Shown piece by piece: positions 1 through 42,883 of a DNA stretch of 42,883 bases. Numbering within the stretch: the first letter of the stretch is position 1; every line of letters starts with the position of its first letter. Source of the DNA: a virus; the IMG/VR virus record IMGVR_UViG_3300030106_006763, positions 1-42,883 of that record. One strand, written 5' to 3'. Under the pieces are notes generated by a model. It was given only the letters and a program-made list of their open reading frames with translations. It was not told the origin of the DNA and did no database searches. The translations under genes and the position numbers were made by a program.

Positions 1-1
1 T

Positions 2-700
2 GAATTAAAAGAATGGTTAGAAGCTGGATATGATACAATTCAAGATTGGGACAAACAATACTCAGATTGGTTTGCTGTACCTAAGTCGATTAAGACCACT
101 TCAGTAAAACCAAGTGGTACGGTATCTCTTTTAGCAGGAGCTACACCAGGATTACATTATCCTGAATCAAGATTTTACATTCGTAGGGTTAGATTATCAA
201 AACATTCAGAGTTGATTGAACCTATGAAAAAAGCAGGTTATAAGATAGAACCAGCGTATGGTTCTGAAGACACTACTTCAGTTGTAGAGGTTCCAGTTGA
301 TGTCGGAGAGGGTATAAGAACAGCGGGGGAACTCTCAATATGGGAACAATTTAATATTGCAGCATTTATGCAAAGACATTGGGCTGACAATCAAGTAAGT
401 TGTACGGTTACATTCAATCCAGAAACAGAGGGAGAACAGATTCCTCACGTCTTAAATTATTTTCAATATCATCTAAAAGGTATTAGTCTTTTACCAAGAC
501 ATGATTATGGAGCTTATCCACAAATGCCTTATGAAGCTATCGATGAAAAGGAATATAACAAACAAATAAAAAATCTCGGTAAATTATCATTTGGTGTAAT
601 TAAGAATGAAGAAGCTGAGATTGATAAGTTTTGTAACAACGATAGTTGTGAAGTTCCATCATTCACTGGTGATAATGATGACCAAGAATATGCGAATTAA
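2..700 (+). CDS. nrdJ: Adenosylcobalamin-dependent ribonucleotide reductase, class II, C-terminal part
   Basis: This is the last 232 codons of a gene that begins before the window. Class II reductases make deoxynucleotides using adenosylcobalamin and no second subunit, and phages use them to feed DNA synthesis. The fragment holds the family's active-site-loop region (KPSGTVSLLAGATPG, bases about 107-151) followed by a YIRRVR segment. Near the end is a Cys-x4-Cys pair (CNNDSC, bases 632-649), which fits the C-terminal redox cysteines that re-reduce the active site in monomeric NrdJ enzymes. The match is to the Lactobacillus leichmannii-type triphosphate reductase rather than class I NrdA. The next gene is a TonB-dependent receptor, which matters because this enzyme needs vitamin B12. 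Confidence 0.88.
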   Translation, partial: ELKEWLEAGYDTIQDWDKQYSDWFAVPKSIKTTSVKPSGTVSLLAGATPGLHYPESRFYIRRVRLSKHSELIEPMKKAGYKIEPAYGSEDTTSVVEVPVDVGEGIRTAGELSIWEQFNIAAFMQRHWADNQVSCTVTFNPETEGEQIPHVLNYFQYHLKGISLLPRHDYGAYPQMPYEAIDEKEYNKQIKNLGKLSFGVIKNEEAEIDKFCNNDSCEVPSFTGDNDDQEYAN

Positions 701-733
701 GATTTCACATACAAAAACAGCGGACAGGCAGTA

Positions 734-757
734 GACACACCTGTGAAAAAATGTGTC
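734..757. repeat. Short inverted repeat before the receptor gene
   Basis: GACACA at 734-739 and TGTGTC at 752-757 form a perfect 6-bp inverted repeat with a 12-base spacer. It lies in the 85-base gap between the reductase stop and the receptor's ribosome binding site. It could be an mRNA hairpin or an operator. There is no U-run to make it a terminator, and no good -35/-10 pair is visible in the gap. It could also be chance. Confidence 0.25.
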
Positions 758-785
758 GTACTTAACAATAACAAGGAGATTCGAT

Positions 786-3560
786 ATGAAAAGTCGTAAT
801 CTAATTGCTATGATGATGACTCTACTAACACCGATAATGTTGTTTGCACAATCGGTAACAGGAACAGTTACATCAGAAGCAGGAGACCCCTTACCTAACG
901 CTAACGTTGTTGTAGTAGGAACCGACATGGGTACTATTTCAGATGAAACTGGAACATTTGTACTTGATTTAGGTGCTGGAAGCTACACAATTACAGCGAC
1001 AGTTATCGGGTTTAAACCACAATCACAAATGGTTAAAGTAAATGAGGGTGATACTGATTTAATGATGGCCTTCATTCTACCATTGAACGTGATTGAATTA
1101 TCAGACGTTGAAGTTCTTGCTTCAAGAGCTGATGATAAAACACCTGTAGCTTACACAACCGTTAGTAAAGAAGAGTTAGAAGTTCGTCTTGGTTCACAAG
1201 ACATTCCAATGGCTCTGAATACTACACCAAGTGTATATGCAACACAACAAGGTGGTGGTGCGGGTGATGCTCGTATCAATGTTCGTGGATTCAACCAGAG
1301 AAACGTAGCAGTTATGATTAACGGAGTTCCCCAAAATGATATGGAGAACGGATGGGTCTATTGGAGTAATTGGGACGGAGTAGCAGACGCTGCTAATTCT
1401 ATTCAGTTACAGAGAGGTCTATCAGCGGTTAATCTAGCTACACCATCTATTGGTGGAACCATGAACATCATTACAGACCCAGCGTCAAACGAGAGAGGTG
1501 GTAAGTTTAAACAAGAGGGTGGTGCAGGTAATTTCTTGAAGACAACTTTTAATTATAATACTGGTTTGATGATGGGTGACAAGTTAGCACTTAGTGGTAC
1601 ATTAGTTCGTAAGACTGGTGATGGTATCATCGATGCTACTTGGACAGATGCTTGGGCTTACTACTTAGGTAGTAGTTTTCAGTTAAACGAGAATCATCGT
1701 TTCGAACTTTATGCGATTGGTGCTCCACAAAGACACGGACAGAATCTATATAAACAGAACATAGCTACATACTCACAAGATTTAGCTGGTGATGTTGATG
1801 GATATGATGTTACTGCTTTTGCTGAGGGTAACAAGTTTGAAACAGAAGCTGGTCGTACATTCAACCAAAATTGGGGAACCGTAAGTTCTGACTACACAGG
1901 TAAACAATATTGGTATATGTATGGTGTCGGTGGATTGTTCGGTGGTGGTAATCAACCAAGATACAACTCAGACTTTCTAAATGAGAGAGAAAACTTCTTT
2001 CACAAACCATTGGTTAACCTTAACCATTTCATGACCATTAACGAAAAGACAAGACTAAGTTCAGTATTGTATTGGAGTGGTGGTTCAGGTGGTGGAACTG
2101 GTACCTATGGTTCTTCATTCAGAAAACCAGCAGTTGATGGTAATAGATGGTGGGCTAGTTCACCTTGGGGTTGGGATTGGGATGCAGCTATTGCAACCAA
2201 CTCTGATAGGGTAGACACTAACTTTCATCCAACCGAAAATCGTTCAAAGGGTATTCTTCGTAACTCAATTAATCGTCAAGATACATACGGTTTGATTTCT
2301 AAACTCAACTACGATGTTAGTGATGAGTTAGAAATACAAGTTGGCCTTGATTGGAGAACTGCTGGAATCGAACACGCTAGAGAAGTTCGTGACCTACTCG
2401 GTGGTGACTACTACGTTGATTATGCTGATGATAACGCACCTGATGGTAAGATTGTAAAACTCGGTGACATCATCGCTTATCATAATCACACAACCGTAGA
2501 TTGGATTGGTGGATTCTTACAAGGTAACTACACTAAAGATAAATTAAATCTTTATGGTATGGGTGGTTTATCAAGTATTAAGTATACCTACCAAGACCAT
2601 TTCACAGTTGAAGATGCGTTAGTCGAAGCAGATGCTATTTCTACTTTCCAAGTAAAGGGTGGAGCTATGTATGACGTGGACGATAATGTTAGTATATTCG
2701 CTAACACAGGCTACGTTCAGAAACCACCTATTATGGATAACGTAATCTACTATGATGGAACTGTTGCTTCAGACCCATCTAATGAGAAGTTTATCAGCTC
2801 AGAGGCTGGTGTAAACTTTTCAACTGAAAATGTAGCAGTCAAAGTAAGTGCTTATAACACCGATTGGATGGATAGAAACCAAACTAAAGCTGTCACAACA
2901 GGTCAAGGTGACTCAGGCGACACCGACGTTATTTTCTTGAGTGGTATCAATCAGAAACACCAAGGTCTTGAGATTGAAGCCTCTATGAAACTTAATGAAA
3001 TAATTCGTTTAGACGGAGCGTTATCATTTGGTAACTGGAAGTTTGATGGAGACGCTAAGGGTAACTATCAAGAGAATGAGTACAATGATGCAGGTCAAGT
3101 CATCGGTCTAAAGACCACACCTTACTCTTATGCACTCAATGGATTATTTGTGGGTGATATGCCTCAGACAGCTTATGTCTTAGGTGCTACACTTACACCA
3201 ATCAAGGGTCTTAGACTACAAGGTATCTTTAAGATGTACGATAAGAACTACGCAGATTGGAGTCCAAACGCACGTGAATACGATGGTAGTGATGCTGATG
3301 CTGACAGAGCACAAGTTTGGGAGGCACCAGGCTACAATCGTTTAGACCTACATGGTTCATACAAACTACCAGAGATTGGTGGTTTAGACATGAGTATTAA
3401 TGCTCATATTTTCAATGCTCTTGATGCAGTTTATGTGCAAGATGCAGTTGATAACTCACAATACAATGGGTATGGTGATAAACTTCACCTACCACATAAC
3501 GCAGAGGTATTCTTAGGAACACCACGTTATGCTAACATTGGATTAGTTGTCAATTTCTAA
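786..3560 (+). CDS. TonB-dependent outer-membrane receptor with carboxypeptidase-regulatory-like N-terminal domain
   Basis: This 924-residue protein is a gated outer-membrane transporter that would take up a ligand using TonB/proton-motive energy. A signal peptide (residues 1 to about 22, ending LFAQ) precedes a CarboxypepD_reg-like beta domain (about 23-105). A possible TonB box (EVLAS), a plug domain with RINVRGF and NGVPQNDMENG motifs, and a long beta-barrel follow. The last residue is Phe, as in barrel proteins folded by BAM. The start at 786 is chosen because AAGGAG lies at 773-778 and the signal peptide begins there; an in-frame ATG 33 bases upstream lacks both. The gene has fewer A/T-biased codons than its neighbours (26 G/C in 60 bases at 1261-1320), suggesting recent capture from a host. 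The ligand is unknown; cobalamin is possible because of the adjacent B12-dependent reductase. Confidence 0.92.
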   Translation: MKSRNLIAMMMTLLTPIMLFAQSVTGTVTSEAGDPLPNANVVVVGTDMGTISDETGTFVLDLGAGSYTITATVIGFKPQSQMVKVNEGDTDLMMAFILPLNVIELSDVEVLASRADDKTPVAYTTVSKEELEVRLGSQDIPMALNTTPSVYATQQGGGAGDARINVRGFNQRNVAVMINGVPQNDMENGWVYWSNWDGVADAANSIQLQRGLSAVNLATPSIGGTMNIITDPASNERGGKFKQEGGAGNFLKTTFNYNTGLMMGDKLALSGTLVRKTGDGIIDATWTDAWAYYLGSSFQLNENHRFELYAIGAPQRHGQNLYKQNIATYSQDLAGDVDGYDVTAFAEGNKFETEAGRTFNQNWGTVSSDYTGKQYWYMYGVGGLFGGGNQPRYNSDFLNERENFFHKPLVNLNHFMTINEKTRLSSVLYWSGGSGGGTGTYGSSFRKPAVDGNRWWASSPWGWDWDAAIATNSDRVDTNFHPTENRSKGILRNSINRQDTYGLISKLNYDVSDELEIQVGLDWRTAGIEHAREVRDLLGGDYYVDYADDNAPDGKIVKLGDIIAYHNHTTVDWIGGFLQGNYTKDKLNLYGMGGLSSIKYTYQDHFTVEDALVEADAISTFQVKGGAMYDVDDNVSIFANTGYVQKPPIMDNVIYYDGTVASDPSNEKFISSEAGVNFSTENVAVKVSAYNTDWMDRNQTKAVTTGQGDSGDTDVIFLSGINQKHQGLEIEASMKLNEIIRLDGALSFGNWKFDGDAKGNYQENEYNDAGQVIGLKTTPYSYALNGLFVGDMPQTAYVLGATLTPIKGLRLQGIFKMYDKNYADWSPNAREYDGSDADADRAQVWEAPGYNRLDLHGSYKLPEIGGLDMSINAHIFNALDAVYVQDAVDNSQYNGYGDKLHLPHNAEVFLGTPRYANIGLVVNF

Positions 3561-3567
3561 GTAATTT

Positions 3568-3597
3568 AAAGGGGGGGATTTATTTCCCCCCTTTTTT
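3568..3597 (+). terminator. Strong intrinsic terminator after the receptor gene
   Basis: AAAGGGGGG (3568-3576) pairs perfectly with CCCCCCTTT (3586-3594) around a 9-base loop, and the T-run continues to 3597. It begins 8 bases after the receptor stop codon. It is the only clear rho-independent terminator in the window, so the receptor sits at the end of its own transcription unit. Confidence 0.93.
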
Positions 3598-3609
3598 ACG
3601 GAGCGTTTA

Positions 3610-3828
3610 ATGAACGAAAAATTATATAAATATGGAGTGATTTATCTTGGAACAGCTATTATGATGTTGTCACCTTACTTTATAAACTCACATATAGGAA
3701 AGATAGGGATGTTAATTGGTTTAGCCCTACTCACTATTCAAACTCAAAAAACCAAACAATATAATTTATCCTTACTAAATTTAGTTGGATTTTGTGGTTA
3801 TTTATTCAGTTTATATCAAACACTATGA
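3610..3828 (+). CDS. Small membrane protein, unknown function
   Basis: This 72-residue protein has two or three hydrophobic segments: about residues 8-24 (YGVIYLGTAIMMLSPYF), 30-43 (IGKIGMLIGLALLT) and 54-70. A short KTKQ-type polar loop lies between the second and third. It starts 12 bases after the terminator and is preceded by ACGGAG, a weak ribosome binding site. Its stop overlaps the next start as ATGA, so the two are probably co-translated. I do not recognise a family; small phage membrane proteins of this kind may act in superinfection exclusion or membrane remodelling, but nothing here decides. Confidence 0.6.
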   Translation: MNEKLYKYGVIYLGTAIMMLSPYFINSHIGKIGMLIGLALLTIQTQKTKQYNLSLLNLVGFCGYLFSLYQTL

Positions 3829-4358
3829 GCAAATTAATAAATTTATTCGGAGGGCCAGGAATTGGAAAGTCCTCAATAGCAGCGGGGGTTTTTTACGAAC
3901 TCAAAAGAAAACATATCAGTTGTAACAATCCATATGAGTTTCCTAAGAGGTTAGCTTGGGATAATAATCTACCAGCCATCAAAGACCAACTCTATGTATG
4001 TGCTAATCAACACAGAGGTATAGCAGAATGTTATGGTAAGGTTGATTATATAGTCGTAGATTCACCTGTCTTATTTTCACTCATATATAAGACATGGTAT
4101 AGTAAAGGTTATCCAGCTGAGTTTTATTCAAAAGCCTTCAATCAAATGGTTTTAGATTTACACAATAACTATGATAATATTAATATTATGTTGGAGAGAC
4201 CAGAAGCTAATCATAATGACGAGGAAAGATTTCAAAACTTAGAGGACTCAATAAAAATAGATGCACATTGTATTAAAACATTAGATGAAAATAATATAGA
4301 TTATCACACTATAAAAACGGATGATAACACCGTCAAAAAAATTATTGAATTATTATAA
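3825..4358 (+). CDS. P-loop NTPase / nucleotide kinase-like protein
   Basis: This 177-residue protein has a Walker A loop near its start (GGPGIGKS, residues 9-16), then a hydrophobic strand ending in DSP (YIVVDSP), which resembles the Walker B/DxP region of AAA_28/NadR-like kinases. An ERPEANHNDEERF segment resembles a lid region. The family includes small-molecule and nucleotide kinases found in many T4-type phages. The start at 3825 overlaps the previous stop (ATGA); an in-frame ATG 33 bases upstream lies inside the previous gene and would put extra residues before the usual P-loop position. The substrate cannot be told from sequence. A promoter follows the gene. Confidence 0.65.
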   Translation: MSKLINLFGGPGIGKSSIAAGVFYELKRKHISCNNPYEFPKRLAWDNNLPAIKDQLYVCANQHRGIAECYGKVDYIVVDSPVLFSLIYKTWYSKGYPAEFYSKAFNQMVLDLHNNYDNINIMLERPEANHNDEERFQNLEDSIKIDAHCIKTLDENNIDYHTIKTDDNTVKKIIELL

Positions 4359-4366
4359 AAAAACAC

Positions 4367-4396
4367 TTGACAAGTATGTGATTTATTTCGTATATT
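4367..4396 (+). promoter_or_regulatory. Sigma70-type promoter before DNA polymerase
   Basis: TTGACA (4367-4372), an 18-base spacer and TATATT (4391-4396), preceded by a short A-run. The spacer ends in ATTTATTTCG, very like the promoter at 10086 (TTTTATTCG). Transcription would start near 4403, about 23 bases before the polymerase start codon. Confidence 0.75.
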
Positions 4397-4425
4397 CTGT
4401 CATGATAAATTGGAAAGTTATATAG

Positions 4426-6933
4426 TTGTATCAAAACATTTACTACGATAGACGTTTAAATAAAATGCACGTATGGGATGACAAAGCGGGTTATCTTACA
4501 TTCAATTACAAAAAATATGCTTATGTAAAAAATAGGACTGGTACATTTGTATCGTTATATGGTGACAGGCTAAAAAAGATAAATAAGTGGGATAAAGACC
4601 AACCAGAATTATTCGAGTCCGATGTCTCACCTGAAATTAGGGTGTTAGTGGATAACTACACAGACTCAGATGAACCATCTGTAGGTAACAAGGTTATGAT
4701 ATTTGATATTGAGGTAGAGGTTACTGATGGTTTTCCCGACCCAAAGAGAGCAGAAAATACAATCACATCAATAGCATTTAATGACCCACTCACACAAGAA
4801 TATTATTGTTATGTTTTGGATACAAAAGACAAACTTGGACTCGGTGAGTCACGAACCAAAAAAGATGGTGATATTATTGTTTCATTCTATGATGAATATG
4901 ATTTATTAAATGCTTTCTTTAAAAAATATGTGGAAATACAACCAACAATACTAACAGGTTGGAATGTCGAGTTCTTTGATGTAAATTATCTCTATAATAG
5001 GGCTCAACAAGTGGTGGGTAAGGATATAGCTAATTTGTTATCACCGATTGGTCAGGTTCAATGGAGTGATTTCAGTAAACGATATAAGATAGCTGGTGTT
5101 AGTGTTTTAGATTATCTAGCACTATATAAAACATTCACATTTAGTCAGAGGGCATCATATAGGTTGGATGCAATCGGTGAGTATGAGGTCGGTGAGAAAA
5201 AGGTCGTATATGAGGGGACACTAAATGACTTATATGAGAACGATATAGATAAGTTTGTTCAATACAACTTACAAGACGTAAAGTTGGTACAAAAGCTAGA
5301 TGATAAACTTAATTTCATTGATATAGGTAGAGGTATAGCCCATTTAGGACATTGTCCTTACGAGGATGTATTTATGTCCTCTCGTTATTTAGAGGGTGCC
5401 ATATTAGTTTATTTAAAGAAAAAAGGCATCGTTGCTCCTAATAAACCACCAAGACCAAAAACATTTGGTAATGATAAATTCGCTGGTGCATATGTACAAG
5501 ACCCAATTAAGGGTAAACATGAGTGGGTTTATGATTTGGATATCACAAGTATGTATCCGTCTTGTATAATGTCTTTGAATATTTCACCTGAGACTAAGAT
5601 AGGTAAGATTGAGGGTTGGTCGCCTGAAGAATTCTTAAAAACAAATCATAGAAAAACTTACACGATAACTAAAAATAATAAGGAGATGGGTAAGTTTACA
5701 GAAAAAGAATTAGCAAAGTTCTTGGATGGAAAAGATATTGGAGTCGCAACAAATGGTGTAATGTATAGAACAGATAAGGATGGATTACTACCAGCCCTAC
5801 TAAGAAAATGGTTCGATGAAAGAGTTGAGTATCGAAAATTATCAAAGAAGTTTCACGAAGAGGGTGATAAAGAACAATCTGATTATTTTGATAGAAGACA
5901 ATATCTACAAAAGGTTTTATTGAATAGTTTGTATGGTGTTTTAGGATTACCTGTGTTTCGATTCTATGACTTGGATAACGCGGAGGCTACAACTTATACA
6001 GGTCAAACTCTGATAAAATTTACAAAAAAGATTGGTAACTCATATTATAATAAAGAATTGAATAACACGGAAAACCATTGTATTTATATAGACACAGACT
6101 CGGTGTTTTACTCCGCTACCCCTCTCGTTAAAAAAAGATTTCCAAATATGGATATTAATGATGAGGATAAAATGTCAAAGGCTATCCTTGAGATAGCTGA
6201 TGAAGTCCAAGGTTATTTAAATAAAAGTTATAATTATTTCGCTAAAAAGTTTTGTAATCTAAATACACATAGATTTGATATTAAACAAGAGGTGATTGCA
6301 AAGAGCGGTCTATTTGTGACTAAGAAAAGATATGGTCTCAAGATTATCAATGACAACGGAAAAAAAGTTGATAAGATGATGGTAAAAGGATTGGATACAG
6401 TCCGTAGTAGTTTTCCTGTAGCGATGAGAACTATGTTGAGTAAACTTTTAGAGGACATATTAATGGATGTTCCAAAAGATAAACTAGATAAGTTTATTAT
6501 TAATTTTAAGGATAGTATGAAACTGATGGAGTTTGATAAGATAGCGATACCAACAAGTGTTAAAGGCATAAAAAAATATAGAACTGATGGTGGGTTATTT
6601 AATTCTTTTGCAAAAGGGACGCCTGTTCATGTGAAGTCAGCATTGTTCTATAATGATATATTAAAACATATGAAGATATCAAAAAGGTTTACGGAAATAT
6701 TTGATGGTGAAAAAATTAAGTGGGTCTATTTAAAAAATAATCCTATTGGATTAGAAACAATAGCATACAAAGGACACGAAGACCCACCAAAAATATTAGA
6801 ATTTATAAGACAATTTATAAATCCTGATAAGTTATATAAACAGGCATTACATAAAAAGATTATGATGTTGTATGAAGCTCTTGGTTGGGATGAACCAACC
6901 GATGCTACAAAGACAATGGAAAGATTTTTTTAA
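4426..6933 (+). CDS. Family B DNA polymerase, T4 gp43-like
   Basis: This 835-residue protein is the replicative polymerase with 3'-5' proofreading. Exonuclease motif I is DIE (D94, E96), exo II is in NVEFFDVNYL and exo III in YNLQDVKLV. Polymerase motif A is DLDITSMYPS (D370-), motif B KVLLNSLYG (496-504) and motif C YIDTDS (D556, D558), all intact. The length is close to T4 gp43 (898). The start is TTG at 4426, with GGAAAG upstream and a promoter ending about 30 bases before. The gene stands directly upstream of the sliding clamp and clamp loader, so it heads a replisome operon. I see no intein or split, both of which occur in phage polymerases. Confidence 0.95.
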   Translation: MYQNIYYDRRLNKMHVWDDKAGYLTFNYKKYAYVKNRTGTFVSLYGDRLKKINKWDKDQPELFESDVSPEIRVLVDNYTDSDEPSVGNKVMIFDIEVEVTDGFPDPKRAENTITSIAFNDPLTQEYYCYVLDTKDKLGLGESRTKKDGDIIVSFYDEYDLLNAFFKKYVEIQPTILTGWNVEFFDVNYLYNRAQQVVGKDIANLLSPIGQVQWSDFSKRYKIAGVSVLDYLALYKTFTFSQRASYRLDAIGEYEVGEKKVVYEGTLNDLYENDIDKFVQYNLQDVKLVQKLDDKLNFIDIGRGIAHLGHCPYEDVFMSSRYLEGAILVYLKKKGIVAPNKPPRPKTFGNDKFAGAYVQDPIKGKHEWVYDLDITSMYPSCIMSLNISPETKIGKIEGWSPEEFLKTNHRKTYTITKNNKEMGKFTEKELAKFLDGKDIGVATNGVMYRTDKDGLLPALLRKWFDERVEYRKLSKKFHEEGDKEQSDYFDRRQYLQKVLLNSLYGVLGLPVFRFYDLDNAEATTYTGQTLIKFTKKIGNSYYNKELNNTENHCIYIDTDSVFYSATPLVKKRFPNMDINDEDKMSKAILEIADEVQGYLNKSYNYFAKKFCNLNTHRFDIKQEVIAKSGLFVTKKRYGLKIINDNGKKVDKMMVKGLDTVRSSFPVAMRTMLSKLLEDILMDVPKDKLDKFIINFKDSMKLMEFDKIAIPTSVKGIKKYRTDGGLFNSFAKGTPVHVKSALFYNDILKHMKISKRFTEIFDGEKIKWVYLKNNPIGLETIAYKGHEDPPKILEFIRQFINPDKLYKQALHKKIMMLYEALGWDEPTDATKTMERFF

Positions 6934-6954
6934 TAATTAAATAGGAGAATAATA

Positions 6955-7680
6955 ATGAATAAAAGTAAGTTAGTTAGTTTCATAAGTAAGTATTACTTAA
7001 ATGGGACTGTCAACTCGGTTATATTGAACAGTAGTTCAGATAAGAAGCAACTATCATGTAGGTTTATCTCAGGAGATAAGAATTTATTGGGTGAGGTGAA
7101 AATGGATGATTGGGACTTTGAGACATCCGAGATTGGTATCTATTCTACAGACCAACTTTTAAAGTTACTGGCTGTATTAGATGAAGATATCAGAGTAAAC
7201 CTAACAAGAGCTGGTGATAAGGCGATATCACTTAAAATTAACGATTCATCATCGGCGGTGAATTATATGTTAAGTGATACCACCGTAATTAATGCACCAC
7301 CACAAATGAAACAGGTGCCAGAGTTTGAGTTGGAGATTGATGTGACACCATCTTTGATAAATAAATTCATATCAGGTAAAAGCGCTCTATCAGAGGAAGA
7401 ACATTTTACTGTTATCACCGATGGGGGTGGCACAAAATTAGTTATAGGGTATGCTTCTGTTAACACGAATAGGGTAACTATACCTGTGACAACACTAAAG
7501 GGAAGTGAGATACCAAACACATCTTTTGACGCTAATCTTTTCAAAGAAGTTTTATCAGCTAATAAAGAGTGTGAGAGTGCAACCTTGTTTGTTAGTAGTG
7601 AGGGATTATCTAAAATAACGTTTGAAATAGATAAATACTCTGCTACATATTACTTGGTGGCAAAAAGTACGAATGACTAA
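6955..7680 (+). CDS. Sliding clamp, T4 gp45-like
   Basis: This 241-residue acidic protein has the length and internal repeat architecture of T4-type DNA polymerase processivity clamps. Landmarks are an N-terminal FISKYYLNGTVNSVIL segment, a central FELEIDVTPSLINKFI strand-helix and a C-terminal LSKITFEIDKYSATYYLVAK strand. It would form a trimeric ring that tethers the polymerase, and in T4 also activates late transcription. TAGGAGAA lies just upstream. It follows the polymerase by 21 bases and overlaps the Mom-like gene by 8 bases. The call relies on fold-like pattern and context rather than on short catalytic motifs, since clamps have none. Confidence 0.85.
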   Translation: MNKSKLVSFISKYYLNGTVNSVILNSSSDKKQLSCRFISGDKNLLGEVKMDDWDFETSEIGIYSTDQLLKLLAVLDEDIRVNLTRAGDKAISLKINDSSSAVNYMLSDTTVINAPPQMKQVPEFELEIDVTPSLINKFISGKSALSEEEHFTVITDGGGTKLVIGYASVNTNRVTIPVTTLKGSEIPNTSFDANLFKEVLSANKECESATLFVSSEGLSKITFEIDKYSATYYLVAKSTND

Positions 7681-8440
7681 TACCTGCGACATTAGCAAGG
7701 TATCGGTTAGAGAGATACCTAAAGCGACAGCAAAGAAGATGATTAAAAAGTATCATTACACTCATTCATTTTCTTCGTGTAGATTTGCTTTAGGTATCTT
7801 TTACCAAAAAGATTCACAACATAAGTTTTTCGATGATGTGGATGAGGAGTTAATCGGTTGTATGAGCTATGGATATCCTGTGGGTAGAAGTGTGGTTGGT
7901 TCAATCTTTACAGATGATAAAATGTTAGGAACAAATAATATTTTAGAACTTACAAGACTTTTCATCCATGATGGTTATGGCAAAAATATTGAATCTTATT
8001 CAATATCACAATCATTTAAATGGTTAAAACGTAATTCAAAAAATATAAAGGTTTTGATATCATACGCTGACCCTACTGTAAAACATAATGGTAGTATCTA
8101 CCAGGCTACAAATTGGATTTATCAAGGTGAAGGGTTGAATCTTATGCCTAACTTTTCTGTTTCACTAACAAAACCATATGATTGGATTCATAGTAGAACA
8201 GTATTTTCAAGATTCGGTAGTCATAATATCGAGAAGTTAGGTAAAGCGATAGGTCACACCTTTTGGAGAATGAGAGAGCTTGAAAAACATAGGTATGTAT
8301 ATTTTCTTGGTAATAAGAAAGAAAACAAACTATTTATAAGTAAGTTAAAATATCAGAAACTAACCTATCCAAAGGTTGGTGACATCAAAATAGAAATTAC
8401 AGAACACAAGGTAAAAGAAAAAAAAGGTTTTTATGAGTAA
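7673..8440 (+). CDS. Mom-like DNA adenine modification protein (GNAT fold)
   Basis: This 255-residue protein resembles phage Mu Mom, which converts adenine in DNA to a methylcarbamoyl form and makes phage DNA resistant to restriction. Features seen are KKYHYTHSFSSCRFALGIFY near the N-terminus, the strand ELIGCMSYGYPVG, the LELTRLFIHDGYGKN acetyltransferase-like core and the VLISYADP strand. The family is related to GNAT acetyltransferases. The gene lies inside the replisome operon, overlapping the clamp by 8 bases and the clamp loader by 8. It may therefore be expressed with replication and act on newly made DNA. In phage Mu a GATC-masked, transcriptionally controlled mom promoter is used; nothing similar is seen here. 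Confidence 0.75.
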   Translation: MTNTCDISKVSVREIPKATAKKMIKKYHYTHSFSSCRFALGIFYQKDSQHKFFDDVDEELIGCMSYGYPVGRSVVGSIFTDDKMLGTNNILELTRLFIHDGYGKNIESYSISQSFKWLKRNSKNIKVLISYADPTVKHNGSIYQATNWIYQGEGLNLMPNFSVSLTKPYDWIHSRTVFSRFGSHNIEKLGKAIGHTFWRMRELEKHRYVYFLGNKKENKLFISKLKYQKLTYPKVGDIKIEITEHKVKEKKGFYE

Positions 8441-9347
8441 TTCACTTTGGGTGGAAAAATATCGGCCTACCAATTTAGACACCTACATTGGTAATGAGCA
8501 TTTAAAAAGTAAGGTGTCTGTTTATCTTGAGAGTGGGGATTTACCACATCTATTATTATATGGTAGAGCTGGTACAGGTAAAACCACTCTCGCAAAATTA
8601 TTAGTATCTAATATAGAATGTGATTATCTATATATTAACGCCTCTGATGAAAATAACGTAGAGACCGTTAGAACAAAGGTAAAGAACTTCGCATCTACAG
8701 TTGGTTTCAAAGACATGAAGGTTATTATCTTAGATGAGTGTGATTATATTACACCAAATGCACAAGCCGCTCTTCGTAATCTTATGGAGACATTCAGTAA
8801 ACATTGTCGATTTATATTGACTTGTAATTATGTTGAGAGAATAATAGACCCAATACAAAGTCGTTGTCAATCGTTTCAGATTATACCACCAAGTAAAAAT
8901 GACGTGGCTAAACATTTACATAAAATACTTATTCAAGAAAATGTGATGGACACACCAGAAGACATAAAGATTTTAGTTGAAAGTGGTTATCCTGATATCA
9001 GAAGAGTGATTAATTCGGCACAAAGAAATGTTGTAAATGGTAAATTAAAACTTGATACAACAAGCATCATTCAAAATGATTATAAATTAAAGTTATTAAA
9101 AATATTAGAAACAAAAAATAAAAAGGACGCATTCGTAGAGATTAGAAAACTTTTAGCTAATAATAAAATAACAGATTTCGCAGACTTGTTCAGATTATTA
9201 TATGATGATGTGGATAGATATGGAAAGGGTCATGTGGCTGAATGTATTTTAATCATAGCGAGATACGAACTTTCGGATAGTCAAGTTGTTGATAAGGAAA
9301 TTAATGCTATGGCTATGATAATAGAGTTATTAGGAGTTATAAAATGA
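8433..9347 (+). CDS. Clamp loader large subunit, T4 gp44-like AAA+ ATPase
   Basis: This 304-residue AAA+ protein loads the sliding clamp onto primer-template DNA. It opens with WVEKYRPTNLDTYIG, the typical RFC/gp44 box II region. Walker A is GRAGTGKTT (44-52), Walker B is VIILDECD (97-104), and the SRC arginine-finger motif is at 143-145. A C-terminal helical domain follows. All catalytic residues are present. It overlaps the Mom-like gene upstream and the zinc-ribbon gene downstream (4 bases), and the small subunit comes next but one. The length matches T4 gp44 (319). Confidence 0.95.
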   Translation: MSNSLWVEKYRPTNLDTYIGNEHLKSKVSVYLESGDLPHLLLYGRAGTGKTTLAKLLVSNIECDYLYINASDENNVETVRTKVKNFASTVGFKDMKVIILDECDYITPNAQAALRNLMETFSKHCRFILTCNYVERIIDPIQSRCQSFQIIPPSKNDVAKHLHKILIQENVMDTPEDIKILVESGYPDIRRVINSAQRNVVNGKLKLDTTSIIQNDYKLKLLKILETKNKKDAFVEIRKLLANNKITDFADLFRLLYDDVDRYGKGHVAECILIIARYELSDSQVVDKEINAMAMIIELLGVIK

Positions 9348-9598
9348 TACCAGGTAATAAAGTTAAACCACAAGCCCAAGTACAAGTTAATATAAAAGAT
9401 ACAGAAACAATTGTTTGTGAAAAGTGTGGGAACGGATTATTTATTCAATCATTTTTCTTAAAGAAAATATCAGCTTTGGTCTCACCGACAGGTCAAGAGT
9501 CAATCGTGCCTGTCCAAGTTTATAGTTGCGGTAATTGTGGACATATCAATAGAAAATTAAATCCAACATTAGAGCAAGGTGAAGAAGACGACAATTAA
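9344..9598 (+). CDS. Small zinc-ribbon protein, unknown function
   Basis: This 84-residue protein has two CxxC pairs, CEKCG (near residue 25) and CGNCG (near residue 64), spaced as in a zinc ribbon, and a very acidic end (EQGEEDDN). It lies between the two clamp-loader subunit genes, overlapping the large one by 4 bases and the small one by 20. This position suggests a replication or late-transcription role, as T4 places transcription co-activators close to the clamp genes. I do not recognise the family and make no firm call. Confidence 0.6.
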   Translation: MIPGNKVKPQAQVQVNIKDTETIVCEKCGNGLFIQSFFLKKISALVSPTGQESIVPVQVYSCGNCGHINRKLNPTLEQGEEDDN

Positions 9599-10076
9599 AA
9601 AGAAAAGTTTATTTGACCATATCAAACAAATAACCTCTGTTCAGAATCCTAATTATTGGGAAACACTATCAGAGGATGATAAAAAGACTTGGTCAAATTA
9701 TATGGTGCATCGATTCTTGTCCATGAAGATGGAATGGATTGAGGTTGTAAATGAGTTACAAAAATATAATCTGAAACCAGAAGAATTATATAAACTCTAT
9801 ACAAATATTTTACCGAAAGGTAAACAATGGTTAAAATATATCAAGGGAGATAAACAAATGGAACATCCACAATGGTTAATTAACTTAGTGGCATTAGACA
9901 TGAAGAGTAGTAAGAAAGAAGCTTACGATGCTGTCGAAATGTATATGCTTACTGAGGGTGGTATGCTAGAATTAGCAGAACTCTGTAAAAAATACGGAGT
10001 CGAACCAAAGAAAGTAGAGAAGGCTGGACTAAACGTATTAGGTAGTGTAGGTGGATATACAGCAGGTAATGGCTAA
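9579..10076 (+). CDS. Clamp loader small subunit, T4 gp62-like
   Basis: This 165-residue protein starts at GTG 9579 inside the preceding gene. A PKGKQWLKYIKGDK segment (about residues 90-103) resembles the VPRGKRYGKWAKL region of T4 gp62. The protein is helical throughout and a little shorter than gp62 (187). The C-terminal helix GMLELAELCKKYGVEPKKVEK matches the end-of-protein region where gp62 contacts its partner. gp62 works as one copy with four gp44 copies. Position after clamp and gp44 supports the call; sequence similarity in this family is always weak. Confidence 0.75.
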   Translation: MKKTTIKKKSLFDHIKQITSVQNPNYWETLSEDDKKTWSNYMVHRFLSMKMEWIEVVNELQKYNLKPEELYKLYTNILPKGKQWLKYIKGDKQMEHPQWLINLVALDMKSSKKEAYDAVEMYMLTEGGMLELAELCKKYGVEPKKVEKAGLNVLGSVGGYTAGNG

Positions 10077-10085
10077 AAAAAATAC

Positions 10086-10115
10086 TTGACTTGTATATGC
10101 TTTTATTCGTATATT
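10086..10115 (+). promoter_or_regulatory. Sigma70-type promoter
   Basis: TTGACT (10086-10091), an 18-base spacer ending TTTTATTCG, and TATATT (10110-10115), again preceded by a run of A. The following gene starts at 10141 after AGGAG. The sequence closely resembles the promoter at 4367, so the two may be a phage-specific family. Confidence 0.75.
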
Positions 10116-10140
10116 CAGTTATGTAAATTAGGAGACGTAT

Positions 10141-10524
10141 ATGTCAAAGGTTATAAAAGATAGTCCTCGTTCAGAACCAAGGGACTATGATGTTATAGAG
10201 CAAATGGAAAAAGAATGGCCAGAGATGACTGAGGAGTTTAAGAGGATTCAACAACAACAATATGAATTATTCTTACATAAACAACATGATTATGGGCCAG
10301 GTAATATATCGGTCGGAACACAACTACAAACACCAGAGGAGATTAAATTGTCCCTAACAGGTTTGTGGTTTCGCATGAATGATAAGTTACAAAGAATGAA
10401 AACGTTATTAATGAACAATAGAGAATCTGCCGTAAAGGATGAACCCCTTGAGGATGCATATCTCGATGTATCTAACTATGGTATCATGGCTACGATAGTT
10501 AATCGTGGAAAGTGGGGAAAATAA
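10141..10524 (+). CDS. DUF1599 / nucleotide-modification-associated domain 1 protein
   Basis: This 127-residue protein has the hallmarks of the Nmad1 (DUF1599) family: a KQHDYGPGNIS motif, then LTGLWFRMNDKLQRMKTL, then DEPLEDAYLDVSNYGIMA and a final RGKW. The family is frequent in phages and is linked by comparative genomics to nucleotide and DNA-base modification; an enzymatic role has not been firmly shown to my knowledge. It has its own promoter and an AGGAG ribosome binding site. Together with the Mom-like protein it suggests that this phage's DNA or nucleotide pool is modified. Confidence 0.82.
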   Translation: MSKVIKDSPRSEPRDYDVIEQMEKEWPEMTEEFKRIQQQQYELFLHKQHDYGPGNISVGTQLQTPEEIKLSLTGLWFRMNDKLQRMKTLLMNNRESAVKDEPLEDAYLDVSNYGIMATIVNRGKWGK

Positions 10525-10610
10525 TGAACGTGGTAATACCCGTAGTTTTATCAATCGTAATATTGAGTGTACTCATAATGATTGTAGAATATAGAAAGTC
10601 ATTAAAGTGA
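10524..10610 (+). CDS. Tiny single-span membrane peptide
   Basis: This is a 28-residue reading frame whose start overlaps the previous stop (TAATG) and whose stop overlaps the next start (GTGA). Residues 2-22 are almost entirely V/I/L/M and are followed by YRKSLK, a typical single transmembrane helix with a positive cytoplasmic end. The exact junctions with both neighbours are the main reason to believe it is translated, because they couple the nuclease gene to the upstream gene. Function unknown. Confidence 0.55.
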   Translation: MNVVIPVVLSIVILSVLIMIVEYRKSLK

Positions 10611-11470
10611 AGAGAATAAGTTACAGCCAATATAGTCAATGGGATGTATGTCCTTGGAAATGGAAACTAAACTATATAGATAAGTTAAGCACATTCACAG
10701 ATAATATCCATACCTTATTTGGAACCTCTATGCATGAGGTCTTACAAACATATTTAACAGTTATGTATGAAGACACCGTGAAAATGGCAGATGCTTTACC
10801 ATTACAAGAAATGTTATTACAACGAATGAAAAAAAATTATAATCAAATAATGGCTAAAAATGGGGGTGAGGTTTTCGTTCAACAACATGATATGGAAGAG
10901 TTTTATCAGCATGGATTATTGATATTAGAGTGGTTCAAAAAGAAACGTGGTATGTATTTTAGTAAAAAAGGATATGAGTTGGTCGGTATAGAGGTTCCAA
11001 TAAACTATAAAATGAATGATGGTGTCAAGTTTATCGGTTATATTGATGTATTAATTCATGATAAGGTTAGAGATAAATATAAAATAATTGATATCAAAAC
11101 ATCCACGATGGGGTGGAACAAATATCAGAAGGCAGATAAAAATAAAACAGACCAACTATTATTATACAAAAACTTTTGGGGATTAGAGAATAATGTTTCC
11201 TTAGATAAGATAGAGGTCGAATATTTTATTGTTAAAAGAAAGCTCTATGAAAAGGTAGATTTTCCACAAAGAAGAGTACAAACTTTCACACCAGCCAATG
11301 GTAAACCAAGCATAAATAAAGTAGTTAACAATGTGAATAGATTCGTCGAAGATTGTTTTACAGATGATAAGCATAATTTACAAGCCACCTACATGAAAAA
11401 TCCATCTAAAAAAAATTGTAGATTTTGTGAATTTAATCAAACCGAACATTGTGACGTAGGAGTAAAATAA
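10607..11470 (+). CDS. PD-(D/E)XK nuclease, Cas4/RecB-like with Fe-S cysteines
   Basis: This 287-residue protein begins with SYSQYSQWDVCPWKWKL and has GTSMHEVLQTYL, the RecB/Cas4 pattern. The catalytic core is D147 in GYIDVLIH and D162/K164 in IIDIKTS, followed by a QLLLYK motif. One N-terminal Cys (C15) and three C-terminal ones (C271, C274, C282) match the 4Fe-4S ligand set of Cas4/AddB-type nucleases. Such proteins degrade or trim single-stranded DNA ends, and in phages serve recombination or host-DNA breakdown. The GTG start overlaps the previous gene by 4 bases. Confidence 0.85.
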   Translation: MKRISYSQYSQWDVCPWKWKLNYIDKLSTFTDNIHTLFGTSMHEVLQTYLTVMYEDTVKMADALPLQEMLLQRMKKNYNQIMAKNGGEVFVQQHDMEEFYQHGLLILEWFKKKRGMYFSKKGYELVGIEVPINYKMNDGVKFIGYIDVLIHDKVRDKYKIIDIKTSTMGWNKYQKADKNKTDQLLLYKNFWGLENNVSLDKIEVEYFIVKRKLYEKVDFPQRRVQTFTPANGKPSINKVVNNVNRFVEDCFTDDKHNLQATYMKNPSKKNCRFCEFNQTEHCDVGVK

Positions 11471-11883
11471 TGATAAGAGTTATAAAACTGAGATTAAAAC
11501 TCTCGGACTTCATAGATACTGATTTAGAGAAAATGATAATGGAACGTATTAAGGCCATAGAAAATGATTTACAAATAAGAATAATACTTTATTTTTGGTT
11601 AGGTGATGAAAATATAGATTTAAAAAGTTTTTATGAAAGATGGAAAGAAAACTTATCAATCAAAACAATAATTAAAAACGATAGCAGTCTCAAAGCTAAT
11701 GAGTTTATTTATTTTGACATAGCACCTCATGATATCGGGTATAACTCAAATGTAAGATTTCAATCAAAGTACAGATTCATTGAAGAGATACCCATGCTTT
11801 TAAATGCTTTTTATGATGTAACAAAATTCACGACCGCTGAAAAAAATAAAAAACCACAAAAAAGAAATGATTACGAAGATTAA
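11470..11883 (+). CDS. Hypothetical protein
   Basis: This 137-residue, Lys/Asp/Ile-rich protein has no motif I recognise. It looks mixed alpha/beta, with an N-terminal hydrophobic strand (IRVIKLRLKL) and a long helix around residues 17-40. The start overlaps the nuclease stop (TAATG), and its end overlaps the next gene by 17 bases. It is therefore part of the same transcript as the Cas4-like nuclease and the SLOG protein. Confidence 0.5.
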   Translation: MIRVIKLRLKLSDFIDTDLEKMIMERIKAIENDLQIRIILYFWLGDENIDLKSFYERWKENLSIKTIIKNDSSLKANEFIYFDIAPHDIGYNSNVRFQSKYRFIEEIPMLLNAFYDVTKFTTAEKNKKPQKRNDYED

Positions 11884-12280
11884 AATTGCTATAATTGGTA
11901 GTAGGGTATATAGTAATAACATAAGAGTAAAAAACTTTATTTATGAATTGAAAGTAAAATACAAAGATGAGGTCACAATTGTTAGTGGTGGTCAACCGCA
12001 AGGTGCTGATGGTTTTGCTAAAAAATACGCATTAGAATTGGGGATGGACTATAAGGAGTTCCCACCAGCACATTATAATTGGAATATGCATTGTGTGTTA
12101 CCAGCTACGGAATACAAAAAACCCTATTATGTATCAAATTATTTGAAAAGAAATAAACAGATAGCGGATTATTCAGATATAATTGTTGCTTTTATGCCTG
12201 AGGGAGTTCCAACAAGAGGCACCATGTCCACAATAAATTATGCTGAAAGTAAAAAAAAGTTGATTAAAATACTAAATTAG
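11867..12280 (+). CDS. SLOG/DUF2493 (YspA-like) Rossmann protein
   Basis: This 137-residue protein starts with KIAIIGSRVY and continues with TIVSGGQPQGADGFAKKYAL, the GSR and SGGxxGAD motifs of the SLOG superfamily. Near the end is IIVAFMPEGVPTRGTMSTI, which fits the family's second glycine-rich/threonine motif. SLOG proteins bind nucleotide-derived ligands; related members are DprA and the cytokinin enzyme LOG, and some sense signal nucleotides in defence or counter-defence. The specific ligand cannot be predicted. The length is typical of phage and plasmid DUF2493 proteins. Confidence 0.75.
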   Translation: MITKIKIAIIGSRVYSNNIRVKNFIYELKVKYKDEVTIVSGGQPQGADGFAKKYALELGMDYKEFPPAHYNWNMHCVLPATEYKKPYYVSNYLKRNKQIADYSDIIVAFMPEGVPTRGTMSTINYAESKKKLIKILN

Positions 12281-12315
12281 TATATATTTATATATGTATA
12301 TACAGAGGTTCTAAT

Positions 12316-12507
12316 ATGAATTACAAACTTACATCGGTTAAGATTCTCAAAGAGTTATATCGAAATTTCAAAACAAGTACAATAGAAAGTGAATTTACCT
12401 TACAGAAGCTAGTTAATCGTTCAATGGATTTATATGTTTTTGATGAGGATTTCAAAGATAAAATACATTCTTACAACAATTTAATACCAAGTGGGAGTAG
12501 ATTATGA
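12316..12507 (+). CDS. Hypothetical protein, possibly DNA-binding
   Basis: This 63-residue protein has Lys-rich segments and a pattern (LKELYRNFKTSTIESEFTLQ then LVNRSMDLY) that could be a ribbon-helix-helix-like fold. That is only a guess. It follows a very AT-rich 35-base gap and has AGAGGTT upstream. The 4-base overlap with the next gene shows they are read together. Confidence 0.45.
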   Translation: MNYKLTSVKILKELYRNFKTSTIESEFTLQKLVNRSMDLYVFDEDFKDKIHSYNNLIPSGSRL

Positions 12508-12746
12508 GTAATTTAAGAGATGACTTTATAAAAGCGTCGAGGTTACATTTCAAAGCACACGTAGAAAAACATAGGATTAATGCAGAAAACTTAATGAGTA
12601 ATTCCGTAGGGATAGGGGAACATGGTGATGTTATGGAAGAGATTGAAAAGGAATTAGGAATGATGGCAGACTATGCTGATAAGTTAGAGATGTTAGATTA
12701 TTTTGACGCTGAGGTGGGGCCAAATAAAACGATACTAAACGATTAG
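12504..12746 (+). CDS. Hypothetical helical protein
   Basis: This 80-residue protein is predicted almost all helical and ends acidic (DYFDAEVGPNKTILND). No family recognised. It is the last gene before the glycosyltransferase operon, seven bases upstream of it, so both may be on one message. Confidence 0.5.
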   Translation: MSNLRDDFIKASRLHFKAHVEKHRINAENLMSNSVGIGEHGDVMEEIEKELGMMADYADKLEMLDYFDAEVGPNKTILND

Positions 12747-12753
12747 AGGTTAT

Positions 12754-14142
12754 ATGGCTAAGAAAAAGATATTATTATTATCTGATGATTTACGAATGTC
12801 ATCAGGCGTTGGTACAATGTCTAAGGAGTTTGTTCTCGGTACAATTCATCATTACGATTGGGCTCAGATAGGTGGTGCTATTAAACATCCTGAAAATGGA
12901 AAACGTGTGGATATGAATCAAGTCTCAAAAGAAGAGACAGGTGTTGAGGATGCACAATTGACAATTTATCCAGTAAATGGTTATGGTAGTGCGGATACCC
13001 TTAGACAAATTATGGATTTAGAAAAGCCGGACGCGATACTACATTACACAGACCCAAGGTTCTGGCGTTGGTTATATGAGATGGAACATGAGATTAGACA
13101 AGAGATTCCAATATTTTATTACAATATATGGGATGATTGGCCAGCACCTCATTATAATGAAAATTTTTATGAGTGCTCTGATTTGATTATGAATATATCA
13201 AAACAAACTGTTGCGATTGTTGATGAAGTTGCAAAAAATAAACCAAGAAACGATTGGGACTCAACTTATCTACCTCATGGTGTTAGTGAAAAATATTACT
13301 ATCCAATATCAATTTTTGATGATAAATATAAAAGTGTCGTTGAGATGAAAAAACAGATTACCGATGAGGATGTGGAATTCATTTTATTCTATAATAATAG
13401 AAATATCCGTCGTAAGTTACCTGGTGATGTGATAATGGCTTTTAAAACGTTCTGTGATATGTTAACTGAAGAGGAAGCTAATAAATGTGCTTTACTCATG
13501 CACACACAGCCTGTGGATGATAATGGAACCGATTTACCAGAGGTCGCTAAAAATTTGGCTCCTAATTATAAAGTATATTTTAGTGACAAAAAATTAGAGT
13601 CCGAAAAATTAAATTTTTTATACAACATGGCTGATGTTACTGTTAATATGGCATCGAATGAGGGATTTGGATTAGGAACCTGTGAATCCCTAATGGCAGG
13701 GACACCGATTATAGTAAACGTTACAGGTGGTTTACAAGACCAATGTGGATTTAAATTAAATGATAAATTATTAACAGCCGAGGATTATAAGGAAATAAAA
13801 TCATTACATGATGATAGAAAATGGGCACATAATGAGGAGTTAACTTGGGGTGAATGGGTTAAGCCTGTGTGGCCATCAAATAGGTGTCTTCAAGGCTCAC
13901 CTCCGACACCTTACATTTTCGATGACCGTTGTAGATGGGATGACGTAGCGGATAAAATTTATGAGTGGTATATGATGGGTGAGGATAAAAGAAGAGATTG
14001 TGGCCTAAAAGGGCATGAGTTTGTAAAACAAGAGGATGTAATGATGACATCAGACATGATGGCAAATAATTTTATCAAACAAATGGATGATGCCTTTTCA
14101 AAGTGGAAGCCGAGAAAAAGATACACAATTTATAAAGCATAA
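12754..14142 (+). CDS. GT-B glycosyltransferase (GT4-like)
   Basis: This 462-residue protein transfers a sugar from a nucleotide donor. The N-terminal Rossmann domain begins KKILLLSDDLRMSSGVGTMS, with the typical glycine loop. The C-terminal domain has MASNEGFGLGTCESLMAGTP, the GT4 E-x7-E donor-binding motif. An AGAGGTT site precedes the start. It opens a run of about 30 glycan genes and is followed 9 bases later by a second GT-B enzyme with the same domain plan. The acceptor (sugar or protein) is unknown. Confidence 0.82.
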   Translation: MAKKKILLLSDDLRMSSGVGTMSKEFVLGTIHHYDWAQIGGAIKHPENGKRVDMNQVSKEETGVEDAQLTIYPVNGYGSADTLRQIMDLEKPDAILHYTDPRFWRWLYEMEHEIRQEIPIFYYNIWDDWPAPHYNENFYECSDLIMNISKQTVAIVDEVAKNKPRNDWDSTYLPHGVSEKYYYPISIFDDKYKSVVEMKKQITDEDVEFILFYNNRNIRRKLPGDVIMAFKTFCDMLTEEEANKCALLMHTQPVDDNGTDLPEVAKNLAPNYKVYFSDKKLESEKLNFLYNMADVTVNMASNEGFGLGTCESLMAGTPIIVNVTGGLQDQCGFKLNDKLLTAEDYKEIKSLHDDRKWAHNEELTWGEWVKPVWPSNRCLQGSPPTPYIFDDRCRWDDVADKIYEWYMMGEDKRRDCGLKGHEFVKQEDVMMTSDMMANNFIKQMDDAFSKWKPRKRYTIYKA

Positions 14143-14151
14143 GAGGTTATA

Positions 14152-15480
14152 ATGAGTAAACCAGTAATATTAGTTACAGCGCCGGTGGCGACAAGGAGTG
14201 GTTATGGTGCTCACGCGCGAGATATAGTTCGTTCCTTGATTGAGTTGGATAAATATGATGTCAAGATTTGGAATGTTCGTTGGGGGACAACTCCAATGAA
14301 TGCATTAGATGATTCATCAACAAGAGACAAACCAATAATAGATAGACTATTGAAAACACCTCAACTGCCTGACAAACCTGACATTCATATCCACATTGTT
14401 GTACCAAATGAATTTTCACCGATAGGAAAATTTAATATAGGAATAACAGCAGGTTTAGAGTGTACGGTGGCACCACCAGATTGGCTTCAAGGTCTAAATA
14501 AGATGGATTTAAATATAGTGCCATCAACATTTGTATCTGATACCTTTAAAAACTTAAGTTTTGATGTTAAAGATGAAAAAACACAACAATTAAAAGGTGT
14601 TCTCAAATTAGAAAAACCTATGGAAGTTTTATTTGAAGGAATTGATAATACGGTATATAAAAAAACAAAAGAATTCAGTAAGCAGTTTATAGACGAGATG
14701 AAAAATGTTAAAGAAACATTTAATTTTTTATATGTTGGTCATTGGTTACAAGGTAAAATGGGTGAGGATAGAAAAGACACGGGTATGTTAGTTAAAGTAT
14801 TCTTGGAAACTTTCAAGAATCAAAAAAATAAACCGGGTCTTATTCTTAAAACAAGTGGGGCTGGTTTTTCAGTTTTAGATAGAGAAGATATTCTCAAAAA
14901 GATTAATAATATAAAAAAATCAGTTAAAGGTGATTTACCTAACATATATTTATTACATGGGGACTTATATGATGAGGAAATAAATGAATTATATAATCAC
15001 CCAAGAATTAAAGCGCATATCAATATAACCCATGGTGAGGGTTTTGGTAGACCATTATTAGAGGCTAGTATCTCGGGTAAGCCCGTAATCGCATCTTCAT
15101 GGAGTGGACATTTAGATTTCTTAAATAGTAAACAAAGTGTTTTAGTGCCTGGTAAAATAGGTGATGTTCCTAAATCATCTTTTCCTGATAATATGAGGGT
15201 GGATGGAGCACAATGGTTTACAGCGGACTATCAACAAGTTTCTGCTTACATGAGGGGTGTTTTTAAAGATTATAAAAAGTATACAATGAATGCAACTAAA
15301 TTGGGTAAAGTAAATCAATCTTTGTTTTCACTTAAAAAGATGACCAAAGAATTAGGAAAAATATTAGATAAGTATATACCTGAATTTCCAAAGGAAGTCG
15401 AGTTAAAATTACCTAAACTTAAAAAAGTTGGTGAACAAACTAAACCAAAGATTAATTTACCAAAATTAAAGAGAGTGTAA
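14152..15480 (+). CDS. GT-B glycosyltransferase with duplicated LPKLK tail
   Basis: This 442-residue protein starts with VILVTAPVATRSGYGAHARD, a GT-B glycine-rich N-terminus. Its second domain has NITHGEGFGRPLLEAS, the GT4/GT1 donor-site motif. The last 30 or so residues are Lys/Pro-rich and contain two copies of a short sequence, LPKLKKV and LPKLKRV, separated by GEQTKPKIN. The tail is not part of the catalytic fold and may be a docking peptide. The gene is co-transcribed with the previous glycosyltransferase, and its stop overlaps the next start by one base. Confidence 0.82.
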   Translation: MSKPVILVTAPVATRSGYGAHARDIVRSLIELDKYDVKIWNVRWGTTPMNALDDSSTRDKPIIDRLLKTPQLPDKPDIHIHIVVPNEFSPIGKFNIGITAGLECTVAPPDWLQGLNKMDLNIVPSTFVSDTFKNLSFDVKDEKTQQLKGVLKLEKPMEVLFEGIDNTVYKKTKEFSKQFIDEMKNVKETFNFLYVGHWLQGKMGEDRKDTGMLVKVFLETFKNQKNKPGLILKTSGAGFSVLDREDILKKINNIKKSVKGDLPNIYLLHGDLYDEEINELYNHPRIKAHINITHGEGFGRPLLEASISGKPVIASSWSGHLDFLNSKQSVLVPGKIGDVPKSSFPDNMRVDGAQWFTADYQQVSAYMRGVFKDYKKYTMNATKLGKVNQSLFSLKKMTKELGKILDKYIPEFPKEVELKLPKLKKVGEQTKPKINLPKLKRV

Positions 15481-15923
15481 TGGAAATAAAAATAACCTGT
15501 CCAGTATGTTATAGTACAAAACAATGCCTTGAAGAAAAACAAGAGAGTTTCAGCTCTTTTCTATGTTTCAAATGTGGATATATGAGTGACTCAAGATATA
15601 AGATTGGTAGTGTTAATATGATAGAAAATATTAAACAATCGCCAAAAATAGTACAAGATACTATCCATGAGGATAATACGAGAGATATTGTTTGGATGCT
15701 ATCAGTCATAAACATGGGACAAATGGGAATGATTTATCCTGAGGGAAGTAAGGATGCATATGTTTGGAAATATGCCAAAGTAGTTGATATACCACCTGAA
15801 GATAGGGATAAATATGATGGACACGTTCAAAGATTAGATGTTGAAAACGCAAAATCATTTCATAAGTTTGATTTTTTATCAGCTTGTGATGAGTTAGGTA
15901 TGACTAAAAGGGTTTTTAATTAA
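15480..15923 (+). CDS. Zinc-ribbon hypothetical phage protein
   Basis: This 147-residue protein has CPVC near residue 8 and CFKCG near residue 30, a probable zinc ribbon. The rest is an unknown mixed domain containing a VWMLSVINMGQMGMIYPEG segment. It lies between glycosyltransferases with 1-base overlaps on both sides. I do not recognise a function; it need not be a sugar enzyme. Confidence 0.55.
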   Translation: MEIKITCPVCYSTKQCLEEKQESFSSFLCFKCGYMSDSRYKIGSVNMIENIKQSPKIVQDTIHEDNTRDIVWMLSVINMGQMGMIYPEGSKDAYVWKYAKVVDIPPEDRDKYDGHVQRLDVENAKSFHKFDFLSACDELGMTKRVFN

Positions 15924-16372
15924 TGCCAAAACAAATATACACATGGGGTAAGGTTCAGACAGGTGATATAATATCATTTAGATATAATGCAAATTTACAA
16001 ACCGTCCTTGTATTAAATACGAAAATACCTTTCAAGAAAAAAGACGGAGATAAGTCATTACATTTAGTCGGTCTAAAATTGGAAGAGAGAGGAACAGTTC
16101 CTACAATAAGAAATAAACCAGCGTTGGTGCAAATATTAGAAACAATCGGTGAAATAAAAGTAGTAAGTGGGGATGATGAAATCTATAGGGTTGAAATAAG
16201 TGGCGCGACAAGGCTTGGTGTTAGAAAAAATGTTTATCAGAAAATACGAAACAAGATAAAAAGATTTTCCGTATATAGAACTTACGATTATAATCAAGCA
16301 AGGAAATCACAAGTGTTTCTTGAACCAATACTGTTACCAAAAAATATAAAAGAGGTTTTAATTGAAAATTAG
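15923..16372 (+). CDS. Hypothetical basic beta-rich protein
   Basis: This 149-residue protein is rich in Lys and Arg. The first half is strand-like (GDIISFRYNANLQTVLVLNT, then LHLVGLKLEERG), resembling small beta-barrel proteins. The second half is basic and helical (YQKIRNKIKRFSVYRTYD). It may bind nucleic acid or be structural, but no family is recognised. It overlaps the next gene by 11 bases. Confidence 0.5.
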   Translation: MPKQIYTWGKVQTGDIISFRYNANLQTVLVLNTKIPFKKKDGDKSLHLVGLKLEERGTVPTIRNKPALVQILETIGEIKVVSGDDEIYRVEISGATRLGVRKNVYQKIRNKIKRFSVYRTYDYNQARKSQVFLEPILLPKNIKEVLIEN

Positions 16373-16991
16373 TTATGGAATAACAGTCCATAATGAGGCT
16401 GAAGAATTAAAAAGGTTATTGAATATTCTCATAGAAAAAATAGATAAAGAGGATGAAATAATCATTTGTGTTGATGGGGAAGATGATGCAGTTAAATTCG
16501 AGTTAGATGTTTTCACACAAACCTATTACAAACAAAATTTAATATTGGTATATCAAAGAAAGTTAGATGGTGATTTTGCAGCACATAAAAATTCTGTCAT
16601 TGAAAATTCACGTGGGGATTATATATTTCATATAGATGCGGATGAATACCCAAACGACATACTATTACAACAAGTAAAGCCAATTTTAGAAGCAAATGAT
16701 ACAGAGTTAATATGGGTTCCAAGAGTAAACACGGTTGATGGAATAACCGACAATCATATAAAAAAATGGGGGTGGAGGGTTTCAGAAAAGGGCTGGGTCA
16801 ATTATCCTGATTATCAAGCGAGGATATTTAGGAATGATAAAAATATAAGATGGATTAAACCAGTTCATGAAATTATTTCAGGCGCTAAGAGTTATGCACA
16901 CTTACCACCACAAGAGGAATTAAGCCTGTACCACCCCAAAACAATTGAAAGACAAGAGAGACAAAATAATTTGTATGAGTCAATGTCATGA
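16362..16991 (+). CDS. Family 2 glycosyltransferase
   Basis: This 209-residue GT-A enzyme has the GT2 start ISYGITVHNEAEELKRLL, the EIIICVDGEDD loop and the metal-binding DADE in YIFHIDADEYP. A VNYPDYQARIFR segment with HE further on matches the acceptor half of small GT2 enzymes. The TTG start at 16362 has AGAGG upstream and overlaps the preceding gene by 11 bases. At about 210 residues it is a minimal GT2 with no membrane region, so it is a soluble enzyme. Confidence 0.82.
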   Translation: MKISYGITVHNEAEELKRLLNILIEKIDKEDEIIICVDGEDDAVKFELDVFTQTYYKQNLILVYQRKLDGDFAAHKNSVIENSRGDYIFHIDADEYPNDILLQQVKPILEANDTELIWVPRVNTVDGITDNHIKKWGWRVSEKGWVNYPDYQARIFRNDKNIRWIKPVHEIISGAKSYAHLPPQEELSLYHPKTIERQERQNNLYESMS

Positions 16992-18424
16992 TTTTTTGGA
17001 GAATATTAGATAATAAAGTTTATGGTGTTGATGAGACAGATAGACTCGGTTTTGCAGTTGATGAGGGATTAAGAATACCAGATGAATATTTAAATGATAA
17101 AAACTTTATAGTCATGAGAAGTTGTCATGGATTAGGTGATTGGGGAATAATATCTGCCATGCCAAGGTTATTAAAAGAAAAGTATCCATCTTGTAAGGTA
17201 TCTGTTCCATCATCTAAACTTCTTCAAAACTTGTTTGGTGAGGCTAACGACTGGCAGAGTTGGTCAAATCCTTATCAACACTCAGAAAATGTTTTTAAAA
17301 ATAATCCTTATGTTGATAACTTTATAGATAGTTTTGAGGGTGATATCTATCATGACCATTATAGAATTTATGATTTAAACAATCCTAATGTTCCAATGAT
17401 AAAACAGATGTTGAAGTTCTGGCAATTTGAAGAGGATGAGATGAAAGATTGCATGCCAGAATTGTATTGGTCGGATGAGGAAAAAAAACTCGGTGATGAT
17501 ATAATAAATCAATTTGCAGCTAATTTAGAATTTGCTTGTATATTGATATCAGATAGATACGATTACACAATGGACAAAGAGATGAGACAAGTTGTGGATG
17601 AGGGTATACCTCATTTTTATTGGACGGAAAGACCTATCGAACAAACATCTTTTTCTGATATCTATAGAGGCATGGATTTAAGACACGTTCCAATTAGAAT
17701 ACAACTTTATATTAAATCACAAGCTAAGTATAATATCGGTAATCAAGCAGGCACCTCACAAATGGTTGTTAGATATAGTCCTGTGCATACGATTCAACGA
17801 CAATTTCCTATCGCACATAATTTTGTAGATAATGAAAATTTAATCTCTAACGAAGAAAAAAGATTATTACTAAAGGGTTTACCTGATAAGACAGAATCAA
17901 AGACTACAACAAGTCTTAAGTTCAAGGGAGATTTCTATGATTATTTCAAAGGTAAGAGTGAAAACTTATCTATATTAGAGATAGGCTCATCTTTAGGACA
18001 CTCAACAAAAATGTTGAGTAGCCTTTTTAAAAAAGTAATAGCAGTGGATAATTTACAGGAAAGACATCAAGAATCAAAAAAGCTAAATCCAAATGATGAT
18101 AATGTCGAGTATGTTGTTATGGATGTATATTCACAAACTTGGAATTTCAAAGATATAGATGCGGTATTTATAGATTGTGTGCATGATTATTCTCACGTAA
18201 AAAGTGACATAGACAACGCACTAAGGTTATTAAAATCAGATGGGTATATTATTTATGACGATTATGGTTTATTTCCTGAAATTAAAAAAGCAGTTGATGA
18301 ATATGTTGATAATGGTAAATTAAAAATTGTCAAAAAAATCGGACATCATAAAGGTGCTTATTATCCAACAACACAAAATAAAGTATTAAAAGATAGAGAG
18401 GGAGTTATATGTCAGGTCGTGTAG
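16988..18424 (+). CDS. Fusion of a GT9-like glycosyltransferase domain and a SAM methyltransferase
   Basis: This 478-residue protein has two parts. The first (about 1-300) resembles heptosyltransferase-type GT-B proteins, with FIVMRSCHGLGDWGIISAMP and RLLKEKYPSCKVSV. A late YNIGNQAGTSQMVVRYSPVH segment fits the GT9 donor half. The second (about 325-478) is a class I methyltransferase: ILEIGSSLGHSTKML, AVFIDCVHDYSHV and GYIIYDDYG. The two may add and then methylate a sugar. The first domain is divergent, so its transferase role is less sure than the second. The gene overlaps its neighbours by 4 and 16 bases. Confidence 0.7.
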   Translation: MIFWRILDNKVYGVDETDRLGFAVDEGLRIPDEYLNDKNFIVMRSCHGLGDWGIISAMPRLLKEKYPSCKVSVPSSKLLQNLFGEANDWQSWSNPYQHSENVFKNNPYVDNFIDSFEGDIYHDHYRIYDLNNPNVPMIKQMLKFWQFEEDEMKDCMPELYWSDEEKKLGDDIINQFAANLEFACILISDRYDYTMDKEMRQVVDEGIPHFYWTERPIEQTSFSDIYRGMDLRHVPIRIQLYIKSQAKYNIGNQAGTSQMVVRYSPVHTIQRQFPIAHNFVDNENLISNEEKRLLLKGLPDKTESKTTTSLKFKGDFYDYFKGKSENLSILEIGSSLGHSTKMLSSLFKKVIAVDNLQERHQESKKLNPNDDNVEYVVMDVYSQTWNFKDIDAVFIDCVHDYSHVKSDIDNALRLLKSDGYIIYDDYGLFPEIKKAVDEYVDNGKLKIVKKIGHHKGAYYPTTQNKVLKDREGVICQVV

Positions 18425-19098
18425 TATATACCTCTATCTTTGGTGATTATGATGAAAAACAAGAACAGCGGGTATCAGGATGGGATTGGAAATGTTTTGA
18501 TGAAACAAATAGTGTAAAGATTTATTCAGATAATAATAGAAATGCGAAAAAATTTAAAGTATTACCTCATAGATATTTTGGTATAGATTATGAATATAGC
18601 ATTTTTATAGATGGTAATATGAAAGTTGTTGGTAATATAGATGAGCTGATTGATAAATATCTTAGTGATGCTAATGTAGCATTTTATAGTCATAACCACA
18701 ACACGTTAGATGCACGTAATTGTCCTTATGAGGAGGCAAAAACTATTTTATCACTCGGTGAGAAAAACATGAAAATTACACCTGAAAGGGGAATATTAAA
18801 TTATAAGGATAATCCTTACATTATTAAAAAGCAAATGGATAGATATTCTCATGAGGGATTTCCGACCAATAACGGATTGATTACAGGTATGGTAATATTG
18901 AGGAGACACAACGAGTCGGATTGTATGAGGGTGATGGAAGATTGGTGGACAGAAATAAAATATGGTAGTAAAAGAGACCAATTAAGTTTTAATTATGTAG
19001 CTTGGAAAAATAATCTAAAGTTTAATTATATAGATGGTGATTCGAGGAAAAACGATTATTTTATCAGAGATACTAAACCACATAAAGGTAAAAAATGA
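18409..19098 (+). CDS. DUF616 / TOD1-like glycosyltransferase
   Basis: This 229-residue protein matches the DUF616 family: VVYTSIFGDYDE at the start, SIFIDGNMKVVGNIDEL, then GFPTNNGLITGMVILRRHN and a WWTEIKYGSKRDQLSFNYV block. Members are GT-A-type sugar transferases found in plants and in bacterial polysaccharide loci. All of the conserved blocks are present. The gene overlaps its upstream partner by 16 bases and the next by 4. Confidence 0.82.
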   Translation: MSGRVVYTSIFGDYDEKQEQRVSGWDWKCFDETNSVKIYSDNNRNAKKFKVLPHRYFGIDYEYSIFIDGNMKVVGNIDELIDKYLSDANVAFYSHNHNTLDARNCPYEEAKTILSLGEKNMKITPERGILNYKDNPYIIKKQMDRYSHEGFPTNNGLITGMVILRRHNESDCMRVMEDWWTEIKYGSKRDQLSFNYVAWKNNLKFNYIDGDSRKNDYFIRDTKPHKGKK

Positions 19099-19883
19099 GA
19101 AAAAAAATAGCTATCATAGGTCATGGTTATGTTGGTAAAGCGATGGATAAGTTTTTTAATGGACATTACGATTTAGTAATATATGACCCGCCGGCTGGTT
19201 ATGAGGTTCCAAAGGAAGAGGTTAATAATTGTTACGCTGCTTTTATTTGTGTGCCGACTCCAAGAAGTGATGATGGTAGTTGTGATACTTCACTTGTTGA
19301 AGAGGTTATCAGTTGGATTGAAACTGATTTAATAGTAATCAAATCAACGATATCAGTCGGTACGACAGATAAACTTATTCAAAAATATAATAAGAGGATA
19401 GTATTTTCACCTGAGTACGCTGGAGAATCTACCTATTGGAGTCCTTATTTATTTCATACTGATATGAAAGAGACTCCGTTTTTTACTTTTGGTGGAGATA
19501 GAAAAGTTTGTAGTGATGCGATAGATTTGATTCTACCTGTGGTCGGCCCATGTAAACAATATAATATAAGTGATGCAAAAACAGCTGAAATGGCTAAGTA
19601 CATGGAGAATGCATTTTACGCTACAAAGGTTGCTTTTTGTAATGAGTTGTATGATATTTGTGAATCGGCTGATGTAGATTGGAATGAAGCAAGAGAATTA
19701 TGGTTGTCAGACCCAAGAATAAATCCTATGCACACGGCAGTATTTAAGGATAATAGAGGTTTTGGAGGTAAATGTCTACCTAAAGATACAAGTGCTTTAG
19801 TTAGTATTGCAGAAGAACTTGGTGTACAATCTGATTTACTAAAGGGTGTCTTAAGTTCAAATAAAAAGGTAAGAAATAAATGA
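19095..19883 (+). CDS. Short UDP-glucose/GDP-mannose dehydrogenase-like protein
   Basis: This 262-residue protein has the NAD-binding start IAIIGHGYVGKAM, the middle-domain STISVGTT and the catalytic cysteine in GFGGKCLPKD (C227). Family members oxidise a nucleotide sugar twice to a uronic acid and are normally 390-450 residues long. This one ends 35 residues after the cysteine and lacks the C-terminal UDP-binding domain. It could be a single-domain enzyme with an unusual substrate, or act with another subunit. The frame is clean, and the end overlaps the next start (ATGA), so this is not a sequencing artefact at the stop. Confidence 0.8.
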   Translation: MRKKIAIIGHGYVGKAMDKFFNGHYDLVIYDPPAGYEVPKEEVNNCYAAFICVPTPRSDDGSCDTSLVEEVISWIETDLIVIKSTISVGTTDKLIQKYNKRIVFSPEYAGESTYWSPYLFHTDMKETPFFTFGGDRKVCSDAIDLILPVVGPCKQYNISDAKTAEMAKYMENAFYATKVAFCNELYDICESADVDWNEARELWLSDPRINPMHTAVFKDNRGFGGKCLPKDTSALVSIAEELGVQSDLLKGVLSSNKKVRNK

Positions 19884-20686
19884 AAAAAAATGTGGTCTTG
19901 ATGCCATGGATTGAACGTGAACAAGCAATTGGTACGAGTGGTATAGGTAAATCGGATAGGACAAAGGGTTATCAATATGGTATGAATTCTTGGAAAAAAT
20001 GGTGTGATAAAAATGATGTAGAGTTTTTTCTAATGGATGAATTACTCATGCCTGAAACCGATATGGTAATAACATGGCAAAGATGGTATGTTTTAGAGAT
20101 ACTTAAAAATAACGAGATAGATTACGACCAAGTTTTATTAGTTGACGCTGATTGTATAGTGCATCCCGATTGTCCAAACTTTTTTGAATTGACCGATAAT
20201 AAATTCTCAACCTCATTTTGTAATGGTGATTTTGAGTGGGTGAATAGAAGTATAAAAGGATATTCCCAAAAGTTTTTTGACACGGATTATTTAATGATGG
20301 CTTCTGATTTTTTTCAAACTGGTTTTGTGATATTGAATAAATCCCATGAGGAGTTTTTAGAAAAAGTAATAAAGTTTTATTGGGATAATCAGATTGATAT
20401 TATAGAATCTTATGATAAAATAAGAACTGGTAGTGACCAAGCTTTGATAAATTTATTAACAAAGAAACACAATGTTGATGTAAAATTCCTACCAAATAAA
20501 TTTTCAATCATAGATATGGGACGAAAGAACCTATTATACGTGGATGAAAGGTGTTGGTGGCAGGATGATTTATCAAACTTATATAACACAAGCTACGTGT
20601 ATCAATTTAACGCCATAGCACAAAATAGTTTAGATAGGGATAGGAATTATTGGATGGAGAGAATCTATAAGGAATTATACGAATGA
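19880..20686 (+). CDS. GT-A-like glycosyltransferase
   Basis: This 268-residue protein has VLLVDADCIVHPDCPNFFE, with a DxD metal-binding motif, and DFFQTGFVILNKSHEEFL followed by TGSDQALINLL. These fit the nucleotide-diphospho-sugar transferase fold (compare GT8 and GT77). The donor and acceptor are unknown. It starts in a 4-base overlap with the dehydrogenase and ends in a 4-base overlap with the epimerase, giving a coupled trio. Confidence 0.72.
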   Translation: MKKNVVLMPWIEREQAIGTSGIGKSDRTKGYQYGMNSWKKWCDKNDVEFFLMDELLMPETDMVITWQRWYVLEILKNNEIDYDQVLLVDADCIVHPDCPNFFELTDNKFSTSFCNGDFEWVNRSIKGYSQKFFDTDYLMMASDFFQTGFVILNKSHEEFLEKVIKFYWDNQIDIIESYDKIRTGSDQALINLLTKKHNVDVKFLPNKFSIIDMGRKNLLYVDERCWWQDDLSNLYNTSYVYQFNAIAQNSLDRDRNYWMERIYKELYE

Positions 20687-21504
20687 AAATATTATTAACA
20701 GGTTCAAAGGGATTTATTGGAAAAAATATTTTAGAAAAACTGTTAACCCCATATCAAGCTAATAATACTGTGCCAAATCATGATGTGATTTGTATTGAAA
20801 AGGATTTTCTTGACGACGATGATTGGGAACTAAATTTAGAGGCTTACGTAAAAAAAGTTGATGTTATCTTACATATAGGAGCTATATCTGACACTATGCT
20901 TAAAGACGCTAATGTAATGATGAAATATAATTACATATTTAGTAAGCAACTTTTTGATATAGCTGAAAAATACGATAAAAAAGTAATCTATTCATCATCA
21001 GCGGCTAACACAGGCGATAAGGGCACTCCATCAAATATTTACGGTTGGTCTAAATTTATTACTGAGCAATATGGTTTGGCAAAAGTAAAAAACTTTTACG
21101 CTTTAAGATATTTTAATGTCTATGGGCCAGGTGAGGAACATAAAGGAAAAATGGCATCGGTTGCTTATCAATCTTATAAGATAGGTTCTTTTAATTTATT
21201 TCCGAAGAGACCAGAGAGGGATTTCGTTTTTATAGATGACGTTGTTGATGCAACCTTACATCCCTTATTTAATGATGTTGAGCCCGGCGTTTATGAGGTT
21301 GGTTGTGGTCAAGCTCATACATTTGAAGATGTTCTAAATTTAATGGAAATACCATTTACATACAAATCTGAGAAAGAAATTCCATCTGGTTATCAATTTT
21401 TCACCTTATCACAACCTTTACTTTATATTAAGGGTTGGGAACCAAAATATAATTTGAAAAATGGTATTAAAAAATATAAGAAGTATTTAGATGGAAGTAT
21501 GTAG
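20683..21504 (+). CDS. NAD-dependent epimerase, HldD-like (ADP-heptose 6-epimerase type)
   Basis: This 273-residue short-chain dehydrogenase has the GSKGFIGKN Rossmann loop and the YxxxK pair (Y120, K124). The diagnostic block is RYFNVYGPGEEHKGKMASV, very like HldD, which turns ADP-D-glycero-heptose into the L-glycero form. A later RDFVFIDDVVDA segment also matches. It is a little shorter than HldD (310). A heptosyltransferase-type gene follows immediately, so both may belong to a heptose route. The earlier steps of ADP-heptose synthesis are not seen here and may come from the host. Confidence 0.8.
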   Translation: MKILLTGSKGFIGKNILEKLLTPYQANNTVPNHDVICIEKDFLDDDDWELNLEAYVKKVDVILHIGAISDTMLKDANVMMKYNYIFSKQLFDIAEKYDKKVIYSSSAANTGDKGTPSNIYGWSKFITEQYGLAKVKNFYALRYFNVYGPGEEHKGKMASVAYQSYKIGSFNLFPKRPERDFVFIDDVVDATLHPLFNDVEPGVYEVGCGQAHTFEDVLNLMEIPFTYKSEKEIPSGYQFFTLSQPLLYIKGWEPKYNLKNGIKKYKKYLDGSM

Positions 21505-22609
21505 ACATTTCAAAGGTGATAGACCTTGTGAGTATTATTGGATAAACGGATGTATAGATTGTAATAAAGGTGAAAATTATAATCCTCATAAAGAGCGAAT
21601 ACTTTTAATAAAGTTGGATGCTCTTGGTGATGTCGTCCGTAGTACCGCCTTGGCAGAGGGAATTAAGAAAAAATATCCTGATTGTCAATTAACTTGGATA
21701 ACCCAACCACAAGCTAGGTTTTTTCTTGAGGGTAATAAGCACATCGATAAGATTATGGAGTATAATTCAGAATCAGTTCGTATTTTACAATATCAAAAGT
21801 TCGATATTCTGATTAATTTAGATAAAGACCCAAAAGCGACTTCGATGGCGATGGCTTTCAAGGCGGATGAATATAGAGGTTATGGTTTACACGAAGAGGG
21901 TTATCCTATGCCATTGAATAAAGGTTCTATATATCATTATGATATGTGTCTTGATAATTGGGGTGCTAAAACAAATAATAAATTAAGTTATCAAGAGCTA
22001 ATTTTTATGATTGGTGAAATAGATTATGATAATGAAAAACCATATATCTATTTAGATGAAGAATATAATAAAGAATTTAAAAATAAATTTTACTCTGAAT
22101 ACAATATCAAATCTACAAACAAGATTATTTTATTAAACACAGGTTGTGGGCCTGTATATCCTCATAAAAAATGGACAAAAGATGGATTCAAAAAGTTAAT
22201 AAAGAATCTTTTAAAAGACAAAAATAATGTAATAATACTAACAGGCTCATCTGCTGAAAAATTAAGAAATGATGATATAAACAAAAGCACTAATTCGGAT
22301 AGGGTTATAGATACGACTTCAATATATTCAATAAAACAATTCTGTAACTTAATCGATTTATCAGACATAGTTATTACTGGTGATACGGTAGCTTTACACA
22401 TAGCTATATCATTACAGAAAAAAATAATTAGTTTCTTTGGCCCAACACCACATCAAGAAATAAATCTTTTTGGATTAGGAACCAAGTTGGTCAGAGAAGA
22501 ATTGGATTGTTTGAATTGTTACGACCAGTTTCCATGTCCGTATGATGGTAAATGTATGAGTTTAATTTCACATAAAGATGTGTTAAAAAGTATAAAGGAG
22601 TTGTTATGA
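21491..22609 (+). CDS. GT9 heptosyltransferase-like glycosyltransferase
   Basis: This 372-residue GT-B enzyme has ILLIKLDALGDVVRSTALAE and a KYPDCQLTWIT strand, typical of ADP-heptose:LPS heptosyltransferases. The C-terminal half includes ILLNTGCGPVYPHKKWTKDG and VITGDTVALHIAI, the donor motif, then FFGPTPHQE. Unusual cysteine clusters flank it: four at the N-terminus (CRHFKGDRPCEYYWINGCID plus C) and several in CLNCYDQFPCPYDGKC at the end. They may bind a metal or form a cluster. It overlaps the HldD-like gene by 14 bases. Confidence 0.85.
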   Translation: MEVCRHFKGDRPCEYYWINGCIDCNKGENYNPHKERILLIKLDALGDVVRSTALAEGIKKKYPDCQLTWITQPQARFFLEGNKHIDKIMEYNSESVRILQYQKFDILINLDKDPKATSMAMAFKADEYRGYGLHEEGYPMPLNKGSIYHYDMCLDNWGAKTNNKLSYQELIFMIGEIDYDNEKPYIYLDEEYNKEFKNKFYSEYNIKSTNKIILLNTGCGPVYPHKKWTKDGFKKLIKNLLKDKNNVIILTGSSAEKLRNDDINKSTNSDRVIDTTSIYSIKQFCNLIDLSDIVITGDTVALHIAISLQKKIISFFGPTPHQEINLFGLGTKLVREELDCLNCYDQFPCPYDGKCMSLISHKDVLKSIKELL

Positions 22610-23367
22610 ACGTTGAAATTATTTTTGCTGAATTCGGTGGAAGAGGTGCAGCTAATCAAAAATGGGAGAGCGACATAGGTAGATTAGACCCGACTTATAG
22701 TAGTGTAAAAGAATATTTTCCAGAGGCTAAGATTATTTGTTATACCGATGACAAATCAATCGGTGATAATTACGATGTCGAGGTAAGGTTTATAGACTCT
22801 GATAGCACACCATTTGATAAAGATTATAAAGAGGGTAGTGGAAAGTTGAAATGGGGATATCATTGTTGTGATTATTATCAGATAAAGGGACTCTTAGAAT
22901 CAGAGGCAGATATAGCTATAGCGGTAGATTCAGATTTAATGTTTGTATCTGAAGAGGTAAGAACTATAATTCCTATCATAGAAAAGTTTGGTATTTGTTG
23001 TCCACAGAATGAAAGACAACTTGTTAAGGTTGATGGTATCCACACAAGAGGTAATGATGGGGACTACCACATTGGTGAGGATGCAAGTCGTGGTAATATT
23101 TTAACCTATGATTTATGGTGGACTGGCTTTAACACAAAGGATGATAGGGGTAGAGTATACTTAACCGAGTTCTTACGATTAATGGAGACAAATCCAAAAA
23201 GAGGCCCACTACAATTATCTCGTGCAGCTTGGAACACGGGTTGTTTCCCATATCCGATGCCAAAACAATGGGGAGTTGGTTCGGGTCACATCGGATGTGG
23301 TGATGAGATTATATTACACGTCGGTCACGAAAATGTACAAGACCATTATTTGGAAAAAAGAATATAA
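22606..23367 (+). CDS. GT-A-like putative glycosyltransferase
   Basis: This 253-residue protein has the acidic motif AVDSDLMF, which looks like a GT-A metal-binding site. A YHCCDYYQIKGLLESEADIA helix-strand precedes it and a Gly/His-rich C-terminus (GSGHIGCGDEIILHVGHEN) follows. I do not recognise a named family. Its start and stop overlap both neighbours (4 bases and 1 base), placing it firmly in the operon. Confidence 0.6.
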   Translation: MNVEIIFAEFGGRGAANQKWESDIGRLDPTYSSVKEYFPEAKIICYTDDKSIGDNYDVEVRFIDSDSTPFDKDYKEGSGKLKWGYHCCDYYQIKGLLESEADIAIAVDSDLMFVSEEVRTIIPIIEKFGICCPQNERQLVKVDGIHTRGNDGDYHIGEDASRGNILTYDLWWTGFNTKDDRGRVYLTEFLRLMETNPKRGPLQLSRAAWNTGCFPYPMPKQWGVGSGHIGCGDEIILHVGHENVQDHYLEKRI

Positions 23368-24506
23368 TGAAAATATATTGTATTCTGTTTGATACCTTTC
23401 CAAGACATCCTGAGATAGAAGAATTATTTAAATCAAAGGGTTTACATTTTGGTGATTATCTTACACAGCCTGATACTGTAACCACTATGATTTCAATGTT
23501 TTCAGGTTGTAGACCATCAGAAATGAGAGACACGGGCATCGGTCATTCACACACCTATGCTAGTCTATCAGATAAAGATAAAAAAATATGGGATGATAAG
23601 ATACTACTTAAACATTTACCTGATGATTGGAAAATACATTTGCATTCGATGCCACCAACGAGAGGGGACGACAATACAATTAGAGGATGTTGGCCAATGT
23701 ATAACGATGTGAATACGAAACCTGGTCTTAGAGACTGTAAATTAATACCAGATGATATCTGTGGTAGATTTAGAGATTTTCAATTTTATGAATACGAACC
23801 AACCTCGGACGAAAAAGATTTTATACCAAATATGCAAAAATTATCATCCGACGAAAATCACTTTATCACGTTAAAATATAATCATTACCATGATGCCGAA
23901 AGAGGCGCACAAAGAGATGTCCTTAGTTTATTTAAAGACATAATCAATACTATTAATTTTGAAGAAGAAAATTCTTTGTTTTGGGTTTTTGCAGACCATG
24001 GTGAACCACAAGGTATTACAAAAAATCATAATCCACCTGACTCATTCCTATCTTGGGTGAGTGTTACCGATAACATCACTAATAATAAAATCACTAAAAC
24101 TAAAATAGCCTCAATAGATTTTAAGAATACTGTACTTAATAGAGTTTTTAATAATAAACTACCGAACGATATTTTAGACGACTTAGATATGAGTAGAATT
24201 TATGTGACCGAGGATAGCCGTTCTCAGTATAATGACTATAATTGTACGAGTGTCTCAGCGATTATGGCTTTGGATGAGAAAAGATATTTACAATATTGTG
24301 CACATAATCGAGGAGCACCTTATAAACAATACGACGAGATTGAACAAGTAGGCAGAATTTATACGAGACAATATGGTCGTAGTGGAGATTTAGGAGTTAT
24401 TCATAGAGAGTGGGAGGACACTAATAATATTAGAACCCCTCAGATAAATGTTTTGAAGAATTATTTGAAAAATGGTATTTGGAGATGGTATTTTGAAAAT
24501 ACCTAA
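23367..24506 (+). CDS. Alkaline-phosphatase/sulfatase-superfamily enzyme
   Basis: This 379-residue protein shows a metal ligand in ILFDTFPRHP (D9), a likely Thr nucleophile at T37 in the DTVTTMISMFSG segment, and an FADHGEPQ metal motif (D210, H211). This superfamily includes sulfatases, phosphonate monoester hydrolases and EptA-type phosphoethanolamine transferases, all with a Thr, Ser or formyl-Cys nucleophile. A Thr is typical of phosphoryl-transfer members rather than sulfatases. It has no visible signal peptide or transmembrane segments, so it acts in the cytoplasm, unlike EptA. Its position just before the PEP mutase suggests that it handles a phosphonyl or phosphoryl group; this is inference. 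Confidence 0.75.
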   Translation: MKIYCILFDTFPRHPEIEELFKSKGLHFGDYLTQPDTVTTMISMFSGCRPSEMRDTGIGHSHTYASLSDKDKKIWDDKILLKHLPDDWKIHLHSMPPTRGDDNTIRGCWPMYNDVNTKPGLRDCKLIPDDICGRFRDFQFYEYEPTSDEKDFIPNMQKLSSDENHFITLKYNHYHDAERGAQRDVLSLFKDIINTINFEEENSLFWVFADHGEPQGITKNHNPPDSFLSWVSVTDNITNNKITKTKIASIDFKNTVLNRVFNNKLPNDILDDLDMSRIYVTEDSRSQYNDYNCTSVSAIMALDEKRYLQYCAHNRGAPYKQYDEIEQVGRIYTRQYGRSGDLGVIHREWEDTNNIRTPQINVLKNYLKNGIWRWYFENT

Positions 24507-25791
24507 TAATAAATTAGTCTATATTGGGATGTGCGCCGATTTAATTCATCATGGTCATTTAAATATAATTCAAGAAGCTAAAAAATATGGAGAGGTTATA
24601 ATAGGATTACTAACCGATTCAGCGATAGCGAGTTATAAAAGATTACCCGCTTTAAGTTATGAAGAGAGAAAAATAGTTGTAGAAAATATAGTGGGTGTTA
24701 GGGAGGTGATTCCACAAGACACACTTGATTATATTCCAAATTTAGAAAAGATAAAACCAAACTATGTTGTTCACGGTGATGATTGGAAAGAGGGTGTGCA
24801 GAAACAAGTGAGGCAAAATGTTATAAATAAATTAAAGGAGTGGGGTGGTAAAGTTATTGATGTACCCTATACTAAAGGTGTCTCTTCAACAAAATTACAT
24901 GACCATCTAAAAGAAATTGGTACAACGCCTGATATAAGAAGAAAGATGCTTACGAGGTTAATTGAATCAAAGCCAATCGTTAGGGTGTTAGAAGCACACA
25001 ATGGTTTAAGTGGTTTAATAGTAGAAAAAACAAAAGTCAAAAATAATGAATTCGACGCCATGTGGTTAAGTAGTCTTACACATTCAGCCTCTAAAGGTAA
25101 ACCAGATAATCAATATGTAGATATAACCACAGTTAGTCAAACTTTGGGTGAGATATTTGATGTAACTACAAAACCGATGATTGTTGATTTAGATAATGGT
25201 GGTGTTATTGAGCACTTTAAGCACACAGTTAGAACATTAGAAAGAATTGGTGTGTCTGCTATTATTATAGAGGATAAAGTTGGTTGTAAAAGAAACTCAC
25301 TTTTTGATGACACATCTAATCAAACACAAGACGACCCATATAAGTTTTCCGTAAAAATTTTAGAGGGTAAAAAATCATTAGTCACAAAAGATTTTATGAT
25401 TATAGCTCGAATAGAAAGTTTTATTTTAGGTAAAGACGTTAATGATGCCATCGACAGAGCAAATATTTACATTTCAAATGGTGCTGATGGTGTTATGATT
25501 CATAGTAAAGATAAAGACTTTAATCAAATATTAAGTTTCTGTGATAAATTTAAAAGTGTTGAGAAAAAAGTTCCTTTGGTCGTTGTACCATCTACTTATA
25601 ATAAAGTAAGAGAAGAAGAATTAATAGAAGCGGGTGTAGATATAGTAATTTATGCCAACCACCTATTAAGAAGTTCTTATCCAGCTATGGTTAATACAGC
25701 ACAATCAATACTTAAAAATAAAAGATGTTACGAAGCTAGTAAAGGTTGTTTACCAATAAAAAAGGTTTTAGAATTAATTCCAAATGAATAA
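24493..25791 (+). CDS. Cytidylyltransferase-phosphoenolpyruvate mutase fusion
   Basis: This 432-residue two-domain protein makes the C-P bond: PEP mutase converts PEP to phosphonopyruvate. The N-terminal domain (about 7-140) has the nucleotidyltransferase HxGH motif (HHGH, residues 19-22) and the ALSYEERKIVVENI block. The C-terminal domain (about 150-432) starts VRVLEAHNGLSGLIVE, then has WLSSLTHS, DLDNGGVIEHF and the family signature EDKx5NS (E260-K262, N268-S269). That signature separates PEP mutase from isocitrate-lyase relatives. TTG at 24493 is chosen because GGAG lies 8 bases upstream; ATG at 24472 is possible. The N-terminal domain may make a CMP-phosphonate. Confidence 0.93.
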   Translation: MKIPNNKLVYIGMCADLIHHGHLNIIQEAKKYGEVIIGLLTDSAIASYKRLPALSYEERKIVVENIVGVREVIPQDTLDYIPNLEKIKPNYVVHGDDWKEGVQKQVRQNVINKLKEWGGKVIDVPYTKGVSSTKLHDHLKEIGTTPDIRRKMLTRLIESKPIVRVLEAHNGLSGLIVEKTKVKNNEFDAMWLSSLTHSASKGKPDNQYVDITTVSQTLGEIFDVTTKPMIVDLDNGGVIEHFKHTVRTLERIGVSAIIIEDKVGCKRNSLFDDTSNQTQDDPYKFSVKILEGKKSLVTKDFMIIARIESFILGKDVNDAIDRANIYISNGADGVMIHSKDKDFNQILSFCDKFKSVEKKVPLVVVPSTYNKVREEELIEAGVDIVIYANHLLRSSYPAMVNTAQSILKNKRCYEASKGCLPIKKVLELIPNE

Positions 25792-26167
25792 ATTAGATGA
25801 TATATTAAATAATTATGACTTTTTTACAGGTGTACCTGATAGTGGACTTACAGAATTCATTATTAACATCGATGATAAAAAAATACATATACCTGCAACC
25901 AATGAAGGACAAGCAATTGGTATAGCAGTTGGTGCTGAATTAGCTGGAAAAAAGAGTTGTGTCTACCTACAAAATTCAGGTTTAGGTAACATAATAAATC
26001 CCTTAACAAGTCTTTGTATACCTCATGGTATTTATCCATTTTTAGTTATTGGTCACAGACATACGCTACCTCAACACAAAGTAATGGGTAAGGTCGATGA
26101 GGATATCTTAAAGTTGATAGGATATGAAAATTACTTAATTGTTCGAGGTGACAACAATGTTAGCTAG
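25784..26167 (+). CDS. Phosphonopyruvate decarboxylase, alpha (ThDP pyrimidine) subunit
   Basis: This 127-residue protein is the first half of a thiamine-diphosphate decarboxylase. It has FFTGVPDSGL at the start, TNEGQAIGIAVGAELAGK with the conserved ThDP glutamate (E41), and YLQNSGLGNIINPLTSL. Known phosphonopyruvate decarboxylases (Ppd/AepY) are usually single chains of about 370-400 residues. Here the pyrimidine- and diphosphate-binding domains are two genes, as in sulfopyruvate decarboxylase ComDE. The adjacent PEP mutase favours phosphonopyruvate as substrate. It overlaps the upstream gene by 8 bases. Confidence 0.9.
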   Translation: MNKLDDILNNYDFFTGVPDSGLTEFIINIDDKKIHIPATNEGQAIGIAVGAELAGKKSCVYLQNSGLGNIINPLTSLCIPHGIYPFLVIGHRHTLPQHKVMGKVDEDILKLIGYENYLIVRGDNNVS

Positions 26168-26615
26168 ACAAGATGCTATTAAGGATATATTTTATTGGCA
26201 TGGTCAAGATTCTATTTATATTACTAATACAGGTTTTATATCAAGGGATGTTTACAGCTTATTTCCAAAGAATAAAAACATTTTTTATATGCAAGGTAGT
26301 ATGGGATTATCACCATGTATTGGTTTGGGTATAGCAGCCAACTCCCAAAAAGATGTAGTGGTTATTAGTGGGGACGCATCATTATTAATGCATTTAGGAA
26401 TCACTCACACGATAGAAGAACAAGATTTAAAAAACCTTTTTATTTATGTTTTGGATAATGGTTGTCATGAATCGGTTGGTAAATTTCATAGTGCTAAATT
26501 ACATGAAGAGTATAGTGGTATTAACAAGATTTACAAAATTAGTAATGATGGTAAAAAAGGTAGAGTTGGGTTAGATTGTATGGAAAACACAAAGCAGATA
26601 AAAGAGTTATTATGA
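26157..26615 (+). CDS. Phosphonopyruvate decarboxylase, beta (ThDP diphosphate) subunit
   Basis: This 152-residue protein has FYMQGSMGLSPCIGLGIA, VISGDASLLMHLG and LDNGCHESVG. The diphosphate/Mg motif runs from D73 to N101, the usual 28-residue gap. These blocks match the C-terminal domain of Ppd. The start at ATG 26157, just inside the end of the alpha gene, has GAGGTGAC upstream; an in-frame codon 18 bases earlier is less likely. The two chains together total about 280 residues, shorter than single-chain Ppd, whose middle domain has been lost. Confidence 0.9.
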   Translation: MLARQDAIKDIFYWHGQDSIYITNTGFISRDVYSLFPKNKNIFYMQGSMGLSPCIGLGIAANSQKDVVVISGDASLLMHLGITHTIEEQDLKNLFIYVLDNGCHESVGKFHSAKLHEEYSGINKIYKISNDGKKGRVGLDCMENTKQIKELL

Positions 26616-27370
26616 GTTTATTGGTTTGTTCAAATTCCACTAAAGATTTTTTACAAGGATTTGATAGGAAGAAAATTATTAGTTCAGCACCCGACAAATC
26701 AATCTTAGATGAAATGGGTTCAGAAGATTCTGTGGTGGCTATCGGTGGTGGAGCTGTAATTGATACTGCGAAGATAATCTGTAAGAATCCAATAATTTGT
26801 TATCCCACTACTGCATCAGGTGCGTCAGAAACATCTTGGTCTGTATATTGGGATGGAAGTAATAAAATAAGTCTAAAAAGATTCAAACCAAAAAAGGTTG
26901 AAATAAATTCTGATTACGCCGATTTACCAGAGAGGGTTAAAAGGGATACGACCTTTGATGTTATCAGTCATTTTTTAGATAGTCTAACCTCAATTAAAAG
27001 AAATGAGGAAAGTGAAAATTATTGCTCTGAGGGCTTAAGGTTACTAAAAGAGGATAAAACTATTTCTAATCTTTTACAGGCAGGTAGATTTGGTGGTAAA
27101 GCGATAGAAATCACAGGCACCAATTTATTACATTCATTATCTTATCCACTAACTGGTCATTATGGGATAGCACACGGAGAAGCTCTTGGATTCTTTTTAC
27201 CAAAAGTTTCTAAATTTATGGGATTTGACGTTGACGATTTAATTAAGGATTACGAGATTAAATTAGATGTTGATATTGACTTTGTAATTAATGAGGCGCT
27301 AAAATATGATAAGATACATCAGGCCAATATATTTATAAATAAATCAATCTTAAGGGATGTGTTATGTTAG
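26612..27370 (+). CDS. Iron-type alcohol dehydrogenase, probable phosphonoacetaldehyde reductase (short form)
   Basis: This 252-residue protein has the NAD(P)-binding GGGAVIDTAK (45-54) and PTTASGASETSWSV. Metal ligands are D116, H120, H174 and H188, with the same 4- and 14-residue spacings as FucO-type iron alcohol dehydrogenases. The family is normally about 380 residues; here both the N-terminal region and the C-terminal helical domain are shortened. In phosphonate pathways (PhpC, FomC) this enzyme reduces phosphonoacetaldehyde to 2-hydroxyethylphosphonate. It starts in an ATGA overlap with the decarboxylase, so pathway order equals gene order. An alternative substrate cannot be excluded. 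Confidence 0.85.
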   Translation: MSLLVCSNSTKDFLQGFDRKKIISSAPDKSILDEMGSEDSVVAIGGGAVIDTAKIICKNPIICYPTTASGASETSWSVYWDGSNKISLKRFKPKKVEINSDYADLPERVKRDTTFDVISHFLDSLTSIKRNEESENYCSEGLRLLKEDKTISNLLQAGRFGGKAIEITGTNLLHSLSYPLTGHYGIAHGEALGFFLPKVSKFMGFDVDDLIKDYEIKLDVDIDFVINEALKYDKIHQANIFINKSILRDVLC

Positions 27371-28083
27371 ATTTACACGAAATAGCAAAAAAATATAATT
27401 GTGATAAACTTGATTTAGGTTACACTAAACACTATGAAAAAAAGTTTGAGAGTATCAGAAATGATGTTACTAAAATATTAGAGATTGGATTAAATACAGG
27501 TGGTTCTCATTTAATGTGGTTAGATTATTTCCCAAACGCAAATGTCTACGCTATAGATAATAGAATAGTTTATGAGGATAAGGTTTACGACAAAAGAACA
27601 GGCACAGACATGGTAATGGTAAATGGTTGGGATGATAGAGACCAAGAAAGGTCATTTGTTTTCAGAGGTGACCAATCTAGTGTTGATGATTTAAATAAAT
27701 TTGTTGTTGAGAACGGAGAGGATTTCGATATAATCATAGATGATGGTGGTCACTCAATGAGACAACAGCAGGTATCATTAAAGGCGCTTTACAAACACTT
27801 AAAAAATAATGGTATTTATGTCATCGAAGATTTACATACCTCAAGTAATCAATGGAATGAACTATATGGATACATTATTGTTGAAGATGGAGATACGCTT
27901 TCGATGTCTTTAATGGAAGACTTTCAAAATAATCAAAGCACTATAGATTCAACCAAACATATATCAGTTCAAGAAATGTCCGACCTAAGAGGTAAGATGA
28001 TACAATGTAAAATCGAGACAGGTTTAAACAGTTATCAAAATTATGTCTGGCCAACAACCTTATCATTTTTGGATTTTAAATGA
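27364..28083 (+). CDS. Class I SAM-dependent methyltransferase
   Basis: This 239-residue protein has LEIGLNTGGSHLMWLDYFP (SAM motif I), VYAIDNR, DFDIIIDDGGHSMRQQQVSL and GIYVIEDLHTS. The pattern resembles the MycE/CmcI-type sugar and antibiotic O-methyltransferases, where the DDGGH segment binds metal. It follows the phosphonate genes and overlaps the reductase by 7 bases. It may methylate a sugar hydroxyl or the phosphonate unit; neither is shown by sequence alone. Confidence 0.82.
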   Translation: MLDLHEIAKKYNCDKLDLGYTKHYEKKFESIRNDVTKILEIGLNTGGSHLMWLDYFPNANVYAIDNRIVYEDKVYDKRTGTDMVMVNGWDDRDQERSFVFRGDQSSVDDLNKFVVENGEDFDIIIDDGGHSMRQQQVSLKALYKHLKNNGIYVIEDLHTSSNQWNELYGYIIVEDGDTLSMSLMEDFQNNQSTIDSTKHISVQEMSDLRGKMIQCKIETGLNSYQNYVWPTTLSFLDFK

Positions 28084-28802
28084 AAAAAGTAGCGGTCATA
28101 GTTGAAACCAGAGAACATAAAGCTCTACCATTTGTTTTAAAAAATGTAATGTCAATTCTACCAAAGGATTATAGTTTACAAGTATTTCATGGAAACAATA
28201 ATACAGATTATGTGAAAGAGACCACAAGTAAATTAGAGTGTGAAGTATTCCTTACAAATTTGAGGATTGATGAAATAAGCGCTGACGATTCAAGTTTGGA
28301 AATTATGTTAACCAAAAAATTTTGGAAAGAGGTAAAGGGGGAAACAGTTTTATATTTCGAATGTGATACAATGCTGTGTCCTAACTCAGATAACAAAATT
28401 GAGGACTTTGAACATTTTGATTACATCGGTGGTTATTGGGGAAATCCATTAGGAACAATGAGTAATAAATATGATAGGGTTATGAATGGCGGGTTATCTC
28501 TTAGAAAAAAAAGTTTTATGTTAGATATTATTGAGAATAAATTACAGGATTACTTAAATGATGGTGGGAATCCATGCGAGGATTATTTTGTTTCTGAGAT
28601 GACTAAGGTGAGGCCGACCTATGAAGAGGTTTTATCTTTTTCAATAGATAACGGTTATATGTATCCAATAAATGACAAAGCTCCTTTTGGTTTACATAAA
28701 CCATGGGGTGGGGTTCCGAGTAAAGGTCATGGTAAGTATTATAATGAAATAAAAAAAGTATGTGAGGGAGTTGAGGAATTGGAGTCTTTAAATGGCTTAT
28801 AG
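28080..28802 (+). CDS. DUF5672-like glycosyltransferase
   Basis: This 240-residue protein has VAVIVETREHKALPFVLKNV at the start, an FECDTMLC metal-like motif, IGGYWGNPLG, and NGGLSLRKKSFMLDI followed by EDYFVSEM. These match the DUF5672 group of GT-A-like proteins from polysaccharide clusters. Sugar specificity is unknown. It overlaps the upstream methyltransferase by 4 bases and the downstream FkbM gene by 11. Confidence 0.75.
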   Translation: MKKVAVIVETREHKALPFVLKNVMSILPKDYSLQVFHGNNNTDYVKETTSKLECEVFLTNLRIDEISADDSSLEIMLTKKFWKEVKGETVLYFECDTMLCPNSDNKIEDFEHFDYIGGYWGNPLGTMSNKYDRVMNGGLSLRKKSFMLDIIENKLQDYLNDGGNPCEDYFVSEMTKVRPTYEEVLSFSIDNGYMYPINDKAPFGLHKPWGGVPSKGHGKYYNEIKKVCEGVEELESLNGL

Positions 28803-29442
28803 AGATGGGGAGACTATGAGACTTGAAGAAGTCAGAGACCTTGGAATCAGACCAAAAGCTATTTTAGATATTGGTGCTCACACTGGTCAATTTCATGGTT
28901 GGTCAAAAAGAGTTTGGCCGGATGTTGGTGTTTTTATGATAGAAGCTAATCCATTACATGAGAACACGTTAAATAGATTAGCAATCGAGAATGGAGACTC
29001 ATGTTTGATAGCGGCCTTAGGTGACGAAGTGAGAGAGGTCACTTTTTATACAAGAACTGATAAGCCTTATACCGAGGGTAATTCATACTATAAGGAGCAT
29101 AACTATTGGGATATACCACAATTAGTTCAAGAGAGTAAAGTTACATTGAAAAGGTTAGATGATATTTTCGAGGATGATGCCGTATTTGATTTAATTAAGG
29201 TGGACACACAAGGTTCAGAGTTAGATATTTTGAAAGGTGGTGAAAATTTAGTCAGTAGAGCATCAGCGATAGTATTAGAAGTATCTTACATAGAATATAA
29301 TGAAGGTGCTCCGAGTCAACAAGAGACACTTGATTACATGAAAAAAATTGGATTTGAGGAAAAGATTTCAATAGGAGAACATTACGATGGTGAGCAAATA
29401 GTGCAAAAGGATTTATTATTTTTAAAGATTGGAGATAAATAA
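28792..29442 (+). CDS. FkbM-family methyltransferase
   Basis: This 216-residue protein has AILDIGAHTGQFHGW (SAM site), VFMIEANPLHENTL, and DLIKVDTQGSELDILKGG with AIVLEVSY, all standard in FkbM O-methyltransferases. These enzymes methylate sugars or polyketides and are frequent in glycan loci. The start at 28792 has GGAG 7 bases upstream; ATG 28816 has GGGGAG only 3 bases away and is less likely. Confidence 0.87.
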   Translation: MAYRDGETMRLEEVRDLGIRPKAILDIGAHTGQFHGWSKRVWPDVGVFMIEANPLHENTLNRLAIENGDSCLIAALGDEVREVTFYTRTDKPYTEGNSYYKEHNYWDIPQLVQESKVTLKRLDDIFEDDAVFDLIKVDTQGSELDILKGGENLVSRASAIVLEVSYIEYNEGAPSQQETLDYMKKIGFEEKISIGEHYDGEQIVQKDLLFLKIGDK

Positions 29443-29443
29443 A

Positions 29444-30646
29444 ATGAAAAAAGAGTTTTTAGATTTAGGTAGACAACCTATAGCTAATAAATTTTTAAAA
29501 CGCGAGGAATTTGATGACGAATTTTTTTACGATTTAAAAGTCGTATTTGATGAGGATACTAAATTAGTATCATTGAAAGACTTTGTGAAGCCAGAGTTAA
29601 TGTTCAATGAGGATTACACCTACAATACATCACTATCAACACCGATGGTTAAACATTTTAAGGATACTGCTCACAGTCTCATTGATTACAGAAAAAAATT
29701 AAGATATAAAACCGAGAATGTATTAGAGATAGGTTCAAATGATGGGCCTTTCATAACAAATTTCGATAAGACATCAGCCTATTGTGTTGAGCCATGTACA
29801 AACTTTGCCTTGAAGACAGCACATAAGGGATATAATACTTACACCGATTTTTGGACTAAGGAGTTAGCTAAAAAAATAGTTGGTTGGCATGGTAAGATGG
29901 ATTTAGTTTACTCAGCTAATTGTATATGTCATGTTCAAGATTTGGACGATTGTTTTTCTGCTGTGGCTCAAGTTTTAGATAAAAAGGGTATGTTTGTTTT
30001 CGAAGACCCATCGTTAATTGAGATGTTAAAACGAGGCTCTTACGACCAAATATATGATGAACACGCTCATGTATTTTCTGTTACTGCATTACAAAATATC
30101 CTACAAAGAAACGGATTGACTATTTTCAAGGTGGAGCCATTATCGGTTCATGGTGGTTCAAATAGAATTTATGTAAGACATTTAAATATAAATTCAGATA
30201 TGTTTGACTTAGATGGATATGTTAGTAGTTTATTAAGATATGAGAATGATTTTGGTATAAATGAGATTGATGTTTACAATAAATTCTCTAATAGGGTACA
30301 AAAATCAAAAGAAAATTTGGTTAATCTATTAACTGATATAAGTAGCGATGGAAAACACGTTATTAGTTTAGGCGCAACCTCAAAATCAACAACCGTGTTT
30401 AATTATTGTGGTATAAATGATACACTAATAGATTTAATATCTGATACGACACCATCAAAGCAAGGTTTGTATTCACCTGGCGCTCACATACGTGTAGAGA
30501 GTAGGGATAATGTGGATTTAAATGATTACGACTATGCATTCTTAGGGGCTTGGAACTTTGCAGATTTAATAAAAGAGAATGAAAGTGAATTTGTAAAGAA
30601 TGGCGGAGAATTTATTAGTCATTTAGATTGGGGAATAATAAATTGA
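29444..30646 (+). CDS. NDP-hexose C-methyltransferase-like protein
   Basis: This 400-residue protein resembles sugar C-methyltransferases such as TylC3 and NovU. Its N-terminus has LDLGRQPIANKF, typical of the entry domain, but the zinc-binding cysteine cluster that normally lies there is absent. Then come VLEIGSNDGPF (SAM), CVEPC, YSANCICHVQDLDDCF, YDEHAHVFS and a C-terminal GGSNRIYV, followed by ISLGATSKSTTVFNYCGI. The DEHAHVFS block is typical of the family, normally EH.SYFS. ATG 29444 has GGAG upstream. It would add a methyl branch to a deoxy-ketosugar, and the sugar ketoisomerase gene follows. Confidence 0.85.
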   Translation: MKKEFLDLGRQPIANKFLKREEFDDEFFYDLKVVFDEDTKLVSLKDFVKPELMFNEDYTYNTSLSTPMVKHFKDTAHSLIDYRKKLRYKTENVLEIGSNDGPFITNFDKTSAYCVEPCTNFALKTAHKGYNTYTDFWTKELAKKIVGWHGKMDLVYSANCICHVQDLDDCFSAVAQVLDKKGMFVFEDPSLIEMLKRGSYDQIYDEHAHVFSVTALQNILQRNGLTIFKVEPLSVHGGSNRIYVRHLNINSDMFDLDGYVSSLLRYENDFGINEIDVYNKFSNRVQKSKENLVNLLTDISSDGKHVISLGATSKSTTVFNYCGINDTLIDLISDTTPSKQGLYSPGAHIRVESRDNVDLNDYDYAFLGAWNFADLIKENESEFVKNGGEFISHLDWGIIN

Positions 30647-31056
30647 CTGATATAAATGATGTAAAAAAGTTCAAACTAAGAACTTTTATAGAGCCCGATG
30701 GTCGTTTAACACCTATAGAATTTGGTTCAGATATACCTTTTAGAGCTAAAAGAATTTTCTATGTATACGGAGTTGAGGGGCAAAATGATAGGGGTAAACA
30801 CTCGCATCATGTAACAAAACAAGTTTTAATATGCTTATATGGTGAGGTTGATGTTCTTGTTGATGATGGAATTAAAAAACAAACATATACTTTAAGTAAT
30901 CCTGATGAAGCCCTATACATACCTGAGATGATTTGGGATGAGCAGATTTATATGGATAAAAAAACTTTATTGTTAGTGATTGCTAATACTAATTATAACA
31001 AAGATGATTACATAGAAGACTATGATAATTTTTTAAAATTAAAAGGTATAATATGA
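30643..31056 (+). CDS. FdtA/QdtA-like dTDP-4-keto-sugar 3,4-ketoisomerase
   Basis: This 137-residue cupin has RTFIEPDGRLTPIEF, RIFYVYGVEGQNDRGKHSHH with active-site histidines, then VLICLYGEVDVLVDDG and the ALYIPEMIWDEQIY strand. The length and motif order match FdtA/QdtA enzymes, which move the keto group of dTDP-4-keto-6-deoxyglucose so that an aminotransferase can act at C3. The start is TTG 30643, overlapping the previous stop as TTGA. An FdtB-type aminotransferase lies three genes on. The dTDP-glucose synthesis enzymes RmlA and RmlB are not in this window and may be host-supplied. Confidence 0.85.
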   Translation: MTDINDVKKFKLRTFIEPDGRLTPIEFGSDIPFRAKRIFYVYGVEGQNDRGKHSHHVTKQVLICLYGEVDVLVDDGIKKQTYTLSNPDEALYIPEMIWDEQIYMDKKTLLLVIANTNYNKDDYIEDYDNFLKLKGII

Positions 31057-31700
31057 AAGAAAAACCATTCCCACATATCTCAATACCAAATTTTGTCGAA
31101 AATGAATCTCTTGTTAGGGCAGCCGCAGAGAGTTTTGAACATTTAAACAATTGGGTTGAATATGGTGATGGTGAGAATGATGGACAAATACAATATTGTT
31201 CAGAGTTAGGTAGAAAAAATTACCCACCAGCAGCATTGACCGTCTTAGATTATATATGTGAGAACTTCGACCCAAATGATTATTTTTATGAGCAACTAAA
31301 GTGTTTTCCAGACCATGAATTTTATGGTGGTGGGATGATGAATACACCAAATCGTAATGATGAGGGTGGATACTTAGGAATGCACGTCGATGCTAGTCAT
31401 CATGGAATAAATGAAAATTGGGTTCGATGTTATAGCGTGATACTTTGTATCTCTGAGGATTATGATGAGTCGTTTGATTTACATCTTTTTGATGGTGATT
31501 CGAGTAGAGGTAAGCTTAAATATGAGTTTAATACACTAAACGTTTTTAGGTGTTCCGCTAACTCATGGCATGGATTACCTGAGATTACCAAAGGTTTAGA
31601 CAGAAAAGCATTAGGTGTGGTGTATTGGAGAGTATCAGAGGACAATAGTGCACCAAGAGTTAAGGCAAAATTTTATAATCAATTGGAGTTATTTGAATGA
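31053..31700 (+). CDS. 2-oxoglutarate/Fe(II) oxygenase
   Basis: This 215-residue protein has the HxD iron ligands in YLGMHVDASHHG (H111, D113) and a distal His at WHGLPE (H173). R184 in LDRKALGV fits the 2-oxoglutarate arginine. This is the prolyl-4-hydroxylase-like type found in many marine phages. It lies among sugar genes and may hydroxylate a sugar, lipid, peptide or phosphonate. The start overlaps the previous gene by 4 bases, as does the stop. Confidence 0.82.
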   Translation: MKEKPFPHISIPNFVENESLVRAAAESFEHLNNWVEYGDGENDGQIQYCSELGRKNYPPAALTVLDYICENFDPNDYFYEQLKCFPDHEFYGGGMMNTPNRNDEGGYLGMHVDASHHGINENWVRCYSVILCISEDYDESFDLHLFDGDSSRGKLKYEFNTLNVFRCSANSWHGLPEITKGLDRKALGVVYWRVSEDNSAPRVKAKFYNQLELFE

Positions 31701-32449
31701 AAAAAATAATGGTTACAGGTGGTGCTGGTAGATTCGCACAACACATAAAGAATCTAACAAAAGATGATGAAGACTTTCAGGTTTTATTACCAACAAGAAA
31801 AGAAATGAATTTTGAGGGATTTTGGGATTGTGAGAAGTATTTCTATGCGAATCAAAAAGATTTTGATTATGTGATACACTCAGGTGGCTTATCATCACCA
31901 ATGAGAAGACACAAAGAAAATCCGACAAGAAGTATCAAAACTAATATCGTTGGGACTTGTAATATAGCTATGATGTGTGAGAGATTTGATAAGAAGATGA
32001 TTTACATCTCAACCAACTATGTTTATCCTGGCCTACACGGAAATCAAGACGAGGAGCATGGATTAAGACCATTTAATAATTACGGATGGTCTAAGTTAGG
32101 TGGTGAGTGTGCGGTTCATCACTACATAGACAAGTGGTTAATATTAAGAGCTTGTATGAACGCCGTCCCTTTCCCACATAAGAAAGCTTTCACGGATGTA
32201 ATAAGTTCACATATGTATGCAGATGAAGCTGCTAAGGTCACACTAAAACTCTTAGATGAGGTTGGTATTATAAATGTCGGTGGGGAGGCTCAGACTGTAT
32301 ATGATTTCGTGAAACCTTATGAGCCTGAGGTCGGTAGGATAAGTGTTAAGGAAATATCCGACGTTGAGGTTAATCCTAATAGTAGCATGAATATTGATAA
32401 AATGAAAAGGTTATTGAATGATTCAACTATTTCACATACCGAATCATAA
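31697..32449 (+). CDS. NAD-dependent sugar epimerase/dehydratase, RmlD-like
   Basis: This 250-residue short-chain dehydrogenase has the Rossmann start IMVTGGAGRFAQHI and a YIGAG-less VIHSGGLSSP loop. The YxxxK pair is Y129/K133 in NNYGWSKLGGE, preceded by YISTNYVYPGL. It resembles RmlD-type dTDP-4-ketorhamnose reductases, though somewhat short (family about 290). The neighbouring ketoisomerase and aminotransferase support a nucleotide-deoxysugar substrate. Confidence 0.78.
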   Translation: MKKIMVTGGAGRFAQHIKNLTKDDEDFQVLLPTRKEMNFEGFWDCEKYFYANQKDFDYVIHSGGLSSPMRRHKENPTRSIKTNIVGTCNIAMMCERFDKKMIYISTNYVYPGLHGNQDEEHGLRPFNNYGWSKLGGECAVHHYIDKWLILRACMNAVPFPHKKAFTDVISSHMYADEAAKVTLKLLDEVGIINVGGEAQTVYDFVKPYEPEVGRISVKEISDVEVNPNSSMNIDKMKRLLNDSTISHTES

Positions 32450-33362
32450 GATAGATACATCAAACTACTCACATAGTTTACATGATAAACGTGTTGAGGA
32501 GTTAGAGAAAAAAATAGCTGATTATGTCGGAGCTCAATATGCTTGTGCAGTTAACAGCGCAACCAATGCTATATTTCTAATTATGAGAGATAAGAGACAA
32601 AATGTTAGAAGTCGGATGGTGGTTGATTTACCAAGCATGATTCCACCCGTGGTAGCTAACGCCGTTCTAACAAGTGGTTTTCATAATGAAATAAATTTTA
32701 CTGATGATATTTTATGGATGGGGGACTCTTACATATTACATAAATTTGATGATTACAAGGTCGTCGATTCAGCACAGAAATTACAAAAAAATCAATTTAA
32801 GGATGAATGTAATGATGAGGATTTAATGATATTCAGTTTTTATCCGACTAAACCGTTAAGTGGATTAGATGGTGGTATGATAGTCACCAATGATAAAACA
32901 AAATATGAGTATTACAAATCAGCAGTGTTAAATGGGACATCATATTCAGACAATAATTGGGAGAGAGACATAGCTTTTCCAGGTTTTAAGATGTATCTTA
33001 GTTCATTTCAAGCCGACATCATACTTAAGAATTTTAAGAACTTTGAGAAAAAGAAAAGGAATTTAAAACTAATAAGGGACATATATAATAAAGAGTTAGG
33101 TTATGCCAATAAAAGCACACACTTATACATAATCCATACAAAAAATAATCAAAGTTTTTTAAATAAAATGAAAGAAAATAATATCATATGTGGTATTCAT
33201 TATCCAGCCTTACATCTTAATCAAATCTATACCAGAGGCAAATCTTTTAATTGTCCCTATACAGAAAAATATAGTGATGTTGTGGCGACTTTACCCATGA
33301 ATGAAACGATGTCATATTTAGATATAGAAAAAATAATTGAGAAAGTTAAATTATATAAATGA
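32418..33362 (+). CDS. DegT/DnrJ/EryC1-family sugar aminotransferase
   Basis: This 314-residue PLP enzyme has ELEKKIADYVGAQYACAVNS, the typical N-terminal block, and MIFSFYPTKPLSGLDGGMIV with the PLP lysine at K145. A C-terminal IICGIHYPALHLNQIY block closes the substrate site. It is shorter than usual (about 370). With the FdtA-like ketoisomerase it would make a 3-amino-3,6-dideoxyhexose, as FdtB does. It starts 32 bases inside the preceding gene. Confidence 0.85.
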   Translation: MIQLFHIPNHKIDTSNYSHSLHDKRVEELEKKIADYVGAQYACAVNSATNAIFLIMRDKRQNVRSRMVVDLPSMIPPVVANAVLTSGFHNEINFTDDILWMGDSYILHKFDDYKVVDSAQKLQKNQFKDECNDEDLMIFSFYPTKPLSGLDGGMIVTNDKTKYEYYKSAVLNGTSYSDNNWERDIAFPGFKMYLSSFQADIILKNFKNFEKKKRNLKLIRDIYNKELGYANKSTHLYIIHTKNNQSFLNKMKENNIICGIHYPALHLNQIYTRGKSFNCPYTEKYSDVVATLPMNETMSYLDIEKIIEKVKLYK

Positions 33363-33886
33363 ATATTCCAAGTCACGGTAAATATAAATGGTTACCTAAG
33401 TTATATAATGCGGTAACTGCTTTAAAACCAAATAAAATTATCGAGTTTGGGCCTGCGAGTGGAGAGACGACGATAACAATGGCTATGGCATTAAAAGATA
33501 ATAATATTGATGGTATAATAAAATCATATGATATATGGAATAATGATTATTGGGGAACACAATATAACACACAAAATAATATAGACGCTTGGGGGGTGAG
33601 AGATTACATCCAACTTGATAACTTAGATTTTTACGATTGGGAGCCGGAACCCTTTGATTTTATGTATTTTGATATAAATAATAATGGTGATAAAATTTTA
33701 ACATTATATAACGCTATAAAAGAACAAATACACATGGCTGGCTCTGTAGTTTATTTTGAAGGTGGTTCGAAAGAAAGAGATAATTTTGTAAAAGGTGAAT
33801 CAAAAAAAATGAATGATGTAAAATCTGAAATAAACTATCAGGTGTTAACTGATAACATTAAATATTCGGTATCAAGAATATCATGA
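33359..33886 (+). CDS. Small SAM-dependent methyltransferase-like protein
   Basis: This 175-residue protein has IIEFGPASGETTITMAMALK (SAM motif I) and FDFMYFDINNNGDKILTLY. The Asp-rich DFMYFDI replaces the usual DLVFIDGDH, and no metal-binding His follows, so catalysis is doubtful; it could be a degenerate or minimal enzyme. The gene starts and ends in 4-base overlaps. Confidence 0.65.
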   Translation: MNIPSHGKYKWLPKLYNAVTALKPNKIIEFGPASGETTITMAMALKDNNIDGIIKSYDIWNNDYWGTQYNTQNNIDAWGVRDYIQLDNLDFYDWEPEPFDFMYFDINNNGDKILTLYNAIKEQIHMAGSVVYFEGGSKERDNFVKGESKKMNDVKSEINYQVLTDNIKYSVSRIS

Positions 33887-34770
33887 AAGTTTTAGTTGTA
33901 GCTACTGGTTGGCATTATAGTTCTCATTTCTATAGAGAAATGATAAAGCAAGAGGTGCCGAATGGTTGGTCTGTGGATTATCATTCTGTAGCTCATCGTT
34001 CACCTGATGATGAAAATACAGTTCTTGAAAAGGAAAATGTTAGGAATAATTCTAATCTGAATAGTTTTTGGGAAGAGTTAGATTTATTGATGTATGAGAC
34101 GCCAATAACAAAAAAAGAAATCGAAGAGCTTGGATGGGGTTACTCAGAAGAAGAAAATACTGTCGGTGACATGGAGTGCTTTAATCAATGGGCTGATAAA
34201 AATGATTACACCCAATACGATTCCGTATTAATAACTCACGATGACAATCTAATATTATCTGACCAATTATTTGTTGATATGGATAAGAGAGTTGATGTGC
34301 TGAAACCTAACTCAGATAGATATGGTTCAGCTAATCATCAAGTTAAGACAACTAAAATTAGTTTAGATGATGATTGGTATTTTCTTGATAATGGTTATAC
34401 AGAAAATATACCGAAAGCGTTAACACCACGAGGTTCGTTCTGTTTTTATAAGAAAGAATTGATTGACCTTTTACCTAATAATAGATTTAATATGTATGAA
34501 GAGGGTGGATTAGGTATCGTTAATAGAGTCGGAGAAACCAATAGTGTTGGTTACGATGGTATATCAGCTTGGAACGCTCACGCTGGAACTTTCAGAGAGT
34601 TTCTTTATGAACATAATTTAGTACCGAAGATAAGATGGTTTTCGGATGTAAAGAGAGTTAGTAAATATTGTATCGAGGGTGAGAGGGGATTTGTCACAGG
34701 TAATAGAGCTAATGAACATGGTTACGAAAAAGCCGTACAAGATATATTAACGAATATAGGTTGGATATGA
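33883..34770 (+). CDS. Putative glycosyltransferase, unknown family
   Basis: This 295-residue protein starts MKVLVVATGWHYSSHFYREM, a Rossmann-like strand. It has SVLITHDDNLILSDQLF with an acidic THDD motif reminiscent of GT-A metal sites, and a GSFCFYKKELIDLLP strand. The gene is in the middle of glycosyltransferases, so that role is the most likely. I do not recognise a defined family. Confidence 0.5.
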   Translation: MKVLVVATGWHYSSHFYREMIKQEVPNGWSVDYHSVAHRSPDDENTVLEKENVRNNSNLNSFWEELDLLMYETPITKKEIEELGWGYSEEENTVGDMECFNQWADKNDYTQYDSVLITHDDNLILSDQLFVDMDKRVDVLKPNSDRYGSANHQVKTTKISLDDDWYFLDNGYTENIPKALTPRGSFCFYKKELIDLLPNNRFNMYEEGGLGIVNRVGETNSVGYDGISAWNAHAGTFREFLYEHNLVPKIRWFSDVKRVSKYCIEGERGFVTGNRANEHGYEKAVQDILTNIGWI

Positions 34771-35498
34771 GACAGCCAATAATACACGATAGACACTTGG
34801 TCAAAATGGAGTTTGAAAAATTAAAACAAAGATTACAACCTGATTGTTTTACATTACCAAAAAACCTGACGATAGTAACTTGTAGAAATGAAGGCTCGAT
34901 GGAAGACAGAATAATAGACCACCTAAAGGGTTATGAGGATGTATCTATTTTAGAGCAAAATCTTGAGTATCTTGGTGTTGAATTAAAAGTGTTAAGAGAT
35001 GATAGATTACCTTGGAGGAATACATTTAAATTTGAGTTATTGAATCGTTATCTAAATAGTGGTAAGTGTAAAACGGAATATTTTATGTGTGTTGACGCGA
35101 TAGACGTTATATTTATAGATAATCCCACTAAGGTGATAGACATATTTGAGAGTTTTAATTGTGATGCTTTATTCATGTCAACAAATTCATTAGATGGTTA
35201 TAATTGCATGCCGGAAGTTCATAATAAGATTTTACAGATAAATAATTCGAATGGTAGATATTTGAATAGTGGGGTTTACATAGGTAAAACAAGTTTTATC
35301 AAAGAGGTTATAGAATCAGCAATATCATACGCTCATCCGCCAGGTGTCACGATGGATGAATACAGAGATTATTTAAATAGTAATCCGATTGATTATCCAA
35401 AAGGCTCACAAGACCAAGATATTTTTAGATTTTTAGAACCTCAATTTTATCCAAGATTAAGGGTTGATTACGATAACAAAATGGCTTACAGAGGTTAA
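34767..35498 (+). CDS. GT-A-like putative glycosyltransferase
   Basis: This 243-residue protein has LTIVTCRNEGSMEDRIIDHL, FMCVDAIDVIFIDNPTKVID with a D-x2-D acidic motif, and LNSGVYIGKTSFIKEVIESA, then GSQDQDIFRFL. The last two blocks match the second half of PLOD/GT25-like or GT8-like transferases (NSG and DQ motifs). ATG 34767 overlaps the preceding stop as ATGA; an in-frame ATG 6 bases earlier exists. Confidence 0.7.
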   Translation: MRQPIIHDRHLVKMEFEKLKQRLQPDCFTLPKNLTIVTCRNEGSMEDRIIDHLKGYEDVSILEQNLEYLGVELKVLRDDRLPWRNTFKFELLNRYLNSGKCKTEYFMCVDAIDVIFIDNPTKVIDIFESFNCDALFMSTNSLDGYNCMPEVHNKILQINNSNGRYLNSGVYIGKTSFIKEVIESAISYAHPPGVTMDEYRDYLNSNPIDYPKGSQDQDIFRFLEPQFYPRLRVDYDNKMAYRG

Positions 35499-35499
35499 G

Positions 35500-36402
35500 A
35501 TGAAAATATTAATTACAGGTGGGACTGGCACGGTTGGAAAAGCACTATTAAAACAAAACGATAATGAATATATCAGCGTTAGTAGAAATGAAGAAAAAAT
35601 TACTGAGACAAGAAGAGAATTTCCTAACGTTAAATATTATGTTGGTAACATAGAAGATAAGGGGTTATTACTTAGAGTGTTCAAGGATGTTAAGCCAGAT
35701 GTTGTTGTTCACGCAGCAGCTATGAAACACATTGATTTAATGGAGATGAATCCTATCGCTGGCACTAATATAAATGTTTTAGGTAGTTTAAATGTGGTCG
35801 AGGCTAGTATTATTAATGACGTACCAATCACAATTGGAATAAGTACAGATAAAGCGTGTCTGTCTGAGAGTGTGTATGGTGCATCCAAATATTTAATGGA
35901 AAGAGTCTTTATGAACACCAACAATGATGATAATAGATTCGCATTAACGAGATTTGCTAATGTAGCACATAGTAATGGTTCTGTCCTACCTTTTTGGTTG
36001 AAACTGAAAAAAGACGGAGAACCATTAAAGTTAACAGACCCGGAGATGAATAGATTAATTTTTACACAGAAAGATGCGGCGGATTTAATTATGAGAACAA
36101 TAGACTACACAAAAAATAATGGTGGTGGTTTTGTTAAGTCTTATAAGATGAAATGTGTAAATATGTTTCAATTGGCTAATGTTATATCGGACAGAATATT
36201 AGTTGTTGGTAAAAGACCAGGTGAGAAAACTGATGAGGATTTAATCTCAGCTAATGAGATAAATAGAACCTATCTATATGGTGATGATATACATATCAGA
36301 ATGGAAGATAATCAGGAAGATAATAAATTGAAAGAACCATATAATTCAAAATCAGCTGATAAAATGACAAACGAAGAAATGAAAAAATTAGTATGGGGTT
36401 AA
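35500..36402 (+). CDS. UDP-GlcNAc 4,6-dehydratase-type enzyme (CapD/PseB-like)
   Basis: This 300-residue short-chain dehydrogenase has ILITGGTGTVGKALL, VVVHAAAMKHIDLMEMNP, NVLGSLNVVEASI, ISTDKAC and the YxxxK pair Y126/K130 in SVYGASKYLMERV. The HAAAMKH block is characteristic of the FlaA1/PseB/CapD family. This is the soluble form without membrane domain. It would start a UDP-deoxy-aminosugar. The start at 35500 follows the previous stop by one base; the in-frame ATG at 35464 would overlap more and lacks support. Confidence 0.88.
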   Translation: MKILITGGTGTVGKALLKQNDNEYISVSRNEEKITETRREFPNVKYYVGNIEDKGLLLRVFKDVKPDVVVHAAAMKHIDLMEMNPIAGTNINVLGSLNVVEASIINDVPITIGISTDKACLSESVYGASKYLMERVFMNTNNDDNRFALTRFANVAHSNGSVLPFWLKLKKDGEPLKLTDPEMNRLIFTQKDAADLIMRTIDYTKNNGGGFVKSYKMKCVNMFQLANVISDRILVVGKRPGEKTDEDLISANEINRTYLYGDDIHIRMEDNQEDNKLKEPYNSKSADKMTNEEMKKLVWG

Positions 36403-37367
36403 AAGACCATAAGATAGTTTGGTTTACCGAGGGTGGTTGGCAAGGTAAAGTTTCGTTAGATAATCCGAACATGAGAAACGATGTTTCTACTAAATATATT
36501 TTAGGTGCTGAACATTATCCAATATTTCAGATACCACAAGTTTTACAACACTTCGGTGATAATCATTTTGATTTCGCGATAGTCACGTTACCCAAGACTA
36601 ATGTGGATAAATTGTTAGAATTTGATATGATTGGAGACCTAAAAAAACTTAGTAAAAAAGTCATATCAATGCAAGAGGGCCCACATTGGTATTTCCAAGA
36701 TTATACTATGGAGGAACAAATTTGGTGGTATAATACACTTACTGAATTTGATATGTTATTTGCTCATAATAATAAGGATGTGAACTATTATAAAGGATTA
36801 ACAAACAAACCAGTTAATAAGATGCCAACTTTAATGTTAACTGAGAGCCTAAATATTTTACCTCGAAGTGAATCAGGAGAAGCTGTAATTATTGGTGGTA
36901 ATATGGTTAGATGGTATGGTGGGTTCGATTCCTATATGGTAGCACAAGAATTTGACGCACCCATATACGCCCCATCAATGGGTAGAAAGATTGATAGAGA
37001 GGACGAGATGGATATAAATCACTTTCCTTATATGAGTTGGGTTGATTGGATAAATAATTTAAGCCAATTTCAATATGCAGTTCACTTAATGCCGACACAT
37101 GCAGCAGGTACATTCACATTAAATTGTGCATTTCACGGAATACCTTGTATAGGTTATAAAGGTTTAGATACACAAGAGGAGTTACATCCAGATTTAAGTG
37201 TTGATGATGGTGATTTAGAAAAAGCTAAGTATCTTGCAAGAGAATTAAAAAATGGTAGAGGATTTTATAATGAGATGAGTGAAAAATGTAAAGAAAATTA
37301 CAAAAACTCCCTATATAATGAAAACAATTTTGTTCCTTATATTGAAAAAATATTTGAGAGGATATAA
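36393..37367 (+). CDS. GT-B-like putative glycosyltransferase
   Basis: This 324-residue protein starts HKIVWFTEGGWQGKVSLDN, with MQEGPHWYFQDY, and LFAHNNKDVNYYKGLTNKPV and GTFTLNCAFHGIPCIGYKG. The last block resembles the donor-binding C-terminal half of GT-B enzymes (compare MAGTP). It fits the operon. No named family recognised; the gene overlaps its neighbours by 10 and 1 bases. Confidence 0.65.
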   Translation: MGLKDHKIVWFTEGGWQGKVSLDNPNMRNDVSTKYILGAEHYPIFQIPQVLQHFGDNHFDFAIVTLPKTNVDKLLEFDMIGDLKKLSKKVISMQEGPHWYFQDYTMEEQIWWYNTLTEFDMLFAHNNKDVNYYKGLTNKPVNKMPTLMLTESLNILPRSESGEAVIIGGNMVRWYGGFDSYMVAQEFDAPIYAPSMGRKIDREDEMDINHFPYMSWVDWINNLSQFQYAVHLMPTHAAGTFTLNCAFHGIPCIGYKGLDTQEELHPDLSVDDGDLEKAKYLARELKNGRGFYNEMSEKCKENYKNSLYNENNFVPYIEKIFERI

Positions 37368-38560
37368 TGAAACCAATAAGTTTTATACAACCAAGTAGAA
37401 ACAATTTAAAATATCTAAAGTGGTCTTATAATAGTATCAGAAAAAACTTAGGATATTATCATGAAATTTGTTGGGCTGATGACTTCTCAGATGATGGGAC
37501 TTGGGAATGGATGAAAGAGACAGCAAAAAAAGACCCTAATATAAAAATACATCGTAACGAGGGGCCGAATAGGTTAGGGCACACCATTCTATACGATACC
37601 CTCGTTAACGATTATGCCACGAATGATATTGTCATGATATATCATGCAGATATGTATGCTTGTCCTAATTTGGATGAGGCGATACATAAATATTTAGAAC
37701 CTGGTGTTGTGGTGTCAGCTACAAGAATAGAACCACCACTTCATCCAGATGGGCCTGAGAAAATATTAGAAGATTTTGGTATAGAGCCAGAAGAATTTCA
37801 AGAACAAAAATTAATGGATTACCTCAAAAATTTAAATGTGGGTGGTAAAACGTCCAAAGGTATATTTGCTCCGTGGGCTATATACAAAAAAGATTTTCAA
37901 GATATAAACGGACACGACCCATTATACGCGCCACAATCAAAAGAGGATAGTGATATCTTTAATAGATTCGTATTAGCTGGTTATGATTTAGTTCAAACTT
38001 GGGAAGGTTTTGTTTATCATATGACGTGTAGAGGTTCAAGATTCAAAGATGGAGCACTTCGTAATCCAGCTGGTCAAGTGTTTATGAAAGGTAGAGAATC
38101 AAGTGAGTGGTTGGCTCAGAATTTACGTAGCACAAGAAACTTTATTCGTAAATGGGGTCACATGGTTAAACATGATAATAATATGTATCCTATAATACCA
38201 CCAAAATATGATGTTGGTTTCGTAGTTCAAAATTGTGATATCAATCTATTGAAGGAATTAGAGCCATGGTGTTCCACTATATATGTTGATTGTGAATATA
38301 GTGATTACATAAAAGAGGAACAAAGAAATACAGCCTTTGATTTATCAGATAGGATTAAACCATATGATAATGAAAAGAATAATAATATCATCGTTGAGTT
38401 TGATGCTAAAATGTTGAATGCTAGTAACTTTCAGGTGATAGTAAATCTATCAGAGATGTTCAATGACTCAGCTGAGATTGGTGATATGGAATATGATATA
38501 TATAGTTTCAGTATCAACTCATTAGAAACATATGAAAAGGATTTAATTATAAGAGAATGA
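37367..38560 (+). CDS. Family 2 glycosyltransferase with extra C-terminal domain
   Basis: This 397-residue protein opens with PISFIQPSRNNLKYLKWSYN and has ICWADDFSDDGTWEWM, IVMIYHADMYACPNL (metal DxD-like HAD) and GHDPLYAPQSKEDSDIFNR (ED motif), the GT2 pattern. The last 110 residues form a separate unknown domain beginning around DVGFVVQNCDINLLKELEPW. This is the last gene of the glycan run. Confidence 0.85.
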   Translation: MKPISFIQPSRNNLKYLKWSYNSIRKNLGYYHEICWADDFSDDGTWEWMKETAKKDPNIKIHRNEGPNRLGHTILYDTLVNDYATNDIVMIYHADMYACPNLDEAIHKYLEPGVVVSATRIEPPLHPDGPEKILEDFGIEPEEFQEQKLMDYLKNLNVGGKTSKGIFAPWAIYKKDFQDINGHDPLYAPQSKEDSDIFNRFVLAGYDLVQTWEGFVYHMTCRGSRFKDGALRNPAGQVFMKGRESSEWLAQNLRSTRNFIRKWGHMVKHDNNMYPIIPPKYDVGFVVQNCDINLLKELEPWCSTIYVDCEYSDYIKEEQRNTAFDLSDRIKPYDNEKNNNIIVEFDAKMLNASNFQVIVNLSEMFNDSAEIGDMEYDIYSFSINSLETYEKDLIIRE

Positions 38561-38799
38561 CCTACTATTTATTATTGAAAGGTGATACCGAAAAAGACCT
38601 AATAAATGAAACTAATATATTGGGTGAGGAAAGTTTTAGTGTTTTTTATCCATCTTTAGGTTTCAATATGCTAAATAAAATAATTAATACAAAGCCGGAA
38701 TTATTAGAGTCAATTTCTATTAAAGATGAACAAAATAAATCATATACAATTACAGAATTTTTAGATTTATTTAACAAATGGAGAATAAAAAAAGCTTGA
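38557..38799 (+). CDS. Hypothetical small protein
   Basis: This 80-residue acidic protein with YYLLLKGDTEKDLI at the start has no known motif. It overlaps the last glycosyltransferase by 4 bases, and its stop lies inside the -35 box of the next promoter. It closes the long operon. Confidence 0.5.
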   Translation: MTYYLLLKGDTEKDLINETNILGEESFSVFYPSLGFNMLNKIINTKPELLESISIKDEQNKSYTITEFLDLFNKWRIKKA

Positions 38800-38824
38800 C
38801 TTTTATTATTTTTATTCGTAACTT
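38796..38824 (+). promoter_or_regulatory. Probable sigma70-type promoter
   Basis: TTGACT (38796-38801), a 17-base spacer ending ATTTTTATTCG and a weak -10 TAACTT (38819-38824). The A-run before the -35 and the TTTATTCG before the -10 match the stronger promoters at 4367 and 10086. Transcription would begin near 38831. Confidence 0.6.
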
Positions 38825-38840
38825 AGAGGAGTTATAATAG

Positions 38841-38999
38841 ATGCCAAAGGTACATAATTGGGAGGATTGGGATGAGGTAGAGGAAGAGGTTCAAAAAGAA
38901 CAAGCTCGAACCAAGACCAACGGTAAAGTAAATGAAAAGAAAAAGGAAAAAAAGAATGTTAATCAAAAGTCTAAAGTTAACTTTTCAAATAGTCGTTAG
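38841..38999 (+). CDS. Small charged hypothetical protein
   Basis: A 52-residue frame with GAGGAG ten bases upstream. It begins MPKVHNWEDWDEVEEEV, acidic, then turns strongly basic (NEKKKEKKNVNQKSK). This acid-then-base pattern suggests a disordered adaptor. The last 44 bases overlap the lipoprotein gene in another frame. The good ribosome binding site and the promoter just before it support translation. Confidence 0.6.
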   Translation: MPKVHNWEDWDEVEEEVQKEQARTKTNGKVNEKKKEKKNVNQKSKVNFSNSR

Positions 39000-39465
39000 C
39001 TGTCTATTAATATCTTGTGAGGATAATCTTGTTGACAATACAGGTGAACTAACCTTTGATATTAGATTACCACAAGATAAAAATGGATATTATGAACTAA
39101 CCATAGATAGGAATAATTGGCAAACCTTACATAGGGTGTCAGCTAATATTACAGACGCTTTGTACTTAGATAATTTTAGGATTAGTTGGGAGAGTAATTT
39201 ATACTGGCAGCTAAATGACACTTTAGGATATATTATTAAGGAAAGATTTAGTGATTGGAGCGGTCGTTATGTCGCTACTGACACATCTTATATAACAGGT
39301 TTTGATGGATTTACTGTTCCAACCACTAATAGAGTTAGTTATAGTAATCAATACGGCGAGATAAATAATATGATTGCACCAGTTCGAAATATGGTAGGTG
39401 ATACTCTTTTACTTGGTGCTTTTTGGGAACAAGGTGAAGCTTTTTTTGGTATAATTTTAAAATAG
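38956..39465 (+). CDS. Probable lipoprotein
   Basis: This 169-residue protein has a clear lipoprotein signal: MLIKSLKLTFQIVVSCLLISC, with the lipobox LISC giving a lipid-anchored Cys. The mature part is acidic and beta-rich (GELTFDIRLP at the start; LLGAFWEQGEAFFGIIL at the end). ATG 38956 with AAGG upstream is preferred; an ATG at 38932 adds a KRKRKK stretch. Phage lipoproteins may exclude other phages or act in lysis; no family recognised. Confidence 0.65.
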   Translation: MLIKSLKLTFQIVVSCLLISCEDNLVDNTGELTFDIRLPQDKNGYYELTIDRNNWQTLHRVSANITDALYLDNFRISWESNLYWQLNDTLGYIIKERFSDWSGRYVATDTSYITGFDGFTVPTTNRVSYSNQYGEINNMIAPVRNMVGDTLLLGAFWEQGEAFFGIILK

Positions 39466-39473
39466 GAGTCAAA

Positions 39474-39701
39474 ATGACGTTTGAATTAACGACTAAAAAT
39501 AATGATGAGGTAATAGATAAGATAGATTTTAGTAATGCAGATTTTCGAGAAGCTAAGACTTATTTCATGGGTAGAAAGATGTTATCTGAAGAAAATTTTG
39601 ATGAGATATTCGAGGTTAAAAAGAAACAAAAATATCAGAAGCCCGTAAGTTATGATTGGTGGAAAGAAGAATCAAAAAATATGGATTTAGAAAAGGGATA
39701 A
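39474..39701 (+). CDS. Hypothetical protein
   Basis: This 75-residue protein is acidic then lysine-rich, with DFSNADFREAKTYFMGRKML and KYQKPVSYDWWKEES near the end. There is TAGGAG upstream. It ends 3 bases before the next gene. No family recognised. Confidence 0.55.
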   Translation: MTFELTTKNNDEVIDKIDFSNADFREAKTYFMGRKMLSEENFDEIFEVKKKQKYQKPVSYDWWKEESKNMDLEKG

Positions 39702-39703
39702 CA

Positions 39704-39916
39704 ATGATTGGTATTATCAAAGATGTTCTCGAATATTTTAAGGATGCTAATCTTCATTCAGAGTCCGCTCGTGAAGGTATAGCTAAAGAAATTATTAAAA
39801 GATTAGATGAAACAACTAAGACCGATTATGTTTACTCACGTGATTTAATAGAAAAAAAGAAAGATGAAGAGCAGATTGATATATTTCCTGTTTATGAGGG
39901 TGGTCACTTAGGTTAA
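39704..39916 (+). CDS. Hypothetical protein
   Basis: This 70-residue, mostly helical protein starts MIGIIKDVLEYFKDAN and ends VYEGGHLG. The start at 39704 is preferred because it lies right after the previous stop and matches a natural N-terminus. An upstream in-frame ATG at 39656 would run inside the previous gene. Its stop overlaps the next start by one base. Confidence 0.55.
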   Translation: MIGIIKDVLEYFKDANLHSESAREGIAKEIIKRLDETTKTDYVYSRDLIEKKKDEEQIDIFPVYEGGHLG

Positions 39917-40485
39917 TGGATATATCTAAATTAAATGAGTTTGATAGTAGGCCGAAGAAAAAAAATCCCTTTAGAAGTAAACCGATACCAAAAGGAAAAA
40001 TTGAGTCTGCCATAAATGCTACATTATCTATCCGAGCCGCCGCGCAACATCTTGGTGTGAGTTACAACACGTTCAAGAAGTACGCAAAAAAATATGAGCT
40101 GTTCGAGCAAAATAAAAATCAAGCCGGTGTTGGTGTTACTACAAAAGGTAATACAGGTTGGGGCATAAAGATACAAGATATATTCGACGGCAAAAATCCT
40201 AACTACCCTCATTGGAAGTTACAAGAAAGAGTTATTCGTAATGGATACATAAAACAAGAATGTAGCAACTGCGGTTATTCCGAATGTAGGGATAAGGATT
40301 TAAGAGGCCCTTTTCTAATCTGTTTCTTTGACGGTGACGGAACTAATCATCAGTTAGATAATTTGTACCTACTATGTTATAATTGTTTCTTCATAACCAA
40401 ACCAACAGGTAGAATGTTGACGACGCCAAAAAATGTTACACTTTTAAGAAAAAAATTAGAGGAAGTATATAACGAAATTGATTAA
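39916..40485 (+). CDS. HNH-like zinc protein without catalytic histidines, with helix-turn-helix
   Basis: This 189-residue protein has a helix-turn-helix-like segment (IRAAAQHLGVSYNTFKKYAK, about residues 36-56). A zinc site follows with C116/C119 and C154/C157, and between them FDGDGTNHQLDNLYLLCYNC, the typical HNH endonuclease zinc-finger skeleton. In active HNH enzymes the stretch before DGD is HHI; here residues 136-138 are Cys-Phe-Phe. The closing His after the last Cys is Phe158. The fold seems kept while the nuclease residues are lost, so it is probably a DNA-binding regulator. Confidence 0.75.
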   Translation: MDISKLNEFDSRPKKKNPFRSKPIPKGKIESAINATLSIRAAAQHLGVSYNTFKKYAKKYELFEQNKNQAGVGVTTKGNTGWGIKIQDIFDGKNPNYPHWKLQERVIRNGYIKQECSNCGYSECRDKDLRGPFLICFFDGDGTNHQLDNLYLLCYNCFFITKPTGRMLTTPKNVTLLRKKLEEVYNEID

Positions 40486-40516
40486 TCATAATATTTATCT
40501 TTAGAAGATTTCCCAA

Positions 40517-40609
40517 ATGCCTGTGGTTTTCCATAATATGGAAGAAATATTATTTTTAGTAATAGTTGGATATTGGATTTTTTTAATTCGATACTTAAGG
40601 AAAAAGTAA
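40517..40609 (+). CDS. Tiny possible membrane peptide
   Basis: A 30-codon frame (or 23 from the inner ATG at 40538) with a hydrophobic EEILFLVIVGYWIFLI segment and a basic RYLRKK end. Its stop directly abuts the start of the next gene. There is only a weak AGAAG ribosome binding site. Low confidence. Confidence 0.35.
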   Translation: MPVVFHNMEEILFLVIVGYWIFLIRYLRKK

Positions 40610-40840
40610 ATGAATCAAGCCGATAGAAAAGAGTTTGAAACTATTCACACCAAGATAGACCAATTACAAACCGATATAAAATTTATCAAGGAGAATATGT
40701 TCAATCCGCATCAAGGGTTATGGGCCGAGACGAAGCTTAACACACAATTCAGAACGGATACAAAAAGATGGAGAGGAGTTGTTGGAACAGGTTTTATTGG
40801 TTTAATTTTTAAACAGATTTGGGATATGTTTAACACTTAG
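40610..40840 (+). CDS. Small coiled-coil protein with C-terminal membrane segment
   Basis: This 76-residue protein has a coiled-coil-like N-terminus (EFETIHTKIDQLQTDIKFIK) and a hydrophobic segment (GVVGTGFIGLIFKQIW, about residues 56-71). The layout resembles small phage hemolysin-XhlA/holin-associated proteins, but this is only a shape similarity. It starts directly after the preceding tiny frame. Confidence 0.55.
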   Translation: MNQADRKEFETIHTKIDQLQTDIKFIKENMFNPHQGLWAETKLNTQFRTDTKRWRGVVGTGFIGLIFKQIWDMFNT

Positions 40841-40882
40841 GAGAAAAAAAATAAAAGGTTACATAAAAAGGATATACTTTCA

Positions 40883-41173
40883 ATGAAAAAAAGCTTAGTT
40901 TTATTATTGTTACTTACCAACATATTAGGTTATGAACCGACCACTACACCCACTTTGATAACATTTAAATTACAATCCTCGGAAATCCTATCGGATTCCC
41001 AAGGTTTAAATCATGAATCACCAAATAACTCAATCAAGGTGATACCAAAATTATTTAAAAAAGATAGCCTCATCCAAGACAAGGTATTCGAGCTCCGTCA
41101 AATAGATGAGAACACGTTCGAGGTGTTGGGCTCACCATTGAGCCGGGCTATCGATAATCAAATGAGGCAATAA
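40883..41173 (+). CDS. Secreted or periplasmic hypothetical protein
   Basis: This 96-residue protein starts with a signal peptide, MKKSLVLLLLLTNILG. The mature part is about 80 residues, Ser/Asn/Asp-rich, with no known fold. It opens the GC-richer run of small genes. AAAGGAT lies upstream. Its stop overlaps the next start by one base. Confidence 0.6.
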   Translation: MKKSLVLLLLLTNILGYEPTTTPTLITFKLQSSEILSDSQGLNHESPNNSIKVIPKLFKKDSLIQDKVFELRQIDENTFEVLGSPLSRAIDNQMRQ

Positions 41174-41409
41174 TGATTAAGAATCTCGGTTATTACATCT
41201 ACTACAACATCAGGCTCATCCTCTCCTACACGGTGGAGTGGGTGAATCAACTGTTTCCCGATAGACCACCCCAACCATCAATAGACATCGAGGATGATTT
41301 CGACGAGGTCGAGGACGCCTACGATGAGGTGGACGATTCCATGATAACAAGGGGCAAACGTATCGAAAGGAACGAGTGGGGTCTACCCGTCGTCGAGGAG
41401 GAATTATGA
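41173..41409 (+). CDS. Acidic hypothetical protein
   Basis: This 78-residue protein has a hydrophobic N-terminus (YYIYYNIRLILSYTVEWV) then a very acidic middle (DIEDDFDEVEDAYDEVDD). It may be membrane-associated. Base composition is much higher in G+C than in the sugar operon: 32 of 60 bases at 41281-41340. It overlaps the next gene as ATGA. Confidence 0.55.
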   Translation: MIKNLGYYIYYNIRLILSYTVEWVNQLFPDRPPQPSIDIEDDFDEVEDAYDEVDDSMITRGKRIERNEWGLPVVEEEL

Positions 41410-41516
41410 ACGAGAGACAAGAAGCGGTCAATAGGGATTTACTGTTCCTAATGATGGGAAGAGAGCCACGTTTTTTCAAACGTCTATTGGAGAGATGGTT
41501 ATGGTGTTTGAGATAG
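41406..41516 (+). CDS. Tiny basic protein
   Basis: A 36-residue frame starting in an ATGA overlap, with a basic Arg-rich end (PRFFKRLLERWLWCLR). Its stop overlaps the next tiny frame by 16 bases. It is short enough to be doubtful, but the coupled overlaps on both sides favour translation. Confidence 0.4.
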   Translation: MNERQEAVNRDLLFLMMGREPRFFKRLLERWLWCLR

Positions 41517-41578
41517 TATTCTGGACGATAGCCGTGGCCATATGTTATCGATTCGCTAGGGACTTAGACCGTGTTTGA
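41501..41578 (+). CDS. Tiny membrane peptide
   Basis: A 25-residue frame: a hydrophobic FEIVFWTIAVAICY segment then a charged RFARDLDR end, a minimal single-span membrane protein. An in-frame ATG at 41495 is an alternative start. It overlaps the next frame by 8 bases. Confidence 0.35.
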   Translation: MVFEIVFWTIAVAICYRFARDLDRV

Positions 41579-41648
41579 GTGGATAGCGTTCGGTGCGATA
41601 ACGGTGGTGACGATACAACAAATAATTAAATTCATAAGGGAACACTAA
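41571..41648 (+). CDS. Tiny membrane peptide
   Basis: A 25-residue frame starting at GTG, hydrophobic in the middle (WIAFGAITVVTIQQIIKFI) and basic at the end. Its stop overlaps the following ATG by one base. It repeats the form of the frame just before it. Confidence 0.35.
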   Translation: MFEWIAFGAITVVTIQQIIKFIREH

Positions 41649-41881
41649 TGGTAAATCTATTTCGTATACTATCAGACCACTTCGATGATGATAAGAAGCT
41701 CGGTGAGTACATAAGGATGTTAGGGGAGGTGCCCGACGCAGACCTACAATTGCCTGAGGGATTCACGGTCAGTTGGACTATCGGTGACAATAACGTATAT
41801 CATGCGAAAGAAAGTTTTTCGCTGGAAGAGATGCTAAAGGAAGCAGGTATAGAGGGAGTTAGGGGTGGAAGAGAGCCTTAA
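41648..41881 (+). CDS. Hypothetical protein
   Basis: This 77-residue acidic protein begins MVNLFRILSDHFDDDKKLGE and ends GVRGGREP. No family recognised. It starts one base inside the previous stop and overlaps the next gene by 17 bases. Confidence 0.55.
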   Translation: MVNLFRILSDHFDDDKKLGEYIRMLGEVPDADLQLPEGFTVSWTIGDNNVYHAKESFSLEEMLKEAGIEGVRGGREP

Positions 41882-42110
41882 TCTCCTTGGGGATTACATA
41901 TTCAGAAGGATTCAAAAAGACCAGTCCGATAACAGGATGAGTCGATATCGCCCACGAGAATCACTCAGCGGGCTATACATAAGTTCAAAAGATATTCAGA
42001 GATACGTATGGGATTACTACAACCTTGGGATAGACCACATGGGGGATGATGAGTGCGCCGAGGATAGGATAGAGAGGTATTGGGATGATTCGGACGGCGC
42101 TGAAAATTAA
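41865..42110 (+). CDS. Hypothetical protein
   Basis: This 81-residue frame starts at GTG 41865 with AGGGAG upstream. It is charged, with a YRPRESLSGLYISSKDIQRY block and a DDSDGAEN end. Function unknown. It overlaps the next gene by 26 bases. Confidence 0.5.
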   Translation: MEESLNLLGDYIFRRIQKDQSDNRMSRYRPRESLSGLYISSKDIQRYVWDYYNLGIDHMGDDECAEDRIERYWDDSDGAEN

Positions 42111-42339
42111 TCTGCTAGTCCTATTCGGATGCGCTGGGGTGAGGACACCAGCACCCGAATGGTACACCTATCAGGATATGGAGAATAGAACCCACACCTA
42201 CAATATGGATATCAAGATGCTCTCCCTAGCGGGAGAGAACCTCACGGAGTATTATTACTGCCTCGAACATGAGACCTTAGAGGAGATTAAGGTCGTTTGG
42301 CCTGTGGCTCATGATTCAGTTATGACAGACCAACCTTAA
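42085..42339 (+). CDS. Probable small lipoprotein
   Basis: This 84-residue protein has a short signal sequence ending in a lipobox (LKINLLVLFGCAG), so the mature protein would start at the Cys at residue 16. Proximity to several tiny membrane peptides makes an outer-membrane spanin-type (Rz1) lysis role conceivable. It is longer and less proline-rich than classical Rz1, so I only suggest it. It is the last gene before the control region. Confidence 0.55.
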   Translation: MIRTALKINLLVLFGCAGVRTPAPEWYTYQDMENRTHTYNMDIKMLSLAGENLTEYYYCLEHETLEEIKVVWPVAHDSVMTDQP

Positions 42340-42457
42340 CACTAATCCCCCCTATTACCCACCTTTACCCCCAATAACCCATTAATTGACATACATTGAT
42401 ACCATCCGAGGGGTTTTTTACAATATAATAACCTTAAAATAACCTAGCTCGTCTCCA

Positions 42458-42480
42458 AGGCGGAAAAAATTTTTTTGCCT
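42458..42480. repeat. Inverted repeat AGGC...GCCT around an A/T run
   Basis: AGGC (42458-42461) and GCCT (42477-42480) flank a GG-A6-T7 core that is itself self-complementary. This may be a weak bidirectional terminator for the small-gene run upstream, or a protein site. The stem has a mismatch at its centre. Confidence 0.4.
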
Positions 42481-42527
42481 GACATTTTGACATGGTTGGG
42501 TATCAAATCCTAGCCCATTTTAGCATA

Positions 42528-42540
42528 TGACAATCTGTCA
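42528..42540. repeat. Short palindromic site TGACA-atc-TGTCA
   Basis: A perfect 5-bp inverted repeat with a 3-base spacer, the form of a dimeric repressor operator. It lies 58 bases before the -35 box of the promoter at 42598. Further GACA words occur nearby. No repressor gene is identified. Confidence 0.35.
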
Positions 42541-42597
42541 CATCGCTTATTTTCGCTACCCAAATAGACAAAAACAGACAATATTGTAAGAAAAAGC

Positions 42598-42626
42598 TTG
42601 ACTTTCGCTATATTTTTTTGTATATT
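42598..42626 (+). promoter_or_regulatory. Rightward sigma70-type promoter
   Basis: TTGACT (42598-42603), a 17-base spacer and TATATT (42621-42626), again after an A-run. Transcription would start near 42633 and run right. It faces the minus-strand promoter at 42677-42705. Confidence 0.75.
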
Positions 42627-42676
42627 ATAACTTGAAAGCTATGCCTAATCTACATTAAAAACCTCTTGTTTACTAT

Positions 42677-42705
42677 AATATACGAAAAAAAACAATATAA
42701 GTCAA
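42677..42705 (-). promoter_or_regulatory. Leftward sigma70-type promoter
   Basis: On the minus strand: TTGACT (42705-42700), a 17-base spacer ending TTTTTTTTCG and TATATT (42682-42677), after an A-run. It matches the + strand promoter at 4367 closely, including the CG just before the -10. Transcription would start near 42670 and run left, yet no substantial minus-strand gene exists in that direction. Confidence 0.75.
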
Positions 42706-42789
42706 GTGTTTTTTTACAAAATGGCGCGCCGCAGGGCCGGTAAAATCAATAAAAATCGTAAAAAAAGTGAAAAAAAATGAAAAAAAAGC

Positions 42790-42819
42790 TTGACACATAC
42801 CTGGTTTTTGTCTTATATT
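42790..42819 (+). promoter_or_regulatory. Rightward sigma70-type promoter for the last gene
   Basis: TTGACA (42790-42795), an 18-base spacer and TATATT (42814-42819), preceded by an A-run. Transcription would start near 42826 and serve the gene that begins at 42861. Confidence 0.75.
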
Positions 42820-42860
42820 AGGGTATGAAAAATGAGATAAAAAAGAAAGGAAACGAAAAA

Positions 42861-42883
42861 ATGGCTAAATATATGACCGACGC
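42861..42883 (+). CDS. Start of an unidentified gene (cut by window end)
   Basis: Seven full codons (MAKYMTD) and part of an eighth are visible after AAAGGAAAC, a good ribosome binding site. An in-frame ATG at 42825 coincides with the predicted transcription start and is less likely. Too short to identify. Confidence 0.55.

Follow-up and report, generated by a model that had tools for sequence, protein, structure and literature searches.

TonB-dependent outer-membrane receptors (TBDTs) such as FhuA are classic phage receptors, and exclusion of competitors by phage surface proteins is common, e.g. by T5 Llp acting on FhuA. Among small riboswitches, preQ1-I and SAM-II are H-type pseudoknots with an A-rich loop near the ribosome-binding site. 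For a TBDT encoded by the phage itself, the open-access literature provided only one precedent: the marine megaphages Mar_Mega_1 and LR745206 carry a putative TBDT (SusC) proposed to raise uptake during infection (PMC9723777). In T4 and RB69, the gene 32 operator is a pseudoknot of ~30 nt located 5' of an unstructured A/U-rich stretch that includes the Shine-Dalgarno sequence (PMC535899).

The locus analyzed here shares with the two megaphages a phage-encoded TBDT with a proposed role in uptake. The megaphages differ in being 650 kb long, with an unknown host and no reported leader element (PMC9723777); moreover their receptors are neither of the SAR406 TBDT family nor located at an nrdJ-polB site, and that of LR745206 matches ours only in the N-terminal/plug part (34%). 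The sole TBDT among the viral fold matches in BFVD is “TonB-dependent receptor SusC [uncultured marine phage]” (A0A8D9FQQ5). The window, i.e. the whole stretch of viral DNA that was analyzed (42,883 nucleotides), begins with the following features:

2..700, + strand: C-terminal fragment of a class II (adenosylcobalamin-dependent) ribonucleotide reductase, nrdJ (phrog_367, E 6.5e-51; TIGR02505 RTPR, E 1.6e-36)
724..757, + strand: predicted RNA pseudoknot of the H type, in the leader 5' of the TBDT gene (covariation in both helices)
758..785, + strand: A-rich spacer with a Shine-Dalgarno sequence, AAGGAG, at 773-778 (sequence; layout kept in viral leaders)
786..3560, + strand: TBDT of 924 aa (Pfam, AlphaFold2 barrel, PDB folds, viral relatives, SAR406 orthologs, dN/dS)
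3571..3597, + strand: predicted intrinsic terminator, GGGGGGG-ATTTATTT-CCCCC followed by a T run (MFE -20.8 kcal/mol, z -3.4)
4367..4396, + strand: sigma70-like promoter TTGACA-N18-TATATT, 5' of polB (promoter scan)
4426..6933, + strand: T4-type family B DNA polymerase, polB (PF00136, E 2.3e-36; phrog_262, E 1.3e-184)

The original prediction of a full TBDT with its own strong terminator is thus borne out: the gene is intact and lies between a class II reductase and a T4-type polymerase. Its reading frame opens at a GTG (753) and its stop ends at 3560; the true start is almost certainly the ATG at 786, preceded by the Shine-Dalgarno sequence. nrdJ, here truncated by the contig start, and polB are the genes typically found 5' and 3' of the cassette, respectively. 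Among relatives the position of the terminator is kept while its stem sequence varies, and it is missing at viral sites that lack the TBDT. The TBDT transcript would end there, ahead of the polB promoter. This promoter element follows the cassette at occupied sites and directly follows nrdJ at empty sites; the same element is present in L298, L303, L305, L311, L326 and L329, as well as in L022, L025 and L036.

The protein has a signal-like N-terminus, a CarboxypepD_reg domain (residues 23-105, E 3.5e-16, Pfam), a plug at ~128-235 (PF07715, E 2e-15, above the cut-off) and a beta-barrel (residues 238-924). In the AlphaFold2 model the barrel has ~22-24 strands with pLDDT mostly of 75-85, and the plug is poorly modelled (pLDDT about 30). 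The motif TPVAY ahead of the plug (~119-123), which we take as the TonB box by analogy, is conserved in viral and host proteins, with no fixed host/virus differences. In viruses the extracellular loops and the barrel strands are equally conserved (mean entropy 0.66 vs 0.63), and the entropy of the plug is 0.22. The dN/dS ratio is 0.08-0.27, indicating purifying selection. Because of this selection, and because the plug, the extracellular loops and the putative TonB box are kept, the viral TBDT is probably a working transporter. The SusC/RagA model TIGR04056 gave 64.9 bits vs a cut-off of 368, and no SusD lipoprotein was found among the scanned neighbours in the window or in L085 and L092. Deducing the substrate from the fold was tried and rejected, the best PDB matches all being generic TBDTs (siderophore and others). 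The gene neighbourhood in the host, with SRAP peptidase, rhomboid, RecO, prolyl-tRNA synthetase and AlgH-like genes, was uninformative on this point as well.

The search of related phages, suggested together with the original prediction, was productive: 316 IMG/VR stretches encode relatives of the TBDT, and the gene order nrdJ-TBDT-polB-clamp-clamp loader is repeated in dozens of contigs. A polB relative is found in 66 of 80 viral loci. T4 gp32 is encoded on 19 of 23 TBDT-bearing contigs and gp23 on one; these contigs are therefore viruses. The T4 portal model PF07230 had no match anywhere, controls included, and therefore says nothing either way.

The closest cellular relatives of the TBDT are almost all from SAR406 (Ca. 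Neomarinimicrobiota). The majority of the full-length orthologs in SAR406 share 51-69% identity with the window protein. Among 41 relatives of G001, 25 have an ortholog, mostly as a single copy. Each of six SAR406 genomes has one close copy; their other TBDTs are alike in the N-terminal region only. In the tree, 52 viral copies cluster together inside the SAR406 family, and a single viral clade is not rejected for them (p-AU 0.194); L083, a short cellular contig, falls inside this clade on a long branch. The chromosomal ortholog (e.g. in L085) has the same domains, putative TonB box and loops, but differs in its upstream region, which has no pseudoknot, and in its neighbours, such as the SRAP peptidase. 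These data agree with the proposed capture from a host and name the donor: the viral TBDT looks like a single acquisition of the single-copy SAR406 ortholog. The claim of less AT-biased codons fares less well. The GC content of the gene (0.402) is indeed raised vs 16 other window genes compared (0.30-0.355), yet its GC3 (0.292) is within their span (0.20-0.32). A recent capture, as read from composition, is thus rejected, given the depth of the viral clade and the phage-like GC3. The TBDT-bearing T4-like viruses probably infect SAR406. It is the TBDT by itself that carries this host assignment: a link via the phage reductase was rejected, since SAR406 reductases are not its close relatives and match it only in part, at 23-26%.

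The leader of the TBDT gene can form two interleaved helices. Stem 1 pairs ACAGG (724-728) with CCTGT (740-744), and stem 2 pairs GACACA (734-739) with TGTGTC (752-757); loop 1 is 729-733 and the A-rich loop 3 is 745-751. The knot ends 29 nt ahead of the start codon, and the Shine-Dalgarno sequence lies outside it, 15 nt downstream. If pseudoknots are disallowed, the leader shows nothing unusual in plain single-strand folding (z -0.78), so the case for the pseudoknot rests on covariation. This affects both helices: 96.2% of cells are paired, with 34 double changes vs 7.6 +- 2.3 after shuffling, and the covariation score is 0.271 vs 0.122, with at most 0.078 in slid controls. The pseudoknot is present in all the phage TBDT leaders examined (79/79), and the 169 instances of its pattern among the loci examined are all just 5' of a phage TBDT. 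It is missing upstream of the SAR406 orthologs and at empty viral sites. It is kept in the four loci where the gene upstream of the TBDT encodes a TM protein instead of nrdJ (L016-L019). A CACATAC element also precedes many of the viral leaders, as well as 3 of 32 host genes, which is suggestive only.

As in the gene 32 operator of T4 and RB69, a pseudoknot precedes an unstructured ribosome-binding site in a T4-like phage; the sequence and stems are different, and the gene that would be controlled is a receptor gene. Furthermore the motif was not found in 19 gp32 leaders of these viruses, which have a hairpin and UUAAC-type repeats. Control by gp32 is therefore only an analogy, since the pseudoknot does not precede gp32 in the same viruses. 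The viral leader also resembles preQ1-I and SAM-II in its H-type fold, A-rich loop and proximity to the ribosome-binding site; it differs in having no Rfam match and in leaving the Shine-Dalgarno sequence outside the knot. Rfam covariance models applied to 600-900 gave no relevant family at E<=10. The interleaved dyads could in principle be operator sites at the DNA level. We read them as a hitherto undescribed RNA pseudoknot, likely acting as an expression switch for the TBDT.

A full TBDT is unusual for a phage, and a chimeric assembly, or host DNA within a viral contig, had to be considered. It is refuted by synteny, the same junctions recurring in dozens of independent contigs; besides, the leader element is phage-only, the viral TBDT clade is separate from the host genes and the same contigs carry gp32. 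The original prediction also raised a possible role in cobalamin supply during infection; the TBDT would then be a B12 receptor importing cobalamin for the adjoining reductase. The reductase is indeed of the B12-dependent type, as predicted (a full-length relative, L005, scores 368 bits vs the curated cut-off of 340 for the adenosylcobalamin-dependent RTPR, TIGR02505), and an nrdJ relative is found in 74 of 80 viral loci, mostly adjacent to the TBDT. But the two genes are separable: in six related loci nrdJ leads directly into polB without a TBDT, and the TBDT of L016-L019 has no adjacent nrdJ. In addition, the cobalamin riboswitch lies away from the TBDT ortholog in six of six SAR406 genomes, and in five of them the gene that comes after it, not the ortholog, can be read as another TBDT; no such riboswitch was found near 11 host orthologs or near the phage TBDT, and the curated BtuB model (NCBIfam) gave no match. 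Cobalamin import is thus disfavoured, and we consider it improbable.

The phage copy could also restore a host ortholog lost or blocked in infection, for instance because it served as entry receptor, the benefit in uptake being secondary. It does duplicate, with no fixed differences, a single-copy and widely conserved host receptor, and FhuA is among its fold matches. However, nothing here marks the host ortholog as an entry receptor, and a look-alike surface protein would attract superinfecting phages too; such a replacement is possible although rather unlikely. As to superinfection exclusion, in which the TBDT would block or decoy the surface against competing phages, the protein has long surface-exposed loops, as might suit this role. 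This proposal lost ground because these loops show conservation between the phage and host proteins; loops and plug are not altered, the putative TonB box is retained, and a working copy would be expected to supply more receptors rather than take any away. Exclusion therefore appears very improbable.

We favor, with reasonable though far from full confidence, a domesticated cassette (pseudoknot, SAR406-derived TBDT and terminator) inserted between nrdJ and polB in T4-like viruses, which would maintain nutrient uptake under translational control by the pseudoknot. Since no conserved promoter was recognized in the short nrdJ-TBDT gap, the TBDT would be expressed from the nrdJ transcript. The protein would be exported to the outer membrane and driven by the TonB-ExbBD motor of the host, and would sustain or boost the uptake of the nutrient of the host ortholog during the shut-off of host synthesis. 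The pseudoknot and the unstructured A-rich ribosome-binding site downstream would control translation in response to a phage protein, by analogy with gp32 on the T4 gene 32 operator, or to a small ligand. We give about even chances to a new class of phage regulatory RNA, i.e. a pseudoknot dedicated to a viral transporter gene and timing its translation with infection, e.g. via the phage single-strand-binding protein, so that uptake would track DNA replication.

SAR406 is an abundant, uncultured group of ocean bacteria, and the open-access literature yielded no paper that deals with its T4-like viruses. The TBDT gene offers a sequence handle that would link several hundred viral fragments to this group. 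As a candidate regulator, the pseudoknot is compact, shows covariation and is directly testable in E. coli. Beyond the reported megaphages, phages may thus retain a complete outer-membrane transporter, and control its expression, over long evolutionary periods.

The receptor gene lies between nrdJ, encoding a class II (B12-dependent) ribonucleotide reductase, and polB, encoding a T4-type DNA polymerase. The features of this region are as follows:

2-700, 3' end fragment of nrdJ, upstream of the receptor gene
724-757, H-type pseudoknot in the gap between nrdJ and the receptor gene, with two interleaved helices (ACAGG-CAGTA-GACACA-CCTGT-GAAAAAA-TGTGTC)
786-3560, intact gene of a TonB-dependent receptor (TBDT), product of 924 aa
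3571-3597, strong terminator after the TBDT gene
4367-4396, polB promoter

Thus the original prediction of a receptor beside a class II reductase, with its own strong terminator, holds. The less AT-biased codons also claimed were not recovered: the GC3 (0.292) falls within the spread of the genes with which it was compared. The TBDT reading frame is opened by GTG 753; we nevertheless assign the start to ATG 786, because of an AAGGAG at 773-778 and a predicted signal-peptide-like N-terminus.

The window is itself an IMG/VR virus record, and relatives of the TBDT are encoded by 316 IMG/VR stretches, with 69-94% identity in the best 80 of them. Among these best 80 viral loci a relative of nrdJ is present in 74 and polB in 66. 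The gene order in most long loci is nrdJ, TBDT, polB, clamp and clamp loader, many gaps in this pattern being contig ends, and a scan starting from the reductase recovered the same order. T4 gp32 was found on 19 of 23 TBDT-bearing contigs and gp23 on 1 of 14. The recurrent order, the 316 stretches and the accompanying gp32 and gp23 led us to reject an assembly chimera, a worry raised initially. Two genome-collection matches from MAG bins labelled Flavobacteriales and Euryarchaeota (L082 and L131) are viral contigs inside those assemblies: both have nrdJ adjoining the TBDT and the viral leader. In L079 and L081 a putative tRNA gene immediately follows the TBDT stop codon, at the place expected for the terminator. 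Elsewhere in the window, a gene for a Mom-like DNA modification protein stands between clamp and clamp loader (7673-8440), and about 25 kb (12754-38560) of glycosyltransferase, methyltransferase, UDP-glucose dehydrogenase, nucleotide-sugar epimerase, heptose kinase/adenylyltransferase and aminotransferase genes form a putative large glycan or LPS island.

The cellular relatives of the TBDT are nearly all from Ca. Neomarinimicrobiota (SAR406, the probable host, hereafter called host). In six SAR406 genomes there is a single close ortholog each (52-69%), along with 8 to 18 further TBDT matches whose alignment is limited to the N-terminal region. Of 41 relatives of one such genome, 25 carry the ortholog, mostly in single copy. 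In a tree of 88 sequences all 52 viral copies fall within one clade (SH-aLRT 100) nested in the host family. A short cellular contig on a long branch (L083) sits among them, and the AU test does not reject an exclusively viral clade (p-AU 0.194). The host capture originally proposed agrees with this picture, which fits one old capture.

Six viral loci (L298, L303, L305, L311, L326 and L329) have an empty site, in which nrdJ is followed after about 80 nt by the polB promoter and gene; TBDT, pseudoknot and terminator are all absent from them. Other loci have a changed upstream gene: in L016-L019 a membrane protein gene precedes the TBDT, with an Hsp20-like gene further upstream, and in L283 a GlnII glutamine synthetase gene (8024-9025; 444 bits, just below the cut-off of 500) lies between nrdJ and TBDT. 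A GlnII gene start, recognised by sequence only, also follows nrdJ in L266 and L318. The pseudoknot is nevertheless directly 5' of the TBDT in L016-L019 and in L007, which is the same contig as L283. Since the three elements are missing jointly and the pseudoknot stays with the TBDT elsewhere, we take the unit to be pseudoknot, TBDT and terminator.

The protein has CarboxypepD_reg and Plug domains, both above Pfam cut-offs. AlphaFold2 (72 homologs; mean pLDDT 69.7, pTM 0.66) modelled the barrel at pLDDT mostly 75-85 and the plug poorly; the PDB fold matches listed are all TBDTs (Fiu, FhuA, PqqU, FoxA, FecA and others). The dN/dS is 0.08-0.27 among viral pairs and similar among host pairs, no fixed difference separates the viral from the host proteins, and both groups conserve the TonB box region TPVAY. 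The viral TBDT is real and functionally constrained. Among the viral sequences the plug hardly varies (mean entropy 0.22). The extracellular loops, taken from the predicted model as the long stretches between strands, equal the barrel strands in conservation (0.66 vs 0.63), the periplasmic turns being less conserved (1.08). The suggested superinfection block is less well served by this pattern: the loops of a decoy or exclusion protein should differ, and a transporter with an unchanged ligand would fit better. That this ligand is cobalamin, as proposed from the neighbouring reductase, was made less likely. A single cobalamin riboswitch is present in each of the six SAR406 genomes, in no case at the TBDT ortholog, and in five genomes the gene that follows it reads as another TBDT (from Pfam plug/CarbopepD matches or sequence, the sixth, L261, being outside the Pfam scan); moreover, nrdJ occurs without the TBDT, and the TBDT without nrdJ close by. 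The B12 reading is lowered only, because in viruses without nrdJ near the TBDT it may lie elsewhere in the genome.

A single-sequence match to the pseudoknot is weak, because a shuffled window yields one of equal strength about once per 43 kb, and the leader shows nothing unusual in ordinary folding; covariation carries the claim. The pseudoknot is present in 79/79 leaders from loci fetched by TBDT, that is, selected independently of the motif. Over 38 distinct cores standard pairs occupy 96.2% of pair cells, and double changes 34 cells (7.6 +- 2.3 in shuffles). The covariation score of 0.271 exceeds those of shuffles (0.122) and of slid partners (at most 0.078). Stem 1 occurs as ACAGG/CCTGT, ACTGG/CCAGT, CCTGG/CCAGG, ATAGG/CCTAT and GCAGG/CCTGC, stem 2 as GACACA/TGTGTC, GACGCA/TGCGTC, GGCACA/TGTGCC, AGCACA/TGTGCT and AACACA/TGTGTT; the pseudoknot is degenerate in at least one relative (L289). 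An IMG/VR pattern scan gave at least 169 instances in the examined loci, some being overlapping loci from one contig: 159 were confirmed 5' of a TBDT by tblastn, and in the remaining 10 a contig end cuts the gene, with the same gene start visible. The pseudoknot is absent upstream of the SAR406 orthologs, and an Rfam search with the leader matched no family at a meaningful level. One SAR406 clade (L090, L101, L104, L119, L125, L135 and L137) shares a conserved leader about 150 nt long, which contains a TTGACA element and parts resembling hairpins and differs from the phage pseudoknot. The window also has CACATAC at 706-712, a motif found in many viral genes about 70-80 nt 5' of the start codon and 60-85 nt before 3/32 host genes (L085, L093, L102; about 0.1 expected); it may be a promoter or operator element that was captured.

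Because no clear promoter lies in the short gap between nrdJ and the TBDT, the latter is probably transcribed together with nrdJ; the terminator would stop this transcript ahead of the polB promoter. From the end of the pseudoknot it is 15 nt to the Shine-Dalgarno site and 29 nt to the start codon, and the spacer is A-rich. This layout, pseudoknot then ribosome-binding site, is that of gene 32 mRNAs of T4 and RB69, in which a pseudoknot of about 28 nt nucleates gp32 onto an unstructured UUAAA-rich ribosome-binding site (PMC535899). However, the gp32 leaders of these viruses (L332-L350) are without a TBDT-type knot, so gp32 is at most a candidate regulator of the TBDT. These gp32 leaders contain a hairpin such as TCAAGGTTACACTTGA and, between it and the start, UUAAC-type (TTAAC) repeats; this may be an autogenous operator of gp32.

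Phage TBDTs have already been reported, in megaphage Mar_Mega_1 and LR745206 (PMC9723777); LR745206 matches the window protein in the N-terminal/plug part only (34%). A BFVD fold search gave a single viral TBDT, which carries the name SusC and comes from an uncultured marine phage, and unannotated records of human-gut phage collections, putatively phage DNA, match at about 30% or less. We found no report in the open-access literature of this viral TBDT family, its SAR406 origin or its pseudoknot leader. TBDTs work in the outer membrane with TonB, and the viral protein would act there with the TonB of the host. The leader pseudoknot, a candidate new regulatory RNA, is the most interesting part of the finding.
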